DNA of 64,000 nt from Fimbriimonadaceae bacterium (GTDB lineage: Bacteria; Armatimonadota; UBA10988): the NCBI GenBank assembly GCA_020850355.1, contig JADZEX010000014.1, positions 124,001 to 188,000 of the forward strand, read 5' to 3'. The position numbers were made by a program, and so were the translations under genes. Below, one piece after another: positions 1 to 64,000 of this stretch; within the stretch, counting starts at the first letter, position 1; every line of letters starts with the position of its first letter. The notes beneath the pieces are model-generated. The model did not search any database and was not told the origin of the DNA. It worked only from the letters and a program-made list of their open reading frames with translations.

Positions 1-292
1 ACTTGGCGTCGACCGGGTCGAGCTCGAAGGCCAGCTCCAGCTTGATCCGCGCGTAGCGGTTGCCGTCGGCCAGGTTGACGGTCTGCACCGGCATCGGCCA
101 GGTGCAGACCTCGACCTCCGGCGGGTCGTCCTCGTACTGCTTCTCGAGCTGCGCCTGCATCGCCTTCTGCTTTTTCGACATCATCATCCCGCCGACCGCC
201 AGCGGACCGACCACCACGGCCAGCAGCAGCACCGCCATCAGCGGGTTCTTCTTCTTCGGCGCCGCGACATCGGCGCTGGGGTTCTCAGCCAT
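1..292 (-). CDS. fliL: FliL, flagellar basal body/stator-associated protein (partial)
   Basis: Only the N-terminal 97 residues are present; the gene runs off the left edge. The sequence has a short basic segment (PKKKNP, residues 12-17), one membrane segment (about 18-36), a charged coiled linker and the first strands of the periplasmic domain (NRYARIKLELAFEL near residues 77-90), the order seen in FliL. FliL sits in the inner membrane beside the MotA/MotB stator and supports torque. The ATG at 290-292 lies 16 bases after the motA-like stop, so the two are probably cotranscribed. In many flagellar operons motB separates motA from fliL; here it does not. Identification rests on the topology, this strand motif and the neighbours. 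Confidence 0.85.
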   Translation of the reverse strand, partial: MAENPSADVAAPKKKNPLMAVLLLAVVVGPLAVGGMMMSKKQKAMQAQLEKQYEDDPPEVEVCTWPMPVQTVNLADGNRYARIKLELAFELDPVDAK

Positions 293-308
293 GGTCTCGC
301 TCCCGTTC

Positions 309-1019
309 TCAGGCCGCGCGCGGCCGCGGCGACGCCAGACGGTCGGCCAGCCGCAGCGGACTCTCGCCGGCGGCCACCGCCACCAGCCCTTCAATCCATA
401 GTTCGTCCAGATCGGCTGCTTCTTGAGCCGCCCGGAGGGCATCTTGTTGACGTGGCACCGCGACCAGCCAGCCAACCGCCAGACCGTACAGCGAAGCACT
501 GAAGGCGCCGCCGATCGCCTTGACCGCCGTCGCGCCGTCGGCGATCTGGACCGCCGCGGCGACCTGCAGGAGGCTCAGCAGCACGCCGACCTGCACCGCC
601 GCGCGGGCCAGCCGGTTCCAAAACCGGGCCGGTGCCGCGGCGGCCAGTTGGCGGGCCAACGCCAGGCGGCGCAAGGCCGGCTCGACCTCCAGCGGGCCGC
701 AGCCGGCGGCGATCAGCTCCAGGCCGCTGCGCTCCAACCCCGTGGCGGCGCGCGCGGCGGCCTCGAGCGCCTTGGTGCCGCCCAGCCGGTGCAGCCGCGC
801 CAGGTCGCACAGCCGCTGCCGCACCGCGGCGTCGCTCGCCGGCTCGTCCGGCACCGCCGTCGGGCGGTCGGGTGACCCGAGCAGCGCGCCGCCGATCCCG
901 TTCCCCAGCAGCAGCAGAGCCACCGGGTCGCCGACCGGGCGCGGCTGCTGGCCCCACCAGGCCGCCAGCAGCAGATCGCCCAACACCACCGCCAGTCCCA
1001 GCCAGGTCAGTCGCGACAT
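309..1019 (-). CDS. motA: MotA-like flagellar stator protein, divergent
   Basis: The 236-residue protein has four hydrophobic segments (about 6-22, 34-48, 140-165 and 168-190), a large cytoplasmic loop between the second and third, and a MotA-like C-terminal tail (LDELWIEGLVAVAAGESP). MotA forms the proton- or ion-conducting stator ring with MotB. The segment before helix 3, usually a conserved P-x-x-G-x-x-G-T stretch, reads ARAAVQVGVLLSLLQ here, so the usual stator proline is not visible. The start ATG overlaps the upstream M14 gene by 13 bases. No motB follows. The identification comes from topology, the C-terminal motif and location; a degenerate or specialised stator subunit is possible. 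Confidence 0.7.
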   Translation of the reverse strand: MSRLTWLGLAVVLGDLLLAAWWGQQPRPVGDPVALLLLGNGIGGALLGSPDRPTAVPDEPASDAAVRQRLCDLARLHRLGGTKALEAAARAATGLERSGLELIAAGCGPLEVEPALRRLALARQLAAAAPARFWNRLARAAVQVGVLLSLLQVAAAVQIADGATAVKAIGGAFSASLYGLAVGWLVAVPRQQDALRAAQEAADLDELWIEGLVAVAAGESPLRLADRLASPRPRAA

Positions 1020-2032
1020 CGACGGCTCCGGGGCTCGGCGAGCGGCGCCGGACAGAGCCCGGCACCGGTCACCAGCAAACCGGTCCAGGCGGCCAGGGCC
1101 AGCGGCCAGGGCAGCGGTAGCGGCGGCCGGACCGGGCGGGGCGGGGCGGCCGCGGCCGCTGGTGCCGCCGGCGGCGGTGCGAAGTCCCGCGGTGCGCGCC
1201 AGCCGGCCGCGCCGCGCAACGGGTCCCAGCGCGCTCGCAGCGCGGCGTGGCGGGTCTGCAGCTCGTCCAGCAGCGCGACCAGCAGACGTGCGCCGGGGTC
1301 GCTGCGGCCGTCGCCCACTTCCACCAGCAGGGCGGGCACCCCGCGGGCGGCGAAAGCCCGGTGGCAGAGCGTCTGGGCGCTGCCGGGGCCGGTTGTGAGC
1401 GGGATCACCGGCTCGCCCAGGGCGCGGTGGCGGGCCACCAGGACCGCCTGCAGTTGGCGCAACGGCTCGTCGATGGCCGGGCGCCCGGTGGCATACCGCT
1501 CGACCCAGTCGGGGTGCCGTCGCCGTCCGCCAACCACGCCGTCGAAGGCGTGCAGGTCGAACACCAGGTGGATCCGCCAGCGGCGCACCAGGTCGGCCAC
1601 CAGCCGGGTCTCGGGTTGGCTGAGGGCGGCCCAGTCGCGGTTCAGGTCGACCCCGGCCGCGTTCGCCCGCCGGCCGCGGGCCGCGCCATCGGGGTTCAGG
1701 CTGGGAATCACGAAGACCGCCACGGCGGGCCAGGCGCCCGAGCCCGCCAGGCTGCGCAGCCAGAGCAGCACGCTGTTGCCGGGAGACGCCTCGTCACCGT
1801 GCTGCCCGGCGATCACCAGCACGCGGATCTGCGACTCCAGGCGCTCCGGCCGGCTGGAGGCGAGCAAGAGCTGGATCGGCCGGCCCTCCGGGGAGTGGCT
1901 GACCGTGCGCAGCGCCAGGCCGGGCACGCCCGCCGCGGCGGCCGTCATCGCGGTGGCATACTCGCCGGGCGGTGGCGGCGCGGCGGTCGCCAGGCTGGCG
2001 CTGGCCAGCACCACCAGCAGACCGCGCGTCAT
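1007..2032 (-). CDS. M14-family zinc carboxypeptidase, secreted and C-terminally anchored
   Basis: A 341-residue peptidase of the M14 family. Zinc ligands are visible as H78-x-x-E81 (GQHGDE) and H161 (FDLHAFDG). The substrate-binding stretch NPDG (113-116) with NRDW (131-134) is present, and E238 in LLVEVG fits the catalytic glutamate. A signal peptide (residues 1-18, LLVVLASASLATA) and a hydrophobic segment near residues 305-328 suggest an enzyme held on the outer face of the inner membrane. Some M14 proteins trim peptidoglycan stem peptides (Csd4/Pgp1), so a wall-remodelling role during flagellum assembly is plausible but inferred. The start is the ATG that overlaps the flbD stop by four bases (ATGA). 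Confidence 0.85.
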   Translation of the reverse strand: MTRGLLVVLASASLATAAPPPPGEYATAMTAAAAGVPGLALRTVSHSPEGRPIQLLLASSRPERLESQIRVLVIAGQHGDEASPGNSVLLWLRSLAGSGAWPAVAVFVIPSLNPDGAARGRRANAAGVDLNRDWAALSQPETRLVADLVRRWRIHLVFDLHAFDGVVGGRRRHPDWVERYATGRPAIDEPLRQLQAVLVARHRALGEPVIPLTTGPGSAQTLCHRAFAARGVPALLVEVGDGRSDPGARLLVALLDELQTRHAALRARWDPLRGAAGWRAPRDFAPPPAAPAAAAAPPRPVRPPLPLPWPLALAAWTGLLVTGAGLCPAPLAEPRSRRCRD

Positions 2033-2283
2033 GGGTTCGCCTCGTCCTCCTGCCCGGCGGCCCAGCGCGACGGCAGGATCCCCAGCGGGTGGCCGGCGAG
2101 GTGCTCGAAGACGCTGCGGCGGTAGCTCAAGCAGCGGCTGAGCACCTGGTCGACCGACTCGCGGACCAGGTAGACCTTGCTGTTGGTCAGCTTCAGCACC
2201 GTATTGGGAGTCGCCTCGATGGTCTCGATCAGCTCGGCGTTGAGCACGAACTGCGAGCCGTCGAGGCGATGCAGCTTGATCAT
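2029..2283 (-). CDS. flbD: FlbD/SwrD family flagellar protein
   Basis: An 84-residue protein beginning MIKLHRLDGSQFVLNAELIE, the hallmark of the FlbD family (SwrD in Bacillus, where it raises flagellar motor power). This is the short FlbD named in flagellar operons, not the Caulobacter response regulator of the same name. The core is residues 1-60; the C-terminal 25 residues are a polar extension. It follows flgE after a gap that holds a strong hairpin and overlaps the M14 gene by four bases. Confidence 0.9.
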   Translation of the reverse strand: MIKLHRLDGSQFVLNAELIETIEATPNTVLKLTNSKVYLVRESVDQVLSRCLSYRRSVFEHLAGHPLGILPSRWAAGQEDEANP

Positions 2284-2313
2284 CGACGCTCTCTGATGGA
2301 GTCATCGGCCGCG

Positions 2314-2350
2314 CCGCCGCCGGGCTGCAGGGGGCTGCGCCCGGCGGCGG
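2314..2350 (-). terminator. 12-bp perfect stem-loop after flgE
   Basis: CCGCCGCCGGGC at 2314-2325 pairs perfectly with GCCCGGCGGCGG at 2339-2350 around a 13-base loop. It begins 13 bases downstream of the flgE stop on the minus strand, in the only gap between flgE and flbD. There is no T-run after it, so it may act as an attenuator or 3' stabiliser of the flgE message rather than a full terminator. Confidence 0.6.
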
Positions 2351-2362
2351 TGAGCTACGAGG

Positions 2363-3610
2363 TTAGCGCTTCAGGCTGAGCGCGTCCTGCATGATCTCGT
2401 CGGCCGTGGTGATCATGCGGGTCGCGGCCTGGTAGCCGCGCTGCAGGATGATCAGGGTGGTCAGCTCGTTGGCGAGGTCGGTGTTGGAGCGCTCCAGGGT
2501 CTGCGCCTGGATGTTCCCCGCACCGGCGTTGCCGGCCGTCACGACCTGCGGCGAACCGGTGTTGGCCGACTGCTGGAAGAGGTTGTCGGCCTTGCGGTTG
2601 AGGCCCTGCAGGTTGGCGAAGTTGACGATCGCCAACTGCGCCAGCGGGCGCGTCTGACCGTTCGAGAAGACCGCCGAGACGCGACCCACGTCGTCGGTCA
2701 CGACGTCCACCAGGAAGCCGGGCGGGAAACCGTCCTGGTTGGTGGTCTCGACTTCCGACGGGGCCGCGAACTGGGTCAGCTTGGCGAGGTCGAGCTCGAT
2801 CTCTTGAGGGTCGGTGCCGCCGGCGGTGACGCCGCCCGAGGCGGCGGTGATGTTGCAGGTGCCGATGCCGCCCGTGGCAACGTCGCCGACCGCGTTGAAG
2901 ACCAGCGCGCCGGAGCCGACGGTGGTCGGGCCAGTGCCGACCTGGGCCGTCCAGTTCCAGGTGTTGGCCGCGGCAGCGCGGGTGAAGGTGACGGTCATGA
3001 CGTGCGACACGCCGAAGCTGTCGTGGTAGCGGTATTGCATCTGCGTGGCCTCGCCGACGGTCGTCGCGGCGTTGAGGTTACCGGCGATCTGCGCGGTGCT
3101 GGTGGCCTTGGCGTTCAGCGTCAGCCCCGGCGGGATGTCGATGTCGGTCGGCAGCGCGCCGTCGGGAATCGTGTTGGTGGTCGTGTCGTAGAGCAGGCCC
3201 TGCACCGCCAGGCCGCTGGAGGCGTGGCTCAGGCGGCCGTTGGCGTCGAGGGTCAGCGCGCCGTCGCGGCTGTAGAACTCGTTGCCGTCGGCGTCCTGCA
3301 ACATGAAGAAGCCGCGGCCGAGGATCGCCAGGTCGAGGTTCTCACCGGTGTGGATCAGGGACCCCTGGGCGTACTGCGTGGCGGTGGTGCCGAGCCGCAC
3401 GCCGGCGCCGACCTGCAAGGGATCGAGGCCGGCCAGACCGTCGGTGGCGCCGCGGGCGCTGCGCAGGTTCTGGCTGAACAGCGACTTGAACTGCGCGCGC
3501 TGGGTCTTGTAGCCGCTGGTGTTCAGGTTGGCGATGTTGTTGGCATGGATGTCGATCCCCACGACGTGGGTCTGCAGGCTCGACATCGCGGTCGAAAAAG
3601 TCCGACTCAT
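2363..3610 (-). CDS. flgE: Flagellar hook protein FlgE
   Basis: A 415-residue hook protein. The N-terminus contains the rod/hook signature (IDIHANNIANLNTSGYKTQRA, within residues 19-39). The FlgE/F/G-like core follows (LDLAILGRGFFML, about 91-103), then a variable surface domain (about 170-290). The C-terminal heptad helix reads SNTDLANELTTLIILQRGYQA. FlgE polymerises into the curved hook outside the cell. The length is close to the usual 400-450. Stable hairpins lie in the gaps on both sides of the gene (2314-2350 and 3644-3700), which could set its mRNA level apart from its neighbours. Confidence 0.95.
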   Translation of the reverse strand: MSRTFSTAMSSLQTHVVGIDIHANNIANLNTSGYKTQRAQFKSLFSQNLRSARGATDGLAGLDPLQVGAGVRLGTTATQYAQGSLIHTGENLDLAILGRGFFMLQDADGNEFYSRDGALTLDANGRLSHASSGLAVQGLLYDTTTNTIPDGALPTDIDIPPGLTLNAKATSTAQIAGNLNAATTVGEATQMQYRYHDSFGVSHVMTVTFTRAAAANTWNWTAQVGTGPTTVGSGALVFNAVGDVATGGIGTCNITAASGGVTAGGTDPQEIELDLAKLTQFAAPSEVETTNQDGFPPGFLVDVVTDDVGRVSAVFSNGQTRPLAQLAIVNFANLQGLNRKADNLFQQSANTGSPQVVTAGNAGAGNIQAQTLERSNTDLANELTTLIILQRGYQAATRMITTADEIMQDALSLKR

Positions 3611-3643
3611 GCGTCACTCCCAAAGGCGCGGCCGCAGCCGCGA

Positions 3644-3666
3644 ACGGTCGTCTGTCGGGCGACCGT
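3644..3666 (-). other. Small stem-loop upstream of flgE
   Basis: ACGGTCG (3644-3650) and CGACCGT (3660-3666) are perfect complements around a 9-base loop in the 113-base gap before flgE. It could be part of a processing or stabilising element together with the larger hairpin at 3674-3700. Confidence 0.4.
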
Positions 3667-3673
3667 CGGTCGG

Positions 3674-3700
3674 GGGGCTTCCTCCGAGAGGACCAGCCCC
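3674..3700 (-). other. Stem-loop in the gap between the TIGR02530 gene and flgE
   Basis: GGGGCT (3674-3679) pairs with AGCCCC (3695-3700), and TCCTC (3680-3684) with GAGGA (3688-3692), around a CGA loop with a two-base bulge. The stem is 11 pairs in all. It lies between the stop of the preceding gene (3724) and the flgE start (3610), with no T-run. Confidence 0.5.
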
Positions 3701-3723
3701 GGTCAGCAGTCCGGTACGGCGTG

Positions 3724-4107
3724 TTAGGCGATCACCATGCTGTCGATGTTGGTGAAGACGCGCTCCCGCAAGCTGTCCTGGTCGGCCACGGTGACCACCT
3801 TGCGGTCGGCCACGCCAACCACGAAGACGGTCTGGTCGAGCAGCACCAGGCTGGTCTTGCTGCCTTTCGCCTGCGCCCGGTCGACGGCCCCGGTCAAGCG
3901 GCCGAGGGTCTCGTCGTCGAGCCGGATGCCGCGCTGTTCGAGGCGTTCCAGGGCGTGTTTCGAGAACTCGACCCCGGCCGGCGCGGCGGTCTGCCGGCTG
4001 ACTGCGGTCTGCAGCGCGTCGGCAAAGGCCCGGCTGCCAGTCTGGCGAGGCGCGGTCCGTTCGCTTTCACGAACCTCCTGTGCTTGTCGGATCGGATCGA
4101 GCCGCAT
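3724..4107 (-). CDS. Flagellar operon protein, TIGR02530 type
   Basis: A 127-residue cytoplasmic protein. The conserved core FSKHALERLEQRGI (about residues 48-61) and a C-terminal segment ending VFTNIDSMVIA match the small flagellar operon protein that usually sits between flgD and flgE in Firmicutes-like flagellar clusters. Its precise role is not established; location suggests hook assembly. It follows flgD after 21 bases and precedes flgE by 113 bases containing hairpins. Confidence 0.85.
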   Translation of the reverse strand: MRLDPIRQAQEVRESERTAPRQTGSRAFADALQTAVSRQTAAPAGVEFSKHALERLEQRGIRLDDETLGRLTGAVDRAQAKGSKTSLVLLDQTVFVVGVADRKVVTVADQDSLRERVFTNIDSMVIA

Positions 4108-4128
4108 TGCTCTCCTCCGAAGATCAGC

Positions 4129-4542
4129 CTACGACACCTTGGTGATGTCGTCCAGCGAGAGACCGAGCGCCCCGATGTTGATCACCGGCTCACCGTCGGT
4201 CATCGTCACACTGTCCACCTTGCCCTCGACGGCCTGGTCGTTGTAGACACCATTGACCTGGTGCCCGATCAGGGCCATCGCGCGCATCGTCTCGTCGCGG
4301 GCGAGCATTTCGCCCATCTGCTTGTTGAGGGTGGTCTGCTGCTGAAACGTCGACAGCGTCGCCATCTGCTCCATCATCTGCTGCGTATCGGTGCCCTTCA
4401 TCGGGTCCTGATAGCGCAACTGCGCGATGAACAGTTGCATGAAGGCGTCGGCGTCGAGGTCCTGCTTGGGCGTTCCCTTCGGGCGGGCCGAGACGTCGTA
4501 GGTCCCGGTGCCCGTGGTGCCCTGGATGGTGGTGCTACCCAT
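4129..4542 (-). CDS. flgD: FlgD, hook-capping scaffold protein (short form)
   Basis: A 137-residue protein with the FlgD N-terminal signature LDADAFMQLFIAQLRYQDPM (about residues 24-43), followed by the TQQMMEQMATLSTFQQQ helix. FlgD caps the growing hook so that FlgE subunits can polymerise. The protein lacks the longer Ig/Tudor-like C-terminal region of enterobacterial FlgD and resembles the short Bacillus-type protein. The ATG at 4540-4542 is chosen because the homologous region starts just after it and the upstream gene stops at 4553; in-frame codons further upstream lie inside that gene and are unlikely to be used. Confidence 0.9.
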   Translation of the reverse strand: MGSTTIQGTTGTGTYDVSARPKGTPKQDLDADAFMQLFIAQLRYQDPMKGTDTQQMMEQMATLSTFQQQTTLNKQMGEMLARDETMRAMALIGHQVNGVYNDQAVEGKVDSVTMTDGEPVINIGALGLSLDDITKVS

Positions 4543-4552
4543 CTTGGCTCCT

Positions 4553-7033
4553 TCAGGCCCACTCGGCCAGGGTGCCGCCGCCGGTTGGCGTGCTGGTCCG
4601 GGCCAGCCGCACCGGCTGCGGGTCAGGGTCCGCCGCGGCGGCGTCGTCGCGGGCGGTGGCGTACTGCGGCAGCGGTTGCTGCTGCGGTTGCGGCTGCTGC
4701 TGATCGCGGCGGCCGACATCGAAACTGCCCAGCGCCAGCCCGTGCTCGCGGAGGGCCTCCTGAAGCTGCGGCAACTGCTGCTGCATCTCGCGGCGCAGCC
4801 CCTCGTGGGAGGTCTGCATCGTGACATGCACGCCGCTCGCGTCGCGCAGCACGCGGATCGCCACTTGCCCGGCTTCGGGGTGGCGCACTTCGACGGTGAA
4901 CTGGTCGCTGCCGGGGCTCCGCAGCAGGCGGGCCTGACCGGCGATCTGCTGCGTCACCTCGCGCGGGTTGTCGGCCACCAGCGGACCGCTCGGCCGCTCG
5001 GTAGGCCGCGTGGCGGCGGTCCGGGCAGTCTCGCCGAGGCTGAAGACGGGCGCCGGATCGGTGGCCTCGTCGCTGCGCGAGACGCTCTCCACGCGGGCGG
5101 TCGGTCGCGGCGGGCGCTGCTCGCGGTCCGGGGTCGGCGTCTCACTGCCGGCCACGGCGGCCGTCGCGCCCGGCGTCACCGCGGCGAGCGTGCTGCTCGA
5201 CGAGGGGTTGTCCCGCTCCTGCCGCGGAGCCGCTGGCTCGGCCGGCAGGCGGCGCTCGGCGGCTGGCGGTTCCGGAGCCACCGGCTGCTCCAGCGGTGGC
5301 TCGCTGAGCGCCGCCGTCAGGCTGCGGACGCCTTCCACCAGCGGCTCAGCGACGGCCTGCACGCTCTGCGTGACGACTTCGGCCACGCCGGGCAGCGCCG
5401 AACGCGGGGCGAGCCGCCGCGGGGCCGGGTTGTCGAGGGCCTCGCCGAGTGCTGGCAGCGGCGGCTCGGCGACCGGGGCCGGGGCCAGCGCGGGGGCTGC
5501 CGGGTCAGCCGCCGGCGCCACCAGCGTGGCGGCGGGCGGGGTCACCGCGGCGGGCCGCACGACCGGCTGGGGCGCCGGCTCGGCGGGCCGCGGACTGACC
5601 TCCGGGGAGGGCCCCGGCGCCTCGCGCGGGCCGAGCAGGTGGCGCGGATTGGAGGTCGGCAGACGGCGGGCCACGCCCGCTGGGGCGCTGGCCACCGCGG
5701 GAGTCGGCGCGGGCGGGTTGGCGGGCGGCGCTGGCGCGGCGGGCGGTGGCGCCGCCATGGAAGGTGTCGCGCTGTCGGCCACCGGCGCGGGGCTGGCGGT
5801 CGGCGCGGGGGCCGGCTCCGGGGCGGCCGGCGCCGGGACGCTGGCCACGCTGCTCGGAGCGATCGGCGGCAGCTCGGCCGGGGCGGCTGCCGCGGCGGGC
5901 TGCTCCGGGCGCGGCGCGGCGCTGCTGCGCCGGGTGACCGTCACGGCCGGCTGTGTCGGGGCCTCGCTGGCGGGCAGTTCGTCGTCTGTCGGCAGCGGCG
6001 TCGGCGCGGCCGCGGCGGCCTGCAGGGCGCGTTCGATGCTGGCGGCCGACTCGCCCTTGGTGGGGCGCGTGGTCAGCCGCGGGCCGACCGGCAGCGGCGC
6101 CACCGGAGTCGCCGCCGGCGTCGAGGTGGCGCTGCTGCTGCGCGTCGGGGCGGCCAGCGGCGGCGTCGCCGACGGCTGGACCACCGCGCTCGGCGCGGTC
6201 AGGGCGGGCAGCTCTTCCTGGAAGGCCGCCTGCCGCCGCAGCACTTTCGGGATGTAGTCCTGCGTCTCGCGGTAGGGCGGCACGCCGCCGTAGCGCTTGA
6301 CGGCGTTGGGGCCGGCGTTGTAGCCGGCCAGCGCCAGCTTCAGATCGCCGTCGAAGGTGGCGAGCATCTTCTTCAGCTCGCGGACCCCGCCGTCGATGTT
6401 CTGAGCCGGGTCAAAGGGATCGCTGACGCCGAGTTCGCGGCAGTTCTCGGGCATCAACTGCAACAGCCCCATCGCGCCAGCCGACGACACGCAGCGCGGG
6501 TTGAAGTCGGACTCGGTCTGCATCACCGCCAGCACCAGGGACTCGTCGACCCCGTACTTCTGGCAGGCTTCCTTGACCAGCCGGCGGTAGGCGGCGGGCA
6601 CGTTAGGGGCCTTGCTGCTGCTGCCGACGCTGCGGCTGGAGGCGCTGCTGGCGGTGCCCGCGGCCGGCACGGCGCGGTCTTGCTGCAGCACCTCGCGGGC
6701 CACCGCGGCGCTCGGCAGACCGACCTCGAAGCCGCTGCCGGCCGCGGTCCGCGGGGTTGCCAACGGCTCGGCGGGCGGGGCCGTGGTGGGCAGCGTCAAG
6801 GGCAGGCCAGCGGCCGCGGCGAGCGCGCTGGGTGCGCTGGCGGGCAGGTTGCTGGTGGGGTTGAGCTGCGCCGGGTCGGCCGGCTGCAGCACCGCCTGCA
6901 ACGCCTGTTGGAAGCTCCCGGTCGACGTCGGCGACTGGGATTGGGTGGGGGCCACTTCCGGGTTCAGTTGGTCCAGCAGCCCCTGGATCTGGTTGACGCG
7001 GGCGAACAGGTCGCCCAGCCCATCGGGGATCAT
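4553..7033 (-). CDS. fliK: Lytic transglycosylase-FliK fusion (hook-length control)
   Basis: An 826-residue protein joining two flagellar activities. Residues about 147-270 are a soluble lytic transglycosylase (SLT) domain with catalytic E174 in MQTESDFNPR, then GAMGLLQLMP and ALAGYNAGPNAVKRYGG. Residues about 280-680 are a very long Pro/Ala-rich linker. Residues about 690-765 match the FliK C-terminal domain (VEVRHPEAGQVAIRVLRD and the helix LRREMQQQLPQLQEALREHG), which switches export from hook to filament. In most bacteria FliK has no muralytic domain and the wall-cutting enzyme is FlgJ. There is no obvious signal peptide, as expected for export through the flagellar type III apparatus. 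It overlaps fliJ by four bases. Confidence 0.88.
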   Translation of the reverse strand: MIPDGLGDLFARVNQIQGLLDQLNPEVAPTQSQSPTSTGSFQQALQAVLQPADPAQLNPTSNLPASAPSALAAAAGLPLTLPTTAPPAEPLATPRTAAGSGFEVGLPSAAVAREVLQQDRAVPAAGTASSASSRSVGSSSKAPNVPAAYRRLVKEACQKYGVDESLVLAVMQTESDFNPRCVSSAGAMGLLQLMPENCRELGVSDPFDPAQNIDGGVRELKKMLATFDGDLKLALAGYNAGPNAVKRYGGVPPYRETQDYIPKVLRRQAAFQEELPALTAPSAVVQPSATPPLAAPTRSSSATSTPAATPVAPLPVGPRLTTRPTKGESAASIERALQAAAAAPTPLPTDDELPASEAPTQPAVTVTRRSSAAPRPEQPAAAAAPAELPPIAPSSVASVPAPAAPEPAPAPTASPAPVADSATPSMAAPPPAAPAPPANPPAPTPAVASAPAGVARRLPTSNPRHLLGPREAPGPSPEVSPRPAEPAPQPVVRPAAVTPPAATLVAPAADPAAPALAPAPVAEPPLPALGEALDNPAPRRLAPRSALPGVAEVVTQSVQAVAEPLVEGVRSLTAALSEPPLEQPVAPEPPAAERRLPAEPAAPRQERDNPSSSSTLAAVTPGATAAVAGSETPTPDREQRPPRPTARVESVSRSDEATDPAPVFSLGETARTAATRPTERPSGPLVADNPREVTQQIAGQARLLRSPGSDQFTVEVRHPEAGQVAIRVLRDASGVHVTMQTSHEGLRREMQQQLPQLQEALREHGLALGSFDVGRRDQQQPQPQQQPLPQYATARDDAAAADPDPQPVRLARTSTPTGGGTLAEWA

Positions 7034-7482
7034 GGCTCTCTCCCCTTCCGGGCGTTGTGCCCGATCACTGCGAACTCGTCATTCATCGCCTGCTCCGCGG
7101 CATCGGCGTCCCGGCGGTACTGCTCGCGCAACTCCTCTTTCAGTCGCTCCAGGGGCTTGCGCTCCTGCTGCGCGGCGACGAAGTCGGTGCGGCGTGCTTC
7201 CACCGTCAGTTCCCATTCGGCCAGGATCTGGGCCTGCTTTAGGGCCGTCGCCTCCAAGAGGTCCAAATCGCGCCAGGCGTAGACAATCTCGTGGGGTGGC
7301 AGGTCGGCCAGTTCGTCGCTCAGGCGGACCGTCGCCGCGCGGATCGCGCTGCGGGTCGCGGCGAGTTGGGCCTCGGCGGCGTTACGGTCGGCGATGGCGG
7401 CCTGCAGCGCCTGCCGCGCTTCTTGTTCGCGGAAGCGCCGCAGCCGCAGGACACTCTCGAGAGGAAACTCGAACCGCTTCAT
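7030..7482 (-). CDS. fliJ: FliJ, flagellar export chaperone
   Basis: A 150-residue, almost entirely helical coiled-coil protein. It opens with the FliJ signature FEFPLESVLRLRRFREQEARQ (within residues 4-24) and continues with alanine-, glutamate- and arginine-rich heptads. FliJ links the FliI ATPase to the export gate. It is the first gene of this operon in the window: the next gene upstream (7643) is divergent, so fliH and fliI must lie elsewhere. The 3' end overlaps the fusion gene by four bases. Confidence 0.88.
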   Translation of the reverse strand: MKRFEFPLESVLRLRRFREQEARQALQAAIADRNAAEAQLAATRSAIRAATVRLSDELADLPPHEIVYAWRDLDLLEATALKQAQILAEWELTVEARRTDFVAAQQERKPLERLKEELREQYRRDADAAEQAMNDEFAVIGHNARKGREP

Positions 7483-7584
7483 CGGACCTCGCCAGCACGG
7501 TTATAGCGCGCCGCCGGAGCCGCTGACCATAGCCTGAATGGGCCCTTCCGGTGGCCGCCCCGTGGTCTGCGGGCAACCCTCGCG

Positions 7585-7613
7585 TTGACAGCGCCCTGGG
7601 GGCAGACTACGAT
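7585..7613 (+). promoter_or_regulatory. Sigma70-type promoter for the Cys-rich membrane protein
   Basis: TTGACA at 7585-7590, a 17-base spacer and TACGAT at 7608-7613 match the housekeeping promoter with ideal spacing. Transcription would start near 7620, about 23 bases before the ATG at 7643. The rest of the 160-base divergent gap (7483-7642) shows only a minus-strand TATAAC at 7500-7505 with no convincing -35, which could serve fliJ. Confidence 0.65.
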
Positions 7614-7642
7614 GCAGCTGGGGTGGCGGTTGGAGCAGCCCG

Positions 7643-8955
<1,313 letters not shown>

Positions 8956-8961
8956 CCGTTG

Positions 8962-8970
8962 TGCTATGAT
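8962..8970 (+). promoter_or_regulatory. Extended -10 promoter for aroQ
   Basis: TGCTATGAT is an extended -10 (TGn plus TATGAT at 8965-8970) just after the DUF5522 stop. Transcription would begin near 8977, 14 bases before the aroQ ATG, leaving room for the GGCGGGAG ribosome-binding site. No good -35 is present, as is common for extended -10 promoters. Confidence 0.5.
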
Positions 8971-8990
8971 CGCCGGCGGGAGTCCTTCCG

Positions 8991-9434
8991 ATGCGTGTCC
9001 GCGTGCTGCACGGTCCGAACCTCAACCTGCTCGGCAAGCGCGATCCCGAGGTCTACGGCAGCCACACCTTGGAGCAGATCAACACCGAGATCGAGGCCCT
9101 CGCGAAAGAGCTGGGGCTGGAGGTGCGGATCAGCCAGCACAACAGCGAGGGCGACCTGATCGAGGCGATCCACGAGTGCGCCGACTGGGCCGAGGCGATT
9201 GTGATCAACCCCGCCGCCTTCACGCACTACTCGATTGCCGTCTGTGACGCCATCAAAGCCGTCCGCCTGCCGACGGTCGAGGTCCACCTCAGCAACATTC
9301 ACGCCCGCGAGGAGTTCCGCCACAAGTCGGTCACGGCGCCGGTCTGCATCGGCCAGATCGCCGGCTTCGGGGCCAGCAGTTACCTGCTCGGCCTGCGCGC
9401 GGCGAAGGACGTGATTCAGAAGCGCTGGCGCTGA
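8991..9434 (+). CDS. aroQ: Type II 3-dehydroquinate dehydratase
   Basis: A 147-residue enzyme of the shikimate pathway that dehydrates 3-dehydroquinate to 3-dehydroshikimate. The N-terminal [16 protein letters not shown] carries the catalytic tyrosine. [13 protein letters not shown], the INPAAFTH motif and the [17 protein letters not shown] segment with the catalytic histidine are all present. Length and motifs match the dodecameric type II enzyme throughout. It is not in a recognisable aro operon; the next gene is an unrelated propeller protein. Confidence 0.97.
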
Positions 9435-9467
9435 CCCGGCGTCACGCTACGGACCGGGAGCCTGCTG

Positions 9468-10430
9468 ATGCTGCCTCGAACCGCGCTGCTGACCCTCTGG
9501 CTGGCCCTCGCGCCCGGGCTGGCGACGCCCGACCTGGCCTTCGTGCGGGACGAGAACCTCTGGCTCCACCGCTTCGAGCCGGCGCAGGACCTCCAGCTCA
9601 CGAAGGCTGGCGGCTACGGCACACCGAGCTGGACACCCGACGGCAAGGCCCTGGTGTTCGTTCGCAACGGGCGCAACATCGAGCGGTTCGACGTCGACAG
9701 CCGGCAGTTGACCACCATCGTGGCCGGCCTGGGGCCAGTCGAGCAGGGCGTGGAGGGCTGCTCCGCGGCGGCGGTCCACCCCGGCGGAACGGCCATCTGG
9801 TTCAGCCGCGTGCGCCGGCTGCGGGTGCAGGGCGAGGAAGTCTGGGACAACGCCATCTGGCGGGTCGGGCTCGATGGCAGCGGGTTGCGCAAGATCCTGC
9901 AGGTCCAGGGCATCTCGCCCCGCAGCGAGACGATGAACGCCCTGGTCGAGCGAATCGTCTGGAGCGGCGACGCGCGGGTCGCGACGATTGGCGTGCAGCC
10001 GCACCACGGTTGGGGCGTCGGGCGCGGGGTCTACCTGACCTGCTGCGATGTCAACGGCGTCGAGCGCGAGGCGGTGGTGCCGCTGGCCTATCAGGAGTGT
10101 AACCCGGTGGTGGCTTCGACGCCCGTCCGCCGCGGTGACGTGCTGGCCTGGCCGGTGACGCCGATGGACCCGGCCGAGCGACCGGAGCTGTTCCTCGACC
10201 TGCTGGCTCCCGGCCACCGGCGGTTGCGGCGGATCACCCAGCCGGCCGAGATCCGGGACAACCAGGAGCAGTTGGTGTGGCCCGACCTCTGGCTGGGCGG
10301 CAAGCTGGTGGCCGCGGCCTGGACCGGTCGCGAGCAACCCACGGTGCGGATCTGGAACTACGCCAGCGGCGAGCTGGCCGGCGAGATCGCCAACGCCGAC
10401 ACGCCGCTCTGGCGTCCCAGCCGGGGTTGA
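9468..10430 (+). CDS. Secreted TolB/WD40-like beta-propeller protein
   Basis: A 320-residue protein with a signal peptide (about 1-19). Repeated short blades of the TolB/WD40-like type follow, for example LAFVRDENLWLHR, PSWTPDGKALVFVRNGRNIERFD and DNAIWRVGLDGSGLRKI. Such propellers bind ligands or partner proteins outside the cytoplasm. No catalytic residues are recognisable. It follows aroQ by 33 bases, with a GGGAG ribosome-binding site. Two cysteines in YLTCCD are the only unusual feature. Confidence 0.75.
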   Translation: MLPRTALLTLWLALAPGLATPDLAFVRDENLWLHRFEPAQDLQLTKAGGYGTPSWTPDGKALVFVRNGRNIERFDVDSRQLTTIVAGLGPVEQGVEGCSAAAVHPGGTAIWFSRVRRLRVQGEEVWDNAIWRVGLDGSGLRKILQVQGISPRSETMNALVERIVWSGDARVATIGVQPHHGWGVGRGVYLTCCDVNGVEREAVVPLAYQECNPVVASTPVRRGDVLAWPVTPMDPAERPELFLDLLAPGHRRLRRITQPAEIRDNQEQLVWPDLWLGGKLVAAAWTGREQPTVRIWNYASGELAGEIANADTPLWRPSRG

Positions 10431-10458
10431 TCGCAAGATACCCCCACCGGAGCATGCG

Positions 10459-11103
10459 ATGCGTTGGTTGCGATGGTTGCCCGTGCTGCTGGCCGCCGTG
10501 GGCTGGAGTGCCGCCCAACACGATGGGCCGAGCGCGCCGACGGCTCGAACCGAGTTGTTCAATGGCCGCGACCTGAGCGGCTGGAAGCCCTTTCTGCCCG
10601 ACCCGCAGGCCGACGTCACGGCGACCTGGCAGGTGGTCGACGGCGTGATCCGCTGCAGCGGCCAGCCGGCGGGTTACCTGCGGACCGCGCGCGCCTGGCG
10701 TGACTATCACCTCACGGTGGAGTGGCGCTGGCCTGGCAACCCTGGCAACAGCGGAGTGCTGCTGCACATGAGTCCGCCCGACAAGGTCTGGCCGCGCAGC
10801 ATCGAGTGCCAGTTGATGCACCGCAACGCGGGCGACTTCTGGGTGATCGATGGCACCGACTTCGCCGAGCACACCAACCAGGACGACCGCCGGGTGCGCA
10901 AGCAGCAGGAGTCCAACGAGGTGCGGCCGGGCGAGTGGAACCGCTACGACATCGAGTGTCGCGGCGACCGCATCACCGTCCGGGTCAACGGCCTGCTGCA
11001 GAACACCGCCACGGCCTGCACCGTCAGCGGCGGCTTGATCGGCCTGCAGTCGGAAGGCGCGCCGATCGAGTTCCGCAACGTCGTGCTGACGCCGCTGGAG
11101 TAG
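10459..11103 (+). CDS. Secreted DUF1080 (3-keto-disaccharide hydrolase-like) protein
   Basis: A 214-residue protein: a signal peptide (about 1-20) followed by a LamG-like beta-sandwich of the DUF1080 family. Diagnostic stretches are ELFNGRDLSGWKPF, NSGVLLHMSPPDKVWPRSIE, RPGEWNRYDIECRGDRITVR and GLIGLQSEGAPIEFRNVVL. The family includes hydrolases of 3-keto sugars formed by Gfo/Idh/MocA-type oxidoreductases, several of which occur in this window. The specific substrate cannot be read from sequence. Confidence 0.88.
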   Translation: MRWLRWLPVLLAAVGWSAAQHDGPSAPTARTELFNGRDLSGWKPFLPDPQADVTATWQVVDGVIRCSGQPAGYLRTARAWRDYHLTVEWRWPGNPGNSGVLLHMSPPDKVWPRSIECQLMHRNAGDFWVIDGTDFAEHTNQDDRRVRKQQESNEVRPGEWNRYDIECRGDRITVRVNGLLQNTATACTVSGGLIGLQSEGAPIEFRNVVLTPLE

Positions 11104-11228
11104 GCCTCGGTCCGCGGCGGGTAGAGCGGATTGGCGCGGTGGGTCGCCAGCGCTGCGGCGTCCGGCAGCCGGGCCGCCGTGGCATGGTAGACCGGCTCCC
11201 CAGCGCTGGGTCGGTCACCGGGCGCTCC

Positions 11229-13547
11229 TCAGAAGGCGACTGCCTGCAGGTTGCGCAGCTCGACGGTCAGCGCCAGGGGCTTGGCATTGGCGCCGAACTG
11301 CAACCGGTCGAGGCGCGCGGTGTCGAGCTGCCCGTCGGCGTCGGGGCCCATGAACGACATGTAGGCGAGGTGGCTGAGCACGACGGTCGCCTGGCGCCAA
11401 GTGGTGCTGCCGGGCAGTCCACCGGCCGTCATGAAGGTCCCGCCGCCCTGTTCGCGGAGCATCAGCCGCAACGGGCCGGCGTCGGCGACGCTGCTGCGGT
11501 ACTCGAAGCGCAGGGCCGCGAAGCGGCTCAGATCGAGCGGCGGATCGAGGTTCCAGGCGGGGTAGAACCAGTTGTCGCCGTCGGTCGCGAAGCTGGCTTC
11601 GCAGGCCAGGCCGCCCGCGCCCCCGGCACGCAGCAGCAGCTTGCCGTGGCCGGCGATGTGCGGCTGCCACTGCGCCGCCGCCGGCAGGGCCAGCGCGCGG
11701 CTGGCGGTCGCCTCGAGGGTGTTCGGGTCGACCAGCAGATCCACCGCGGCCGGCGCGGCGAAGGCGGTCCCCGCGCCGACCTCAACGGTGATCTGGCCGG
11801 CCGCCCGGGTGCGGTTCGTGGTCAGCGTCACCTGCGCCACAAAGCGCTCTCCGGGCGCCGCCTGGACTGGTAGCTCGGCGGGCGTGAGGTTCCAGCCGGC
11901 GGGTGCCAGCAGCCGGGCGGTCGCCCGCAGCGGCTGCGGGCCGAACTGGTAGACCTGCAGCTCGAGGGGGATCTCGCGGCCGGCTTCGACCAGCCAGGCG
12001 TCGGCGCCTTTGTCGACCGGCAGGGCGGTCGCTGGTCGCAGCCGGGTGACCGTCTGCGGCAACCCCAGCGGCGGCAGCACCGTGGCCGGCTGCCGCCCCG
12101 GCGGGGCTTCCAGCCCGGCCGGCAGGGCCGACTGCGCCAGCAGCAGGTAGACCGGCGCGCGATCGACGGTCAGGCGCACGGTGCCCGCACCCTTGGCCAG
12201 CGGCGTGCCGAGATGCGATCGGGCCTCGCGGATTGCCGCCCACTCGAGCGGCAGCGTCAGCTCCGCGGGCTGGTCGTCCTCGCGCCAGACCACCAACGCC
12301 GCGCTGCCATCGCCACGGGCGAACGCGCGCACCTCGACCGCCGGCTCGGCCAGGCGCAGCCGACCGAGGTAGTCGCCCCGGCCGCAGGCATAGGTCGCCG
12401 TGGAGATCGCGGCGACGCCCGGGAAGGGCACCTGTTCGTGCGGTTCGAAGAGCCCCCAGCCGCGGGTGCCCTCCTTGTAGAACGGGAACACAAACCAGAA
12501 GTGGCGCTCGATGCCGGCGGCCAGGGCCAGCGCGTAGGAGCGTCCGATGAAGGCGGCCTGGTGCTGCCGCGCCGGACCCGCCAGGATGCCGTCTGGCCCG
12601 TCCTGGGCGTCCCCGGCCTCGGTCACCCAGCTCGGCAGGTTGAGCTGGTAGCGCTCCAGCAACTGCGCAAAGCCCTGGTGTCGCGCCGCATAGCGCTGCG
12701 GGTTGTCGTAGATGTGGTAGTTCCAGACATCCATGAACCGCCCGCTGCCATTGGCCAGCAGGTGGTCGGCAAAGGCGCCGGCCCCGTGGGCCAACGACGG
12801 ACCGAGCACGGTGAGGTCGCGGTCGACCGCCCGGAAGCCCAGCCAGGCGGCCTTCTGGAAGGCGGCGCACTCGCTGGCGGGGTCGCGGAAGAAGCTGATG
12901 TCGGGCTCGTTCCAGACCTCCCACGCCCCAACCCGGCCGCGGAACTGCGTCGCCAAGGCCTGCGCGAAGCGGTGGATGTCGCGCAGGTCGTCCGGTGCAG
13001 CGTGGCCATCGCCGTCGGCGCGCGACCAGCCGGGGCTGCCGTGAAAGACCGGGTAGACCTGCAACCCGGCGGCGTGCAGCGCGGCGTAAGCCGTCTCGTA
13101 CTGCCCCCACTCGTAGCTCCCGCGCCGGGGCTCGACCTGGCCCCAGGCCAACCGCTCGCGGACCCAGCCGAAGCCGCAGAGCCGCAGCAGCCGGGCCAGG
13201 TCGGCGTAGTGCGCCCGGTCGACCAGCCAGGCGCCGGCGTGGTCGGTGGCCAGCCGGCTGGCGCCCGGCACCCGCCGGGTGGGGTCGATCAGCACCACCA
13301 GCGGCAGCACGGCGCCCTCGGCGACGGCCTCGTAGGCGCCGGGCGGGAGCTGCCCGAAGTCGACCGCGCCACCGGCTACCGGGCGGGTCAGCAGTTCGCC
13401 TCCGCCGACCGCTCGCAGAACCGCCGTGGTGGCGCCGCGGAGCTGCAGCCGCACCGGCGCGGTCTCCACCCAGACGTTGCCGAGGGACTCGCTGCGCCAC
13501 TCCGGCGCGGTGCTGCTCCCGGCCAGCAGGAGGACCATCCAAACCAT
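11229..13547 (-). CDS. Secreted GH39-like glycoside hydrolase with accessory domains
   Basis: A 772-residue protein with a short N-terminal signal. A TIM-barrel glycosidase domain (about 105-420) carries the acid/base pair in EVWNEPD (E214) and the nucleophile in SWVTEAG (E310), the clan A arrangement seen in GH39 and relatives. Residues about 420-480 resemble the C-terminal beta domain of such barrels. About 530-620 looks Ig-like (LLAPAGWNLTPAELPVQAAPGE). The end (about 625-770) resembles a carbohydrate-binding module. It likely cleaves plant-type oligosaccharides, but family and substrate are uncertain. Confidence 0.75.
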   Translation of the reverse strand: MVWMVLLLAGSSTAPEWRSESLGNVWVETAPVRLQLRGATTAVLRAVGGGELLTRPVAGGAVDFGQLPPGAYEAVAEGAVLPLVVLIDPTRRVPGASRLATDHAGAWLVDRAHYADLARLLRLCGFGWVRERLAWGQVEPRRGSYEWGQYETAYAALHAAGLQVYPVFHGSPGWSRADGDGHAAPDDLRDIHRFAQALATQFRGRVGAWEVWNEPDISFFRDPASECAAFQKAAWLGFRAVDRDLTVLGPSLAHGAGAFADHLLANGSGRFMDVWNYHIYDNPQRYAARHQGFAQLLERYQLNLPSWVTEAGDAQDGPDGILAGPARQHQAAFIGRSYALALAAGIERHFWFVFPFYKEGTRGWGLFEPHEQVPFPGVAAISTATYACGRGDYLGRLRLAEPAVEVRAFARGDGSAALVVWREDDQPAELTLPLEWAAIREARSHLGTPLAKGAGTVRLTVDRAPVYLLLAQSALPAGLEAPPGRQPATVLPPLGLPQTVTRLRPATALPVDKGADAWLVEAGREIPLELQVYQFGPQPLRATARLLAPAGWNLTPAELPVQAAPGERFVAQVTLTTNRTRAAGQITVEVGAGTAFAAPAAVDLLVDPNTLEATASRALALPAAAQWQPHIAGHGKLLLRAGGAGGLACEASFATDGDNWFYPAWNLDPPLDLSRFAALRFEYRSSVADAGPLRLMLREQGGGTFMTAGGLPGSTTWRQATVVLSHLAYMSFMGPDADGQLDTARLDRLQFGANAKPLALTVELRNLQAVAF

Positions 13548-13565
13548 GCCACGGCTCCTGCGCGC

Positions 13566-13574
13566 ATCTTAGCA
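13566..13574 (-). promoter_or_regulatory. Extended -10 promoter for the GH39-like gene
   Basis: Read on the minus strand this is TGCTAAGAT, an extended -10. The predicted transcript starts near 13559 and would give a short leader with CAGGAG ahead of the ATG at 13545-13547. Confidence 0.45.
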
Positions 13575-13578
13575 GGCG

Positions 13579-16500
13579 GTGGCCACCACGGCGAGGCTGC
13601 CGACGGCGGCCGGACTGGTTCAGCCGGGGCTGCTGGATGAACTGAATGTCACGGTCCAGCACGCCAGCGGGGGAGGAGTCGCTGTTGCCGGAGGCCGATG
13701 TCGACCTTGGAGATCGGTCACGACAGCGGAGCCTACGGCGCGGGGACGGTGTCTCGGCCGATGCTGGCCGCAGGCGGCCGGCTGGCTGGCCGTGGCGCTG
13801 GCGCTCGTCGGCCTGGCGGCCTGGCTGGCCGGCTGGCAGGAGACCCTCGCCGGGCGCCTGACCCGCATCCCGATGGCGCCGACGACGGCGCTGTTGCTGC
13901 TGCTGCTGGGTCTCATCGCGGCCAGTCGGCAGTCGCCAGCGCGGCTTTGGCGGCGGGTCCTGCTGTTGCTCTGCAGCCTGGTCGGAGTGCTGGCGCTGCT
14001 GATCCTCGTCGCCCGGCTCGGCGGCTGGGTCTGGGTGGCTGAACGGCGCCTTGGGGGCGGCTCCTCGCTGGTGGACCAGGTCCCAACGGGGCTGACCGCG
14101 CCCTTGACGGCCGCCTGCGTCTTGCTCCTGGCGACTTCGGCCGGCCTGCTGCTGACGCCGCGTCATCACCGCCCGGCGCTGCGCCACGCCGGGCAGGGAG
14201 CGGCCTGCGGCAGCCTGGCGCTGACCGGCGCGACGCTGTTCTTCTACCTCGTGGGCACCCCGCCGCCGCTCTGGATGGGTCGCATCCCAATGGCCTGGCT
14301 GACTGCCCTGTCGCTCACTCTGGTGGCGCTCAGCCTGCTCGCGGGCAGTGTGCGCCAGGTCCGTTGGCGTGGGCTGCGCGCCGCGGCTCGGGTCGGTGGA
14401 CGGGCCCGGCGTGGTTCGCGGCTACTGCTGCGAGCCTACCTGCTGAGCAACCTGCTGCTGCTGAGCGCCGCTCTGCTGATTGGCCGGCAGTGGCAGACCA
14501 ACGAACGGCGGCGGGTCGAGGAGTACCTTACCACCATCGCCGAGTTCAAGACGGCCAGCGTCAGCGAATGGCTGGAAGAGTGCCGCAACGACCTGCAGCA
14601 GGCCACCCAGACGACCGCGTTCCGTCGCGCGGCGACGGCTCTGGCGGCCCGCCCCAGCGACGCTGCGGCGAGCGCCGAGGCTGCCGACCTGCTGCACTAT
14701 CTGGCGCACCAGGGCGAAGTCTTGCACGTGCTGCTGGCCGATGCCGCCGGTCGGCCGCTGGTGGGCTGGCCGCACCTCGCCAATGAGCATCCCGCTGAGC
14801 TGCGCCACGCCGCGGCCGCCATCGCGGCGGGGGCCGACGATCACTGGAGCGATCTGCACCGCCACGCCGCCGGCGACCGCATCGTGCTGGCGCTCTGGCA
14901 GGCGGTCCGGGCCGTGCCGGCGCAGCCGGGCGACCGTGGACCGGTGGTCGGCCTGGTGCAGGTGCTGATCGCCGCCGACCACTACCTGTTCCCGGTGCTG
15001 CAGCGCTGGCCGGTGCCCAGCGAGACTGCCGAGAGCTTGCTGGTGCGGCGCGATGGCAACGCGGTGGTCTACCTCAACGAGCTGCGGCACGCCAGCGGCA
15101 GCGCCCTGACGCTCCGGCGGCCCTTGACCGACCGCACGCTGCCAGCCACGCGGGGTGTGCTTGGCGAGACCGCGCCGATGCTCGGTAGCGACTACCGCGG
15201 CGAGCCGGTGCTGGCCGTCGCCCGGGCCGTGCCGGGGACGCCCTGGGTGCTGGTCGCCAAGGTCGACCAGCACGAAGCCTTCCGCGAGCTGCGGCAGCGC
15301 GGTCTGCTGCTCGGGGGTGGTCTGCTGCTGGTCCTGCTGGCTGTCGCGCTGGGCTTTGCGCTGACCTGGTGGCAGCGCAGCGCGCTGGTCTTGCGTGGCG
15401 AGCTGGCCGCGCAGCAGCGCAGCCACGCCGTCGCGGCCCGCCTGGCCGGCGTGCTGCGGGCGGCCAACGACCTGATTCTGCTGTGTGATGTCGAGGGCCG
15501 CATCGTCGAGGCCAATGACCGCGCCGCGCAACTGCTCGGGCTGTCGAGCGAGGCGCTCCGCGGGCGGGCGATCGGCGAACTGCTGGCCCCGGCCGCGGCG
15601 GCGGCGACGCTGGCCCAGGTGGCCACGATCGAAAGCCCTAGCGGCCTGGTCCTGGAGACCGCCCTGGTCGGTGCCGATGGGCGGGCCATCGAGGTAGAGG
15701 CCAGCATCCAGCGGACCGAGGCGGCCACCGGCGGATCGACCCTCTGGATTCTGCGCGACCTCACCGAACGCCGCACCGCCGCCGCGGAACAGGCGCGTCT
15801 GGAGGATGAGCTGGCGCACGCCCACCGGCTCGACTCCCTTGGCCGCCTGGCTGGCGGGGTGGCCCACGACTTCAACAACGTGCTGGCCGTGATCCTCGGC
15901 ACCACCGAGCTGCTGCTGGACGATCTGCCAGCCGACTCGCCGGTCACCGCTGACCTGCTGGAGGTCCGGCGCGCCGCCGAGCGGGCGCGCGACCTGACCC
16001 GGCAGCTCCTGGCCTTCGGCCGCCGCCAGGTCTTCGAACTGCGGGTCTTCGACGTCAACAGCGTGATCCGCAGCGCCGAACTGCTGCTCCGCCGCGCGGT
16101 CGGCGAAGCGGTCCGCGTGGACCTGCTGCTGGCCCCAGGCGCCGGCCGCGTCAAGGCCGACGCCGGGCGGTTCGAGCAGGCCTTGCTGAACCTCTGCCTG
16201 AACGCCCGCGACGCCATGCCCGAGGGCGGCCTGCTGAGCATCGAGACCGCCGCCGTGCTGCTGGACGAGCATTACATCGGCAGCCATCCCGGCGTGCAGC
16301 CGGGGCCGTTTGTGGCCATCAGCATCAGCGACACCGGCGCCGGGATCGCCGAAGAGGCGTTGGCCCACGTCTTCGAGCCGTTCTACACGACCAAGCGCCT
16401 GGGGCACGGGACCGGCCTCGGCCTGGCCAGCGTCTACGGCACCATCAAACAGCTCGGCGGCGACGTGCGGGTCTATACCGAACTCGGCCGCGGGACCACC

Positions 16501-16944
16501 TTCCGGATCTACCTGCCACGCGTCGACGACGAGGTCGACAGCCCGGCCGATGACCGCGCCGAACTGCCGATCCAGGGCGCTGGCGAGCTGGTGCTGGTGG
16601 TCGAGGACGATGCCGCCGTGCGCCACACCGTCAGCGCGATGGCCGCCCGGCTGGGCTACCGCGTGCTGGTCGCCGCTTCGGTCCGCGCCGCCCTCGACCT
16701 CGCCAGCGCCGCGCCCGACATCGCGCTCGTGCTGACCGATGTGATCATGCCCGACTTCAACGGACGCCAGGGCGTCGAGCTGCTCCGCGCCCACCTCCCA
16801 GCGCTGCGGGCGCTGTTCATGTCCGGCTACACCGCCAACGTGATCGTCCACCACGGCGTGGTCGATGACGGCATCCACTTCATCTCCAAACCGTTCACCG
16901 AACTCGACCTCAGCCGCAAGTTGCGGGAGGCGCTGCTCGGCTGA
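13579..16944 (+). CDS. Membrane-bound hybrid sensor histidine kinase
   Basis: About 1,120 residues if the GTG at 13579 is the start. Domains in order: several membrane helices (about 68-270), a further helix (about 282-300), a periplasmic Cache-like sensor (about 310-560), a helix (about 575-600), a PAS domain (about 620-730), HisKA with phospho-acceptor H763 in GGVAHDFNN, and a HATPase (about 870-995; DTGAGIAEEALAHVFEPFYTTK and GHGTGLGLASVYG). A receiver domain (about 1010-1120) follows with D1054 in LTDVIMP. It probably senses an external ligand. The N-terminal 55-65 residues look unlike a protein start. An ATG at 13698 with GGAGG just before it, in another frame, suggests a frameshift or an unusual start. 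Confidence 0.85.
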   Translation: MATTARLPTAAGLVQPGLLDELNVTVQHASGGGVAVAGGRCRPWRSVTTAEPTARGRCLGRCWPQAAGWLAVALALVGLAAWLAGWQETLAGRLTRIPMAPTTALLLLLLGLIAASRQSPARLWRRVLLLLCSLVGVLALLILVARLGGWVWVAERRLGGGSSLVDQVPTGLTAPLTAACVLLLATSAGLLLTPRHHRPALRHAGQGAACGSLALTGATLFFYLVGTPPPLWMGRIPMAWLTALSLTLVALSLLAGSVRQVRWRGLRAAARVGGRARRGSRLLLRAYLLSNLLLLSAALLIGRQWQTNERRRVEEYLTTIAEFKTASVSEWLEECRNDLQQATQTTAFRRAATALAARPSDAAASAEAADLLHYLAHQGEVLHVLLADAAGRPLVGWPHLANEHPAELRHAAAAIAAGADDHWSDLHRHAAGDRIVLALWQAVRAVPAQPGDRGPVVGLVQVLIAADHYLFPVLQRWPVPSETAESLLVRRDGNAVVYLNELRHASGSALTLRRPLTDRTLPATRGVLGETAPMLGSDYRGEPVLAVARAVPGTPWVLVAKVDQHEAFRELRQRGLLLGGGLLLVLLAVALGFALTWWQRSALVLRGELAAQQRSHAVAARLAGVLRAANDLILLCDVEGRIVEANDRAAQLLGLSSEALRGRAIGELLAPAAAAATLAQVATIESPSGLVLETALVGADGRAIEVEASIQRTEAATGGSTLWILRDLTERRTAAAEQARLEDELAHAHRLDSLGRLAGGVAHDFNNVLAVILGTTELLLDDLPADSPVTADLLEVRRAAERARDLTRQLLAFGRRQVFELRVFDVNSVIRSAELLLRRAVGEAVRVDLLLAPGAGRVKADAGRFEQALLNLCLNARDAMPEGGLLSIETAAVLLDEHYIGSHPGVQPGPFVAISISDTGAGIAEEALAHVFEPFYTTKRLGHGTGLGLASVYGTIKQLGGDVRVYTELGRGTTFRIYLPRVDDEVDSPADDRAELPIQGAGELVLVVEDDAAVRHTVSAMAARLGYRVLVAASVRAALDLASAAPDIALVLTDVIMPDFNGRQGVELLRAHLPALRALFMSGYTANVIVHHGVVDDGIHFISKPFTELDLSRKLREALLG

Positions 16945-16947
16945 AAC

Positions 16948-16976
16948 CCGAAAAAGGGTCCTGACCCCTTTTCCGG
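16948..16976. repeat. REP-like palindrome after the histidine kinase
   Basis: A 29-base imperfect palindrome begins three bases after the kinase stop codon. Its arms are CCGAAAAAGGG and CCCTTTTCCGG around TCCTGAC. It folds as a stable hairpin and could act as a terminator. The pattern (A-run, GGG, a GTCCTGAC/GTCAGGAC core, CCC, T-run) resembles palindromes I associate with REP elements and RAYT transposases. Only one copy is in this window. Confidence 0.45.
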
Positions 16977-17032
16977 ATCCGCGCTTCGAACGGCGTTCGG
17001 AAAGAGCACGGCGGTGCGGGCGCAACCCGTGA

Positions 17033-17917
<885 letters not shown>

Positions 17918-17918
17918 G

Positions 17919-19109
17919 GTGACCGGCCTCGTGGTCCTGCTGCTGGCGAACGCCCTGGGGTGGGCCGGCATTGGGCTCTACAACCTGATCCACGTGCGGC
18001 GCCGACCGCAGTTGGAGCTGTGCGCCCAGCCAGCCGTGCCGCCGACCGTCAGCATCTTGGTGCCGGCTCGCAACGAGGCCGGGCGAATCCTGGCCCCCTG
18101 CCTGCGTAGCCTGTTGGCCCAGGACTATCCATACTTCGAAGTGATTGCGATCGACGACCGCTCGACCGACGCCACCGCGGCCATCCTGGCCGACTTCGCG
18201 GCCCGCGACAACCGGCTGCGGGTGGTCGCCGGCAGCGATCCACCGCCTGGCTGGATCGGCAAGACCCATGCCCTGCACTGTGGGCTGGCGACCGCCCAGG
18301 GTGACTGGATCGTCGGCACCGACGCCGACATGCTCTGGGCTCCCGACCTGCTGCGTCACGCCGTGGCGGCGGCCGAGGCCGGGCCGGTGGACCTGCTGAC
18401 GCTGCTTCCGCGGGACAGCGCCGCGGCCTCGGGTGCGCGCTTCGTGATGCCCATCGCGGCGTGGATGATCCTGACCATCCACCCGCCGTTGGCCACCAAC
18501 AACCCACGCGACCCGCGGGCATTGGGCTGCGGCGGCTTCCTGATGCTGCGACGCGAGGCGCTCGACGCGGTCGGCGGCTATGCCGCCATTGCCGGTGATG
18601 TGGCCGACGATGTGGCGCTGGCGGAGCGGGTCAAGCAGACCGGTCGCCGGCTGTTCTGCGGCTTCGCCCCCGACCGCCTGGCGACGCCGATGTACGGCAG
18701 CACCGCCGAGCTCTGGGCGGGGTTCCGCAAGAACGCCCTGCGCGGCGTGCGGCACAGCCTGCCGCGGGCGCTCGGCTCGCTCTTGGCGCTCGGTGTCGGC
18801 AGCCTGCTGCCGGTCGTGCTGGCGGTCGGTTGGGCCGTTCTGGCGCTGCTCGGACAGGTCGCCTGCCATCCGCTCGGGACTCTGGCGGCGGTCGCCACGG
18901 TGTCTCAGATGCTGGCCTTCGGGCCGGTCCACCGGGAGTACGGCAACCGCTGGTGGGCGGCGCTGACCGTGCCGTTCGGCTTCGCGGTGATGGCCGGCGT
19001 GCTGGCCGCGGCGGCCTGGCGCGCGGCGCGGGGGCAGACCGTGAGCTGGCGCGGTCGCGAGGTGGCCGCTCGCAGGAGTCCCCCGCCGCGCGGCGAAGGA
19101 CCACGCTGA
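17919..19109 (+). CDS. Membrane glycosyltransferase family 2 (CrtQ/HpnB-like)
   Basis: A 396-residue inverting glycosyltransferase of the GT-A fold. It has an N-terminal membrane helix (about 3-20), then VSILVPARNEAGRI (UDP-sugar site), IDDRSTDAT, the WIGKTHALHCG motif shared with CrtQ/HpnB-type enzymes, the DTDADM-like GTDADML metal site, and three C-terminal helices (about 285-370). That group glycosylates carotenoids, hopanoids or other lipids, so a membrane-lipid substrate is likely but not provable. The GTG start lies one base after the methyltransferase stop, so the two genes are probably cotranscribed. Confidence 0.85.
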   Translation: MTGLVVLLLANALGWAGIGLYNLIHVRRRPQLELCAQPAVPPTVSILVPARNEAGRILAPCLRSLLAQDYPYFEVIAIDDRSTDATAAILADFAARDNRLRVVAGSDPPPGWIGKTHALHCGLATAQGDWIVGTDADMLWAPDLLRHAVAAAEAGPVDLLTLLPRDSAAASGARFVMPIAAWMILTIHPPLATNNPRDPRALGCGGFLMLRREALDAVGGYAAIAGDVADDVALAERVKQTGRRLFCGFAPDRLATPMYGSTAELWAGFRKNALRGVRHSLPRALGSLLALGVGSLLPVVLAVGWAVLALLGQVACHPLGTLAAVATVSQMLAFGPVHREYGNRWWAALTVPFGFAVMAGVLAAAAWRAARGQTVSWRGREVAARRSPPPRGEGPR

Positions 19110-19123
19110 CGGGAGATCATCCG

Positions 19124-20251
19124 GTGGCCGACTGTCCCAACTACCTGCGCGACCACGCCGAGCTGTGGGCGACCGATCCGCGGGCCGCCAACCTGCGCTG
19201 GTTCGAGCAGGCCGCCTACGGCCTGTTCCTGCACTATGGCCTCTACTCCCAGTTGGGGCGCCACGAGTGGGTGATGCAGCGGGAGTGCATCCCGGTCGCC
19301 GAGTACGAGAAGCTGCTGGCGACCTGGGACCCCCGGCAGTTCGACGCCGACGCGATCTGCGACCTGGCGATCGAGGCCGGGATGCGGTACATCAACCTGA
19401 CGTCCTGCCACCACGAAGGCTTCTGCCTCTGGAACTCGACCACCGAGACCTTCAACAGCTACCGCGCCGTGCAACGCGACCTGGTCGCCGAGCTGGCGGC
19501 GGCCTGCGACCGCAAGGGGCTGGGGTTCTTCACCTATTTCACCTACGTGCTCAACTGGCGGCACCCCTACGCCCTCACCCGCGACCTGATCGCGATGGCG
19601 CGCCCGCCCTACCAGGTCGACGAACCGCGCTACAAGCTGACCCGACCCGAGGAGTGGGCCGAGTACTGGCAGTGGTCGCACGGCTGCCTCGCCGAGCTCT
19701 GCGCGCTGCCTTACCCGCTGGCGGGCATCTGGCTCGACATCATCATGGGCTACTACCAGCAGCCGGACCTGATTCCGGCGGCCGCGACCTACCAGCTGAT
19801 CCGCGAGCGCCGGCCCGAGGCGCTGATCAGCTACAAGCAGGGCGCCACTGGCGACGAGGACTTCGCCGCGCCGGAGTTCCACTTCCGCTCGCTGGCCGAC
19901 ACCTGCCGCAAGCAGAACAATGCCCGCGGGGCGCGGATCGCCGAGGACGTCTGGGCGATCAACCAGCACAAGCACAACGAGATCTGCATGACGCTGCAGG
20001 AGAACGGTTGGGGCTACACCGCCTCCAGTCCGCACAAGGGGCCCGACCTCTTGTGGCAGAGCCTGGCCTACGCGCAGGCCCACCGCTGCAACCTGCTGGC
20101 CAACACCGGCCCGCTGCCCGACGGCTCGATTCATGAGGGCGACGCCGCGACGCTGCGGACGGTCGGGCAGTGGATCCGGGAGCGCGGCCTGCCGACCGCG
20201 GCCGACGCGGCCGGGCCGGGCAGCGCCGACGCCGGTGCCGCCGCGGTCTGA
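19124..20251 (+). CDS. GH29-like alpha-L-fucosidase family protein, cytosolic
   Basis: A 375-residue protein with GH29 features: WFEQAAYGLFLHYGLYSQ near the N-terminus, YINLTSCHHEGFCLWNSTT, and the catalytic strand GIWLDIIMGYYQQ, where the aspartate fits the nucleophile. It is shorter than typical GH29 enzymes (about 430-480) and has no signal peptide, so it would act on imported or intracellular fucosides. The start is a GTG 15 bases after the glycosyltransferase stop, with GGGAG upstream. The residues around the nucleophile differ from the usual W-x-D-G, so substrate specificity is uncertain. Confidence 0.8.
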   Translation: MADCPNYLRDHAELWATDPRAANLRWFEQAAYGLFLHYGLYSQLGRHEWVMQRECIPVAEYEKLLATWDPRQFDADAICDLAIEAGMRYINLTSCHHEGFCLWNSTTETFNSYRAVQRDLVAELAAACDRKGLGFFTYFTYVLNWRHPYALTRDLIAMARPPYQVDEPRYKLTRPEEWAEYWQWSHGCLAELCALPYPLAGIWLDIIMGYYQQPDLIPAAATYQLIRERRPEALISYKQGATGDEDFAAPEFHFRSLADTCRKQNNARGARIAEDVWAINQHKHNEICMTLQENGWGYTASSPHKGPDLLWQSLAYAQAHRCNLLANTGPLPDGSIHEGDAATLRTVGQWIRERGLPTAADAAGPGSADAGAAAV

Positions 20252-20305
20252 AGCCAGGGCAGGAGCCGGCCGCCGGGCCCCGAACCACGCCGCGGGAGTC
20301 TCTCG

Positions 20306-21580
20306 ATGACCCACCGTGAGCGGTTCCGGGCGCTGGTCAAGGGCGAGCCGATCGACCGCCTGCCTTTCTGGTTCGGCGGGCCGCGCGCCAGCACCTTTCG
20401 GGCCTGGCGCAAGCAGGGGCTGACCCCCGAGCTCGAACGCCGCTGGGGCAGCTTCGTCGGTGGCGACCCGCGGATCGGCTTCGGCAAGGTCAACACGCGG
20501 CCGATCCCGGCCTGTGAGGTGCGCCTGATCCGCGAGGACGGCAACCTCCGGGAGTGGGTCGACGAGTGGGGCGTCCACCGCGTCGACGCCATCCGGCAGC
20601 CGACCGAGGGCTTCGCGACGCGGCGCTATCTGCAGTTTCCGGTGACCTGTCTGGCCGATTGGGAGGCCTACCGCTGGCGCTTCAACCCGACCACGCCCGA
20701 GCGCCTGCTGCCGGTGCCGGGTGAGAACGACCAGCCGACCTACAACCCGGACGGCTACCGCGTGCTGCAAGGAACCACCGCCTGGAGCGAGCCGGCGCAC
20801 CGCGAGCGGCTCAACCACGGCGACGTGCCGAGCCTGCTAAGCGTGCCTGGCCTCTACTGGACCGCGCGCGACTGGGCCGGCTTCGAAGGGCTCTCGCGCC
20901 TCTTCTTCGACGACCCGGCCTGCGTCCACGCGATGATGGGCCACTGGACCGACTTCCTGATCACCATGCTCGACGGACCGCTGAGCCAGGTCAAGATCGA
21001 TGAGGTGATCCTCAACGAGGACATGGCCTACAAGCACGCCGCGATGCTCTCGCCCGCGATGATGCGCGAGTTCATGCTACCGCACTACCGCCGGCTCTAC
21101 CGCTTCTTCAAGGAGAAGGGCGTCGACGCGGTGGTGATGGACACCGACGGCCACCACGGGCAGGTGATCCCGGTCTTCTACCCCGAGGCCATCGACGGGA
21201 CCTCGCCGATGGAGATCGCCTCGCACAACGACCCGGCGCTGTTTCTGCGGCAGTACCCCGGGATCTTCATTCAGGGTGGCATCGACAAGCGCGAGCTGCG
21301 TTTCTCGAAGGCGCAGGCGCGCGTCGAGATCGTGCGGCGCTACCGCGAGGCCTTCGAGTTCGGGACCTACGCCCCGGGCGTCGACCACGGCGTCCCACCG
21401 GATGTGCCGCTCCGCAACTACCTCTACCTCTGCGAACTCGGCCGCGGGTTGTCGCTGGGGGAGGACCCGCAGACTTGGGAACCGCCCGGCGAGTTGGAGG
21501 CCCAGCTCGGTCCCTGCGAGGAGCTGTTCGACCCGCTCCAGGCCATCGCCGCGGCGTACGGCCAGGACGACCGGGAATAG
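20306..21580 (+). CDS. Uroporphyrinogen decarboxylase (UroD)-family protein
   Basis: A 424-residue protein of the UroD/corrinoid methyltransferase fold. It begins MTHRERFRALVKGEPIDRLPFWFG, typical of the divergent UroD-like proteins found in carbohydrate and methyl-transfer loci, and contains EVILNEDMAYK and the metal-site-like GGIDKREL. It is not a heme-pathway HemE: the N-terminal arginine cluster of HemE is absent. These proteins often handle methylated compounds, but the role here is unknown. A good GGGAG precedes the ATG. Confidence 0.8.
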   Translation: MTHRERFRALVKGEPIDRLPFWFGGPRASTFRAWRKQGLTPELERRWGSFVGGDPRIGFGKVNTRPIPACEVRLIREDGNLREWVDEWGVHRVDAIRQPTEGFATRRYLQFPVTCLADWEAYRWRFNPTTPERLLPVPGENDQPTYNPDGYRVLQGTTAWSEPAHRERLNHGDVPSLLSVPGLYWTARDWAGFEGLSRLFFDDPACVHAMMGHWTDFLITMLDGPLSQVKIDEVILNEDMAYKHAAMLSPAMMREFMLPHYRRLYRFFKEKGVDAVVMDTDGHHGQVIPVFYPEAIDGTSPMEIASHNDPALFLRQYPGIFIQGGIDKRELRFSKAQARVEIVRRYREAFEFGTYAPGVDHGVPPDVPLRNYLYLCELGRGLSLGEDPQTWEPPGELEAQLGPCEELFDPLQAIAAAYGQDDRE

Positions 21581-21655
21581 CTCAGATTCGCCATCAAGCC
21601 CGGCGCAGCGCGATGGTATGTCGTCACCGGCAGCGTAGCTTGCTTGGAGAAGATC

Positions 21656-21862
21656 ATGTCCACGATTGCCACGGGAACAGCTTCGCCGTGGCCGTTGCGC
21701 CAACTCAACGAAACCACCGTGACCCGGGTGATGCTGGGTGAGGGCGGCCTGCAGAGCGGTGACCCGGCCCTGCGGGCGGCCGGCGAGGAGCCGCCCGAGC
21801 CCGACCCGCAGCCCGCCGACGCGCCACCCAGGCCGGTCAGCCGCCTGGACACCTGGGCCTGA
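21656..21862 (+). CDS. Possible small hypothetical protein, 68 residues
   Basis: An ATG with GGAG seven bases upstream opens a 68-residue frame in the 396-base gap between the UroD-like gene and the cytidylate-kinase-like gene. The N-terminal half is ordinary (ATGTASPWPLRQLNETTVTR) and the C-terminal half is Pro/Glu-rich and probably disordered. I recognise no family. The rest of the gap holds only a candidate promoter (21908-21936). Confidence 0.35.
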   Translation: MSTIATGTASPWPLRQLNETTVTRVMLGEGGLQSGDPALRAAGEEPPEPDPQPADAPPRPVSRLDTWA

Positions 21863-21907
21863 ACCGCGGCGGGGCAACGGTTCCGTCACAGCCAGCTGAA
21901 ACTGCCG

Positions 21908-21936
21908 TTGACCTGCTGCCGCCAGTGGGGTACCAC
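21908..21936 (+). promoter_or_regulatory. Candidate promoter for the cytidylate-kinase-like gene
   Basis: TTGACC (21908-21913), a 17-base spacer and TACCAC (21931-21936) lie about 40 bases before the ATG at 21977. The -35 is good and the -10 is weak. Confidence 0.35.
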
Positions 21937-21976
21937 GCCCTTGGAGGGGGCCTCTCGGTGACGGCGGGAGAGCACC

Positions 21977-22702
21977 ATGAACCGGTTGACGGGCGAGCGG
22001 GCCGCCCACCTGGTGGAGCGGCAGATGGCCATGTTTCACGTGAAACAGCGCGCCGCCGCGGCGCAGCCGGAGGCCACCGCGCCACCCCCGGCAGCGGCCG
22101 GGCCGTATGTGGCGATTTCGCGGCAGTATGGCGCGCAGGGCTCGGCGGTCGCCGCTGCGGTGGCCGAACGGCTCGGCTACGCGCTCTACGACCGCGAGTT
22201 GGTGGAGGCCGTGGCGAAGGACGCGCACCTGCAGCAGCGGCTGATCGAGCCGCTCGACGAGACGGCGCGAAGTGACCTCAACCACTGGATCCACGCGCTG
22301 CTGACCGAGAACGACCTCTCGGGCGGGCAGTACAACGCGGCGTTGTTCCATGTCCTGGCGAGCCTCGCTGCGGTTGGCCGGGCGGTGATCGTCGGCCGCG
22401 GCGCGCACCTCGCGCTGCCGGCTGATCGCGGGCTGCGGGTGCGGCTCTACGCGCCTCCCGAGGACCGGCTGCGCAACGTGATTGCCGAGGAAGGGCTGCC
22501 GGAGAAGGCGGCCCAGCGCAAGCTGCGCGAGGTTGAAGAGAGCCGCCAGCGGTGGCTGCGCGAAGCCTTCGGGGAACGGGCCAAAGAGCCCTTCGCCTTC
22601 GATCTGGCGCTGAACACCGCGACGTTGCCGCGGGCCACCTGCGTCGACCTGATCTTGGCCGCGCTGCGGGCGCGTTGTCCGGGGTCATTCCAGACCGGGT
22701 AA
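21977..22702 (+). CDS. Cytidylate-kinase-like family protein with embedded parS
   Basis: A 241-residue P-loop kinase relative (cytidylate kinase-like family). The core starts at PYVAISRQYGAQGSAVAAAVAERLG (about 43-67); the usual GxxGxGK[ST] loop appears as QYGAQGSA. It continues with LYDRELVEAVA and VGRGAHLAL. The substrate is not established for this family. The first 42 residues are a variable tail, and codons 19-24 (MFHVKQ) are encoded by a perfect ParB-binding parS site, an arrangement seen where parS lies inside genes. The ATG has GGGAGAG upstream. The 3' end overlaps the convergent gene by 18 bases. Confidence 0.8.
   Translation: MNRLTGERAAHLVERQMAMFHVKQRAAAAQPEATAPPPAAAGPYVAISRQYGAQGSAVAAAVAERLGYALYDRELVEAVAKDAHLQQRLIEPLDETARSDLNHWIHALLTENDLSGGQYNAALFHVLASLAAVGRAVIVGRGAHLALPADRGLRVRLYAPPEDRLRNVIAEEGLPEKAAQRKLREVEESRQRWLREAFGERAKEPFAFDLALNTATLPRATCVDLILAALRARCPGSFQTG
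22032..22047. promoter_or_regulatory. parS centromere site (perfect 16-bp palindrome)
   Basis: TGTTTCACGTGAAACA is an exact match to the chromosomal parS consensus bound by ParB. It lies inside the cytidylate-kinase-like gene and encodes MFHVKQ together with flanking bases. ParB loads here and spreads, and the ParABS/SMC system uses such sites to move and fold the origin region. No parA or parB gene is next to it. I saw no second copy in the window. Confidence 0.93.
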
Positions 22703-25114
22703 ATCCAAGAACGGGGTCAGCGACCCGGCGACCTGCGGCGAGAGCACCAGCACCGCCTCGGCCGGCACGCTGAGGTTCGCCTGCCAGCGGTCGAGGGCGA
22801 CCTTGAACTCGATCAGCCGCTGCGAGCGGGAGAGCTGGTTGATGAACAACAGCCGCCGCTCGATGGTGCCGTCGTCGCTGGCGGTGACCAGCCCCAGCCG
22901 CTGCGGGTCGAGGGTCAGCACCAGGTTGCGCGTGGTGGTGCTGCTGTTCTGGACCACCAGCCGCAGTTCGTCGCGGTAGCCGTACCGCTCCACGCGCACC
23001 GCCGGGTCGCTGCTGAAGGCATGTGGCACCGGCTCCCAACCGACCTTGTGCAGCTCGCGCAGCAGCGGCACATAGGCCGCGAAGTAGGGCGTCTGGGCAT
23101 CGACCAGCCGCCGACTGAGCCAGCCAGCGGCGCCTGGGAAACCGGCGTAGACCAGCGCCTGCTGCCACCGGCGGCGTTGCTCGCTGGGGAGCTGGGTCGG
23201 ATCGAGCAGGCCCGGATCGAGCCAGCTCAGCGGCTTGCGCGGCGCCATCGCACGGAGCCACTGCAGGTGGCCGACGGGTGGCTGATGCTCGCCGGCGCCG
23301 AGCACGTCGAGGCGTGGCACCAGCCAGGGCAGGGCCGCGTCGACGCTGAGGCCGCCGAGCAGCAGCCGCTGGTCGCGGTGCAGGCGCGTCGCCAGATCGT
23401 CCAAGAAGGTGGCGTGCTGGAAGGCCGTGTAGCCCACCGGCTGGCGCGTCAGGCCGCTCACGGTCAACGGCGCCAGGCCGTCGCGGAGATGCGCCGCGGT
23501 GGTATCTTCGAGTTGCCATCCGGCCCAGGCCGCGCCCAGACCGTCGAGCACCACGCCGTTCAGGGGCTGCCCGTCGGCGCCGCTCAGCAGGCCCGCCAGC
23601 ACCGTGCGGAGGTGCGCCGCTGGGGCCCGGGCGCCGAGCCCGGGATCGGTCACCCAGGGCTCGAAGGGCTCGCCGTCGACGGTCTGGCGCGGCGCGGCAC
23701 GGCCGTCGACCGGCTGCGGCGGGGTGGCCGGACCGCCCCAGCGGCGGCCCCACGGTTGCCACAGCGCGAGGGCCTGCAGCTCGCGTTCGCGAGCCCAGCT
23801 CAGGTGCGCGCTGGCCTGCTCATCGTACAGCAGGCCCAGCGCCTGCGGGTCGGGGACGGCGTCGGAGCTGAGGCCGCTGACCCAGGCGCCGGGCGCCGCG
23901 CTGCTGGCAAACTGCTCCGGCCAGTGCCGGTACCAGGCCTCCAGCGCGCTGCGGAAGCCCCACACCGGGTCGACCGGCAGCACCGCAAACTCGACGCTGG
24001 CGACACGCCGACCGGCCGCCGGGAGCAGGGCCAGATCGGCGCTCAGGCTAAGCCCGCGCTTGGAGCGGTAACTGGTGCGCAGCAGCGCCAGTTGTCCCGG
24101 CGGCGCGGCCAACGCCACGCCCTGCGCCGGCGCGTCGCGGCTGAGCACGCCCAACGGGTAGGGCGAGTAGAGCAGCCCGCCGCCGAGCGCGGCCCAGTCG
24201 CCGTAGATCCCGGTCCCGCTGATCGGATCGGCGCGGTCCGGATCGTGCCACCAGTCCCAGCCGGTCGCCTCGATGGGCAAGGTGAAGCGCAGCCGCAGCG
24301 CCCGCGGCTGGTCGTCACGCGCGGTGACCGTGGCGCGGATCCGGATCCCGCCAGCGGTCACGCCAATCGTCGCGGCCGCTTCCAGCCCGGCGGCGGTGCC
24401 GTGCCAGACCGCCTCCTGCGCCCCGCCGACGCAGGACGTTGCCAGGGCCAAGGGCCTCGCGCCGGTGATGCTCTGCAGCTCGGCCGGCCCGACCGTCAGC
24501 CGGCCGGCCGCCCCGTCGGCCGAGAGCCAGAGCTGCCACCAGGAGGTCGCCGCGGGCGGGGATAGCACCAGGGTGGCGGTCTGCCAGGCGCCCTCGACCG
24601 GCTCGAACGGCTCCGCCGGCTGCCAGCGGCCGGTGGCCCGGCCGAGACCGTCGACCGGCACCGCCGCCAGCCGCAGGTGGCCGCGCCAGGACGACAGCAG
24701 CAGTGGCAGCCGCACCCGGTAGACGGTCTCGGCGCGGGCTGGCAGCAACAGCCGCAGGCTGTCGGTGGAGCCGTCGGGTGGTACCGCGCAGGTCAGCGTG
24801 CGGGCCCCGGCGGGGGTTGGGTCGCCGTCGGTCCAGCCCTGCCCGCGCAGCCACAGGGGACCGTGGAAGGCGGTGTCGTCGTCGTCCGGCCAGACGGCGT
24901 CGACCTCCAAGGTCTCGGTCTCGATCTCCGGCGCGCTGAGGTCGTCGAGGCTGAGGCCACCGGCGCCGAGCAGTCGGACCGGCCGATCGGTCGCCAGCAA
25001 CTCGCTGACGGCGCCCTGGTCGTCCAAGGTCAGCACCAGGCCGTTGGTCCGGAAGACCGCCGCCGGAGCGGCGCCGAGCCATAGCAGCAGCCAGAGCACG
25101 CGGCGTTTACGCAC
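22685..25114 (-). CDS. Large secreted protein, possible glycoside hydrolase-like, unknown
   Basis: An 809-residue protein with a signal peptide (about 1-19). The first 300 residues are beta-rich, with galactose-mutarotase-like features (PRALRLRFTLPIEATGWDWW). A region about 390-690 looks like a TIM barrel: VVLDGLGAAWAGWQ could hold a catalytic aspartate, followed by RLLLGGLSVDAAL and SWLDPGLLDP. A C-terminal beta domain (about 700-809) ends it. The layout resembles secreted carbohydrate-active enzymes, but I cannot place it in a family. It overlaps the cytosolic GH63-like gene by 8 bases and is the last gene of the EutN operon. Confidence 0.7.
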   Translation of the reverse strand: MRKRRVLWLLLWLGAAPAAVFRTNGLVLTLDDQGAVSELLATDRPVRLLGAGGLSLDDLSAPEIETETLEVDAVWPDDDDTAFHGPLWLRGQGWTDGDPTPAGARTLTCAVPPDGSTDSLRLLLPARAETVYRVRLPLLLSSWRGHLRLAAVPVDGLGRATGRWQPAEPFEPVEGAWQTATLVLSPPAATSWWQLWLSADGAAGRLTVGPAELQSITGARPLALATSCVGGAQEAVWHGTAAGLEAAATIGVTAGGIRIRATVTARDDQPRALRLRFTLPIEATGWDWWHDPDRADPISGTGIYGDWAALGGGLLYSPYPLGVLSRDAPAQGVALAAPPGQLALLRTSYRSKRGLSLSADLALLPAAGRRVASVEFAVLPVDPVWGFRSALEAWYRHWPEQFASSAAPGAWVSGLSSDAVPDPQALGLLYDEQASAHLSWARERELQALALWQPWGRRWGGPATPPQPVDGRAAPRQTVDGEPFEPWVTDPGLGARAPAAHLRTVLAGLLSGADGQPLNGVVLDGLGAAWAGWQLEDTTAAHLRDGLAPLTVSGLTRQPVGYTAFQHATFLDDLATRLHRDQRLLLGGLSVDAALPWLVPRLDVLGAGEHQPPVGHLQWLRAMAPRKPLSWLDPGLLDPTQLPSEQRRRWQQALVYAGFPGAAGWLSRRLVDAQTPYFAAYVPLLRELHKVGWEPVPHAFSSDPAVRVERYGYRDELRLVVQNSSTTTRNLVLTLDPQRLGLVTASDDGTIERRLLFINQLSRSQRLIEFKVALDRWQANLSVPAEAVLVLSPQVAGSLTPFLDLPGLE

Positions 25115-26993
25115 CGGCGGACTCGTGCAGCAGGTGGAGGAAGCAGGCCGCGGTCAGCGCGTAATCGGGCAGGGCACCTGTCCGGCGGCCGCGCGGCAGG
25201 TCGGCTGGCGACTGCGCGGCGAGGGAGTCGTAGTACTCCCAGAGCGTCCCCGTCGCGACGTACCAGCGCGCGATCTCGTCGAGCGTACGCTGCCGCAGCT
25301 CAGCCGCCAGGTCGTCGTAGCCGTAGCGCCGCAGCCCGGCGACGCATAGCACGTTGATGCTCGGCCAGGCAGCGCCGCGCCACATGTTGCCGCTGAAGCG
25401 GGCATCGCAGCGCGCCAGGGAGGCCAGTGGAAAGGGCGTCCAAAACTGCTCGGGCTGCTGCAGGTGCGCCGCGACCAGCTCCTCGGCCTGGGCGGGCGTG
25501 GCAACACCGGCAAACAGCGGGATCAGGCCGGCGACGGTCAGCGCGTCGACCGGGTCGTCGTCAGGATAACGGTCGACGAAGAAGCGCTGCTGCTCGTCCC
25601 AGAAGTACTCCTGACTCTCGCGTGCCAGCTCCTCGGCCATCCAGCCCAGATGCACCGCTTCGCGATGCTCGGGGGTCAGCTCCTCGATGATTCTCGCCAC
25701 CAGCTCGACCTCGGCGCAGGCGAAGCAGGTCAGGTCGACCGCGGCGAAGGACTCGTTGAGATCGAACCGCGGGGAGTTGTCCATGTTGGAGCCCTCGCCG
25801 CGGCCCCAGGTCAGGAACTTGGCGCCGTTGCTGCGAGCGTGGCCGAGTCGCTCCAGCATCCGCGCCGCCAGCGGGTACTTGACGTAGTCTTTGAGCCGGG
25901 GCAGCGCCTCCGCCAGCAGGTTGCGGTCACCGGTCGCGCGGTAGACCCGCCAGAAGCCCCAGCAGAGCAGCGGCGGCGGCGTCTCGAGGCTCTGTCCGAA
26001 GGGCCAGGCCTGCTCCGGAATGTGGCCCGACGGCTGCTGCTGGGCCAAGGTGCAGCGCAGCACCTCGGCGGCCAGGAGCGGTTCGCAGGTTGCCACGCCG
26101 GCCGCCAGGAAGGGCGCGTGGAAGGTGTTGAAGTTGCGGTGCCGGCTGCGCTGCGGGACGATCCAGCGGTGCGGCAGGTTGCCCTCGGCGGCGAAGACGT
26201 GGGCGCCGAGCACGGCGAGCGCCTTGGCGCGGGTCCGCGCCAGGGCCGGCGGCAGCGCGGGCGGCCCGGCGTCGGGCGGTGCGGCGGGCCAACTACCGGG
26301 CGCCGCGGCGGGCAGCTCCGGCCTGGTCAGCTCGTCGGGATCGCCGGTGGCGATGGCGCAGGCCCAGCCTGCGGCGCCGACGGCGCCCCGGGCGACCACC
26401 GCCCGCCGGGCGGCCGGGCCCTGCTGCGGCAGCGCCGCCAGCGCGTCGCCGTGGTGCCGGCCGCACTCGGCCAGATCGTTGGCAACCGTCGCCAGCACCG
26501 TCTCGGCGGGCCAGGCGGTGAGCACCTGCAGGCCCTCTTCGCCGGCCCCCAGGCCGGCCGCGCTGACGCTGGTGCAGCCGGTCAGGGCCACCTCGGCAAC
26601 GGCCTCGACACCGGCCACGCCGCTGCCGCGGACCCAGCCGTGCAGGACCCCCTCGGCCGCAAAACGGAGACCCAGTTCGAGCCGCCCGGCGCCGACAGCC
26701 AGCGCGGCCTGGAAACCATCGGCGAGGATCTGGCAGTGCCAGCCGCTGGGACCTGGGAGCGGCTGCCCGGCGTGCAGGACGTGCAGTGCGACGGTCACCG
26801 ACCGCGGGCCCTCGAGGCGCAGGCCGAACTGGTCGGGCAGCAGCCAGGCCTCCGGCGCGGCTGACCAATGGGTCGCGCCGTGCTGCCCGCTGAACGCGAC
26901 CAGTTGCGTCGCCGACCAGACATCGGCCACGCTGCCCAGCGGTGGGCTGGCCAGCGCGGTTTCGGCGAGCGTAGTCGGCGGCCGCTCACTCAT
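25107..26993 (-). CDS. GH63/debranching-type (alpha/alpha)6 glycosidase, cytosolic
   Basis: A 628-residue protein. A beta-sandwich N-terminal domain (about 1-235) is followed by an (alpha/alpha)6 barrel (about 250-625). Family signatures are GHIPEQAWPFG, GRGEGSNMDNSPRFD, FSGNMWRGAAWPSIN and ATGTLWEYYDS, as in GH63 and related glucosidase/mannosylglycerate hydrolase enzymes. No signal peptide is present, so it would act on cytosolic sugars. Two microcompartment vertex genes lie directly upstream with overlapping ends; whether the enzyme belongs to a compartment is unknown. Confidence 0.8.
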   Translation of the reverse strand: MSERPPTTLAETALASPPLGSVADVWSATQLVAFSGQHGATHWSAAPEAWLLPDQFGLRLEGPRSVTVALHVLHAGQPLPGPSGWHCQILADGFQAALAVGAGRLELGLRFAAEGVLHGWVRGSGVAGVEAVAEVALTGCTSVSAAGLGAGEEGLQVLTAWPAETVLATVANDLAECGRHHGDALAALPQQGPAARRAVVARGAVGAAGWACAIATGDPDELTRPELPAAAPGSWPAAPPDAGPPALPPALARTRAKALAVLGAHVFAAEGNLPHRWIVPQRSRHRNFNTFHAPFLAAGVATCEPLLAAEVLRCTLAQQQPSGHIPEQAWPFGQSLETPPPLLCWGFWRVYRATGDRNLLAEALPRLKDYVKYPLAARMLERLGHARSNGAKFLTWGRGEGSNMDNSPRFDLNESFAAVDLTCFACAEVELVARIIEELTPEHREAVHLGWMAEELARESQEYFWDEQQRFFVDRYPDDDPVDALTVAGLIPLFAGVATPAQAEELVAAHLQQPEQFWTPFPLASLARCDARFSGNMWRGAAWPSINVLCVAGLRRYGYDDLAAELRQRTLDEIARWYVATGTLWEYYDSLAAQSPADLPRGRRTGALPDYALTAACFLHLLHESAGA

Positions 26994-27249
26994 CGACGAT
27001 CCCCAGGATCAACGTGCGGACCGGCGGGTTGGGGCTCTGCAGGATCAGCTTCGCCGCTTTGCCCTCTTCGCAGGTCAGCACCAACTGCCCCACCGCCGCG
27101 CCGACGGTGTCGACGGCCACCAGGGGCGGCTTGCCCTGGCTAGTGCGACGGTCCACTTTGACCAACTGCACCACCAGCAAGCGCTGCCCGACCAAGGACT
27201 CATGCTTGGTCGTGCTGACGACCTGATCGACTACTCGGCCGAGCTGCAT
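26986..27249 (-). CDS. eutN: EutN/CcmL-family bacterial microcompartment vertex protein (copy 1)
   Basis: An 87-residue pentamer-type shell protein: MQLGRVVDQVVSTTKHESLVGQ..LLVVQL, then PLVAVDTVGAAVGQLVL and the C-terminal IVD. These form the pentagonal corners of bacterial microcompartments. A second copy lies immediately upstream and overlaps by 19 bases. No BMC-domain hexamer gene is in the window. It overlaps the GH63-like gene by 8 bases. Either the shell proteins are encoded elsewhere or these pentamers have another role. Confidence 0.88.
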   Translation of the reverse strand: MQLGRVVDQVVSTTKHESLVGQRLLVVQLVKVDRRTSQGKPPLVAVDTVGAAVGQLVLTCEEGKAAKLILQSPNPPVRTLILGIVDE

Positions 27250-27512
27250 TGCGACCCCAAATGGTCGACGAAGCCGACGATCGCCGCATCGAGCGCGGTC
27301 AGCGGATCCGGCGCCGCCATCCGCGCTTCGAGGCTGCTCTCCCAGTATACCACCTGGCCCATCGCCGATCCCAGCGGATCCGCGGCGACCAGCGGCTCAC
27401 CCGCCGTCTCCAACTGCTCGTTCAGGGGGACGATCACCTTCAGCGGCAGGCCCCGGAGTTTGCGGTCCTGGACCTCCGCCCGCACCCGGCCGATCACTTT
27501 GCCCAGTTGCAC
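27231..27512 (-). CDS. eutN: EutN/CcmL-family bacterial microcompartment vertex protein (copy 2)
   Basis: A 93-residue paralogue of copy 1, with VQLGKVIGRVRAEVQDRKLRGLPLKVIVPL, then EPLVAADPLGSAMGQVVYWE and AAIVGFVDHL. The GTG start is chosen because GGGAGG sits 5 bases upstream and the family begins at this point; in-frame codons further upstream would add an Arg/Pro-rich tail alien to the family. The first 116 bases overlap the end of the LptC-like gene in another frame. The two copies are clearly diverged, as in shells with more than one vertex type. Confidence 0.85.
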   Translation of the reverse strand: MQLGKVIGRVRAEVQDRKLRGLPLKVIVPLNEQLETAGEPLVAADPLGSAMGQVVYWESSLEARMAAPDPLTALDAAIVGFVDHLGSQCSSAE

Positions 27513-29208
27513 CGTCGCCTCCCGCTGGCCCGGCCTGGCTGGCCGCCGCCGCCGGCTGTCCGGCCGCGGCCGGCGCCCCTGGCCCGGTGACTCGCGGCCG
27601 GTTCGCCGACGCCCCGGCACTCTCCTTCTGCCGGGCCGCCGGCGGTCGCTGCGAGCCCAGGTAGTAGGTCCAGGAGCGGTTGCGCACCGCCATCCCGCGA
27701 ACCTCGGCCTGCACGTCGCCAGTCGCCCGCAGCACCCCGCGGGCGGCGTCCCAGGTGGCCCGGTCGGCTCGTAGCCGCAGGCCGTCGGCCGCGCGGCTCG
27801 CCCGCACCGTCGACTCCAAGGTCACCACAGCGGTCGCCGGCTGGAAGCTGGCGCGGTCCGCGCTGGCGGTGATGTCCTGATCTTCGTACCACAGCCGCCC
27901 GCTCGGTGCACGCAAGCTCACCAGACCGCCGCGCCGCCAGGTGCCGCTGCTGGCCTGTAGCCGCCAGCGCCGCGGGCCGCTGCCAGCCGCGCTGACCGGG
28001 CTCAAGGTGGCTTGCGAGAGATCGGCCGGGGCCGTCAGCCGGCTCCCGCGAACCTCGCTGCCACGGTCGGTCAGGTGCACCTCGCCGCTGGCGGTCAACT
28101 GCCCGCCGCGCTGCCAGGTGAGCTGGCCGGCCTGCACGCTGGCGCCGCCCTGCTGCGCGCTGCCGCCGGCCGGCAGGCGCAACAACCCGCTGTCCGCGGC
28201 GTAGACCGCCTGCGGCGCGCGGCAGGTGACGCCGTCGCGGAGCGTCCCGCGCAGCTCGCGCGCGGTGATCGTGCGGGTCGCGTCGATCGTCGCCGAGGCG
28301 GCCGTGAACTGCCCGTCGGCGGTGCTGGCGCTCAGGTCGCGGATCACCGCCCGGCGCGTCGCCAGGTCCACCTGCATCGCTGCGCCGCGGGCGGTCAGGC
28401 CGGGCTGCGTCAGGGTGGTCGGCCCGCTCGTGCGCACCAACTCGTCGGCCGGCCGCCAGGTCAGCGCGGTGGCCCGCACCGTCAGGTTGCCGCGACGCAG
28501 CACGGCGCCCTGGTCCAGCCGCAGCTCGGCAGCCTGCCGCGACCAGACCGCGCGCGGCGCCTCGAACGTCGCCACGCCGTCGCGTTGGCGCAGCTCGCCG
28601 GTGACCCGCGTCAAGGTCAGCGTCTGCGGCCCGTCGACCCGCGCTCCGGCAGCCCGGGCGCTCCACTGCGGCCCGTCACCACGCCCGCTGGCGGTGACCT
28701 GCAGGCAGCGCACCGTCCGCAGATCGAGGGCGGCGGTCGCCTGGGCGGCCGTCAAGACATACTCGCGGAAGCGCACCCGCGCCAAGCCCGGGATGCTGAA
28801 CTGCTGCTTCTGAAAGTGGTAGCTGGCCTGCGCCGTCTCGAGGTCGGCGTGGCGCTCCGGGGCGTCGATCCAGACCGTGCGGTCGAAGGCCACCGTCTGC
28901 TCACCGAGCAGGTAGCGGATCCGTCCGGCGCGGGCCGTGGCGCGGTAGCCGGCCTGCAGCGACCGGGCGGCGGCGTCGAGGACTTCCAGCCGGGCGGCCT
29001 GCCCCTGAATCGCCGAGCGCAGCCGGCCACGCAGCTCGAAGACCGGCTCGCCGCCGGGCTCTTGCAGCGTCAGCGTGGTCTGTGGCGCGGCCACGGCGAC
29101 ATGCACCTGACGCTCCGGCGGCCGTGCTTCGGTCGGCTCCGGGGCCTTGCCGCAGCCGCCGAGCAGCAGGCAGAGTGGCAGCCAGTACCAGGCACGCAGG
29201 CGGGGCAT
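27397..29208 (-). CDS. LptC/LptA-like envelope lipoprotein
   Basis: A 603-residue lipoprotein with lipobox LLLGGC (about residues 14-19). A series of OstA/LptC-like beta-jellyroll segments follows (FELRGRLRSAIQGQ, RIRYLLGEQTVAFDR, GQFTAASATIDATRTITA, GEVHLTDRGSEVRG), the kind of repeat that carries lipopolysaccharide across the periplasm in two-membrane bacteria. It is far longer than E. coli LptC or LptA (about 190 each). The C-terminal 60 residues are Pro/Gly/Ala-rich, and the last 38 overlap the eutN copy 2 gene. The start ATG (29206-29208) is preferred to the upstream codon because the signal peptide starts there. No lptB is adjacent. Confidence 0.7.
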   Translation of the reverse strand: MPRLRAWYWLPLCLLLGGCGKAPEPTEARPPERQVHVAVAAPQTTLTLQEPGGEPVFELRGRLRSAIQGQAARLEVLDAAARSLQAGYRATARAGRIRYLLGEQTVAFDRTVWIDAPERHADLETAQASYHFQKQQFSIPGLARVRFREYVLTAAQATAALDLRTVRCLQVTASGRGDGPQWSARAAGARVDGPQTLTLTRVTGELRQRDGVATFEAPRAVWSRQAAELRLDQGAVLRRGNLTVRATALTWRPADELVRTSGPTTLTQPGLTARGAAMQVDLATRRAVIRDLSASTADGQFTAASATIDATRTITARELRGTLRDGVTCRAPQAVYAADSGLLRLPAGGSAQQGGASVQAGQLTWQRGGQLTASGEVHLTDRGSEVRGSRLTAPADLSQATLSPVSAAGSGPRRWRLQASSGTWRRGGLVSLRAPSGRLWYEDQDITASADRASFQPATAVVTLESTVRASRAADGLRLRADRATWDAARGVLRATGDVQAEVRGMAVRNRSWTYYLGSQRPPAARQKESAGASANRPRVTGPGAPAAAGQPAAAASQAGPAGGDGATGQSDRPGAGGGPGPQTPGPAAEGDRPPERAVGDGG

Positions 29209-29253
29209 GGCGGCATGGTACCCAACCCGGCCGCTGGCGGCAAGGGGCACTGG

Positions 29254-30282
29254 CTAGGACTCTGGCGGGCTGAGGCCGCGCTCCGGATCGGCTTCCGGCG
29301 GGCGCCGACTGAGCGTCCGACCGGCGGCCCGCCGGGCCTCCTGGGCCTGCCGCAGCGCGGGCGGGTCGACCCGTTGCAGGACCCGGCTGGCGAGCAGCCA
29401 GGCGGCGCCATCGGGCAGGCTGCGGACCAACTCGGCGACGCCCGGCACCGCCGCCGGGCCGAGCAGCTCCAAGACCAGCGCCGCCCGCTCGCGCCGCCGG
29501 CCGACCGCCGAGCGCTGCAGGGCGTGCAGCAGACCCGGCACCACCGGCTCGCCGAGCGCCAGCAGGGCCGTCACGAAGGGGCACTCGCCGACACTCCGGG
29601 CGAGGTGCTGGCCCGGCCACAGCAACGCCTCCACCAGCTCCGGCAGCACTGTCGGCCCGGCCAGGGTCAGCCAGACCGGCCCCACGTCGAGCGCCACCGC
29701 CGGGCTGTCGACGGTGACCAGGCGTCGCAGCAGGGCCCCATCGGCGGCGCTCACGGCCGGGACATAGAGCCGCCAGGCGACCAGCTTTGGCGAGTGCCAG
29801 CGCGCGCTGCGTTCACCAGTGGCGCGGTAACAGCGGCTCCGTTCGGGCGCCTCGGCAGGCCCGGCCAGCACCTGCCGCAGACCCGGTCGCGCCGACTCCA
29901 CCACCAGGTCCAGCAGCGCCGCCAGCAAACTGAGCTGGCCGGGCGTCAGCGGCGTCCAGTCGCCCAGCGCCGGAGGGCACGCTTCGTGCTGCAGCAGCCG
30001 CAGCAACAGCCCGAGTGGCTCGCTGGCGGCCAGCCGGCGCAACTGCGGCGCGGTGCTCAGGTCGGCCGCGCAGGATTCCAGCAGGGCGCCCCGGCGTTGA
30101 TGCAGGGGTGGGCTGCTGGCGCTGCCTCGCAACCGTTGCCAAAGGCTCCGCGCCGGGGCCGCGGCGAGCAGGGTCCGACCGGGTGGCGCCAGGGCGCGCT
30201 GGTCGAGGTCGTGGACCACCGCCGCCAGCTCCTGCCAGGGGCCGGCCGTCGGCCAACCCAGGTTGAGCGGCACGCGGCGCAT
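29254..30282 (-). CDS. Hypothetical protein with HEAT-like helical repeats
   Basis: A 342-residue cytosolic protein rich in Leu and Ala, with amphipathic helices. The stretch VVPGLLHALQRSAVGRRRERAALVLELLGPAAVPGVAELV near residues 250-290 has the look of HEAT repeats. No membrane segment or signal peptide is present and I recognise no family. It lies 52 bases before the MetE-like gene on the same strand order, with no known partner. Confidence 0.6.
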   Translation of the reverse strand: MRRVPLNLGWPTAGPWQELAAVVHDLDQRALAPPGRTLLAAAPARSLWQRLRGSASSPPLHQRRGALLESCAADLSTAPQLRRLAASEPLGLLLRLLQHEACPPALGDWTPLTPGQLSLLAALLDLVVESARPGLRQVLAGPAEAPERSRCYRATGERSARWHSPKLVAWRLYVPAVSAADGALLRRLVTVDSPAVALDVGPVWLTLAGPTVLPELVEALLWPGQHLARSVGECPFVTALLALGEPVVPGLLHALQRSAVGRRRERAALVLELLGPAAVPGVAELVRSLPDGAAWLLASRVLQRVDPPALRQAQEARRAAGRTLSRRPPEADPERGLSPPES

Positions 30283-30334
30283 CGCCGCAGGTTACCTCAG
30301 GCAAGCCCGCGGCGCAAGTTGTTGTCGGGCTGGC

Positions 30335-31342
30335 TCAGCGCCCCAGCCACCGGTCGCGACCGGCGACCAGCGCGCGCATCTTGCCGTCGGCGACGTTGCG
30401 TTGCAGCATCCAGAAGCCGCAATCGGGGTGGACGTAACGGATCCGCTCGGCGCCGACCACCCGCGCCGCCGCCTCGATCCGGCGGGCCACGGTGTCGGCG
30501 GTCTCGATGCCGTTGTCCTTGATGTCGATCACGCCCAGGCCGATCCCGATCTCGGGCCGCACCTCGCGCAGCACTGGCAGTTCGCCCTCGCCGCGACGGG
30601 CGAACTCCAGCACCACATGATCGACGTGCAGGGCGTTCAGGAAACCGATCAGCGCGTCCCAGGTGCCCTGTTGGATGGTCTGCCCGCCGTAGTTGCCGAA
30701 GCAGAGGTGCAGCGCCGGGGCGGTCTTGATGCCGGCGAGCACCTCGTTGACGGCCACCGCGGCCCACTCGGCCTCCTCGGGGTGGCCGGTGATGTTGGCC
30801 TCGTCGACCTGCACCACCGCGGCGTCGATGCTCTCGACCTGTTGCCGCAGCACCCGCGCCAGCGCCAGGGCCAGCTCGCTGCGGTCGCGGTAGTGGCGGT
30901 CGGTGAGCACCTTCGCCAGCATGTGCGGCCCGGTCAGCGTGAACTTCAGCGGAGCCTTGGTCAACGGCTTGACGCGCAGGTAGTCGGCGGGCAAGTTGAG
31001 CGTGCCCTCGGTGATGGGCCCCTCGACGACGCCAGCCGGGGCGGCGCGGTAGTCCAGGCCGTGGTCCCGCCGGAACGCCTCCAGGTCGCTGCGGCTGAGC
31101 GCCGTGCGCAGACCACCGAGCGGCCGGATGAAGTAGTCGATCATCCCGTTGGTCTCGGGGTGGTTGATGTCGAAGCGGTACAACTCACCGTCGGCGACCA
31201 GCTCGATGCCGGCCAGCTCCTGCGTCTTGAGCACCACCATCATCGCATCGCGTAGCGCCCCGCTGCTGGGTGCGGCGGCCAGCCAGGCGGGCAGCGGATA
31301 GCTGCCGACGACGGTGGTCAAGGGGAACGGTGCAGCGGACAT
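30335..31342 (-). CDS. Cobalamin-independent methionine synthase-like (MetE C-domain) methyltransferase
   Basis: A 335-residue protein equal to the C-terminal catalytic half of MetE. VVGSYPLPAW opens it; LHLCFGNYGGQ carries the zinc His and Cys, and VHPDCGFW the second Cys, so the zinc site looks intact. Such short enzymes transfer methyl groups to homocysteine or other thiols, often from donors other than methyltetrahydrofolate. The ATG at 31340-31342 is preferred because GGAGAG precedes it; the codon 12 bases upstream is a GTG. There is no riboswitch in the short upstream gap. Confidence 0.85.
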   Translation of the reverse strand: MSAAPFPLTTVVGSYPLPAWLAAAPSSGALRDAMMVVLKTQELAGIELVADGELYRFDINHPETNGMIDYFIRPLGGLRTALSRSDLEAFRRDHGLDYRAAPAGVVEGPITEGTLNLPADYLRVKPLTKAPLKFTLTGPHMLAKVLTDRHYRDRSELALALARVLRQQVESIDAAVVQVDEANITGHPEEAEWAAVAVNEVLAGIKTAPALHLCFGNYGGQTIQQGTWDALIGFLNALHVDHVVLEFARRGEGELPVLREVRPEIGIGLGVIDIKDNGIETADTVARRIEAAARVVGAERIRYVHPDCGFWMLQRNVADGKMRALVAGRDRWLGR

Positions 31343-31360
31343 CGCGCTCTCCACACCCGC

Positions 31361-31975
31361 CTAAGGTGGCCCCGCGCCCGGCGCCGGTGAACCCGGCTCC
31401 AAGATCCGTTCCAACAGCTCGGCGAGGTTGCGCAACGAGCCGATTGCGGAGCCGCTGGTCAACTCGGCGGTCAGGCGCACCGGCGGGCCGCTGGGCAGGT
31501 CGATCCAGAGCTCGCCCGGCTCGTGGCTGCGCCGTCGTGGCTCGCCCCGCCGCAGGCCCGTGACGCGTTCCCAGGTGGTCAGCCGCCCAGCCTGCAGCAC
31601 CCCGCGTGGGTTCAGCTCAACCCGCAGCCGCGCCGGTCGCCGACAGGCCACCGCCCAGCCGCAGCAGCCCACCGCCAGGGCCAGCGTCAGGCCCAGCAGC
31701 CAGCCCGGCCCCCGCATCAGGGCCACGCCCAGCGGGACCAGCCAGGGCACCAGCAGGTAGTTCAGCCAGCGCACGGGGCTCAGCGTGTAGACCACCGGCG
31801 GATCGAAGAACCGCGCTGCCAGTGCCAGGCCCGCCTCCGGCGGCAGCCAACTGGCGGCGGCCGCCGCCGCGGGCGGCGACCCGAGCAGCTCGCCGAGCCG
31901 CGCGCCGCAGGCGACGCAGACCGGCAGGTCGTGCGGTGGCTGCTCCCGGCCGCAGGTGCCACAGACGCGGCTCAC
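31361..31975 (-). CDS. Zinc-ribbon membrane protein
   Basis: A 204-residue protein with an N-terminal zinc ribbon (CGTCGREQP..CVACGARL, residues 5-27). Two membrane helices (about 68-85 and 88-108) and a C-terminal soluble domain of PH-like character (about 112-190) follow. Function is not known. It overlaps the lipid kinase start by four bases and so is probably translated with it. Confidence 0.65.
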   Translation of the reverse strand: MSRVCGTCGREQPPHDLPVCVACGARLGELLGSPPAAAAAASWLPPEAGLALAARFFDPPVVYTLSPVRWLNYLLVPWLVPLGVALMRGPGWLLGLTLALAVGCCGWAVACRRPARLRVELNPRGVLQAGRLTTWERVTGLRRGEPRRRSHEPGELWIDLPSGPPVRLTAELTSGSAIGSLRNLAELLERILEPGSPAPGAGPP

Positions 31976-32856
31976 GGCGCCACCACCGCCAGCGCGCCGG
32001 GCAACAGGTCGACCCGACAGGGTCCCTCGCCGATCACGTCGCCGTCGGACTGTACGCGGAAGGGGCGGGGGCTCTCAACCGTCAGGTGAGTCGTCGGGAA
32101 GTAGTCCACCAGGTGGTGGTGGATGTGCGCGCCGGTGGCGATCTTGGTGAAGTTGCGCAGCACCTCCAGCTTCGAGCCGTGACGGATCAGCGTGATGTGC
32201 AGCAGGCCGTCATCCATCCGCGCGCCGGGCGAGAGGCGCATCGTGCCGCCGGCCTCCCACTCGCCGTTGCCGGCCGCCAGAAACAGCACCCGTCCCTCGA
32301 ACACGCCGCCGTCGTGGCGGACGGTCATCGGTGGGCTCGGCCAGCCGGCCAGCGCGCGCAGCGTGCCGACCGTGTAGGCCTGCTTGCCCCACAGCCGCTT
32401 GACCAGCGGCGTGGTTCGCCGCACCACCTCGGCGCCGAAGCCGAGGCCGCAGTTGAGCAGGCCATAGTGGGTCGGCTGCGAGTGGTCGCCGGGCCGGATG
32501 CGGATCACATCGACGCTGCGGCTGGCGCCGGCCTCCAGCGCGGCGAAGGTGTCTTCGGGCGACAGGATCCCCAGGTTGCGGGCGATGTCGTTGCCGGTGC
32601 CCAGCGGCAGGATCCCCAGTGTCGCGCCGGGCGCGCCAGCGGCGTAGAGGCCGTTGAGCACTTCGTGAACCGTGCCATCGCCGCCGGCGGCCAGCAGCGG
32701 GTCGTACCGCCCGACGGCCTGGGCGGCGATCGCGGCGGCCTCGCCGGGCCGGGTGGCGAGACGCTGCTCGGCGGGGAAGCGTTCCAGCAACCCCGCGAGC
32801 CGCGCCGTCGCCTGACCCGACCCGGCGATCCCGGTGGCGATGATCAGCGGGCGCAT
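31972..32856 (-). CDS. Diacylglycerol kinase-like lipid kinase (YegS/BmrU type)
   Basis: A 294-residue member of the DAGK catalytic family: the nucleotide motif GGDGTVHEVLNG (about 59-70), the LPLGTGNDIARNLGI segment and C-terminal beta-strands (LIRHGSKLEVLRN, FRVQSDGDVIGEGP). Such enzymes phosphorylate diacylglycerol or other lipids at the membrane. The ATG overlaps the stop of the upstream oxidoreductase (TGATG). Confidence 0.9.
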   Translation of the reverse strand: MRPLIIATGIAGSGQATARLAGLLERFPAEQRLATRPGEAAAIAAQAVGRYDPLLAAGGDGTVHEVLNGLYAAGAPGATLGILPLGTGNDIARNLGILSPEDTFAALEAGASRSVDVIRIRPGDHSQPTHYGLLNCGLGFGAEVVRRTTPLVKRLWGKQAYTVGTLRALAGWPSPPMTVRHDGGVFEGRVLFLAAGNGEWEAGGTMRLSPGARMDDGLLHITLIRHGSKLEVLRNFTKIATGAHIHHHLVDYFPTTHLTVESPRPFRVQSDGDVIGEGPCRVDLLPGALAVVAP

Positions 32857-33881
32857 CAGACTCCCAACGCCGCCCGCAGCGGTGGCAGCAACGGCTCGTC
32901 GTTGGCCAGCGGCAACGCCACCGGCGCCTGCGCCACGGTGCTGGCGTAGGTCGCCAGAATCGAGCGCGACTCCGCCGCCGAGACCGCCAGGCAGGTCGGA
33001 TGCACCGCCGCCTCGTCAGCCAGCCAGGCGAACACCGCGTCGGTCAGGCCAGCCTGGCCGATCACGTCTTCGGCCCGGTAATCGACCGGGCCGCTCAGCC
33101 GTTCCTGCCCGGCCAACTGCTTCGACCAGCCGACCATCGACCAACTGACATGCCCCGCGTCGCCGTAGGCGGTCACCCGCTTCTGGAACCAGACGTTGGG
33201 GTCGCCGTTGCGCGGTGCGCCGCAGCCGCAGATGAACGACCCGCGGACGCCGTTGGCAAACTCCAGCAAGGCCCAGGCGTTGTCGGGGCCGGGGTGGCCG
33301 TAGGGCCCGTCGCCGATCAACCCGAGCGTGCCGCCACAGCCGGCCTGCACCAGCGTCGCGGGGCTGTTGCCGTTGAGCGACCAGATCAGGTTCATCAGGT
33401 GCGAGCCCTGCTCGCTGGTCCGCGAGGCGCAACTGCCGTCGATGAAGCGCAGTTCGCCGATGCGGCCCACGGCGACGTCCTCCAGTAGCTCGATGAAACG
33501 GCGGTGGAAACGCAGTTGGTGGTTCACCACGATCTTGGTCCCGCGCCCGTCGAGCGCCGCGATGGCGGCCAGATCGTCGAGGTCGGTGGCCAACGGTTTC
33601 TCGACGATCACCGCCGGCACGCCCAGCTCGACGGCCTGCGTGAGCAGCTCGACCCGCAGCTTCGGCAACGTCACGACGTGCACCAGATCGGGCTTCTCGG
33701 CGGCCACCATCGTGGCGAAGTCGTGATAACGCGCGGCGACCTGGTAGGTGTTGCCAAAGTCGTTGAGGCGCTCGGCGTTGAGGTCGCAGAGCGCCGCCAG
33801 GGTGCCCCCGGTGACGTGCTGATAAGCCTCGGCATGTGAGCGGGCACGCGGCCCGCAGCCCAGAAACGCGGCTCGGTACAT
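32856..33881 (-). CDS. Gfo/Idh/MocA family oxidoreductase 1
   Basis: A 341-residue NAD(P)-dependent oxidoreductase: the N-terminal Rossmann fold MYRAAFLGCGPRARSH, the catalytic EKP motif (IVEKPLATD, near residue 94) and a C-terminal dimer/substrate domain from about 125. This family oxidises or reduces sugar or inositol derivatives. Start codon ATG at 33879-33881; codons upstream in this frame are not followed by family sequence. It is divergent from the isomerase at 34014. Confidence 0.85.
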   Translation of the reverse strand: MYRAAFLGCGPRARSHAEAYQHVTGGTLAALCDLNAERLNDFGNTYQVAARYHDFATMVAAEKPDLVHVVTLPKLRVELLTQAVELGVPAVIVEKPLATDLDDLAAIAALDGRGTKIVVNHQLRFHRRFIELLEDVAVGRIGELRFIDGSCASRTSEQGSHLMNLIWSLNGNSPATLVQAGCGGTLGLIGDGPYGHPGPDNAWALLEFANGVRGSFICGCGAPRNGDPNVWFQKRVTAYGDAGHVSWSMVGWSKQLAGQERLSGPVDYRAEDVIGQAGLTDAVFAWLADEAAVHPTCLAVSAAESRSILATYASTVAQAPVALPLANDEPLLPPLRAALGV

Positions 33882-34013
33882 GGTCCACCTCTTCGGGCAG
33901 GGCCTTCGGCGGCAGCCGGCCAGGACCTTCCACCACTGCCCCGCGGCCGTCCGGGGACTCACCGTGCCGCAGGTCCCGGCGACCGCGCGACGAAGCGCCA
34001 CCGGCGGAGAGCT

Positions 34014-34817
34014 GTGATGAAGGGTCTGTCGACCGGGGGCTATGGCTGGTCGTCGCTGCCGGACCGCGAGGCGGCCCAGCGCACCCTGGAGGTCTTTCTG
34101 GAGGAAGCGGCCGCCAGCGGCTGCGACGCCGTCGAGCACCTCGCACCGGGGCTGGGCGAGCTGCTGCCGCGCTATCGGCTCCGGCTGTCCGGCTGCTACG
34201 CCAGCGGGCCGCTGCACCTGCCGTGGGCCGAGTGCGGCGCCGAGCGCAGCATCTTGCCGGCGGCGCGAGAGTGCGCCGAGCTGGGCGGCGAGGACCTGGT
34301 GGTCAACTGCGACCCGAAAGGCAGTTGGGCCAACCGGCAGCGCAAGACCGCTGACGAGTTGCGGCAACAGGGCGAGAACCTCACCCGGCTGGCCGAGCTG
34401 GTCGCCCCGCTGGGGCTGCAGGTGGCGATGCACAAACATGCCGCCAGCGCGCCGCTGCACCTTGACGATCTCGATGCTGTCACCGCCTACGCCGGCCCGC
34501 AGGTCGGGGTCTGTTTGGACACCGGCTGGGCGCTGACTTCCGAGGACGATCCGGTCGCGCGGATCCGCGCCCTCGGCCCGCGACTGACCGCCCTGCACCT
34601 CCGTAACCAGTACGGCGCGGTGCCCTGTGAGTGGCATGGCGAGGGCGACATCGACTTCACCGACCTCTTCGCGGCGTTGCGCGAGGTCGACTACCGGGGT
34701 TGGCTGACCAGCGAGATCTACTTCCCCGCAGCGACGCGGCGGACGCTGTCGTTGGCCGCCAACATGGCCCGCAGCAACGCCCTGCTGCGCGAGCTTTGGA
34801 CAGGCGGTGCGGCGTGA
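34014..34817 (+). CDS. Sugar phosphate isomerase/epimerase-like (xylose isomerase-type TIM barrel)
   Basis: A 267-residue TIM-barrel protein of the AP-endonuclease 2/sugar isomerase superfamily. VAMHKHAAS, VGVCLDTGWAL, LHLRNQYG and the metal-binding E in LTSEIYF are the expected metal-site strands. It likely isomerises or epimerises a keto sugar made by the partner oxidoreductase. The GTG at 34014 or the ATG at 34017 could start it; GGAG lies 6-8 bases upstream. The stop overlaps the next gene (GTGA). Confidence 0.85.
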   Translation: MMKGLSTGGYGWSSLPDREAAQRTLEVFLEEAAASGCDAVEHLAPGLGELLPRYRLRLSGCYASGPLHLPWAECGAERSILPAARECAELGGEDLVVNCDPKGSWANRQRKTADELRQQGENLTRLAELVAPLGLQVAMHKHAASAPLHLDDLDAVTAYAGPQVGVCLDTGWALTSEDDPVARIRALGPRLTALHLRNQYGAVPCEWHGEGDIDFTDLFAALREVDYRGWLTSEIYFPAATRRTLSLAANMARSNALLRELWTGGAA

Positions 34818-35848
34818 GTCAGAGCGTTGGCCTGGGGCTGCTCGGCTGTGGCGACATCAGCGCGCTGCACCTCCGTGAGACGCAGCACGACCCGCGGGTG
34901 CGCTGGGTTGCCGCGTGCGACGTCCGCGCGGAGGCGGCGGCCGCGCGGGCCGACGAGTTCGGCATCGCGGCGCGTTACACCGACTACCACGACTTGCTGA
35001 CCGACCCGGCGGTCGACGCAGTGGTGGTCGCCACGCCGCCGGTCTTCCACCTGGCGCCGGTGCTGGCATCCTTCGGCGCCGGCAAACATGTGCTGGTCGA
35101 GAAGCCGGTCGGGATCACCGTGGCCGAGGTCGAGGCGATGCTGGCGGCGCAGCCGGTCGGACTGGTCGGCGCCTCCTGCAGTTGTCGCTTCCGGAGCAAC
35201 GCGGCAGCCCGGCTGGCCGCGGCGGCCGTCGCCGATGGGCGGCTGGGGCGGCTCCGCCGGCTCGTTGCGCGGGTGGTCTACCCGGCCAGCCCCGGCTACA
35301 ACGGCACCTCGCCGTTCTTCCTGCACCGCCCGAACTGGGGTGGGCAGGGGGTCCTGGCCGACTGGGGCGTCTACGACCTGGACTACCTCCTGGGCCTGGC
35401 CGGCTGGGGCCACCCGCCGGTGCGAATCCAGGCGGACCTGGTGCGGCTGCCGCCCACCTACCGCGCCATCGCCGCGCCGCGGAACGATGTCGAGGTGCAG
35501 GTGACCGCCTACGGTGAGCTGGCCGACGGGGTGGTCTTCGACTACCGCCGCGCCGCGTTCTACGCCGGGGAGCCGCACAACGAGTGGCGCCTCGAGGGCG
35601 ACGACGCGGCGCTGGACCTTTGCCTGCTGCCGGGGACGCCACAGGTGGTGCTGCACCGCCTGACCGGCGACGGCGCGGCCGAAGAGGTGCTGGCGCCGAC
35701 TGCCTACACCTGGAGCGAGATCCACGCCGGCCCGGTGCTGGACTTCGTCGGGGCGATTCTGGAGGACCGCCCGCCGCTCACCAGCCTGCAACAGGCGCTG
35801 GAGATTCAGCAGTTGACCGACGCCATCTACGACGCGGGCGCGCGCTAG
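34814..35848 (+). CDS. Gfo/Idh/MocA family oxidoreductase 2
   Basis: A 344-residue NAD(P)-dependent oxidoreductase with GLGLLGCGDIS, EKPVGIT and a C-terminal beta-sheet domain containing the tyrosine-rich segment YNGTSPFFLHRPNWGG. The GTG start overlaps the isomerase stop by four bases, so both are made from one message and probably act on the same sugar. Its last codons form part of a 14-bp stem-loop. Confidence 0.85.
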   Translation: MSQSVGLGLLGCGDISALHLRETQHDPRVRWVAACDVRAEAAAARADEFGIAARYTDYHDLLTDPAVDAVVVATPPVFHLAPVLASFGAGKHVLVEKPVGITVAEVEAMLAAQPVGLVGASCSCRFRSNAAARLAAAAVADGRLGRLRRLVARVVYPASPGYNGTSPFFLHRPNWGGQGVLADWGVYDLDYLLGLAGWGHPPVRIQADLVRLPPTYRAIAAPRNDVEVQVTAYGELADGVVFDYRRAAFYAGEPHNEWRLEGDDAALDLCLLPGTPQVVLHRLTGDGAAEEVLAPTAYTWSEIHAGPVLDFVGAILEDRPPLTSLQQALEIQQLTDAIYDAGAR

Positions 35849-35863
35849 GGCGCGCCCGCGTCG
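35830..35863. terminator. Bidirectional 14-bp stem-loop between convergent genes
   Basis: CGACGCGGGCGCGC (35830-35843) and GCGCGCCCGCGTCG (35850-35863) are perfect complements around a 6-base loop that contains the stop codon of the oxidoreductase gene. The element spans the 19-base gap between convergent genes and can serve both. There is no T-run. Confidence 0.7.
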
Positions 35864-35867
35864 GTGG

Positions 35868-36677
35868 TCAGGCCGGCGCCCTGGGTGCGGGCGGGCGGTC
35901 CTCGTCGGGCGACTCGTCGTCGTCGTCCGGGTCGACCGCCGCGGCCCGGGCCGCCTCCCGGAGGTGCGCTTCACGGGCCTGCCGGCGGACCGTCGCGGCG
36001 ATGTCGGCGTCGTCCACCGGGTCGTCCATCTGCGCCGCGATCCGCCGGACCTCTTCCTCGGTCGGCCCGCCGCGCTGGTCGCGCCAGGCCATCTCTGCCG
36101 CGTAGGCCTGCTCGAACTCCGCGACAAACCACTCGGCCTTGGCCGGCCGTCGGCCAGTTGGCCGGACCGCCGCCCGCCAGAGCTCAAGCAGCCCGGCGCT
36201 GTCGGCCTCCAGGTCGACCACCCGCTCGCGGCCGGGCATCGCGTCGAGGTTCTCCAGATGCGGCGAACTGCTGACGGTCAACATGCCGTCGTCGTCGTAG
36301 CAGGTCACCAACTCGACCCAGCGGCAGACCGCGGGCAGCTCGTAGATCACGGCGTAGGTCGACTCCGCCGGGTGGACCAGCGCGGCCAGCAGCAGCCCGG
36401 GCATCGGGTCGACCCCGAAGGTGCCACACGGCTCGAAGCCCGCGGCGGTCAGCAACGCAATCTGCTCGGCGGCCCAGTCGTCGTCGTCCCACTCCGGGTC
36501 GTCGTCGGGCTGCAGCGTGATCCGGCCAGGGGTGGTCTCGTCGACCAGCCCCTCGCAGACTTCACCGAGCCGCCGCAGCGTGCGGCGGATCCGCCACCAG
36601 GCGACGCCCAGCAGCAGCAGCGCCACCAACGTCAAGGCGCCCAGAACCATCAGCAGGCCCCGCAAGAAGTCCGCCAT
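35868..36677 (-). CDS. Membrane-anchored hypothetical protein with acidic tail
   Basis: A 269-residue protein with one N-terminal membrane helix (about 7-24). A soluble domain (about 55-170; ALVHPAESTYAVIYELPAVCRWVELVT) and a charged, disordered tail (VDPDDDDESPDEDRP) follow. I recognise no family. Start ATG (36675-36677) with GGGAG upstream. The 94-base gap before it contains a minus-strand TTGACA near 36750 but no matching -10. Confidence 0.6.
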   Translation of the reverse strand: MADFLRGLLMVLGALTLVALLLLGVAWWRIRRTLRRLGEVCEGLVDETTPGRITLQPDDDPEWDDDDWAAEQIALLTAAGFEPCGTFGVDPMPGLLLAALVHPAESTYAVIYELPAVCRWVELVTCYDDDGMLTVSSSPHLENLDAMPGRERVVDLEADSAGLLELWRAAVRPTGRRPAKAEWFVAEFEQAYAAEMAWRDQRGGPTEEEVRRIAAQMDDPVDDADIAATVRRQAREAHLREAARAAAVDPDDDDESPDEDRPPAPRAPA

Positions 36678-36771
36678 GCTGCACTCCCTCTGCCGCCGCT
36701 GGCCTACTGGCCCTGGCCGCCGCCTAAATGGTGTGCAACTTCCGGAGCCGGTTGTCAACTGTGGCCGCCAA

Positions 36772-38109
36772 TCAGCCGGCGGCGGTGACCAGTTGGACGC
36801 CCCAGGGTGGGATCGGTCGGGGCCCCGAGCCGCTGACGCTGCGTTCGACGACCGTGGCGCTGCTGTCGTTGACCTCCCGCAGTCGTAGCGCGGCGGGCAG
36901 CCCGGCGCACTGCCAGGACTGCTCGCGGTCGGTCAGGTTGGCGACCAGCAGCGCGACCCGCCCCCGCTCGTCGCGACCGCCCAGCGCCGCCAGATCGGCG
37001 CTGCTCCAGCGGGTCGTCAGGCGCGTAGGGCAGGCACACAGGTCGCGCCACAGGCCGAACGCCAGGGCCGGCTTCTTCGGCCGGGCATCGGCGTAGAACA
37101 GCCCATAGAACTGTGGGGCGTCCAGCGCCGGGTCGGGGCCGCGGTAGATCATCGCCTCGGCCACGTCGTACCGTTGCAGCAGCATCCAGGCAGCCGACAG
37201 GATGGCCGCCCCCTTGGCCCCGGCGCGCACCGCCAGTTGCTCCGGCAGCGTGAGATTGCGGTGCGAGGTGTGGTACTCGGTGACGTGCAGCGTCGTCTTG
37301 GCGAGGCCCGTGGAGCGCAGTAGCTTGGTGTAGTGCTGCGCGGCGCGTTCGAAGCTGGCGATGTCGTTGGCATACATGTGCCACGACAGGAAATCGAGCG
37401 GGGCGCCGCTCTCCTTGGCCGACCGCACGAAGTCGGCCGACATCCGCTGCCCACGCTCGGTCAGGGCGCCGGCCGGGGTGAACCCGGGACCGCCGATCTG
37501 CAACTGCGGGAAGGCCGCCTTGAGCGCCGTGGCCGCCTCGTTGTAGAGCCGGTAGAACTCCACCGGCGAGCTGTCCCAGAAGCGACCGTCGGGTTCGTTC
37601 CAGAACTCGACATAACGCACCTTCGACGGACCCCACAGCGCCGGGTCGGTGTAGTGGCGGACCACCTCGACACAGGCCCGCACGAAGTTGGCGCGGTGGA
37701 CCGGCGCGCGGGGCTTCGCCGGTGGGAAGCCGACGCCGTTGTTCCAGCTATCGCCGAGGCGCAGGTAGGGCTCGAACCCGCCGCTGACGATGGCGCGCCA
37801 GACGCGGTCGCTGGCCTGCCAGCGGTACGACTCCGGCCGGCTGGGATCGGCCTGCTGGTTGGGGTAGAGCGTCGCCATGTCCAGCGGGCCGTAGTAGTCG
37901 TGGGTCCGGATCTGCGTGATCCCGGTGCTGCGGTAAGCCTCGGTGAGGTCGGTGTTGCCCGGCTCGCCGGCCGGCAGCGGGCCGATGTTGACGCCCAGCA
38001 GGCGGTGCATCGCCCCGGCCGGCTCGCCAACGGTGATTTCGACCGGCGCCGCTCCCGCCGCCAGCGCCGTGCTGAGCCAGAGACTGTGAAGCAAGAACCG
38101 TGCGGTCAT
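36772..38109 (-). CDS. Secreted GH39-like glycoside hydrolase
   Basis: A 445-residue protein with a signal peptide (about 1-20) and a GH39-type TIM barrel: GVNIGPLPAG, the acid/base E172 in FWNEPDG, SWHMYAND, and the nucleophile E278 in HVTEYH. A C-terminal beta domain follows (about 365-445). The family includes beta-xylosidases and iduronidases. ATG at 38107-38109 with AGGAGAG upstream. The gene downstream on the same strand is a membrane protein. Confidence 0.85.
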   Translation of the reverse strand: MTARFLLHSLWLSTALAAGAAPVEITVGEPAGAMHRLLGVNIGPLPAGEPGNTDLTEAYRSTGITQIRTHDYYGPLDMATLYPNQQADPSRPESYRWQASDRVWRAIVSGGFEPYLRLGDSWNNGVGFPPAKPRAPVHRANFVRACVEVVRHYTDPALWGPSKVRYVEFWNEPDGRFWDSSPVEFYRLYNEAATALKAAFPQLQIGGPGFTPAGALTERGQRMSADFVRSAKESGAPLDFLSWHMYANDIASFERAAQHYTKLLRSTGLAKTTLHVTEYHTSHRNLTLPEQLAVRAGAKGAAILSAAWMLLQRYDVAEAMIYRGPDPALDAPQFYGLFYADARPKKPALAFGLWRDLCACPTRLTTRWSSADLAALGGRDERGRVALLVANLTDREQSWQCAGLPAALRLREVNDSSATVVERSVSGSGPRPIPPWGVQLVTAAG

Positions 38110-38178
38110 GGCCGCTCTCCTGTTGCGGATCTGCCGCACCGCGAGGCGTCAGCGTGCTACGCCGTGGTTGCGGTCAGG

Positions 38179-39663
38179 CTACGGCCTGGCCTCGACCCGC
38201 GCCGCCACCGCGGCGCCGAGGCGCTCGGCCAACTGCGCGAAGTAGAGACTCCGCGGCTGCCCGGCATCCGCCGCCTGCTGCCACGCGTCGCCCCGCAGGC
38301 GGGCGGCCTGACAGCCAATCGCCCAGTTGGCGGCGGTCGGCGGCTGGCTGACCACCATGCTCTCGGCGGTGCAGCGGTAAAGCACGTGCCAGGCGCCGGC
38401 CCAGCCGTGGCCGGTGCCCGAGTTGCCGCGGTTCTGCACGTTGATCTGCTTCGCCACGACGTTGTCGTAGAGCGTCGCGGTGGCCCACCGCTGGTGGGGT
38501 CCAGTGTCGCTGTGGCAGCGCTCGGCGCGGCAGTCGACGAAGGCGTTCGGCCCGGCGACGGTGCTGCCGGTCACGAAGTCGTGGCGCGCCTCGCGGCTGC
38601 GGCAGCGCAAGAACAGCACCAACTGCCCATCGAGGTTGAATGGGTAGCGGCGGCCGCCGGTGATCTGGCTGATCGGGTCCTCGCTGGCGCAGTCCACCAC
38701 GGTCACCGCCCGTGCCCGGCGCCCGACCGTCACACAGCCCTGCGTGAAATGCGTCGCCACGACGTCGCGCAGCCAGGCGTCCTCGCAACTGTCGAAGCGG
38801 ACCAGCCAATCGGCGTGAGCCTCGTCGGTGGGCGAGGTGTACCGGCTGTCGCCCCGCAGGTGCTCCACGCCGACCTGGCGGATCCGCCCCCGGACCTGCG
38901 TCTTCCAGAGCTGGCCACCGCCCCAACGCGCCTCAAAGGCCGTGCCCAGCGGCGCGTCGAGGGTGACCTCGCCCGGCCCGACGGCGGTCACGCGGCGGTC
39001 GAAGAACAGGTCGTAGCGGCCGGGCTGCCACTGTACCACCTGGTCGAGACCGCTCTTCGGCGGGATCCGGTCCATCCCGAGCTCCTGGATCCACTCTGCC
39101 GTCGACGGCCGCTGCACCTGCACCGTGTCGCCGACGCGGTAGGCCGCGGTGTCGGCGACCCGGAGCGTCCGGGCGCCGAGCGGCACTCGTTCGCCCAGCA
39201 GCGGCTGCCGGCTGCTGTCGAGCCGGACCGGTTCGCCCTCGCCCGCCACCACCAGCAGCGGCTGCGGCCGGGTGCTCGTACCAACCACCACGGTGCCGTC
39301 GGCGCCGCTGCCCTCGCCGCGGAGCACGCAGCCCCCCGCGCGGAGATGCAACTGGCCGCTGATCTCGTACCGTCCCCGCCGTAGCAGCAGCGCCCCGCGC
39401 CAGCCGTCGGCCGCGGGCGGCCGGGCGGCCAACTCGTCCAAGGCCGCCTGCAGCCGAGCCGTGGCATCGCCCGCCGCTGGGTCGACCGTCAACACCACGG
39501 GCACCACCGGTGGCGCGACGCCACCCCCGGCGTAACCGCAGTAGGAGAAGTCGGGGATCTGGTCGCCGGCCGGTGTGGCCTGGTAGCTCAGCCGGCCGTC
39601 GGGAGCGCTGCTGACCCAGGTCGGGTCGGCGGCGAGCAGCCACCAGAGACAGGCGAAGAGCAT
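38179..39663 (-). CDS. Secreted parallel beta-helix protein (pectate lyase-like)
   Basis: A 494-residue secreted protein with a short signal (about 1-11). Right-handed parallel beta-helix turns run from about 90 (LLLRRGRYEISGQLHLRAGGCVLRGEGSG, LLVVAGEGEPVRL) to 400 (AGPNAFVDCRAERCHSDTGPHQRW). This architecture is shared by pectate lyases and other polysaccharide-degrading enzymes. No catalytic site is certain. It pairs with the GH39-like gene downstream. Confidence 0.75.
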   Translation of the reverse strand: MLFACLWWLLAADPTWVSSAPDGRLSYQATPAGDQIPDFSYCGYAGGGVAPPVVPVVLTVDPAAGDATARLQAALDELAARPPAADGWRGALLLRRGRYEISGQLHLRAGGCVLRGEGSGADGTVVVGTSTRPQPLLVVAGEGEPVRLDSSRQPLLGERVPLGARTLRVADTAAYRVGDTVQVQRPSTAEWIQELGMDRIPPKSGLDQVVQWQPGRYDLFFDRRVTAVGPGEVTLDAPLGTAFEARWGGGQLWKTQVRGRIRQVGVEHLRGDSRYTSPTDEAHADWLVRFDSCEDAWLRDVVATHFTQGCVTVGRRARAVTVVDCASEDPISQITGGRRYPFNLDGQLVLFLRCRSREARHDFVTGSTVAGPNAFVDCRAERCHSDTGPHQRWATATLYDNVVAKQINVQNRGNSGTGHGWAGAWHVLYRCTAESMVVSQPPTAANWAIGCQAARLRGDAWQQAADAGQPRSLYFAQLAERLGAAVAARVEARP

Positions 39664-39725
39664 CGCGATACCTCGGCCGGGAGGTTCACCGTCCGGCGGC
39701 GCGAACCTGCCACCGGAAACCGCCG

Positions 39726-40853
39726 ATGACCCTCACCTGGTTGCTCTGCCTGACCCTCGCCCCGCCGCCGGCCTTCGTGCGGCAGCAACTCGACGCCGGG
39801 TTCCGCAGTGAGGGTGTCGCAGTGGCCGACTTCGATGGCGATGGCCAGCTCGATCTGGCGGCTGGCCGGCTGCTCTACCGCGGTCCCGACTGGCGACCAA
39901 CGCCGCTGCTGGGCGAGCCGCCGCTCTACCCGCGCGAAAACTACAGCGACGCCTTCTTGTGTTTCGCCGACGACCTCAACGGCGACCGCCGGCTGGACCT
40001 GCTGATCGTCGGCTTCCCGAACGCCGAGACTATCTGGCTGGCCAACCCCGGCCCGGCGGGGGGGCCCTGGGCCCGCCACCTGGCCGTGCCAAAGACCGGC
40101 AGCGAGAGCCCGACCTACGCCGATGTCGACGCCGACGGCCGCCGGGAACTGATCTACATGGCGCCCGCGGGCCTGGCCCTGGCGCAGCCGGGGCTCGACC
40201 CGACGACGCCCTGGCCGACCCGCGTCGTGGCCGCCGCCGGCGACCCGCGGCCGGGCCACGGGCTGGGCGTCGGCGACCTCAACGCCGATGGGCGCGCCGA
40301 CCTGATCTGCCCCGGCGGCTGGTGGCAACAGCCCACCGACCGCGCCACGTTGCCGTGGCCGTTCCACGCCGCGCAGTTGACCGAGGACTGCGCCCAGATC
40401 GCCGTGCAAGATGTCGACGGCGACGGTGACGCCGACCTGCTCAGCAGCAGCGCCCACCGGTACGGCGTGTGGTGGACCGAGCAGACCCCGACCGGCTGGC
40501 AGCGGCATGAGATCGACCAGCTCGTCAGCCAGACCCACGCCCTGCACCTCGCCGACCTGGACGGCGATGGGCTCCTCGACTTTGTCACCGGGAAGCGCTT
40601 CTGGGCCCACCGCCAGGGCGACCCCGGCGTCGACGAACCAGCGGTGCTGGCCTGGTACCGCCTCACTCGCAGCCCCGCCGGTCCGCGCTGGGAGCGCCAC
40701 GTGATCGACACCGACAGCGGCGTCGGGCTGCACTTCCAGATCGTCGATGTCAACGGCGACCGGCGGCTGGACCTGGCGGTGGCCAACAAGAAGGGCGTCT
40801 TCCTGTTCGTCCAGGCGACCCCGCCAGCAGCGACCCGGCCGGGTCGGCCATAG
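39726..40853 (+). CDS. Secreted FG-GAP/VCBS-repeat protein
   Basis: A 375-residue protein with a signal peptide (about 1-18). At least five calcium-binding-type repeats follow (VADFDGDGQLDL, DLNGDRRLDLL, DVDADGRREL, DLNADGRADL, DVDGDGDADLL, DLDGDGLLDF, DVNGDRRLDLAVA), forming an integrin-like beta-propeller. These usually bind calcium and a partner or surface. It is divergent from the beta-helix gene and convergent with the toxin-antitoxin pair. Confidence 0.85.
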   Translation: MTLTWLLCLTLAPPPAFVRQQLDAGFRSEGVAVADFDGDGQLDLAAGRLLYRGPDWRPTPLLGEPPLYPRENYSDAFLCFADDLNGDRRLDLLIVGFPNAETIWLANPGPAGGPWARHLAVPKTGSESPTYADVDADGRRELIYMAPAGLALAQPGLDPTTPWPTRVVAAAGDPRPGHGLGVGDLNADGRADLICPGGWWQQPTDRATLPWPFHAAQLTEDCAQIAVQDVDGDGDADLLSSSAHRYGVWWTEQTPTGWQRHEIDQLVSQTHALHLADLDGDGLLDFVTGKRFWAHRQGDPGVDEPAVLAWYRLTRSPAGPRWERHVIDTDSGVGLHFQIVDVNGDRRLDLAVANKKGVFLFVQATPPAATRPGRP

Positions 40854-40859
40854 CCTGGG

Positions 40860-41354
40860 CTACGCCTCGCCAGCCGCCTCCAAGATAGCTCGATACAGGC
40901 GCCCTGCGAGATGGAACCGTGCCTGGTCGCGGAGCGCGGCCAGCAGCGGCGCGAGCGACGTGATCTGTCCATCGCGCTTGGCACGTAACAGCACGCCCAG
41001 CACGCCGGTCACCGGCAGCCCCAGGGCTGTCGCAACGGCGCGCCCGTCCCGCTCGTCGATCAACACCACTTCGGGACGCTGTTCCAGCGCCAGGGCGATG
41101 GCCGCGGCTTCGCCGGAGTCGAGCCGTAGGGCAAGTTCGTGGCAGAGCGCTGGTTGTCGGACCAGCCGCTCCTGGAGCCAGTTGAGGCGAAGTGCCTCGC
41201 GGAGCGAGCTGCTGCCTGGCCTCGTTGACTCGGCCTGCAGCTCAGTTAGCACCGCGGGAGGAACCCAGACTTCGCCGAACTGCTGCGGGAGCAGGACAAG
41301 CTGGTCGATGATCGCCAGGTTGAGCAGGGGCGAGGTGTCACTGACCGCGGGCAT
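40860..41354 (-). CDS. DUF3368 PIN-domain toxin
   Basis: A 164-residue PIN-like protein of DUF3368 type: the SDTSPLLNL start with the first catalytic aspartate, DSGEAAAIALAL with the second acidic patch, and LIDERDGR with the third. PIN proteins are metal-dependent ribonucleases. It overlaps the antitoxin by 17 bases in the typical toxin-antitoxin arrangement. Confidence 0.85.
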   Translation of the reverse strand: MPAVSDTSPLLNLAIIDQLVLLPQQFGEVWVPPAVLTELQAESTRPGSSSLREALRLNWLQERLVRQPALCHELALRLDSGEAAAIALALEQRPEVVLIDERDGRAVATALGLPVTGVLGVLLRAKRDGQITSLAPLLAALRDQARFHLAGRLYRAILEAAGEA

Positions 41355-41592
41355 AGGCCAGGTCCGCTGCCAGATCGGTGTCGTCGTAGTGCCGTGGAAT
41401 CTGCCGTTGAACCAAGGCTGCCGCGAACTCCTGGCGAGACAGCCGGCTCAACTGTCGAGCCTTGCCGAAGCTCAGGAGCTGCTGTGCGTAGAGCGCCACG
41501 GCCAGCTCCAGGAGTGCTCGATCCGCTCGATCGGGCGCCGGCACCGCCATCGCTGCGGCGACTTCGTCCGGAATCTGCAGGTGCAGCGCCAT
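41338..41592 (-). CDS. UPF0175 antitoxin
   Basis: An 84-residue protein with the UPF0175 pattern: a helical core RALLELAVALYAQQLLSFGKARQLSRLSRQEFAAAL and a short acidic tail. It is the usual partner of DUF3368 PIN toxins. A -10-like CATAAT (41610-41615) lies about 20 bases upstream on the minus strand; its -35 is unclear. Confidence 0.85.
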   Translation of the reverse strand: MALHLQIPDEVAAAMAVPAPDRADRALLELAVALYAQQLLSFGKARQLSRLSRQEFAAALVQRQIPRHYDDTDLAADLAYARGQ

Positions 41593-41640
41593 CGCGGTCT
41601 CCTGCTGCTATTATGCCCCACCCGGCGGCCTTGCCGCGGC

Positions 41641-44600
41641 CTACTCCACCGCCAGCCCGAGCCACACGACGCTGACCTCGGGGCGGCTGCCCGGCAGCAG
41701 GGTCACCGCCGCCACAGGCCGCTCGGGGTGCGGGTTGATCCAGGTCCAGGTGGGCAAGTTCAGCCACTGCCGGCCGTCCAGACTGCCGGCCAGGCCGAGG
41801 TCGCTGTGGCGGCCGAGGTGCGTGTCGTTGGGCGCGACGATGTTGTGGCGATAGCGCAGCGGCAGATCGACCAGACTGCCGTCGACGTACTCCACCTGGT
41901 AGGTGCCCGGCGCCAGGTTGCCGAACTCGGTGCTGTTGCGGTGCATGTCGCCCGCCAGCAGCGGCAGCGGGGTGGTGCAGTGCCAGAAGGTCAGGGCCTG
42001 CACCGTCCCGCCCACGGGCAGGTGCACCGGCGCCACCGTCGGCTCCGGCTGACCGTCCGCCAGCAGCAGCGCGACGTCATCGAACTGGGCGGTGGTGCCC
42101 GGCCCATCGGCGGCGCAGCAGATCCGCAGCGCGGCGTAGCCCGCCGGCAGGGCCAGACTGCCGGTCTGCCACTCGCCGCTGCGGTGGTCGGCGAACAGGC
42201 TGCGGGCCGTGTCCCAGGTGTACTTGGCATCGCCGGAGTAGGTCCAGACCTTTCCCAGCCCGGGTCCGCTGACGCGCACCCGGTAGCGCAGCAGGTAGCG
42301 CCGTTGCGGGTCCAGCAGCAGATCCTGCCAGACCCGCGCGAACTGCGTGCCGGCGATCCGTTGCACCTCCAACACCCCGTCGCGGACGGTCGCGGTGCAG
42401 CCCGCGTCGAGGCCCTGGCTCTGCCAGGCCTCCAGCCCGCGGGCGAAGTTGCCGTTCTGCAGGCCCGGCCGCGCGACACCGGCCAGCAACACGGCCGCCG
42501 GCTGGCCGTCGCGACGCCAGCCGGTTACCGAGGCTCCACGATAGGTGCGCGGCGCCGCGGTGAGGAAGTCCAGGGTCAGGCCGCGCGGCACGCCGAGGGC
42601 CTCGCCCAGGGCCTCGCCGTCAACCAGCGTCGCGGGCGCCGGGGCGGGCAGCGCGCGGGTCGGCCCGGCCGGCAGGTCGCGGCCCGGCCAGTAGGCGGCG
42701 GCCTGCACCAAGGTGTCGGGCAGCAGCGGCAGCCGGGCCAGGTCGGGCAGCTCCGGCGACCAGCCGAACCAGGCAGTCAGCGCCAGCGCCCGCAGCCACT
42801 CGGCCGGCAGGTGCGGCACCGTGCTGTCGTTCCAGGCGGTCAACAGCAGGCCCTGCCCGCCGTGTTCCGCAATCGACCGGGCCAGCCGCGGCACGCTGCG
42901 GGGGGCGTACCAGGGGCAGCCGATGGTCTCCAGCCCGGCCGCGCGGAACATCGCGATCGACGGGTAGTCGACGGTTGGCTCCTCCTTGCCGTCGTACTTC
43001 CAGTCGAAGATGCCGATGTCCCGCGGCAGCTTCGCCAAGAGGTCCGGCCCGCAGAGGTCGAAGTGCTTGCCGTTCTGCCCGGGATCGATCATGTCGCCCC
43101 ACAGCCAGAGCTTCACGCCGTGCCGCGTGAACAGCTCGTGGCTGCGGGTGACCGCCGTGACGAACCAGTCCGACGGCTTCCAGCCCTTCGCCTGAGCCGC
43201 CGCCGACGTCACGATGTTGCCGAAGTGGACCTCGTCCAGTGCCACACAGAAGCTCTGCGGGTGCAGCGCCTCGAGGATCTCCTCTTGCAGCCGCAGCATC
43301 ACCTCGTGGGTCTGCGAGTCGGCGACATCCAGGTTGCGGTAGCCCGGTTGCAAGACATCCAGGTCGTCGACCAGCAGCTTGGCGCCGTCAGGCATGTTCT
43401 TGAGGTATTGCGTGCGGCCCCACGACGCGAAGTAAGGGATCGGCTCGATGCCGTGCGCCCGGGCGTAGTCGAACAGCTCGCGGAGTTCCGCCTTGGTGGT
43501 GGTGCTGCCGCCGATCGGGTAGCTCTCGAACGGGAAGACCGTCGGGCCGCCGAAGCTGTCGAGGTAGGCCAGCAGCTTGTTCAGCCGCAGCAGATAAGCG
43601 AGGTCGATCAGCTCGCGGGTGAGCTTGCCCATCACGCCGCGCCAGGGCAGGCGGGGGGCATCGTAGAGGGTCAGCGTCGGCAGCGTGCCGTGGGCGCAGC
43701 GGGCCCGCTGGGCCAACAGCAGCAGCGTCGCCACGCCGCGCAAGACGCCGGCCGGCGTGCGGCCCACGATCTGCGGCCCGGCGGCGGTGAGAGTCAGCCG
43801 GAAGCCCTCCGGGCTGCGCAGCGCCTGCCGCTCGGAGGGGCTCAGCGCCGGGTCGCCCGGCTCACCGACGGCGGTCTCCAAGCGCCAGATCGGGCCGCCG
43901 GGTCGGCGCAGCGTGCGGTCGAGCTTGGCCAAGATGGCGGCCGGCAGCGTCGGCGCGGTGCCAGCAAGAGCCAGCCGGCCCGGCAGCGGCAGCGGTGTGG
44001 CGGCGCTGGTTAGCTTCACCGGCACGCCAGCCAACAGCAGGTCGGGCACGGCCACGGTTTCGGTCAGGCGACCCGGCCGACGCGGTGCGGCCACCGTCGC
44101 GGGTCGCGGCGGCAGGCGCAACGTCAGCGGCAGAAACTCACTCGGCACGGCGTAGCGGTCGCCGGTCAACGGGGCCCAGGTGGCGTTCTCAACGGCGCCG
44201 CGCGGCCGGTGGCGGGTGACATTCAGGTAGAGCGTCTCGTCGCCGCCGACCGGCCGCTCGAAGACGTCCGCCAGCGCGATCCGCAGTTCGCAGGTCCACT
44301 CCTGCTCACCGCGCGCCGCCGCGGCCTGCCAGTCGCCGTGGAAACCGATGTGCTGCGACGGGTACCAGTGCGCGGCGGCCTGGCTGCTGCCGTACTGCTC
44401 CCAATGGCTGGCGCCGGCTGCGTTGACCAGCACATGCGCGTAGGCTGCGCGGTTGGTCGACAAGAATGTCTCGGCGCAGTCCTCGGCCCAGATCGCCAGG
44501 CCCGGTTGCTGCCCGGCCGGGGTGGCGCGCAAGCTGCCCATCTCCGGCTCGCTGGCGCGGTATGCCAGCCAGAGGTCACCGCCCCGCAGCGCGGCCCAGG

Positions 44601-45231
44601 CTGCGGTCAGCGGCGCAGCGGTCGCGGTCGGGTCGCCCAGCGGCCGAAACGGCGCCAGCTTGACCGCCTCACGCCACAACGGGTCGTCCAGCCGGCCGTC
44701 GAGCGCCGCCGCGGCGGTCGACGGCGTCAGCACCGGCGGGGCGGCGCCCAGGGCGACCAGCGCGACCTTGCGCCAGGTCACCGTGGTGTTGGCACCCGCC
44801 GCGCGGAGGTCAAGCCGCAGGCGCTGCGTCGCCGCACCGGCCACCACCACCGCCCGGACGGTCGCCCAGTCAGCAGCCCGCTGCAACGGCAGGTGCTTGG
44901 CGTTGGCCTCGTCCCACTGGCCCTCGGCGGGGCCCTCGAAGACCAGCCCGAAGGCCTGCCCCGGACCCTCGACGCGGACCTCGAAGCTGAACAGGTACTG
45001 CGTCCCGGGCGTCACCGCCTGGTCGCGGAAGACCCGCAGCATGTACGGTCCGGCGCCCTTGGCACCGCGGCGCAAGGTGAACTGGTCGGCCGTCACTTCG
45101 CCGCTGCCGTCGGCGGCGTCCTGGGTCTGGAGTTGCCACTTCGCCGGCTCCAGGTCGATCGGCTCCGCCGCCCCGAGGGCGGCGCGGAGGGCCAACAGGC
45201 AGCAGGTCGCAGCGCTCCGCCAGGTGCTCAT
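41641..45231 (-). CDS. Large secreted GH20-like hexosaminidase with carbohydrate-binding domains
   Basis: A 1,196-residue protein: signal peptide (about 1-21), CBM-like domain (about 25-165), CBM9-like module (about 190-390), GH20b-like alpha/beta domain (about 400-530), then a TIM barrel (about 530-830) with the acidic pair D666-E667 in VALDEVHFGN, as in the GH20 D-E catalytic pair. A further beta domain is about 920-1045 and a C-terminal domain about 1065-1196. GH20 enzymes remove N-acetylhexosamines. The barrel is divergent, so specificity is open. It overlaps the DUF4091 gene by four bases. Confidence 0.75.
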   Translation of the reverse strand: MSTWRSAATCCLLALRAALGAAEPIDLEPAKWQLQTQDAADGSGEVTADQFTLRRGAKGAGPYMLRVFRDQAVTPGTQYLFSFEVRVEGPGQAFGLVFEGPAEGQWDEANAKHLPLQRAADWATVRAVVVAGAATQRLRLDLRAAGANTTVTWRKVALVALGAAPPVLTPSTAAAALDGRLDDPLWREAVKLAPFRPLGDPTATAAPLTAAWAALRGGDLWLAYRASEPEMGSLRATPAGQQPGLAIWAEDCAETFLSTNRAAYAHVLVNAAGASHWEQYGSSQAAAHWYPSQHIGFHGDWQAAAARGEQEWTCELRIALADVFERPVGGDETLYLNVTRHRPRGAVENATWAPLTGDRYAVPSEFLPLTLRLPPRPATVAAPRRPGRLTETVAVPDLLLAGVPVKLTSAATPLPLPGRLALAGTAPTLPAAILAKLDRTLRRPGGPIWRLETAVGEPGDPALSPSERQALRSPEGFRLTLTAAGPQIVGRTPAGVLRGVATLLLLAQRARCAHGTLPTLTLYDAPRLPWRGVMGKLTRELIDLAYLLRLNKLLAYLDSFGGPTVFPFESYPIGGSTTTKAELRELFDYARAHGIEPIPYFASWGRTQYLKNMPDGAKLLVDDLDVLQPGYRNLDVADSQTHEVMLRLQEEILEALHPQSFCVALDEVHFGNIVTSAAAQAKGWKPSDWFVTAVTRSHELFTRHGVKLWLWGDMIDPGQNGKHFDLCGPDLLAKLPRDIGIFDWKYDGKEEPTVDYPSIAMFRAAGLETIGCPWYAPRSVPRLARSIAEHGGQGLLLTAWNDSTVPHLPAEWLRALALTAWFGWSPELPDLARLPLLPDTLVQAAAYWPGRDLPAGPTRALPAPAPATLVDGEALGEALGVPRGLTLDFLTAAPRTYRGASVTGWRRDGQPAAVLLAGVARPGLQNGNFARGLEAWQSQGLDAGCTATVRDGVLEVQRIAGTQFARVWQDLLLDPQRRYLLRYRVRVSGPGLGKVWTYSGDAKYTWDTARSLFADHRSGEWQTGSLALPAGYAALRICCAADGPGTTAQFDDVALLLADGQPEPTVAPVHLPVGGTVQALTFWHCTTPLPLLAGDMHRNSTEFGNLAPGTYQVEYVDGSLVDLPLRYRHNIVAPNDTHLGRHSDLGLAGSLDGRQWLNLPTWTWINPHPERPVAAVTLLPGSRPEVSVVWLGLAVE

Positions 45232-47294
45232 CGCGGTGTCTCCAGACGTTCGCGCAGGGTGCGCTGCAGGCGCGCCAGCAGTGCCGGGTCGCGGCTCACC
45301 GTGCCGGGCGAGAGGGCAATCTGCTCCACCACCGCCTGCGCCGCCGCCGGGCCCTCGCGCTCCGCCAGCAGCGTCAGCAGCTCGTAGTCCTCGACGCCCT
45401 CACGGAACAGCTCCCAACGGAGGCTGTCGAGCGGCGCGCCGCGGCGGTCCGGGGTGGGGTAGAGCAAGAAGCCGCCACCGTTCTGGGGCTCGTACTGGTT
45501 CGGTTTGGTCCAAGGATCGCTCGGCCAGGCGCTGACCGCCCACCATTCCACCCCCACCACGTCGTACCGCCGCAGGCGCCAGGGGTAGGTCGCCATCAGC
45601 AAACTGCTGTCGGCGCAGTCGAGCGAGTAGAGCGAGTTCTGATAGGCCCAGATGCTGGCGCCTCGCGCCCGCGCCGCCGCCACCTTGGTCGGGTCGAAGG
45701 TGTCGGGCCAGGGCAGGTTCCAGATGTCGACATACGGCAGCAGCGTCTCATCGATGGCCGCGGTGAGGTAGATCTGGGCGTCCGGCACGGCCTGCTTCAC
45801 CAGCTTGGCGAGGCTCACGCAGCGTGGCAGCCACTCGTCGTGGGGCTCGTCCCAAATCTGCCAGAGTGCTCGCGGCAGCAGCTTCGCCGCCCGCAGCGCG
45901 TCGCCAACCTGGCGACAGTAGTCGCCGAAGGCCCGCTCCCACTCCGGGCTCCACAGCTCGAAGCCGAACCACTGGCCATCTTTGGCGTACGGTCCGGACC
46001 AGTCGCCGAGGTAGACGTGCGGGACGTTGAAGGCGGTGAAGCCGTGCCGCTCGACCGACTCCGCGGCCGCCGCGGCGAGGCCGCTGCTGTCTACCAGCAC
46101 CCGGTCACCGACCCGCTGCGCCGTCAGCCCGCCGACGTACGACGTGCCGCCGCCGCGGTGGGCTGCGATGTTGGCGCGGAACAGCTCCAGCGCGCCGTCG
46201 TGCGACTGCCAGATCCGGGAAATCCCGCGCAGGCGACCGGTTCGCGGCAGATCGACCCCGTAGACCCGCAGCCGCAGCGGCAGGCTGGCGCTGAGACCGG
46301 GGCCACGCAGCACCAGGGTGCTGGTGTAGGTCCCTGCCGCGGTGCCCGGCGGCACCGTGGCGGTCAGCCACAGCGCGCTGCTGCGGTCGGCGGGCAGGTC
46401 GCGGGTCGGCGCGGCCAGCAGCGGGTCGGGCGTGTCGCCGAGAATCGACGCATCGCTGCAGGCCAGGCTGACCGCCACCCAGCCGACCCAGTTGCCCCGC
46501 ACGGTACCAGCCGCCAGCGGACCGGGACCGTTGAACGGGCCGACCTCCCAACTCGCCCCAGCCACCGCGGCGACCGGCCGGATCGCCACCTGTTGCACAT
46601 CGCACTCGCCCCGGCAGGCCGCCAGCTCGATGGCCTCACCGGGAGTCGTGGCGGGGGCCTCGTCCGGGTAGACCTTGCGCAGTGGTCCTTCGGTCCAAAC
46701 GGCCGCCCCGCTGGCCCCGAAGCGGCGGCCCAGCGACGCCGGGGCGAGGCTGCGGGGATCACTCACCTCGACCTGCAGGTCGTCGAACCAGACCTCGGCG
46801 CCGGGGCCGTTGACCCACAGCGTGAGCTGCATCCCGCCCCAGTTCGGCCGCGCCGCGAACCCGGCGGTCAGCTCGCGCCAGCCATCGCCGGCGGGCACCA
46901 CTTCGGGTCGGATGAAGCGCCAGCCGTGCTCGTTGTGCGGCGCCAGCAGCTTGCCCGCGGCATCGCAGGCGGCAACCCGGATTTCGAGGATCTGCGGTTG
47001 CCGCACGGTGCGTTGCCGCCAGCGCAGCCGAAAGGTGCGCGACTCCGCCGGCAACGCGGTGAAGCCGCTCTGAATCAGTCCGGTGAGCACCTTCTCGCCC
47101 GCGGGATTGACGATCCGCGCGGCCAGGCCATGACCCGGCTCAGCCGCCTCGGCCGTCACCTCACCCGCCGCGAAGCCCGCCGGGCGCAGCACGGTCCAAC
47201 CGGCCAACTGCTGCGCAAAGTCGCCGTTGGTGACAACACCCGGCGCCTGCGCCAGGACAGGAATCGCGGCCAGCAGCAGCAGCGCCAGGCCCAT
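45228..47294 (-). CDS. Secreted DUF4091 glycoside-hydrolase-like protein
   Basis: A 688-residue protein with a signal peptide (about 1-15). A CBM-like domain comes first (about 18-175), then a beta domain (about 180-340) and a TIM barrel with DUF4091 character (about 345-640; LWQIWDEPHDEWLP, IWNLPWPDTF, GGGFLLYP and SLRWELFREGVEDYELL near the end). DUF4091 proteins cluster with polysaccharide-degrading genes. The ATG at 47292-47294 is chosen because the signal sequence begins there. The gene overlaps the GH20-like gene (ATGA). Confidence 0.8.
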   Translation of the reverse strand: MGLALLLLAAIPVLAQAPGVVTNGDFAQQLAGWTVLRPAGFAAGEVTAEAAEPGHGLAARIVNPAGEKVLTGLIQSGFTALPAESRTFRLRWRQRTVRQPQILEIRVAACDAAGKLLAPHNEHGWRFIRPEVVPAGDGWRELTAGFAARPNWGGMQLTLWVNGPGAEVWFDDLQVEVSDPRSLAPASLGRRFGASGAAVWTEGPLRKVYPDEAPATTPGEAIELAACRGECDVQQVAIRPVAAVAGASWEVGPFNGPGPLAAGTVRGNWVGWVAVSLACSDASILGDTPDPLLAAPTRDLPADRSSALWLTATVPPGTAAGTYTSTLVLRGPGLSASLPLRLRVYGVDLPRTGRLRGISRIWQSHDGALELFRANIAAHRGGGTSYVGGLTAQRVGDRVLVDSSGLAAAAAESVERHGFTAFNVPHVYLGDWSGPYAKDGQWFGFELWSPEWERAFGDYCRQVGDALRAAKLLPRALWQIWDEPHDEWLPRCVSLAKLVKQAVPDAQIYLTAAIDETLLPYVDIWNLPWPDTFDPTKVAAARARGASIWAYQNSLYSLDCADSSLLMATYPWRLRRYDVVGVEWWAVSAWPSDPWTKPNQYEPQNGGGFLLYPTPDRRGAPLDSLRWELFREGVEDYELLTLLAEREGPAAAQAVVEQIALSPGTVSRDPALLARLQRTLRERLETPR

Positions 47295-47303
47295 CGAGGG
47301 TCT

Positions 47304-47326
47304 CCGCCTGGAGGTTCCACAGGCGG
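47304..47326 (-). terminator. 7-bp stem-loop before the DUF4091 gene
   Basis: CCGCCTG (47304-47310) and CAGGCGG (47320-47326) are complementary around a 9-base loop in the 55-base gap between the M55 gene and the DUF4091 gene. It sits against the GGAG of the DUF4091 ribosome-binding site, so it may also limit translation. Confidence 0.4.
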
Positions 47327-47349
47327 CGACCAGGACCTGCCGTCGCGCC

Positions 47350-48183
47350 TCACTCCCCCAACGCCGTCTCATGCCAGGCGGGGTCGTAACCGTAGAGCAG
47401 CTTCAGCAGTTCAGGCAGACTGCCGGCGCGGAGTTCGCGGCAGTTGGGGGCGTGGTACACGATGCTGTCGGTCGAGGTGGCGTTCGGGAAGGCCTCGTCG
47501 AAGCGCTCTTCGAGCAGCACCAGGGGTGGCTCGACGACGTACGGCGCGATCTCGGGCAGGGCCTCGACGGCGCGCTGGATGTCGTCACGGATCAGCCGGC
47601 GGGCCTTGGCTGGGGCCCAGGTCACCGCGCTGCGGCGGGAGAGGCCCTTCTTGACCGCCGTCGTGACGCAGCCGGGGATCAACTGGGCCGCCTCGAGGCA
47701 GGCGTGATGGTCACCGGCGCAGTAGATGAAGGGCACGCCGTGGTCGCCGGCGATCGCCGCCTGCAGACCCATCTCGCCGATGCTGACGCCGTTCAGGCGC
47801 CAGTCGCGGATCGATCTGTTCATGGTGTGGTAAGCCACCGCCGGCCAGGTGCAGGCCTTGCCGTGGGCGCCCAGGTGCATCGTCGCGGCGCAGGAGGCAT
47901 CGAGCAGCGGCAGCCAGTGCGGGCGCTGCAGGCCGTGGACCAGTTGGGCCCGCTCGTCGAGGTCCTCGACATCGATGCTGACCCCCGCGCCGTGGCCGTC
48001 GTTGACGATCACGCAGGTCGCGCCGGCCGCGTAGAGCCCGTCGACCGCGGCGTTGACCTCGGCGGTCAGCAGTTGCTGCCAGCGGCGCCGAACGTGGTGG
48101 TTCATCAGCGTGTCGCTGGCGCGGTCCTCGAACTCGGTGACCCCGGCGACGCCCTCGATATCGGTCATCAGGTAGAACTTCAT
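47350..48183 (-). CDS. M55 family D-aminopeptidase (DppA-like)
   Basis: A 277-residue zinc peptidase with the M55 signature TDIEGVAGV (D8, E10), the NDGHG metal strand (about 61-65), HLGAHGKA and CAGDHHACLEA. DppA-type enzymes cleave D-amino-acid peptides such as those from peptidoglycan. It is the last gene of a tight minus-strand run from 51850, overlapping the DUF421 gene by four bases. Confidence 0.92.
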   Translation of the reverse strand: MKFYLMTDIEGVAGVTEFEDRASDTLMNHHVRRRWQQLLTAEVNAAVDGLYAAGATCVIVNDGHGAGVSIDVEDLDERAQLVHGLQRPHWLPLLDASCAATMHLGAHGKACTWPAVAYHTMNRSIRDWRLNGVSIGEMGLQAAIAGDHGVPFIYCAGDHHACLEAAQLIPGCVTTAVKKGLSRRSAVTWAPAKARRLIRDDIQRAVEALPEIAPYVVEPPLVLLEERFDEAFPNATSTDSIVYHAPNCRELRAGSLPELLKLLYGYDPAWHETALGE

Positions 48184-48773
48184 GCGCGACCTCCTGGCCG
48201 GTGACGCTGCACCGGATGCGTCACGGCGTACTCCTTGATCACCGATGGCAGCACCGTACCGACGTCCTCCGGCGGGAAGTCGGCAGCGCTTTCGCGGATC
48301 ACCGAGATGCTGCCGTCGAGTTCGAGCAGCGCGTAGCGCACTTCACTGAGGTGGTAGATGCCCTCGTCGCGCAGCCCGGCGTAGAGGTCGTTGAGGGCGA
48401 CGCTCTCCCGGTGCAGGTGCGCCGTGAGCACCTGCCCGTGGTAGACCAGCAGCGTCGGCTGCCCCTCGATCAGGCGCCGGATGGCGCGGCTGCGGGCGGT
48501 CAGGCGGTTGAGCACGAAGCTCAGCGTCAGCAGCGCCACGGTGCCCAGGAGCGCCCCGACGATGGAGTCGTCCTCGCCGATCATCGCGTTCTGCACGACA
48601 TTGGCGATCAGCAAGATGGTCAAGAAGTCGAACAGCGTGGACTGCGCCAGTTCGCGCTTGCCGCTGATGCGGAACAGCACCAGCAGTGCGAAGTAGACCA
48701 GCACCGGGCGGACGATTTTCTCGACCCACGGCAGCGCCGGGAGCAGGAGCGCGGACCAGTCGATGTGCTGCAT
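48180..48773 (-). CDS. DUF421 (YetF-like) membrane protein
   Basis: A 197-residue protein with three N-terminal membrane helices (about 21-38, 52-68 and 74-88), followed by the cytosolic YetF-type domain (TLLVYHGQVLTAHLHRESVALNDLYAGLRDEGIYHLSEVRYALLELDGSISVI). Role in the family is unclear, possibly envelope stress or sporulation in Bacillus. It sits between the SDR and M55 genes. Confidence 0.88.
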   Translation of the reverse strand: MQHIDWSALLLPALPWVEKIVRPVLVYFALLVLFRISGKRELAQSTLFDFLTILLIANVVQNAMIGEDDSIVGALLGTVALLTLSFVLNRLTARSRAIRRLIEGQPTLLVYHGQVLTAHLHRESVALNDLYAGLRDEGIYHLSEVRYALLELDGSISVIRESAADFPPEDVGTVLPSVIKEYAVTHPVQRHRPGGRA

Positions 48774-48780
48774 CGGCGAC

Positions 48781-49548
48781 CTACCAGGGCGGCAGCGGCA
48801 AGGTGCCGCCGTCGAGCACCAGCACCGTGCCGTTGATGTAGCTGGCGGCGTCGCTGATCAGGAAGGCCACGGCGTTGGCGACGTCCTGCGGCTGTCCCAG
48901 GCGGCGGACCGGGATCTTCTGGGCGACCGCGGCGTATAGCTCGGCGACCGGCTTGTCCCAGCCAGCACAGGTCGCCGCCAGCATCGGCGTGTCGATGGTG
49001 CCGGGCGAGACCCCCACGCAGCGCACCTCGCCAGCGTGGTCCACCGCCAGGCAGCGCACCAGCGCCTCCAGCGCAGCCTTGCTGGCGCAGTAGACGGCGT
49101 GCTGCGGAAAGCCAACCTGGGCCGCCACCGAGGTGGTGATCACAATCGTGCCGTGGACTGCGGCCAGATGGGGCAGGGCGTGCTTGCAGGTCAGCAAGGT
49201 CCCGCGGACGTTGACGCCCATCACTTTGTCCCAGATGCCCTGATCGAAGTCGGTGACCTTGCCGGCCTGCCAGGCGCCAGCGTTGCAGTGCACCGCGTCG
49301 AGGCGGCCGGCCCGGCTGACCACGCCGTCGACCAGCGCCTCGACACTCGCCTCGCTGGTGATGTCGACCGGCGCGAACCAGGCCTGGCCCCCGGCGGCGA
49401 CGATCTCCGCGGCCAGGGCGCGGCCCTGTTCGTCCTGGTTGGAGGCGATCGCGACCACCGCGCCGCAGGCGGCGAGATGCCGCGAGACGCCGGCCCCGAT
49501 GCCGGACGAGCCGCCGGTCACCAGGACCACTTTCCCTTGCAGGTCCAT
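48781..49548 (-). CDS. Short-chain dehydrogenase/reductase (SDR)
   Basis: A 255-residue NAD(P)-dependent enzyme with TGGSSGIGAG (residues 11-20), CNAGAW, the catalytic serine in VITTSVAAQ, HAVYCASKAAL with the catalytic Y-x-x-x-K, and a C-terminal VLDGG. SDRs of this type oxidise sugar alcohols or acids. It lies in the oxidoreductase operon. Confidence 0.93.
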   Translation of the reverse strand: MDLQGKVVLVTGGSSGIGAGVSRHLAACGAVVAIASNQDEQGRALAAEIVAAGGQAWFAPVDITSEASVEALVDGVVSRAGRLDAVHCNAGAWQAGKVTDFDQGIWDKVMGVNVRGTLLTCKHALPHLAAVHGTIVITTSVAAQVGFPQHAVYCASKAALEALVRCLAVDHAGEVRCVGVSPGTIDTPMLAATCAGWDKPVAELYAAVAQKIPVRRLGQPQDVANAVAFLISDAASYINGTVLVLDGGTLPLPPW

Positions 49549-49552
49549 CGGA

Positions 49553-49891
49553 TCACCCCCAGGGCAGGTCGGCGTCGCTGGCGAACTCCATGAACTCGAC
49601 CACGGCGCCGTGCTCCAGAACGAACACCACCCGCAGCCCGGGGGTCGCCTGGAACGGACCGAGCAGCACCTCCAGCCCGGCGTACGCCGCGTCGAAGTCG
49701 TCGACCCGGTAGGCCACGTGCGGCAGGTCGCGCACCGGGCCGGTGACCGGGCTGTCGGGCTCGAAGCGCAAGTACTCGACGCGGTACTTGTGGACCAGCG
49801 GGCTGGTCACCCAGACCTTGGTCGCCTCGACATAGGCCTCGCCCGGCTGCTTGTCGTCGGTGGGCAGCCCGATGTGGTGAAACGTGCGCAT
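49553..49891 (-). CDS. VOC/glyoxalase-family protein
   Basis: A 112-residue single-domain VOC protein: MRTFHHIGLPTDD with the first metal histidine, HVAYRVDDFDAAYAGLEVLLGPF with the second, and a glutamate-containing VVEFMEF strand. VOC enzymes isomerise or cleave small metabolites. ATG at 49889-49891 with AGGAGG upstream. It sits between the SDR and the epimerase. Confidence 0.85.
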   Translation of the reverse strand: MRTFHHIGLPTDDKQPGEAYVEATKVWVTSPLVHKYRVEYLRFEPDSPVTGPVRDLPHVAYRVDDFDAAYAGLEVLLGPFQATPGLRVVFVLEHGAVVEFMEFASDADLPWG

Positions 49892-49901
49892 TAGGTTCCT
49901 C

Positions 49902-50843
49902 CTACCCCGCGGCCCGCGCCGCCAGAGCCGCCTCGGCCATCGCCGCGAAGTCGTAGGCGGGGGCGTAGCCCAGCTCCTGGCGGGCACGGGTGATGTTGAT
50001 CTCGAAGCCGTGGTATGCCGGACAAGGGATTTCAACGGTCGGCAGCCCGGTCCGAGCCGCCAGGCAGTCCGCCGCGGCACGGTAGCCGAAGGCCGCCGGC
50101 GAGGCGATGTTGTAGTCGCGGCCGACGCTCTCGGGCCGCTCCAGCAGCCGTTCGAAAGCCTGGATCACGTCTTGTACCTGGACGATGTGCCGCCGCAGCG
50201 GTCGGCCGGCGGCGTCGACCAGGATCGGTAGATGCTCCTGGCCGCGGCGCACCAGCTCCAGAACGTCCTCCGGCACGGCCCCGAAGCCGTGCCCCGGCTC
50301 GGCGGGGTCGACGTTCTGGAGCAGCGAGAAGTGGCGCAGCAGGTCGTCGGCCTCGAAGATCCAGGAGCTGCGCAGGATGCTGGTCGGCACGCCGTACTGC
50401 ACCCGGTACTGCCCGGCCATCACCTCTTCCATCACCTTCGAGAAGGCGTAGTAGCCGGGGTAGGCGGTCAGTGGGTGGTGCTCATCGATGGGGATCGGCT
50501 GCGGGTAGAACCAGATCCCGAAGACCGCGTCGCCGCTGACCAGCACGACCTGCCGCGGCTGCGCCTGGCGACAGGCCTCCAGCACGTTGAACGTGCCGCG
50601 CAGGCTGGTCTCGAAGAAGGTCGCCGGGTCCTCTTTGGTGGTCGCCAGGTGGATCACCACCTCGCAGTCGGCGACCGTCGCCGCCACGGCTGCCGGGTCG
50701 GTGATGCTGCCAGGCACCGCCGTCACCCCGGCGACCGGTGTGCGATGCACCAGCGCCTTGACCTGGTCGCCGCGGGCGTGCAGCAGGGGCAGCAGGTGCC
50801 GCCCGAGCTTGCCGCCAGCGCCGAAGACGGCGACGTTGCTCAT
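49902..50843 (-). CDS. NAD-dependent epimerase/dehydratase
   Basis: A 313-residue extended SDR: GAGGKLGRHLLPLLHARG (Rossmann loop), VVIHLATT, and PGYYAFSKVMEEV with the catalytic tyrosine and lysine. It would act on a nucleotide-activated or free sugar. It overlaps the downstream and upstream neighbours tightly and belongs to the sugar operon. Confidence 0.9.
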   Translation of the reverse strand: MSNVAVFGAGGKLGRHLLPLLHARGDQVKALVHRTPVAGVTAVPGSITDPAAVAATVADCEVVIHLATTKEDPATFFETSLRGTFNVLEACRQAQPRQVVLVSGDAVFGIWFYPQPIPIDEHHPLTAYPGYYAFSKVMEEVMAGQYRVQYGVPTSILRSSWIFEADDLLRHFSLLQNVDPAEPGHGFGAVPEDVLELVRRGQEHLPILVDAAGRPLRRHIVQVQDVIQAFERLLERPESVGRDYNIASPAAFGYRAAADCLAARTGLPTVEIPCPAYHGFEINITRARQELGYAPAYDFAAMAEAALAARAAG

Positions 50844-51850
50844 GCGCCCTCCGCGAGGGTGACGATTTGCCCGGTCCGGGCGGACTCCTCGGCGGCCAGA
50901 CAGGCCTTCACGGCGGCCGCCGACTCGCGCGGGGTGATGATGCTCGGCTTCTTCCCGTCGCTGACGCAGCGCGCGAAGTAGGCCAGTTCCTCACGCAGCG
51001 CGCCGGCTCGGATGCCGTGCAGTTCGGGCCAATAGGTCGTGTCGGGCGACTTCCAGCCGTCCTTGTCGCAGATGCTCAGGCTGGGGTGTACTTCCTGAAT
51101 GTGGATGCTGCCCGCGGTGCCGATGATCTCCATCCGCTCGTCGATCTGGAAGGCGGTGCTGTCGGGCAGGCACCAGACGTTTTCGAGCACGCCGATCGCC
51201 CCGCTGTCGAAACGATACATCGTCCAGCCCAGGTCGGGGTACTTCAGGCCACGCAGGTCGACGGTCTGGGCGTAGGCCGTCTGGACCTGGAAGCCGGAGT
51301 ACCAGAGCATCAGATCGGTGTCGTGCACGCCGTCGCCGATGATCGGCCCGATCTTGGTGAGCACGCCCTCGGTGACCCAACAGGGAATGTTGCGGCGGGC
51401 GTACATCGAGATGATCCGCCCGATCTTGCCCTCCGCAATCGCCTGCTTGGCCGCGGCGTAGCGGGGGTTGAAGCGGCAGATGTGGCCCACCATGAAGGCC
51501 TTGTCGGTGGCCTCGGCGGCGGCGACGATCGCGTCGCAGTCGGCGGCGGTGGAGGCCATCGGCTTTTCAAGGAAGACGTGCTTGCCGGCCTGCAGCGCCG
51601 CCAGGGCCGGGGCGCGGTGCTGGTCCCACATCGTCACCACACTGACCGCCTGCAGCTCGGGGTCGGCCAGCATCTGGTGGTAGTCGGTGTAGAGGCGCGA
51701 CACCCCAAAGGTCTGCCCAACCTCGGCCAGCCGCGACTCGGTGCGAGTGCAGAGACTGTGCAGCTCGACGTTCGGCAAGCCGCTGAGGGCTTCGCAGTGC
51801 TTCTCCCCGAACCAGCCGAGACCGATCACCCCGTACTTGATGCGCTCCAT
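50840..51850 (-). CDS. Gfo/Idh/MocA family oxidoreductase 3
   Basis: A 336-residue protein: KYGVIGLGWFGEKHCEALSG, the EKP catalytic lysine in VFLEKPMAST, and GVHDTDLMLWYSG, which fits the conserved metal- or substrate-site histidine. It is the first gene of the run 51850-47350. ATG at 51848-51850. A 12-bp terminator-like stem-loop lies upstream. Confidence 0.9.
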   Translation of the reverse strand: MERIKYGVIGLGWFGEKHCEALSGLPNVELHSLCTRTESRLAEVGQTFGVSRLYTDYHQMLADPELQAVSVVTMWDQHRAPALAALQAGKHVFLEKPMASTAADCDAIVAAAEATDKAFMVGHICRFNPRYAAAKQAIAEGKIGRIISMYARRNIPCWVTEGVLTKIGPIIGDGVHDTDLMLWYSGFQVQTAYAQTVDLRGLKYPDLGWTMYRFDSGAIGVLENVWCLPDSTAFQIDERMEIIGTAGSIHIQEVHPSLSICDKDGWKSPDTTYWPELHGIRAGALREELAYFARCVSDGKKPSIITPRESAAAVKACLAAEESARTGQIVTLAEGA

Positions 51851-51906
51851 GCCAGGCTCCCGCGGCGGGCGTTCGCGGCGCGGTGCGGGGTTCCTTCCGC
51901 CGGCCG

Positions 51907-51939
51907 GTCCGGGGGACGCCACGCGGCCGTCCCCCGGAC
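51907..51939. terminator. 12-bp stem-loop at the end of the pseudopilin operon
   Basis: GTCCGGGGGACG (51907-51918) pairs perfectly with CGTCCCCCGGAC (51928-51939) around a 9-base loop. It is just downstream of the YHS lipoprotein stop (51946) on the minus strand and ahead of the oxidoreductase start (51850), so it probably ends the pilin transcript. There is no T-run. Confidence 0.6.
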
Positions 51940-51945
51940 TCCAGC

Positions 51946-52203
51946 TCAGCGGCGCAGGTACCTGGCGCGCTGGCGGTCGAAGGTCTGGCGGCAACGGTCG
52001 GCACAGAACTGGTACTTCTGTCCGCTGACCACCACATCCAGACGACTGGGCAGGTACTCGGGGTGGCCGCCGCCCTGGTCGACCTCGCAGACCCGGCAGA
52101 CGGCCGCCGTCGGGGCGGCCGCCGGCGGCCCGGCCAGGGGCACTTCGCGCCGACAGCCGGGCAGCAGGCTGGCGACCAGCAGCAGACCCAGGATTGGTTT
52201 CAT
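51946..52203 (-). CDS. Small YHS-domain-like lipoprotein
   Basis: An 85-residue lipoprotein with lipobox LLPGC. A YHS/TRASH-like metal module follows (VCRVCEV ... [18 protein letters not shown], four cysteines in C-x2-C and C-x3-C spacing). Such domains bind copper, zinc or iron. It is made with the pseudopilin (ATGA overlap). Lipidation at the envelope together with the pilin suggests metal handling there, but no function is shown. Confidence 0.75.
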
Positions 52204-52901
52204 GGTCGCCACCCGGTGTCCCACGGCGCCCAGATCGCCCGCGTCAGGCTGTTGCTGGGCAGCCACTTGGCGTGGCCATCGGCGTAGGCGTAGTTGCTGC
52301 CGTCGTTGTGGAAGTGCCGCAGGCGGTCTTCGACGTTGCCGACCGGGGTGAGGTGCTCTGGCCTCCAAACATGACTGCCGTTCCAGCCCTCACCGACCGC
52401 GACGATGCTACTGGGGCCGTAGCTCAGGCCATCGCTGGCTGTTCCGCTAAGCCGGGCATCCGGGGCGCCGTCCAGCGTCTCGTTCCAGACGTAGGTCCCG
52501 GCGATCCCGGCATGTTGGTTCGGCCGTTGCGGGTCCGGGGGCTGCTCCCAGGCCAGCAGGCCTGCCGGGATGGTGGTCGGTCGCCACGAGGGGCAGATGA
52601 AGACCTGGTCGTTGCGGCTGTAGCGGTAGAGCGTGACCCACCAGTAGGCGGTGTCGTCGACGGTGCTGGGAGAGGTGTTGTCACCGCAGACGGGCACGCG
52701 GCCGTCGTGGTCGGTCATGTACATCGCCAGCGCACTGGCGATCTGGCGCTGGTTCGACAGACAACTGGTCTGGCGGGCCTTCTCGCGAGCCTTGGCGAAG
52801 ACCGGGAAGAGCACCGCCGCCAGGATCGCGATGATCGCGATCACCACCAACAACTCGATCAGCGTGAAGCCGCGGCGCAGGCGCGGCGAGGTATGATGCA
52901 T
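52200..52901 (-). CDS. Type II secretion/type IV pilin-like pseudopilin, Armatimonadota type
   Basis: A 233-residue pseudopilin. The prepilin site is [20 protein letters not shown] (cleavage after the glycine, E at +5), running straight into the lineage-typical [19 protein letters not shown]. The C-terminal domain ends with the short motif [14 protein letters not shown], related to the H-x-DG prepilin-like proteins. The stretch after the pilin helix is the main clue to the host lineage. Confidence 0.93.
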
Positions 52902-52944
52902 CAGAGACTCCGTGGTCAGGGGCCGCTAGGGGCCGGCCCGGGGG

Positions 52945-53274
52945 TTAGACCGCGGCGTCGCCGGGCGGGGCGCGAGGGCGGGGTCTGGACGGCTGGCCGG
53001 CGGCGGCCGGCCGCAGCACGGGCGGCGCCAACGCCAGACTCGGCGCGTCCACCCGCGGCGGTGGGGTGGGCTGGGTGAGCAGCGGCAGCACCACCCGGAC
53101 GCCGGGCTGCTCCGTGGCGGGCAGGCAACACCGGTTGACCCGCGTGTCGAGCTGGTAGCCGGCCGGGCAGCAGCGGTCGCGGTCAGCGCAGTGGCACCAC
53201 GGCACCACGCTGCTCCCGGTGAGCAGCCAGGCACCGAGGACGAGCCATCCCAGCGGCGCTCTCAACCGACCCAT
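52945..53274 (-). CDS. Small secreted Cys-rich protein, unknown
   Basis: A 109-residue protein with a signal peptide (about 1-20). A cysteine-rich segment (WCHCADRDRCCPAGYQLD and RVNRCCLP) is followed by a Pro/Ala/Arg-rich tail. No family is recognised. GGAG precedes the ATG at 53272-53274, and the gene is read from a strong promoter at 53281-53309. Confidence 0.55.
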   Translation of the reverse strand: MGRLRAPLGWLVLGAWLLTGSSVVPWCHCADRDRCCPAGYQLDTRVNRCCLPATEQPGVRVVLPLLTQPTPPPRVDAPSLALAPPVLRPAAAGQPSRPRPRAPPGDAAV

Positions 53275-53280
53275 GACTCC

Positions 53281-53309
53281 ATGATAACCCAACCGGCCCC
53301 GGTCGGCAA
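53281..53309 (-). promoter_or_regulatory. Sigma70 promoter for the small Cys-rich protein (back-to-back)
   Basis: On the minus strand TTGCCG (53304-53309), a 17-base spacer and TATCAT (53281-53286). Its -35 abuts the -35 of the opposite promoter (53310-53315), so the two divergent promoters share one boundary. The -10 is so close to the ATG at 53274 that the mRNA leader would be only a few bases. Confidence 0.5.
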
Positions 53310-53338
53310 TTGACGGCGGCCGGTCGGCGACCTAGACT
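53310..53338 (+). promoter_or_regulatory. Sigma70 promoter for the zinc-ribbon membrane protein
   Basis: TTGACG (53310-53315), a 17-base spacer and TAGACT (53333-53338). Transcription would start near 53345, about 15 bases before the ATG at 53360. The spacing is ideal and the -35 matches five of six consensus bases. Confidence 0.55.
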
Positions 53339-53359
53339 CGCACCCACGGACGCCTCTTG

Positions 53360-54109
53360 ATGGGCCATGTCTACAACGCCAGCCGCCGGCCGCCACCGCA
53401 GGCTTATTGCTTCTCCTGCGGCGAGTTGGCGACGTTGACGGCCCGCGCCCGCTACCACGGCCGCTTCCGCTGCCCGCTCTGCCGGGCCGACAACCGCGTG
53501 GGGCCCGACGGGCAGGGCCAGCCGTTGCGCGGCGCGGCGCAACGCGTGGTCGACATGCCGCAGGTGGCCTGCCCGCGCTGTCGCCAGCCGAATCGCGTGC
53601 CCTATCCGCTGGTCCGGGCCGGACGCTACACCTGCTGCCATTGCCATGCCGTGGCGCCGCTACCGGCGGTCCTGCGCCGGGCCTACGGGCTGCTGCCAGG
53701 CTGGCTCGGCTGGCTGGTGGCCGCGCTGGTGGTGGTGCTGGGCAGCGGCAGCTACGTGGTGGTGCGCAACGCCTGGTCCGAGCTGCGGGCGACGGCTGCC
53801 GGCGCGGCGATGGGAGGGCCGTTCGAGGAAGGCCGCGACCTGCGCCAGGTGGCTCCGCCGGAAGTCGTCTTCGGCAGCAGCGCCGGCACCCGCTACGAGT
53901 GCCAGGTCGCCATCCACAACCCCTTCCAGCGACCGGTGACCTGCTTCGTGCGGGCGCAGCTACGCGCCGGTGAGCGGGACGGCTGGTCCCGCACCGTCAC
54001 CGTCCGCAACCTGCGGCCCGGGGAGCAGCGGCGGGTCGGCATCATCATCACCGATCCCAGCCGCGGCCCCGCCGACGGTGTGCTGGTCAGCCTCGCGGGC
54101 ATCCGCTGA
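53360..54109 (+). CDS. Double zinc-ribbon membrane protein, unknown
   Basis: A 249-residue protein with two zinc ribbons (CFSCGE ... CPLCRA, about 16-42; CPRCRQ ... CCHCHA, about 70-95). One membrane helix (about 112-135) and a C-terminal beta-sandwich (about 155-249, Ig-like, FxxxVRNLRPGEQRRVGIII) follow. The layout is that of a membrane sensor or scaffold. The last 150 bases overlap the convergent membrane protein gene. Confidence 0.7.
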   Translation: MGHVYNASRRPPPQAYCFSCGELATLTARARYHGRFRCPLCRADNRVGPDGQGQPLRGAAQRVVDMPQVACPRCRQPNRVPYPLVRAGRYTCCHCHAVAPLPAVLRRAYGLLPGWLGWLVAALVVVLGSGSYVVVRNAWSELRATAAGAAMGGPFEEGRDLRQVAPPEVVFGSSAGTRYECQVAIHNPFQRPVTCFVRAQLRAGERDGWSRTVTVRNLRPGEQRRVGIIITDPSRGPADGVLVSLAGIR

Positions 54110-54952
54110 GACCGCTCGCAGGGCCGCCAGCAGGAGCAGCAACCCGGACAGCAGCGCCGGGCCGCGACCGTCCAGCAGGCCAGCCGCCGGCCACTGCGGT
54201 TCGGCCGCGTTGAGGGCGGTCGCCAGCGCCAGGACCGCCAGACCGCCGAGGCCCCAGCGCGGCCGGTCGTCGCCCGCCGTGAGCCGAACCAACGCCCAGC
54301 CGCAGGCCGCCGGCCAGACGGCGACGCGCGTCGCCGGGCCGTACAGCCCGGCCCAGTGCCAGCCCAACAGCCCCCAGATCACGCCCGCCGCGGCCGCCGC
54401 CAGCAACTGGCGGGTGGCTGGGGCCTGCCGCTGCAGCCGCGGCGCCAGCAGGGCCGCCGCCAGCAGGCCCAGCAACCAGGCGGCGGCGACCGCCGGCCAG
54501 GAGCCGCCGGCGCCGCTGAAGGCGACCGCCTGCGGGGGCGCCAGGCGCGCCGAGGAGTCCGGCAGCACCGCCGGCACCACGGCCAGCGGCAGGAGTCCGG
54601 CCACCCACGACGAGCCCAGCCGCTGGCCGAGGCGCGCGACGCTGACGTTGAGGACCACCACCACGGCCAGCGCCGCCAGGGGGGCCGTCCAGCCGCCCAG
54701 GCCGGGCGCCAGCCCGACGGTCAGGCTGGCCGCCAGGGCGAGGTAGGCGCCGCTGGCCGGGTCCTGCTGGTCGGCCAGGTGCTGCAGTTGCCAGGCCAGC
54801 AGGACGAGGCCCAGGAAGCCGGCCCAACGCGCCGCCTGGGTCAACGCCAGCAGGCTGCAGCAGCCGGCCGGGTCGTGGTACCAGGCCCAGGCAATCGCCG
54901 CCCACCAGAGCGCCGCCCAGCACAGCCAGCCACGGGCCTGCGACGATCGCAT
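53960..54952 (-). CDS. Multi-pass membrane protein, unknown
   Basis: A 330-residue protein with eight to ten hydrophobic helices between about 8 and 275 (WLCWAALWWAAIAWAW, AARWAGFLGLVLLAWQLQ, PLAALAVVVVLNVSVA, VAAAWLLGLLAAALLA, LLAAAAAGVIWGLLGW, GLGGLAVLALATAL, LLSGLLLLLAALRAV) and a polar tail. The tail (from about residue 281) is antisense to the convergent gene. No family is recognised, though the helix pattern resembles transport or biosynthetic membrane proteins. Start is the ATG at 54950-54952. Confidence 0.6.
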   Translation of the reverse strand: MRSSQARGWLCWAALWWAAIAWAWYHDPAGCCSLLALTQAARWAGFLGLVLLAWQLQHLADQQDPASGAYLALAASLTVGLAPGLGGWTAPLAALAVVVVLNVSVARLGQRLGSSWVAGLLPLAVVPAVLPDSSARLAPPQAVAFSGAGGSWPAVAAAWLLGLLAAALLAPRLQRQAPATRQLLAAAAAGVIWGLLGWHWAGLYGPATRVAVWPAACGWALVRLTAGDDRPRWGLGGLAVLALATALNAAEPQWPAAGLLDGRGPALLSGLLLLLAALRAVSADAREADQHTVGGAAAGIGDDDADPPLLPGPQVADGDGAGPAVPLTGA

Positions 54953-55061
54953 CGGCCGCGCACCTCCGGTCGGCGGTTCGCCGCTCCGGCGGGGCAGCCT
55001 TCTGGCGGCCCGGGAACCTGGGCGCGGTCGCCAGCGCTTGCATTGCAGAGACCCGCTCCGG

Positions 55062-55090
55062 TTGGTGCGACCCCCGGGGCGGGGTATACT
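55062..55090 (+). promoter_or_regulatory. Promoter for the Lon-N domain protein
   Basis: TTGGTG (55062-55067), a 17-base spacer and TATACT (55085-55090). Transcription would begin near 55097, giving a leader of about 9 bases before the ATG at 55106. Confidence 0.5.
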
Positions 55091-55105
55091 CGCGACGAGA
55101 GACCA

Positions 55106-55819
55106 ATGGCTGACGAGGCGTTGCCGCTGTTTGCGTTGCAGGAGGTCGTGCTCTACCCGGGCATGCCGTTGCCGCTGCACATCTTCGAGCCGCGTTACGT
55201 CCGCATGATCACCGCCTGCCGCGACGGCGACCGGCAGTTCGGCGTGGTCTTGCTGCGCTCCGGCCAGGAGATCGGCGGCCCGGCCGAACCGTGGGACGTC
55301 GGCACGGTGGCCGAGATCGTCGAGTGTCGCGAGGTGGAGGCGGGACGACTGGTGCTGCTGGCGGTCGGCCGCCGCCGCTTCCGGATCGCTCGCTGGTGGC
55401 GCCAGGACGATATCCTGCGGGCGCTGGTGGTACCGTTCGAGGACAGCCCGGCGGCGGTCGACAGCGGCCTGGTCGACGAAGTGCGCCGCCTCGCGGCGGA
55501 GCACTTGCGGCTGGTGGCGCGGGCCGTCGGCAAGGAAATCGACCCGCCGCTGCTGCCGGACGAAGCGCAGCAGCTCTCCTTCGTGTTGGCCGCCGGACTG
55601 CAGGCCCCGCTGCTGCAGCGGCAGGACCTGCTGGAGCTGACCGACACCAGCGTCCGCCTGCAGCGCCTGCGGGCGGTGCTGCGCCAGCAGATCGCGATGC
55701 TCAGCCACCGCCTGGCGATCGGCGAGCAGGCCGAGCACATCACCGGCACCAACGGCCACTTGGACCACCGGCACCTGACCCAGGCGATGCTGGACCGCCT
55801 CGGCGAGCAAACGGACTAA
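55106..55819 (+). CDS. Lon N-terminal (substrate-binding) domain protein
   Basis: A 237-residue protein equal to the Lon N-domain without ATPase or protease: LPLFALQEVVLYPGMPLPLHIFEPRYV, FGVVLLRSGQEIGG, and the helical second half ending HLDHRHLTQAML. Stand-alone Lon-N proteins are common and presumed to bind proteins. It starts a plus-strand run of five genes that overlap or lie within a few bases of each other up to 58628. Confidence 0.92.
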   Translation: MADEALPLFALQEVVLYPGMPLPLHIFEPRYVRMITACRDGDRQFGVVLLRSGQEIGGPAEPWDVGTVAEIVECREVEAGRLVLLAVGRRRFRIARWWRQDDILRALVVPFEDSPAAVDSGLVDEVRRLAAEHLRLVARAVGKEIDPPLLPDEAQQLSFVLAAGLQAPLLQRQDLLELTDTSVRLQRLRAVLRQQIAMLSHRLAIGEQAEHITGTNGHLDHRHLTQAMLDRLGEQTD

Positions 55820-55825
55820 GGCGCG

Positions 55826-56833
55826 ATGGCGGCTGGCTGCACAACCTGGGGCGTGATCGGCGCCGGCGGTGTGGCGCGCCGCCGGATGCTGCCGGCGGTC
55901 GCCGGACACCCCGAGGTGCGGCTCGGCGCGGTGATGGTCCGCGACGCCGCCCGCGCCGCCGCGTTGGCCGCCGAGTTCGGCGCCGCGGCAGCCTACGACT
56001 CAGTCGCCGACCTGCTGGCCGACCCGGCAATCGAGGCCGTCTACATCGCCAGCCCGCCGGCCTATCACGAGGCGCAGGGCCTGGCGGCGGCGGCCGCGGG
56101 CAAGGCCGTGCTGCTCGAGAAGCCGCTGGCCCTGAGCGTCGCGGCGGGCGAGCGCCTGGTGGCGGCCTGCGCCGCGGCGGGGGTACCCCTGGCGACCTGC
56201 TTCCCGCTGCGTCACCACGCCGCGCTGCAGCGGTTACGGGCCGCGCTCAACGCCGGGCAGATCGGCACCCCGGTGCTGCTGCGGGCGCAGCTCTGCAAGT
56301 GGTACCCGCTCGACCCGGCCGCCTGGCGCGCCGACCCGGCGCTGGCCGGTGGCGGCGTGGTCTGGGACCTCGGCAGCCACCTGCTCGACCTGGCCTCCTG
56401 GCTGCTCGGCCCGCCGCGCGGGGTGCACGGCTGGCGCACCGCGCACGGCCAGGCCGGCCGCCTCGACGATACGGCCGTGCTCACGGCCCAACACGAGTCC
56501 GGGGCGATCAGCATTCTCGAAATGAGTTTCGCCGTCGGCGCAACTCAACAGGGCGTCGAGGCGTCGGGTACAACGGGCACCTTGCGTTGCCCAGGGTTCG
56601 GGTCGTCACTGGTTGGCGCCACGGCCGACGGCGACTGGCAGGAGGAGTTACCGCTCGCCGACACCTTCGGTGCGGCGCTGCTCGATTGTGGCCGGGCGCT
56701 CCGGGGGCAGCGGCGGCCAGCCGCCGATGGGGGCGACGGGCTGCGCAACATTGCCCTGCTACGGCAGGTCGAGGACGCCGGGCCGGGCGTGGCGAGTGGG
56801 ACGTTGTCTGCCGGCGGGAGGACCGGGTCCTGA
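55826..56833 (+). CDS. Gfo/Idh/MocA family oxidoreductase 4
   Basis: A 335-residue protein: WGVIGAGGVARRRMLPAVAG, the EKP motif in VLLEKPLALS, and the glycine-rich DLGSHLLDLASWLLG with a probable metal-site histidine. The substrate is unknown. It starts six bases after the Lon-N stop and overlaps the SAM hydrolase (TGATG). Confidence 0.9.
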   Translation: MAAGCTTWGVIGAGGVARRRMLPAVAGHPEVRLGAVMVRDAARAAALAAEFGAAAAYDSVADLLADPAIEAVYIASPPAYHEAQGLAAAAAGKAVLLEKPLALSVAAGERLVAACAAAGVPLATCFPLRHHAALQRLRAALNAGQIGTPVLLRAQLCKWYPLDPAAWRADPALAGGGVVWDLGSHLLDLASWLLGPPRGVHGWRTAHGQAGRLDDTAVLTAQHESGAISILEMSFAVGATQQGVEASGTTGTLRCPGFGSSLVGATADGDWQEELPLADTFGAALLDCGRALRGQRRPAADGGDGLRNIALLRQVEDAGPGVASGTLSAGGRTGS

Positions 56834-57633
56834 TGCGGATCACGCTGCTGACTGATTTCGGCGATCGCGACGGCTACGTCGGCGCGATGAAGGGAGTCAT
56901 CGCGTCGCGGGCGCCGAACGTCACCGTGGTGGACATCGCCCACCACGTGCCGGCCGGCGACGTCCGCCACGCGGCGCACGTGCTCGGCAGCACCGCACCG
57001 TTCTTTCCGGCGGGCACGGTCCATGTGGTGGTGGTCGACCCCGGCGTCGGCACCGCCCGGCGGCCGATCGCCGTGGTGGTCGACGACCAGGTCTACGTCG
57101 CCCCCGACAACGGCGTGCTCAGCGATGTGCTGGCGGCGGCGGCCGGCCGCGTCGCCGCGGTGCTGTTGAGCAACAGCGCCTTCTTCCAGCAGCCGGTCAG
57201 CAGCACCTTTCACGGCCGCGACATCTTTGCGCCGGTCGCCGCGCACCTCGCCGCCGGGGTCCCGTTGAGCGCTTTCGGCGAGAGCCTCGAGGCCGCCGGC
57301 CTGACCCGGCTGGAGTCCCCGCAGACCAGCAGCGGCGTCGGCTGGGTGGCGGGGCAGGTCACCTACCTCGACACCTTTGGCAACGCCGTGACCAACCTCA
57401 GCCGCCGGCAGATCGCCACGGTCACCACCGAGGCGACCACGCTGGTGGTCGACGTCGACGACCCGGCGCGCCTGAGTTGTCCGCTGGTGGCCACCTACGG
57501 GCAGGTCGCCGACGGCGAGCTGGCGGCGGTGATCGGCAGTTGCGGGCGGCTCGAGTTGGCGGTCAACGGGGGCCACGCCGCTAGCCGGCACGGCCTCCAG
57601 CCTGGTGTGGCGGTGAAGGTGCGGTTGCGGTGA
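56833..57633 (+). CDS. SAM hydrolase (DUF62, S-adenosylmethionine hydroxide adenosyltransferase)
   Basis: A 266-residue enzyme of the DUF62 family. MRITLLTDFGDRDGYVGAMKGV, the VDPGVGTARRPI segment, the FHGRDIFAPVAAHLA segment and TYLDTFGNAVTNLS are the family motifs. These enzymes split SAM into adenosine and methionine with water. Start ATG overlaps the previous stop. It is cotranscribed with the oxidoreductase and a lipoprotein. Confidence 0.95.
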   Translation: MRITLLTDFGDRDGYVGAMKGVIASRAPNVTVVDIAHHVPAGDVRHAAHVLGSTAPFFPAGTVHVVVVDPGVGTARRPIAVVVDDQVYVAPDNGVLSDVLAAAAGRVAAVLLSNSAFFQQPVSSTFHGRDIFAPVAAHLAAGVPLSAFGESLEAAGLTRLESPQTSSGVGWVAGQVTYLDTFGNAVTNLSRRQIATVTTEATTLVVDVDDPARLSCPLVATYGQVADGELAAVIGSCGRLELAVNGGHAASRHGLQPGVAVKVRLR

Positions 57634-58628
57634 AGCTGCGGCGCTGGGCCATCGGGCTGGGACTGCTGGCGGCGGGCTGCGGCTCGACGCCGCGCGTCAA
57701 GGAGAGCCTCCCCGGGCCGCCGCTGCCGGCCCTCACGCTGCACCAGACCGCCGCCGGCCCGCGGCTGGTCGGCGCCGCCGTCGAAGGCCCCTTGCGCTGG
57801 GTGCCGCCCGACCCGGCCGCCAGCCTGCCGCAGCCGCCGGCCGGCGTGCAGCAGATCGCCAGCGCCGACCTGACCGCTGACGGCCAGCCCGAGCTGGTGA
57901 CCGCCGGGCCGACCGGAGTGACCGCCTGGCAACCAGCGGGCCGCCGCCTCTGGCACTTCCCGCTGTCAGGCGCCCAGGTGCTGGCGCTCTCCGTGGCCGA
58001 TCTGACCGGCTCGCGGCCCCAGGTGCTGCTGGCCGGCCCGCCACCGGTCGGCCTGCTGGCGCTGGCTGCCGACGGCAAGCTGGCCTGGCGTGCAAGTGGG
58101 GTGCGAACCGCCTACGCCCTGCTGCCAGAGCCCGCCGCGAGTGGCGAAGGCAGCCTCTGGGCCGCGCTCGACACCCGCACCTTGCAGCGCTTCGATGCCC
58201 TCGGACAGCCGCTCGGGCAGGTTGGCACCAAGCTGCCAGGCCGCGAGGCGCTGTTGGTGGTCAGCAGCCTGGCGCGCCTCGGCGAGCAGCTCCTGCTGGC
58301 GGGCTGGCCGACCGACCAGTCGCCCGACCGGCTGACCTGGGCCCTGGCCACCGCCGACGGTCAGATCGAGCAGGTCGGCGACGCTGGGAGCGTCCCGCCG
58401 CTCGGGCGGGTCAGCCTGCTGGTGGCCCCGTTCCGCCAGCCCGACGAGCCGCTGGCCGCGGTGATCGATGGCCGTGGCGCGGTGACCTGGGTCGGACGCG
58501 GTGGCGCCGTGGCCAGTGGGCCGCAGGTGCTCCTGCCGCCAACCGCCGTCTGCCTCGGCCCGCCGCGCGGCGGCCGCCCGACGCTGGCGGTCGCCGATCC
58601 GCAGGCGGTGCATCTGGTTGGCTGGTAG
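57630..58628 (+). CDS. Beta-propeller-like lipoprotein
   Basis: A 332-residue lipoprotein with lipobox LLAAGC. Short repeated strands resembling a propeller (IASADLTADGQPELVTAGPTG, ALSVADLTGSRPQVLLAG, LLAVVDGRGAVTW-type) follow. No enzyme motif is visible. It begins with GTG, overlapping the SAM hydrolase stop by four bases. Confidence 0.7.
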   Translation: MKLRRWAIGLGLLAAGCGSTPRVKESLPGPPLPALTLHQTAAGPRLVGAAVEGPLRWVPPDPAASLPQPPAGVQQIASADLTADGQPELVTAGPTGVTAWQPAGRRLWHFPLSGAQVLALSVADLTGSRPQVLLAGPPPVGLLALAADGKLAWRASGVRTAYALLPEPAASGEGSLWAALDTRTLQRFDALGQPLGQVGTKLPGREALLVVSSLARLGEQLLLAGWPTDQSPDRLTWALATADGQIEQVGDAGSVPPLGRVSLLVAPFRQPDEPLAAVIDGRGAVTWVGRGGAVASGPQVLLPPTAVCLGPPRGGRPTLAVADPQAVHLVGW

Positions 58629-58663
58629 CCTCACACAACCACAACCCGGCCGCCACCAATCCG

Positions 58664-58672
58664 TGCTAGGCT
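58664..58672 (+). promoter_or_regulatory. Candidate extended -10 promoter for the phosphoesterase
   Basis: TGCTAGGCT lies 20 bases before the ATG at 58692. It has the TG of an extended -10, and the hexamer is a weak match. GGGAGAG follows as ribosome-binding site. Confidence 0.35.
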
Positions 58673-58691
58673 AGCCGTCGGGAGAGCCTCG

Positions 58692-61136
58692 ATGTCGTGG
58701 CTCGCTTGTCTGCTGCTCCTCGCGCCAGCCAGTCCGGGCGGCTGGCCCGGCCCCCAACCCGACGGCCGGATGCTGCTTGCCAACGGCTGGAGCCTGACGC
58801 CGCACGGCCGCCAGGTGGCCCTGCCGTCCGACCTGCCCGTGCGGCTGGTCGCCCAGCCCGGCGGCAGTCTGCTCGCCGTGCAGCATTGCGGCTACCGAGA
58901 GCATCAGGTCACGCTGGTCGATCCCGCCGCGGAGCGGATCGTTGGCCAGCTTCAGGTGCCCCGTTCCTGGAGCGGCTGCGCCTGGACCGGCGACGGTCGC
59001 CGGCTGCTGGTCTCCGGCGGCGTCGACGACGTGGTCCACGTCTTCGATCAGCCGGCGCTCCAACTCGGCCAGCCGGCCGCGCCGCAGCGCTGGCCGGTCG
59101 GCGACCCCAACGCCCTGGACCTCGTCGCCGGCCTCACCGTCGGCCCCGAGGGCCACGTCTACGTGCCGCTGCAGCGGACCGCCAAGCTGGTCAAGCTCAG
59201 CCCGACCGGGCAGATTCTGGCGACCTGGTCGCTGCCCCGTGACAGCTTCCCCTGCGAGGCGCAGGTTGCCGCCGATGGCCAGACGGTCTACGTCAGCCTC
59301 TGGAACGGCCAGCGCGTGGTTGGGCTGGACACCACCAGCGGCCTCGAGACCGCGCGCTATCCGACGGGCCAACACCCCTGCCAGATGCTGCTGGCTCCGG
59401 ATGGACGGCTCTATGTCAGCAACGCCAACGACAACACCGTGACGGTGATCGACACGCGCCGCCGGCGGGTCGACGAGACCATCGTCAGCGCGTTGTACCC
59501 CAACGCCCCGCCTGGCTCGACCCCCAATGCGCTGGCCCTGACCGCCGACGGCGAGACCCTGCTGATCGCCAACGCCGACAACAACAACCTCGCCGTGGTG
59601 GACGTCGAGCAGCGCGGCAAGGCCCGCGGCCGCGGTTTCGTGCCGACCGGCTGGTACCCCACCGCGGTCTACGTCACGCCTGGCGGGAAGGTGGTGGTGG
59701 CCAACGGCAAGGGGGTCCAGACCAGGCCGAACCCCGGCGGACCGCAGCCCGGGCGGCGGACCGACACGGAGCAGTACATCGGCCGGTTGTTCCTCGGCTC
59801 GCTCTCGTTCTATGACCTGCCCCGGGGCGGTGAGCTGGGGCAGCTCTCCGCGCGGGCCTACCGCAACAGCCCGCTCCAGCCGGCCGCGACGCCGCGCGGG
59901 CTGGTCGGCCGACCCGTCGACAGTCCGCTTCCCGCACAGCCCGGCGGCCGCACGCCAGTGCGCTACTGCGTCTACGTGATCAAGGAGAACCGCACCTACG
60001 ACCAAGTCCTCGGCGACGATCCGCGCGGCAACGGTGACCCCAGCCTCTGCCTCTTCCCGCGGGAGGTCACCCCGAACCACCACGCCCTGGCCGAGGAGTT
60101 CCCCCTGCTCGACAACTTCTACGTCGAGTCCGAGGTCAGCGCCGATGGTCACGAGTGGACGATGGGCGCCTACGCCAGCGACTTCGTCGAGCGCAGTTGG
60201 CCAGTCGGCTACGGCGGCAAGGACAGCGTCGAGCTGGCCAACGGCCAGCGCGCCGGGCTGGGCTATCCGTCCGAGGGCGCCTTCCGAGTCGCCACGCCGC
60301 GCGGTGGCTACCTCTTCGACCTCGCAGCCCGCGGCGGGGTCAGCTTCCGCAGCTACGGCGAGTTCGTCACCTCCGGCCCCGGCCAAACCCCGAAGGCCCA
60401 CCTGCCGGTGCTCGAAGGACACTTCGATCCGCTCTTCCGCGGCTTCGACATGCGCTACAGCGAGCAGGCGCGGGTCGACCAGTTCCTCACCGAGTTCCGC
60501 CAGTTCGAGGCCGCCGGCGACCTGCCCCGCCTGTTGGTGGTGCGGCTGCCGAACGACCACACCGCCGGCACCAGCGCCGGCCTGCCGACCCCGCGGGCGA
60601 TGGTCGCCGACAACGACCTCGGCCTCGGGCGCCTGATCGCGGCCCTCTCGCGCAGCCGCTACTGGCACCAGATGGCCGTCTTCGTGGTCGAAGACGACGC
60701 CCAGAACGGCCCCGACCATGTCGACGCCCACCGCAGCCCGGGCTTCGTGATCAGTCCCTACGCCCGCCGCGGCGCCGTGGTCCACACGCAGTACTCGACC
60801 TGCTCGATGCTCCGTACCATGGAGCTGATCCTCGGCCTGCCGCCGCTGTCGCAGTTCGACGCAGCCGCCTTGCCACTGTGGGACTGCTTCACCGCCACCC
60901 CGGACTTCCGGCCCTACGACGTCCGTCGCAACCTGATCCCGCTCGACGAGATGAACACCCGCACCGCCTGGGGCGCCGACCTCTCGGCGACCTTCGACTT
61001 CACCCGCGAAGACGCCGCCGACGACCTGCTGCTCAACGAGGTCGTCTGGCGCAGCATCAAAGGCCCCGCCAGCCCGCTGCCCAGCCCGGTCCGCGCGGCC
61101 TTCGTGCGGGTGATCGAGGAGGACGAGGAGGAGTAG
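58692..61136 (+). CDS. Secreted beta-propeller/alkaline-phosphatase-like phosphoesterase
   Basis: An 814-residue protein with a signal peptide (about 1-15). A YncE-like propeller (about 30-400; repeats such as NANDNTVTVIDTRRRRVDETI) is joined to a phosphoesterase domain of the alkaline phosphatase superfamily (about 415-760). Metal-site motifs are VIKENRTYDQVLGD, SADGHEWTMGAYASDF and EDDAQNGPDHVDAHRSP. The 'YncE/phosphatase' pairing is common in environmental bacteria, and the substrate is unknown. Confidence 0.88.
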   Translation: MSWLACLLLLAPASPGGWPGPQPDGRMLLANGWSLTPHGRQVALPSDLPVRLVAQPGGSLLAVQHCGYREHQVTLVDPAAERIVGQLQVPRSWSGCAWTGDGRRLLVSGGVDDVVHVFDQPALQLGQPAAPQRWPVGDPNALDLVAGLTVGPEGHVYVPLQRTAKLVKLSPTGQILATWSLPRDSFPCEAQVAADGQTVYVSLWNGQRVVGLDTTSGLETARYPTGQHPCQMLLAPDGRLYVSNANDNTVTVIDTRRRRVDETIVSALYPNAPPGSTPNALALTADGETLLIANADNNNLAVVDVEQRGKARGRGFVPTGWYPTAVYVTPGGKVVVANGKGVQTRPNPGGPQPGRRTDTEQYIGRLFLGSLSFYDLPRGGELGQLSARAYRNSPLQPAATPRGLVGRPVDSPLPAQPGGRTPVRYCVYVIKENRTYDQVLGDDPRGNGDPSLCLFPREVTPNHHALAEEFPLLDNFYVESEVSADGHEWTMGAYASDFVERSWPVGYGGKDSVELANGQRAGLGYPSEGAFRVATPRGGYLFDLAARGGVSFRSYGEFVTSGPGQTPKAHLPVLEGHFDPLFRGFDMRYSEQARVDQFLTEFRQFEAAGDLPRLLVVRLPNDHTAGTSAGLPTPRAMVADNDLGLGRLIAALSRSRYWHQMAVFVVEDDAQNGPDHVDAHRSPGFVISPYARRGAVVHTQYSTCSMLRTMELILGLPPLSQFDAAALPLWDCFTATPDFRPYDVRRNLIPLDEMNTRTAWGADLSATFDFTREDAADDLLLNEVVWRSIKGPASPLPSPVRAAFVRVIEEDEEE

Positions 61137-61231
61137 GGCCGCAGACGGCGAAGGAAGATCAGCAGGCCTCGCGGTCGACGTCAGCCGCCGGCGCACCATC
61201 GCAGTCGTGGCGAGCAGTGGCCTGCCGCAGC

Positions 61232-61244
61232 ATCACCAGGTGAT
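61232..61244 (+). promoter_or_regulatory. Ribosome-binding site inside a palindrome, start of the acquired operon
   Basis: ATCACC-A-GGTGAT is a perfect 6-base inverted repeat with a one-base centre. Its right half and next base form AGGTGATC (61238-61245), an unusually complete match to the 16S rRNA anti-Shine-Dalgarno, 2 bases from the ATG at 61248. The symmetry could be an operator. I saw no clear promoter in the 111-base gap. Confidence 0.45.
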
Positions 61245-61247
61245 CCA

Positions 61248-61676
61248 ATGAGCACGATTTCCTTCATGCCTGACTACAACGATGCTTGCGAGCGTCACTG
61301 GAGTGACGGCCAGACACTACACCGCTTGACCCGGCTGGCCAATGCCGATCACCTGTACGGGCTCGCCGCAGAGTGTGGCCTGAAGGCCGTCATGAAAGAG
61401 CTCGGCATGCCCATCAACAAGCTCACCGGCAAGCCGGCGGTAGCCCTGCATGTCGACAAGCTGTGGGTCCAGTTCGTGACCTTCGCGAACGCCAACGGCG
61501 GCGCCACCTATGCCAGCCTGTTGCCCGGCAGCAACCCGTTCGATGACTGGAAGGTCGATCAGCGGTACGCCGATCAAAGTCAATATGACGCCACCATCTT
61601 GACCAAGCACAAGGCCGGGGTCGAGAAAGTGCGCCGAATTCTGGCCCAAGCGCAGATGGACGGGATCGTGCGATGA
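61248..61676 (+). CDS. HEPN-like small protein, first gene of an unrecognised ATPase operon
   Basis: A 142-residue helical protein. Helix pattern and motifs (ANADHLYGLAAECGLKAVM, residues 31-49; HVDKLW; the RY in DQRYADQS near 106; the C-terminal coil) resemble HEPN domains of toxin and RNase families. The classical R-x4-6-H motif occurs as RLANADH (R29-H35), but between the first helices rather than in the usual C-terminal place, so ribonuclease activity is doubtful. Base use is visibly lower in GC than upstream. The stop overlaps the next gene by four bases. The family and activity are not established. Confidence 0.6.
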   Translation: MSTISFMPDYNDACERHWSDGQTLHRLTRLANADHLYGLAAECGLKAVMKELGMPINKLTGKPAVALHVDKLWVQFVTFANANGGATYASLLPGSNPFDDWKVDQRYADQSQYDATILTKHKAGVEKVRRILAQAQMDGIVR

Positions 61677-63007
61677 GCCAGTTCATACCCTTCGATTCGA
61701 CGAGGGAGCGCATCGGCAAGGCCCTCGGTGCGGTCCCTGCGGTCCTGAGCGAAGTGCCCTCGCTCTGCTTCGTCAGGGACCTGATGGGGCGGGTACGGAT
61801 CCTCGTGGACCTAGTGCCCGAAACGGGCACGCCTGGTGATACCGCCTTGGCGCAGTTCTGTGTGGCGCTTCAGGATCGACTTGGTGCGCACACCCATCCC
61901 GTCGCGCAGATGGTGCTGGCGCTGCCCGACCTGGAGGAGTTGACTCGCGAAGCGCGCGAGGTCCCCATGGGCGCGCACCGGGTACGCTTCCTCGACCGCC
62001 AGGTGACTGGCCTCGGTTGGTCTGCGGTACCGCGGCACGAGGGCCAAACCCAGCACCCGACCCGACTGACGTTCTACTCCGTGAAGGGGGGCGTGGGGCG
62101 AACGACGGCCGCCGTTGTGCTGGCGAAACGCTTAGCGGAAGACGGGCACAGAGTCCTGATGCTCGACCTCGACTTGGAGGCTCCCGGGCTTGCCACAGCG
62201 CTTCTCGAACCGGACGCACAGGCCGAGTTCGGCGTGGCCGACTGGTTCGTTGAGGATCTCGTCGAGCAGGCTCAGTACGTGGAAGTCGACATGGTGGCCA
62301 GAGCTCCGATCGCACGTGACCTGCCCGGAGACATCCTGGTGGCCGGAGCCCACGGGCGCGACCCGGGCGACTACCTTGCCAAGCTCGGGAGGGTCTACCT
62401 CGACAAACCCCCAACTGATGACCGTCCCGCCGAGCCGTGGACGCAGCGCCTCGTGCGGCTCGTGGAAGCCCTGGAGGCACGCTACAAGCCAACGGTGGTT
62501 CTGCTCGACAGTCGCAGCGGTGTGCATGACATTGCTGCTGCGGCCGTGACGGCATTGGATGCGACGGTGCTGCTATTCGCGGGCGGCTCGAACTCGGCCC
62601 TGGCCGGCTACCAGTTGCTCTTCCGCTACTGGCAGAAGCAAGGCGTGGCCGCACAGATCAGGGAGCATCTCAAGCTTGTTGCTGCCCTGGTGCCGGAGAC
62701 GGAGCAACCGGCCCACATCGAGCGCTTGCAGCAGGTCTACTGGGACCTCTTCCTCGACACCCTGTACGACTGCGTCGAACCGGAGAACGACCAAGAACCC
62801 GAATCGGCGCAGACTGAAGACCCAGAGCCTTTCAGCTACGACCTCACGGACGAGACCGCGCCGCATGCGCCTCTGCCGATCTACTGGCATCGTGGGTTGG
62901 CGGGCATCGTTACGCTCCGGGCGCTGGACCAGCCGGTTATCAGCGCCGCCTACGAGAAGTTCCTGAACGGCGTGACTGACCTCCTGCCCGAACTGGAGGC
63001 GACATGA
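61673..63007 (+). CDS. KGGVGRTT-type MinD/ParA-like P-loop ATPase
   Basis: A 444-residue protein. An unfamiliar N-terminal domain (about 1-125) precedes a SIMIBI ATPase with deviant Walker A KGGVGRTT (residues 138-145) and LMLDLDLEAPG; VVLLDSRSGVHDIAAAAV holds the switch/Walker B acidic site. A C-terminal helical region (about 300-444) contains an acidic insert (ENDQEPESAQTEDPEPF). The arginine in KGGVGRTT is seen in ATPases of several NTP-driven conflict systems. It starts by ATGA overlap with the HEPN-like gene and ends by ATGA overlap with the next. Confidence 0.8.
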   Translation: MSQFIPFDSTRERIGKALGAVPAVLSEVPSLCFVRDLMGRVRILVDLVPETGTPGDTALAQFCVALQDRLGAHTHPVAQMVLALPDLEELTREAREVPMGAHRVRFLDRQVTGLGWSAVPRHEGQTQHPTRLTFYSVKGGVGRTTAAVVLAKRLAEDGHRVLMLDLDLEAPGLATALLEPDAQAEFGVADWFVEDLVEQAQYVEVDMVARAPIARDLPGDILVAGAHGRDPGDYLAKLGRVYLDKPPTDDRPAEPWTQRLVRLVEALEARYKPTVVLLDSRSGVHDIAAAAVTALDATVLLFAGGSNSALAGYQLLFRYWQKQGVAAQIREHLKLVAALVPETEQPAHIERLQQVYWDLFLDTLYDCVEPENDQEPESAQTEDPEPFSYDLTDETAPHAPLPIYWHRGLAGIVTLRALDQPVISAAYEKFLNGVTDLLPELEAT

Positions 63008-64000
63008 CAACAGACTTTACCGCTGCTGACTTGCGCCAAGGCATCATCGATGCGTTGCCGCCGGACACGTCGTCCTATGGTGCGCCGCCGGAGGTCCGCA
63101 ACGTCTACCTTCCGAACTCCCATGCGAAGGCCCTTCAGCCTGACGCCATGGTTGTGGCCGGGGGACGGGGCGCTGGCAAGAGCTTCTGGTGGGGAGCGCT
63201 CCAGAAGCGAGAGCACCGCGAACTCATCGGCATACTCTCGCCGAACTCGCAGCTCAACGAGCGAACCATCATCCACACCGGCTTCGGCGAAGTGCCGGAT
63301 CCGGACCACTATCCTGGCCGCGACGTGCTGAAGCAACTGCTCGGCAACGGTGCCGAGGCCCGTCTGATCTGGCGGACGGTCGTCGTTGGCCACCTTGCGG
63401 ATGCAGACCATCCGGCGCGTCGAGGCTCTTGGCCAGAGCGTGTCGCCTGGGTCACCCAACACCCTGAGCAGGTCGACCGTCTACTGTCTGAGCGCGACCA
63501 CCAGTTGGACCAGAGTGCCACCTGGACAATCATCTTGTTCGATGCCCTCGATCGCAGTGCCGCCGACTGGCAGCAGATGCACACGCTGATCCGTGGGCTG
63601 TTGCAGACCGCCCTCGACTTGCGGCCATATCGACGCCTTCGAGCGAAGTGCTTCTTGCGCTCGGACCAACTCGACGAGAGCCAGGTTGCAGATTTCCCGG
63701 ATGCCTCGAAGGTGCTTACCTCTAAGGTCGAACTGAGCTGGCCGCGCTCTGAGCTGTACGGTCTGCTCTGGCAGTATCTGGGCAATGCCACCTCGGGCGG
63801 GGAAGCCTTCCGAAGGCTGACACCAGGGGTCAGCGGAGGCTGGTCATCGATCTCGGTCACTGGCCGCCCGTTCTGGCGGGTACCGCGCGAACTGCTGGGG
63901 GACCAAGTTCTACTGCGGGCCGCCTTCCACCAACTGACTGGCGAATGGATGGGCAAGAACGCCAAGCGCGGGTTCCCCTACATTTGGATCCCTGGCCATC
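63004..64000 (+). CDS. P-loop ATPase, third gene of the operon (partial)
   Basis: 332 residues are visible before the window ends and no stop is met. The N-terminus has Walker A GGRGAGKS (residues 53-60) after a short leader, and Walker B ILFDALDRS (D180, D183). The stretch FLRSDQLDESQVADFPDASKV followed by ELSWPRSELYGLLWQYLG resembles the sensor and winged parts of STAND/KAP-like ATPases. It is probably the switch of a larger protein, with an effector or sensor domain beyond the edge. The ATG is fixed by the ATGA overlap. Confidence 0.75.
   Translation, partial: MTTDFTAADLRQGIIDALPPDTSSYGAPPEVRNVYLPNSHAKALQPDAMVVAGGRGAGKSFWWGALQKREHRELIGILSPNSQLNERTIIHTGFGEVPDPDHYPGRDVLKQLLGNGAEARLIWRTVVVGHLADADHPARRGSWPERVAWVTQHPEQVDRLLSERDHQLDQSATWTIILFDALDRSAADWQQMHTLIRGLLQTALDLRPYRRLRAKCFLRSDQLDESQVADFPDASKVLTSKVELSWPRSELYGLLWQYLGNATSGGEAFRRLTPGVSGGWSSISVTGRPFWRVPRELLGDQVLLRAAFHQLTGEWMGKNAKRGFPYIWIPGH

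Follow-up and report, generated by a model that had tools for sequence, protein, structure and literature searches.

A parS site inside a cytidylate-kinase-like gene is a probable satellite of an expanded ParABS centromere in a Fimbriimonadaceae bacterium

The single parS palindrome found in a 64-kb stretch of the genome of a Fimbriimonadaceae bacterium, hereafter the window, is one of approximately 156 such sites in that genome. Judged from its sequence and context, it is very probably a genuine ParB-binding sequence and a satellite of a chromosomal ParABS centromere that has undergone huge expansion. This centromere appears to be exceptionally large and to be built around the replication origin, with stray copies elsewhere.

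The palindrome, TGTTTCACGTGAAACA, occupies positions 22032-22047 of the window (C15:146032-146047 in the genome, G000) and is the only exact 16-mer parS in it, with no further match at up to three mismatches. It lies within an ORF on the forward strand (21977-22702) that matches PF13189 (Cytidylate_kin2, E value 2.5e-37) over residues 45-215, and is read in frame as ATG TTT CAC GTG AAA CAG, encoding MFHVKQ, N-terminal to this domain. Sequence, frame and PF13189 match thus confirmed the initial annotation of an exact parS coding for MFHVKQ in the N-terminal tail of a cytidylate-kinase-like protein. A search of 80 further genomes of the phylum detected orthologues of the kinase in 44 (E value ≤ 1e-8), and those of the family align with the window protein through the tail (LVERQMAMFHVKQRAA in the window, LIERQMAMFHAQERAA in G002 and LVDRHMRMYNALQAAA in G001), which supports the upstream start of the ORF. 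The conserved tail segment QMAMFHVKQRAAAA (22022-22063, forward strand) corresponds to QMAMFHAQERAARE in G002, where no parS is present; at the place of the site this best orthologue, with 58% identity, has ATG TTC CAT GCG CAG GAG. The prediction that orthologues would retain MFHVKQ while the flanking residues vary was therefore contradicted, as the tail is kept and parS is not. Since the orthologues share the tail but lack the site, point substitutions within the coding sequence of this lineage most likely gave rise to the kinase parS. Two of its codons are rare in this genome, TTT (9.5% of Phe codons) and AAA (9.6% of Lys codons).

Silencing of the kinase gene by ParB is doubtful by analogy with Pseudomonas aeruginosa, where at native ParB levels genes beside the intergenic parS3 and parS4 were repressed and genes beside the intragenic parS1 and parS2 were not (PMC5521831), the latter being unaffected by loss of ParB binding.

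The genome is a 117-contig draft of 6.67 Mb with 95% completeness and 71% GC. Scanning of all contigs identified 112 exact 16-mer parS sites and 156 exact 14-mer cores; 168 sites were found when up to two mismatches were allowed and 161 cores with the degenerate core GTTNCACGTGNAAC, and reversed-pattern controls gave none. From a genome of this size and composition, about 5e-5 exact 16-mers would be expected. No other 14-bp palindrome came close to the parS 14-mer in the 1.4 Mb that was read (148 copies as compared with 10 for the runner-up).

Profile searches revealed a single ParB_N protein in the genome. It contains the ParB_N, HTH_ParB and ParB_C domains (PF02195, PF17762 and PF23552, all above the cut-off), the CTP motif GERRWRA together with ENLQRE, and its best PDB match is Spo0J (1vz0). 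Its gene directly follows parA (C96:4022-4828, PF13614), the pair spanning C96:4022-5727, and two perfect parS sites are located directly upstream of parA. The canonical sites therefore occur in a genome encoding one full ParB next to a ParA, and the earlier remark that no parAB is adjacent to the kinase site holds for the window, as parAB is on a different contig. C96 opens with rpmH, yidC, jag, AIM24, parA and parB, and C46 opens with dnaA, dnaN and recF. These are the classical flanks of oriC, so from gene order we place oriC between the starts of the two contigs. A sequence of about 127 bp upstream of dnaA (C46:1-127) is shared with the 3′ end of C52; this repeat had no match in Rfam.

The parS set is concentrated near oriC, being densest on the contigs that open with dnaA and with rpmH-parAB (0.3-0.4 sites per kb; 40 cores in 92 kb on C46 and 55 cores in 178 kb on C96). 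Sites number 8-13 per 20 kb close to oriC and drop to a few further away, and C46, C96, C22 and C59 together carry at least 124 cores. The layout was analysed for the 148 of 156 cores that could be located, which form 73 clusters, 44 of them with 2-6 sites; spacing inside clusters is mostly 42-68 bp, and usually 2-4 sites lie about 55 bp apart. Although approximately 93% of the DNA is coding, 137 of the 148 cores are intergenic. Genes were called with a home-made caller, according to which parS is present in 74% of convergent, 20% of tandem and 16% of divergent gaps (Fisher's exact test, P = 3e-7); a second training of the caller gave 16 of 25, 22 of 106 and 9 of 55, respectively. Of the convergent gaps that measure 100 bp or more, 16 of 17 in the origin zone are filled, as compared with 0 of 22 on the satellite contigs C15, C19, C41 and C104.

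Intragenic sites are more frequent among satellites (6 of 24) than in the zone (3 of 124; Fisher's exact test, P = 6e-4). They are translated solely as [L/M/V]FHVK (7 of 9) or VSRET (2 of 9). The remaining frame includes a TGA and is used in two cases, in which it supplies the stop codon of its own gene: the predicted genes at C39:27850 and C96:22593 end inside parS at this TGA (TGTTTCACGTGA). A nucleotide-metabolism theme linking the CTPase ParB to a cytidylate-kinase-like host was considered and dropped, since the other hosts are too varied (a glycosyltransferase, an Rce1-like protease, an O-antigen ligase, CobS, a rhamnosidase-like protein and unknowns).

The window contig C15 follows the satellite pattern. 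It carries one parS in 210 kb, which equals the genome-wide satellite density, none of its four convergent gaps is filled, and no features of the zone were seen on it. The proposal that the window is origin-proximal is thus unsupported, C15 being unordered in the draft. The GC-skew analysis suggested for placing the origin was carried out, but on none of the nine contigs measured did the skew depart much from zero, and hence it cannot place the origin in this genome. Contaminating contigs were rejected as an explanation, as tetranucleotide use is well correlated among the zone contigs and C15, C19 and C52, and less so for the small contigs C5 and C41.

Conservation of the sites ends at 18 bp, with none beyond CTGTTTCACGTGAAACAG, and pairwise similarity of the flanks is about random. 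The exceptions are local tandem duplication in some clusters, such as C46:8849-9146 with a period of 59-60 bp, and one 127-bp end, where the 3′ ends of C46 and C59 share the same sequence, which contains a parS array that includes one degenerate site (TGTTGCCCGTGAAACA); this duplicated array is probably where the assembly broke. Tandem duplication, together with 26 flank matches of at least 15/20 within clusters, is what would be expected if a mobile or amplified repeat of the REP, MITE or uptake-sequence type had been copied to these places, and the sites were not ParB sites maintained one by one. We regard this as very improbable, since the flanks are mostly unrelated, with few matches between clusters and conservation confined to the 18 bp, parS density is tied to oriC, and the kinase copy most likely came about through substitutions in a coding tail shared with the orthologues. 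A similarly poor prospect is that the palindromes (CTGTTTC-ACGT-GAAACAG) are transcription terminators or 3′-end hairpins that match parS by coincidence. The strong preference for convergent gaps fits such a role, as does the mean relative position of 0.39 in tandem gaps, which is nearer to the stop codon of the upstream gene. However, a T-rich tail (at least five T in the next 12 nt) follows only 1 of 113 sites, one stem sequence accounts for all copies while the next 14-bp palindrome has 10, variants lack compensatory pairs, the convergent gaps of satellite contigs are empty, and termination does not need several copies per gap.

It is a serious possibility, if a less than even one, that the origin zone alone is functional and that the kinase site and the remaining satellites are either near-neutral remnants or chance occurrences. 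The low density of satellites and their more frequent intragenic position agree with this reading, as does the lack of parS in the kinase orthologues. Chance, however, would give merely the 5e-5 exact 16-mers per genome noted above, and the kinase copy is perfect despite its rare codons TTT and AAA. The preferred reading is a ParB-binding satellite of an expanded centromere.

The expansion appears to have taken place on the branch of this species alone, starting from the family mates' state of one or two sites near parAB. In 290 other genomes of the phylum, 14-mer core counts were 0-13 with the exception of G098, which has 89, and counts of the degenerate core were 0-14 in 100 other Armatimonadota, with 2, 1 and 2 in the family mates and 2 in an order mate. 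In the family mates G001 (L282) and G003 (L284), which represent sister genera, a variant, TGTTGCACGTGCAACA or TGTTGCACGTGAAACA, is located by parB; these variants differ by a shift at consensus position 5. A hidden expansion of a variant consensus in the sisters was rejected, as merely 1-2 sites with GTTNCACGTGNAAC were found.

G098 is a Chthonomonadaceae genome of 3.7 Mb (L155) in the same phylum and another family, and it likewise shows a large expansion with spacing of about 58 bp. Its dense arrays, present on two of the three contigs read (C17 and C113; L274, L275), one contig of 5.8 kb and one of 66.7 kb, have partly similar spacers, unlike the mostly unrelated flanks of the present genome. 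The partial similarity of the spacers suggests that arrays were duplicated rather than sites gained gap by gap, and thus that G098 may have expanded by array copying; the expansion is an independent one of another style. When 50 genomes picked across bacteria for having parS triplets were compared, the highest core counts were 89, 50, 49 and 40, with at most 16 in the rest. The 50 cores belong to Streptomyces albospinus JCM 3399 (L127), the 49 exact cores, 12 of them within about 5.2 kb, to Enteroscipio rubneri ResAG-96 (L202) and the 40 to a Selenomonadaceae MAG (L186).

Canonical few-site systems, such as those of Caulobacter (7 sites), P. aeruginosa (10) and Bacillus subtilis, share ParA, ParB, the 16-bp parS and linkage to oriC with this genome. 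The usual number of sites is given as 1-20 (PMC10197239, citing Livny 2007), as opposed to approximately 156 over several hundred kb here, and in most bacteria parS sites lie within 5-40 kb (PMC8357415). The Streptomyces system is more similar, with the same consensus, many sites around oriC and one chromosomal parAB. The highest published count found was 65 sites predicted by a matrix scan in S. albidoflavus J1074, the family mean being 22.8 (PMC8743542); the present genome exceeds this count at least 2.4-fold even though its sites were counted more strictly, as exact matches. It also differs from Streptomyces in being much denser, with clusters of sites about 55 bp apart and convergent gaps near saturation. 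In S. albospinus, 8 of 39 examined cores are intragenic and the preference for convergent gaps is weak (2.2 versus 0.9-1.1 per kb). The literature searched contained nothing relevant on more than 100 parS sites in one genome or on ParABS of Armatimonadota.

The parS sites saturate intergenic gaps, foremost convergent ones, across a region around oriC of roughly 250 kb or more. In the mechanism that we propose, the single ParB would load at many of these sites and form one long partition region or several, and ParA would move this region, which may load SMC at many points. New sites may arise mainly by point mutation and local tandem duplication, and would be tolerated where ParB spares promoters and reading frames; tolerance of this kind would explain why convergent gaps are the ones filled. 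In Caulobacter, the zone permissive for new parS tracks the existing parS cluster and not ori (PMC5815017), so that each gain can widen the zone. One speculative and rather unlikely extension is a runaway 'regional centromere', in which every new parS widens the zone that tolerates or favours more until all promoter-free gaps near oriC are full and further copies turn up as satellites in genes and on remote DNA. Such a process might be driven by the permissive zone following parS, or by sister or polyploid chromosomes competing for ParA in a manner similar to centromere drive; the alternative to a runaway is that selection favoured robust segregation, the chromosome being large and perhaps polyploid. 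The kinase parS would be an outlying product of the expansion process, probably with little effect on the kinase.

What causes bacteria to differ in the number and clustering of parS sites has been posed as an open question (PMC7333895). Scattered sites have been called counterproductive for the avoidance of SMC collisions (PMC8357415), and the present genome is informative because this cost would be expected in it. The placement rule observed here, in which convergent gaps are filled and promoters and reading frames are avoided, informs how ParB coexists with transcription, and E. rubneri ResAG-96 and S. albospinus JCM 3399, with 49-50 sites, offer tractable isolate parallels. With approximately 156 sites as compared with 1-2 in its sisters, this genome represents a natural experiment on the growth of a bacterial centromere.

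Follow-up and report, generated by a model that had tools for sequence, protein, structure and literature searches.

A lower-GC three-gene insert flanked by direct repeats in a Fimbriimonadaceae bacterium matches the candidate defence system PDC-M28

We found that three genes, A, B and C, at the right end of the window (the whole 64,000-bp stretch of DNA analysed) are best explained as a copy of the candidate defence system PDC-M28 gained by horizontal transfer, which would most likely act as an abortive-infection module, a reading to which we give a probability of about 0.5. The genes are adjacent in the order A-B-C and all three matched PADLOC-DB models, with E-values of 3.4e-45 (PDC-M28A), 2.4e-128 (PDC-M28B) and 1.4e-109 (PDC-M28C). 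The last match was made on the part of C inside the window and covers positions 1-326 of the 480 in the profile; full-length C gave 7e-201 against an HMM that we built from plasmid homologues together with the window C itself. The likeness takes in all three proteins, near full length and in order, and nothing decisive differs, the window copy standing alone between direct repeats. The first-pass annotation had considered the set possibly undescribed, a reading that the PADLOC matches rule out. PDC-M28 is a candidate of PADLOC-DB v2.0.0 (models PDLC04557-04561; entries of a 2023 release), and among open-licence papers in PMC we found none that names it; the available part of PMC13092281 holds nothing bearing on the A-B-C set. 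A candidate for which we found no mechanism in the literature gains four residues of A to mutate, a fold class for C and gene fusions that link B functionally with C, while the long direct repeats around cassettes form a set testable for excision.

The three plus-strand genes overlap by 4 nt at both junctions and are clearly lower in GC than the rest of the window, both as had been noted earlier. The GC fraction of the 3,466-bp insert is 0.647, compared with 0.722 for window positions 1-61142, and none of 577 sliding windows of 3,466 bp reached so low a value. At third codon positions, A, B and C have a GC of 0.76-0.80, whereas the six neighbours measured have 0.85-0.93. The operon had also been predicted to continue past the right edge. 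Extending the contig rightwards bore this out for gene C, whose stop lies 503 bp past the edge at L002:4503, but not for further genes: a fourth operon gene is excluded, as nothing overlaps C or follows it closely, and the next gene (L002:4697-8812, 1371 aa) starts 193 bp on and has host-like GC.

Table 1. Features of the PDC-M28 locus. Positions are those of the window unless prefixed; counts refer to aligned homologous proteins.
Feature	Position	Strand	Description
Gene A	61248..61676	+	142 aa; predicted HEPN-fold protein, PDC-M28A
Ex3K motif of A, codons E42 to K46	61371..61385	+	E and K 76/76 each
H68 codon of A	61449..61451	+	candidate catalytic histidine; 76/76; between second and third long helices
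R106-Y107 codons of A	61563..61568	+	76/76 each
Gene B	61673..63007	+	444 aa; KGGVGR-variant MinD/ParA-like ATPase, PDC-M28B
KGGVGRTT loop of B	62084..62107	+	residues 138-145; R143 replaces P-loop lysine
Gene C	63004..64000 and beyond edge to L002:4503	+	499 aa, first 332 aa in window; PDC-M28C
Walker A of C, GGRGAGKS	63160..63183	+	lysine invariant in 77/77 homologues
Walker B of C, ILFDALDR	63532..63555	+	first D invariant in 77/77 homologues
Left copy of 80-bp direct repeat	61063..61142	+	last 74 bp of upstream gene (58692-61136) and 6 bp past its stop
Right copy of 80-bp direct repeat	L002:4609-4688 (contig C15:188609-188688), outside window		79/80 identical to left copy

A search for homologous operons revealed a conserved order, with A-B-C in 74 of 80 genome loci and A present in 75 of 80. 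Azotobacter vinelandii CA carries one of the copies (L065). Exact 4-nt overlaps were found in 57/77 A-B pairs and 40/80 B-C pairs, with starts chosen by script. Removal of proteins more than 80% identical left 75 A, 80 B and 78 C. The alignments hold the window protein and all 75 A (A7; the L026 start set later than listed), the window protein and 78 of 80 B (A9; L062 and L083 excluded), and 77 of 78 C (A8; L082 excluded), the last with L027 as its first row as the window C is cut. The surroundings of many homologues proved rich in defence genes. Across the 80 genome loci, the neighbour scans covered the 140 ORFs nearest to the cassette and the 57 farthest from it; the 124 second-nearest ORFs were left out. 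At E 1e-10 the nearest neighbours (70 + 70 proteins) matched 179 + 163 PADLOC models and the farthest ORFs (57 proteins) matched 12, a count of models rather than of proteins matched and a contrast favoured by the smaller number and length of the farthest ORFs (summed length 16,634 aa versus 68,254). Of the 92 loci on genomes and plasmids, 15 have the cassette between genes belonging to a single BREX or DUF1156/PLD-helicase system; among the 50 genome loci with long flanks, 10 are embedded in this way. At 77 of 92 loci the cassette does not lie between genes of the system types looked for, the context queries being 18 proteins drawn from the loci themselves. On a tree of B, over the 59 rows with visible context (L098 is absent from the tree), we counted 11 changes of the embedded state, with starred branches forcing 6 or more of them.

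The proposal that A is HEPN-like is supported by structure matches to its AF2 model (pLDDT 96.6; helices including 30-51 and 69-82). HEPN structures top both structure-search lists. The first eight VIA rows have Z of 9.9-12.7, values that come easily with helical bundles, and five carry HEPN in their titles; 1ufb, 2q00 and 2jpu, which make up the rest, we take to be HEPN relatives. The top four Foldseek rows have probabilities of 0.97-0.99, yet E-values of 0.17-0.37. By sequence, neither A nor C had a credible match among solved structures, and at E 1 the Pfam matches of A included no HEPN model, in a library that may lack the MAE_18760 family. Six residues of A are invariant in its alignment (E42, K46, H68, W101, R106 and Y107, each 76/76). 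The classical RNase motif Rx4-6H is absent, no R-H pair at such spacing being conserved among the aligned A proteins. The available part of Anantharaman et al. 2013 (PMC3710099) describes some HEPN domains that lack this motif and are perhaps non-catalytic, as well as an alternative site in AF0298 and AbiV, made up of a histidine in the insert between helices 2 and 3, a basic residue at the position of the motif's arginine, and Ex3[KR]. We found H68, R106 and E42/K46 at these places in A, with R106 assigned via helix order, without superposition. With its predicted HEPN-like fold, A resembles AF0298-type HEPN proteins in this alternative site and is a putative RNase. Both AF0298 (2hsb; Z 11.7, 11% identity in the aligned part) and AbiV (9bj6; Z 7.2, 8% identity) share the fold of A and differ from it in their partners. 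Gene A is broken in L039 and split over two frames in L045, L048 and L062, four loci that are counted among the 75 with A; that B persists in all four suggests that A may be dispensable there.

B comprises an N-terminal part of ~120 aa followed by a MinD/ParA-like ATPase. Its match to NCBIfam NF047398 (KGGVGR-variant ATPase; 170.3 bits, cut-off 90) agrees with the earlier description of a MinD/ParA-type ATPase with a deviant loop. The canonical MinD/ParA loop KGGxGK[ST] is not found in B, which has arginine at the lysine position. R143 is kept in 79/79 and K138 in 78/79 aligned B proteins, from a locus search partly seeded on the KGGVGRTT motif, and the P-loop arginine is present in 13/13 B proteins of a set found without that seed. 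According to the available part of PMC7159879, some VMAP ternary conflict systems have MinD/ParA-like domains predicted to be inactive, and the arginine loop of B might be likewise; the core of those systems is a MoxR ATPase and a vWA protein, whereas the A-B-C set has neither.

The motifs of C and the fold of a homologue support its earlier description as STAND-like. We found the P-loop and a Walker B of the form hhhhDAhDR expected of STAND/ORC-Cdc6 AAA+ ATPases, together with a matching fold in L027 C, which was modelled in place of the window's own C; C resembles the ATPases of BrxC, Orc/Cdc6, CED-4 and NLR. The best Foldseek match of L027 C was BrxC (E 3.5e-6, TM 0.3), followed by Orc2 and Cdc6, and the second structure list gave tied Z of 13.5 for 2qen, 13.3 for 1fnn and 13.0 for CED-4 and also included TnsC and MuB. 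Against the Sll1717-family P-loop ATPase model (NF047389), the window part of C scored 47.6 bits, under the cut-off of 75. The BrxC/DUF499 STAND/ORC-Cdc6 ATPases of BREX and BREX-related systems, as described in the available part of PMC12839542, share the ATPase class of C, and the cassette repeatedly sits among such genes; C differs in its ~500 aa and its two dedicated partners. The terms MinD, SIMIBI, KAP, PDC and ternary are absent from the main text of that paper.

We propose that C would sense an infection cue, either phage DNA or an attack on restriction-type systems of the cell, and would oligomerise with ATP. B, a switch of the SIMIBI type (MinD/ParA) that carries arginine in its P-loop, would couple C to A in a complex, and A, once released, would cleave RNA via its alternative site (E42, K46, H68, R106), halting the infected cell. 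Where embedded in BREX or DUF1156/PLD-helicase systems, the cassette would plausibly be a back-up; the window copy stands alone, as a 3.5-kb insert at a gene 3' end. The existence of B-C fusions supports B acting with C. In contigs of the viral collection these distant fusions come after a HEPN-like gene, and their PADLOC match is only partial. Four HEPN-like ORFs preceding them are 13-22% identical to A, with E42, K46, R106 and Y107 kept in 4/4 and H68 in 3/4. The fusions, the MinD/ParA class of B, the lack of Rx4-6H in A, and the BrxC, Orc2 and Cdc6 matches of C, with TnsC and MuB on the second list, would also fit another defence model, with A as a HEPN adaptor that is not catalytic and with the ATPases making the block: C, a DNA-binding ORC/BrxC-like ATPase, would clamp invading DNA together with B, stopping its replication or partition. 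We think this unlikely, as the full conservation of E42, K46, H68, R106 and Y107 across 76 proteins, all but H68 also kept in the four distant relatives, is more like an active site than the surface of an adaptor.

The direct repeats flanking the window cassette are new in this analysis. The 80-bp repeat has a spacing of 3546 bp, and just two copies were found in the genome; it had been missed by the first-pass annotation. Long direct repeats surround the cassette at 6 of 96 loci, compared with 0 of 250 control pairs. Repeats of ~59 bp occur at the L080 locus of Halovibrio variabilis NBRC 102410; a 21-bp repeat of L085 was dropped by eye as a likely common intergenic element. An empty site of the window insert was sought in 20 related genomes, where the upstream gene has at best a 50% identical counterpart, too divergent for the junction to be aligned.

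Relatives of B occur on 20 plasmid records and 22 viral-collection contigs, and an Enterobacter copy had no close DNA match to E. coli genomes by megablast. Carriage on plasmids and viral-collection contigs, together with the repeats at six loci, would suit a toxin-antitoxin or addiction module in which A is the toxin, B (with C) is the antitoxin or switch, and the main role is to stabilise mobile DNA, with defence secondary. The available part of PMC3710099 proposes this role for a dyad of HEPN (MAE_18760) and ParA/Soj ATPase, in which the HEPN gene adjoins a SIMIBI ATPase gene as here. That family is tabled as retaining Rx4-6H, which A lacks, and the system is a dyad, no STAND-like third gene being mentioned in that part of the paper. 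A plain toxin-antitoxin pair would not usually be placed time and again within BREX and DUF1156 systems or be joined by a large, sensor-like third ATPase, and this explanation too is improbable in our view. Across 61 related genomes, the best match to B was full-length solely in the one that contains the window; of the 60 others, 57 gave best matches that are partial (<= ~200 of 438 positions) and 3 gave none. This patchiness, the low GC and the defence neighbours of homologues make a non-conflict housekeeping or partition-like operon very improbable, even with B akin to partition ATPases, some of its homologues annotated 'ParA family protein', and no relative of B in phage records. A search of phage records for a B-C fusion also found none.

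The abortive-infection reading of PDC-M28 could be extended to mobility, although we hold the extended version to be quite doubtful. PDC-M28 would then be a non-autonomous mobile immune cassette that enters by insertion-duplication near gene 3' ends and has repeatedly entered methylation-based defence operons, its HEPN RNase, with an alternative active site, being a back-up held ready by the arginine-loop SIMIBI switch, while the distant two-gene form (HEPN and B-C fusion) would serve viruses or prophages. Copying the end of a gene would spare both neighbours, and the cassette would move without a recombinase of its own. Such an insertion-duplication, if borne out, would be relevant to how defence genes come to be embedded in other defence operons and leave them unbroken. 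Recombinases lie upstream of A in 5 of 12 plasmid loci, that of L023 being a 130-aa piece; those of L020 and L021 are 88% identical and the others share at most ~32% identity. With such dissimilar recombinases, and relatives of them in 0 of 80 genome loci at E 1e-5, a dedicated cassette-borne integrase was dropped. The window copy is not BREX-embedded: neither the two genes on its left nor the three on its right gave a BREX-type match. Among the three nearest other genes at this locus the sole defence match is glycoside-hydrolase-like. In line with a defence role, a second candidate pair of defence genes, HEC-01A/B, is found 4.3 kb to the right.

The three genes at the right edge of the window, here A, B and C (142, 444 and 499 aa), overlap by 4 nt at both junctions and matched all three members of PDC-M28, a candidate defence system in PADLOC-DB (PDC-M28A, 3.4e-45; PDC-M28B, 2.4e-128; PDC-M28C, 1.4e-109). 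The first-pass annotation had read the set as possibly an undescribed defence or conflict system, and because PADLOC-DB names A, B and C, the word 'undescribed' falls. Its lower GC was borne out, as the cassette insert has a GC content of 0.647 and none of 577 equal-length windows in the first 61 kb was as low. The expectation that the operon continues past the edge was right for C, which runs on into the contig, but not beyond it, where the next ORF is host-like in composition. Passages of PMC10855318 and PMC12988326 attribute the PDC candidates to a 'guilt-by-embedding' study. A literature search with PDC-M28, KGGVGR, Sll1717 and related names returned no paper, and no published mechanism for PDC-M28 was found in the literature searched. 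To judge by its title, the guilt-by-embedding study is a preprint from Payne and colleagues (2024), which PMC13092281 cites. Left of the cassette, an 842-aa open frame on the minus strand (58671-61199) lies opposite a plausible 814-aa gene and is probably a high-GC effect.

Coordinates of the cassette and of genes to its right (bare numbers, window; L002, the window's own locus, which runs past the right edge)
Feature	Position	Strand	Remarks
Gene A	61248-61676	plus	ORF
Gene B	61673-63007	plus	ORF
Gene C	63004 to L002:4503	plus	ORF, 499 aa, followed into contig right of window
Next gene right of C	L002:4697-8812		1371-aa ORF, host-like composition
HEC-01A match	L002:8839-10062		4.3 kb right of cassette; overlaps HEC-01B match; PADLOC 1e-150
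HEC-01B match	L002:10056-10688		PADLOC 7.7e-54

Among loci fetched around cassette homologues (L-numbers), three annotated plasmid loci, L015, L016 and L017, carry the cassette among BREX type 2 genes. Using protein similarity, with context queries taken from these same loci, we found the cassette embedded between genes of one system, on the same strand both sides, in 15 of 92 loci from genomes and plasmids; the system is BREX-2 in seven, another BREX type in four and DUF1156/PLD-helicase in four. Of the 50 genome loci whose flanks are long, 10 show this embedding. Ten large neighbours were scanned singly; seven matched (BrxC, two PglX, PglZ, DrmA, a type III restriction enzyme and a GajB/RT-helicase-type protein) and three gave nothing. 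Scans of the 140 nearest ORFs matched 179 and 163 PADLOC models, against 12 for the 57 ORFs farthest away. Mapped onto the B tree, embedding is gained or lost 11 times, with at least six changes forced by starred branches, a rough count given that the tree is quick and its rows long. Limiting the count to the 59 rows with visible context gave the same numbers of changes, and 62 of 500 shuffles were as low, so the embedded state is hardly clustered. Passages of PMC12839542 describe back-up effectors, including standalone HEPN proteins, in BREX and BREX-related operons, and the embedding fits this description; the terms MinD, SIMIBI and PDC are absent from that paper's main text. Around the window cassette, the two genes to the left gave no PADLOC match, and the sole match of the first gene to the right was glycoside-hydrolase-like (C3a214, 6.9e-14). 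Farther right lies a second catalogued candidate defence pair, matching HEC-01A (an AAA_21 ATPase) and HEC-01B (a DUF4276 protein). Relatives of the HEC-01A-type ATPase were also seen near PDC-M28 in L036, L041, L093 and L097.

The best 80 of 555 genome relatives, from a search seeded in part on the B loop, span 18 phyla named by record title, half of them (40/80) being Pseudomonadota; elsewhere, B relatives occur in 22 viral-collection loci and 20 plasmid records. Among these best 80, counting broken copies, a match to A lay upstream in 75, to C downstream in 78, and both in 74. Three of the other six (L079, L093 and L095) end at a contig edge on the A side, L044 and L083 have no partner within the short flank available (0.8–0.9 kb per side and 0.66 kb right of B, respectively), and L086 has no recognisable A, though its cassette is well inside the contig. 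In plasmid regions A and B were present in 12 of 12 and whole C in 11, the twelfth ending at the record end. Among 61 related genomes a full-length best match to B was found in the window's own genome only. Together with the low GC, this suggests that the cassette was acquired horizontally. In L039 (7514-9957) A is split by a 601-aa ORF, transposase-like by eye, with B and C intact, and in L045, L048 and L062 A is read in two frames.

The window's cassette lies between direct repeats of 80 bp, with 79 positions identical, that contain the upstream gene's 3′ end. When flanks of up to 1.5 kb to the left and right of the cassette were compared in 96 loci, a direct match above 50 bits was found in six (L048, L060, L086, L061, L002 and L080; 59–457 bp, 88–98% identity); as controls, inverted matches occurred in one of 96 loci (L082) and matches in none of 250 cross-locus pairs. 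An exact-match scan of 93 loci gave 21 repeats 2.5–5.5 kb apart, of which 17 span the cassette, all from the same six loci; the remaining four are spread over four other loci. The 64-kb window by itself gave none. L060 contains 311 N, and its repeat may be an assembly effect. In all six loci an ORF of at least 60 aa has its 3′ end inside the repeat or no more than 6 bp from where the repeat ends, and the same holds for random equal-length segments in 24–94% of draws per locus (product 0.02); for ORFs of at least 140 aa this was seen in five of six loci versus 9–61% at random. Since open frames are dense and random segments often qualify, the tie to gene 3′ ends is suggestive; that repeats bracket the cassette in these loci is clear. 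The simplest reading is that the cassette was inserted with flanking sequence duplicated, as might follow, for example, from single-crossover integration of a circle carrying that sequence. L082 has the only long inverted repeat around the cassette in the 96 loci (198 bp, 78%, at 9270 and 12755), and in L086 (9065-12933) the A-less cassette lies between 182-bp direct repeats of 89% identity.

The AlphaFold2 model of A (pLDDT 96.6) suggests a HEPN-like fold. Its first nine PDB rows in Foldseek (E 0.17 to 0.97) all carry HEPN or Csm6 in their titles, except for the structural-genomics entries 2q00 and 1ufb, which we take to be HEPN relatives; five of the first eight VIA rows are titled HEPN (Z 9.9 to 12.7 across the eight). 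As helical bundles readily reach high scores, these matches are good evidence, though short of final. All 76 proteins compared keep E42, K46, H68, W101, R106 and Y107, and A has no Rx4-6H motif. According to parts of PMC3710099, Ex3[KR] is common to many HEPN families, and AF0298 and AbiV, which lack the motif histidine, have a conserved histidine between helices 2 and 3 that may make an alternative site, a description with which A agrees. Residues 129–321 of B form a KGGVGR-variant ATPase (NF047398); arginine takes the place of the second lysine of its loop in 79 of 79 proteins from the partly motif-seeded locus search and in all 13 sequences found without the motif seed. The N-terminal 120 residues of B, to which no Pfam or NCBIfam match was confined, conserve R35 (77/79), D36 (76/79), G39 (76/79) and W116 (79/79). 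C carries Walker A (GGRGAGKS) and Walker B (ILFDALDR) motifs. A model of its L027 homologue (pLDDT 94.9) retrieved BrxC (E 3.5e-6), Orc2 and Cdc6 in Foldseek at TM-scores of ~0.3–0.4, with Orc/Cdc6, CED-4 and NLR ATPases tied in VIA (Z ~12 to 13.5); the helix/strand pattern near the end of C leads us to guess at a C-terminal winged helix. We favour, with a probability of about 0.5, a scheme in which C would be the sensor, B the switch and A a putative RNase effector causing abortive infection. Rival explanations make A an adaptor or the cassette an addiction module. A role in defence in general is likelier than the detailed C-B-A order, and we regard it as quite probable.

Fusions of a B-like and a C-like ATPase (~880–945 aa) occur on viral-collection contigs L117, L118 (cut), L120, L121 and L126 and in relative G010 (L005/L141), with L142 similar in length; in L040 and L082, ordinary-type B and C are joined in one frame. 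An ORF of 153–167 aa precedes the fusion in L117, L120, L121 and L126. All four of these ORFs share E42, K46, W101, R106 and Y107 with A, and three of them have H68 as well; three of the four matched PDC-M28A only weakly (E 0.002–0.007), and one had a Pfam HEPN match below cut-off. The fusions gave only partial M28B and M28C matches in PADLOC, so this two-gene form, a HEPN-like ORF with a B-C fusion, looks uncatalogued in that release. Phage records gave no full-length relative of the fusion; one lies on a Pantoea plasmid. The window's own genome (contig C91) encodes a second KGGVGR-variant ATPase of ~600 aa (L140:5024-6823); no full M28 set was seen beside it by eye, its similarity to PDC-M28B is confined to the first 200 residues, and a 192-aa ORF precedes it.
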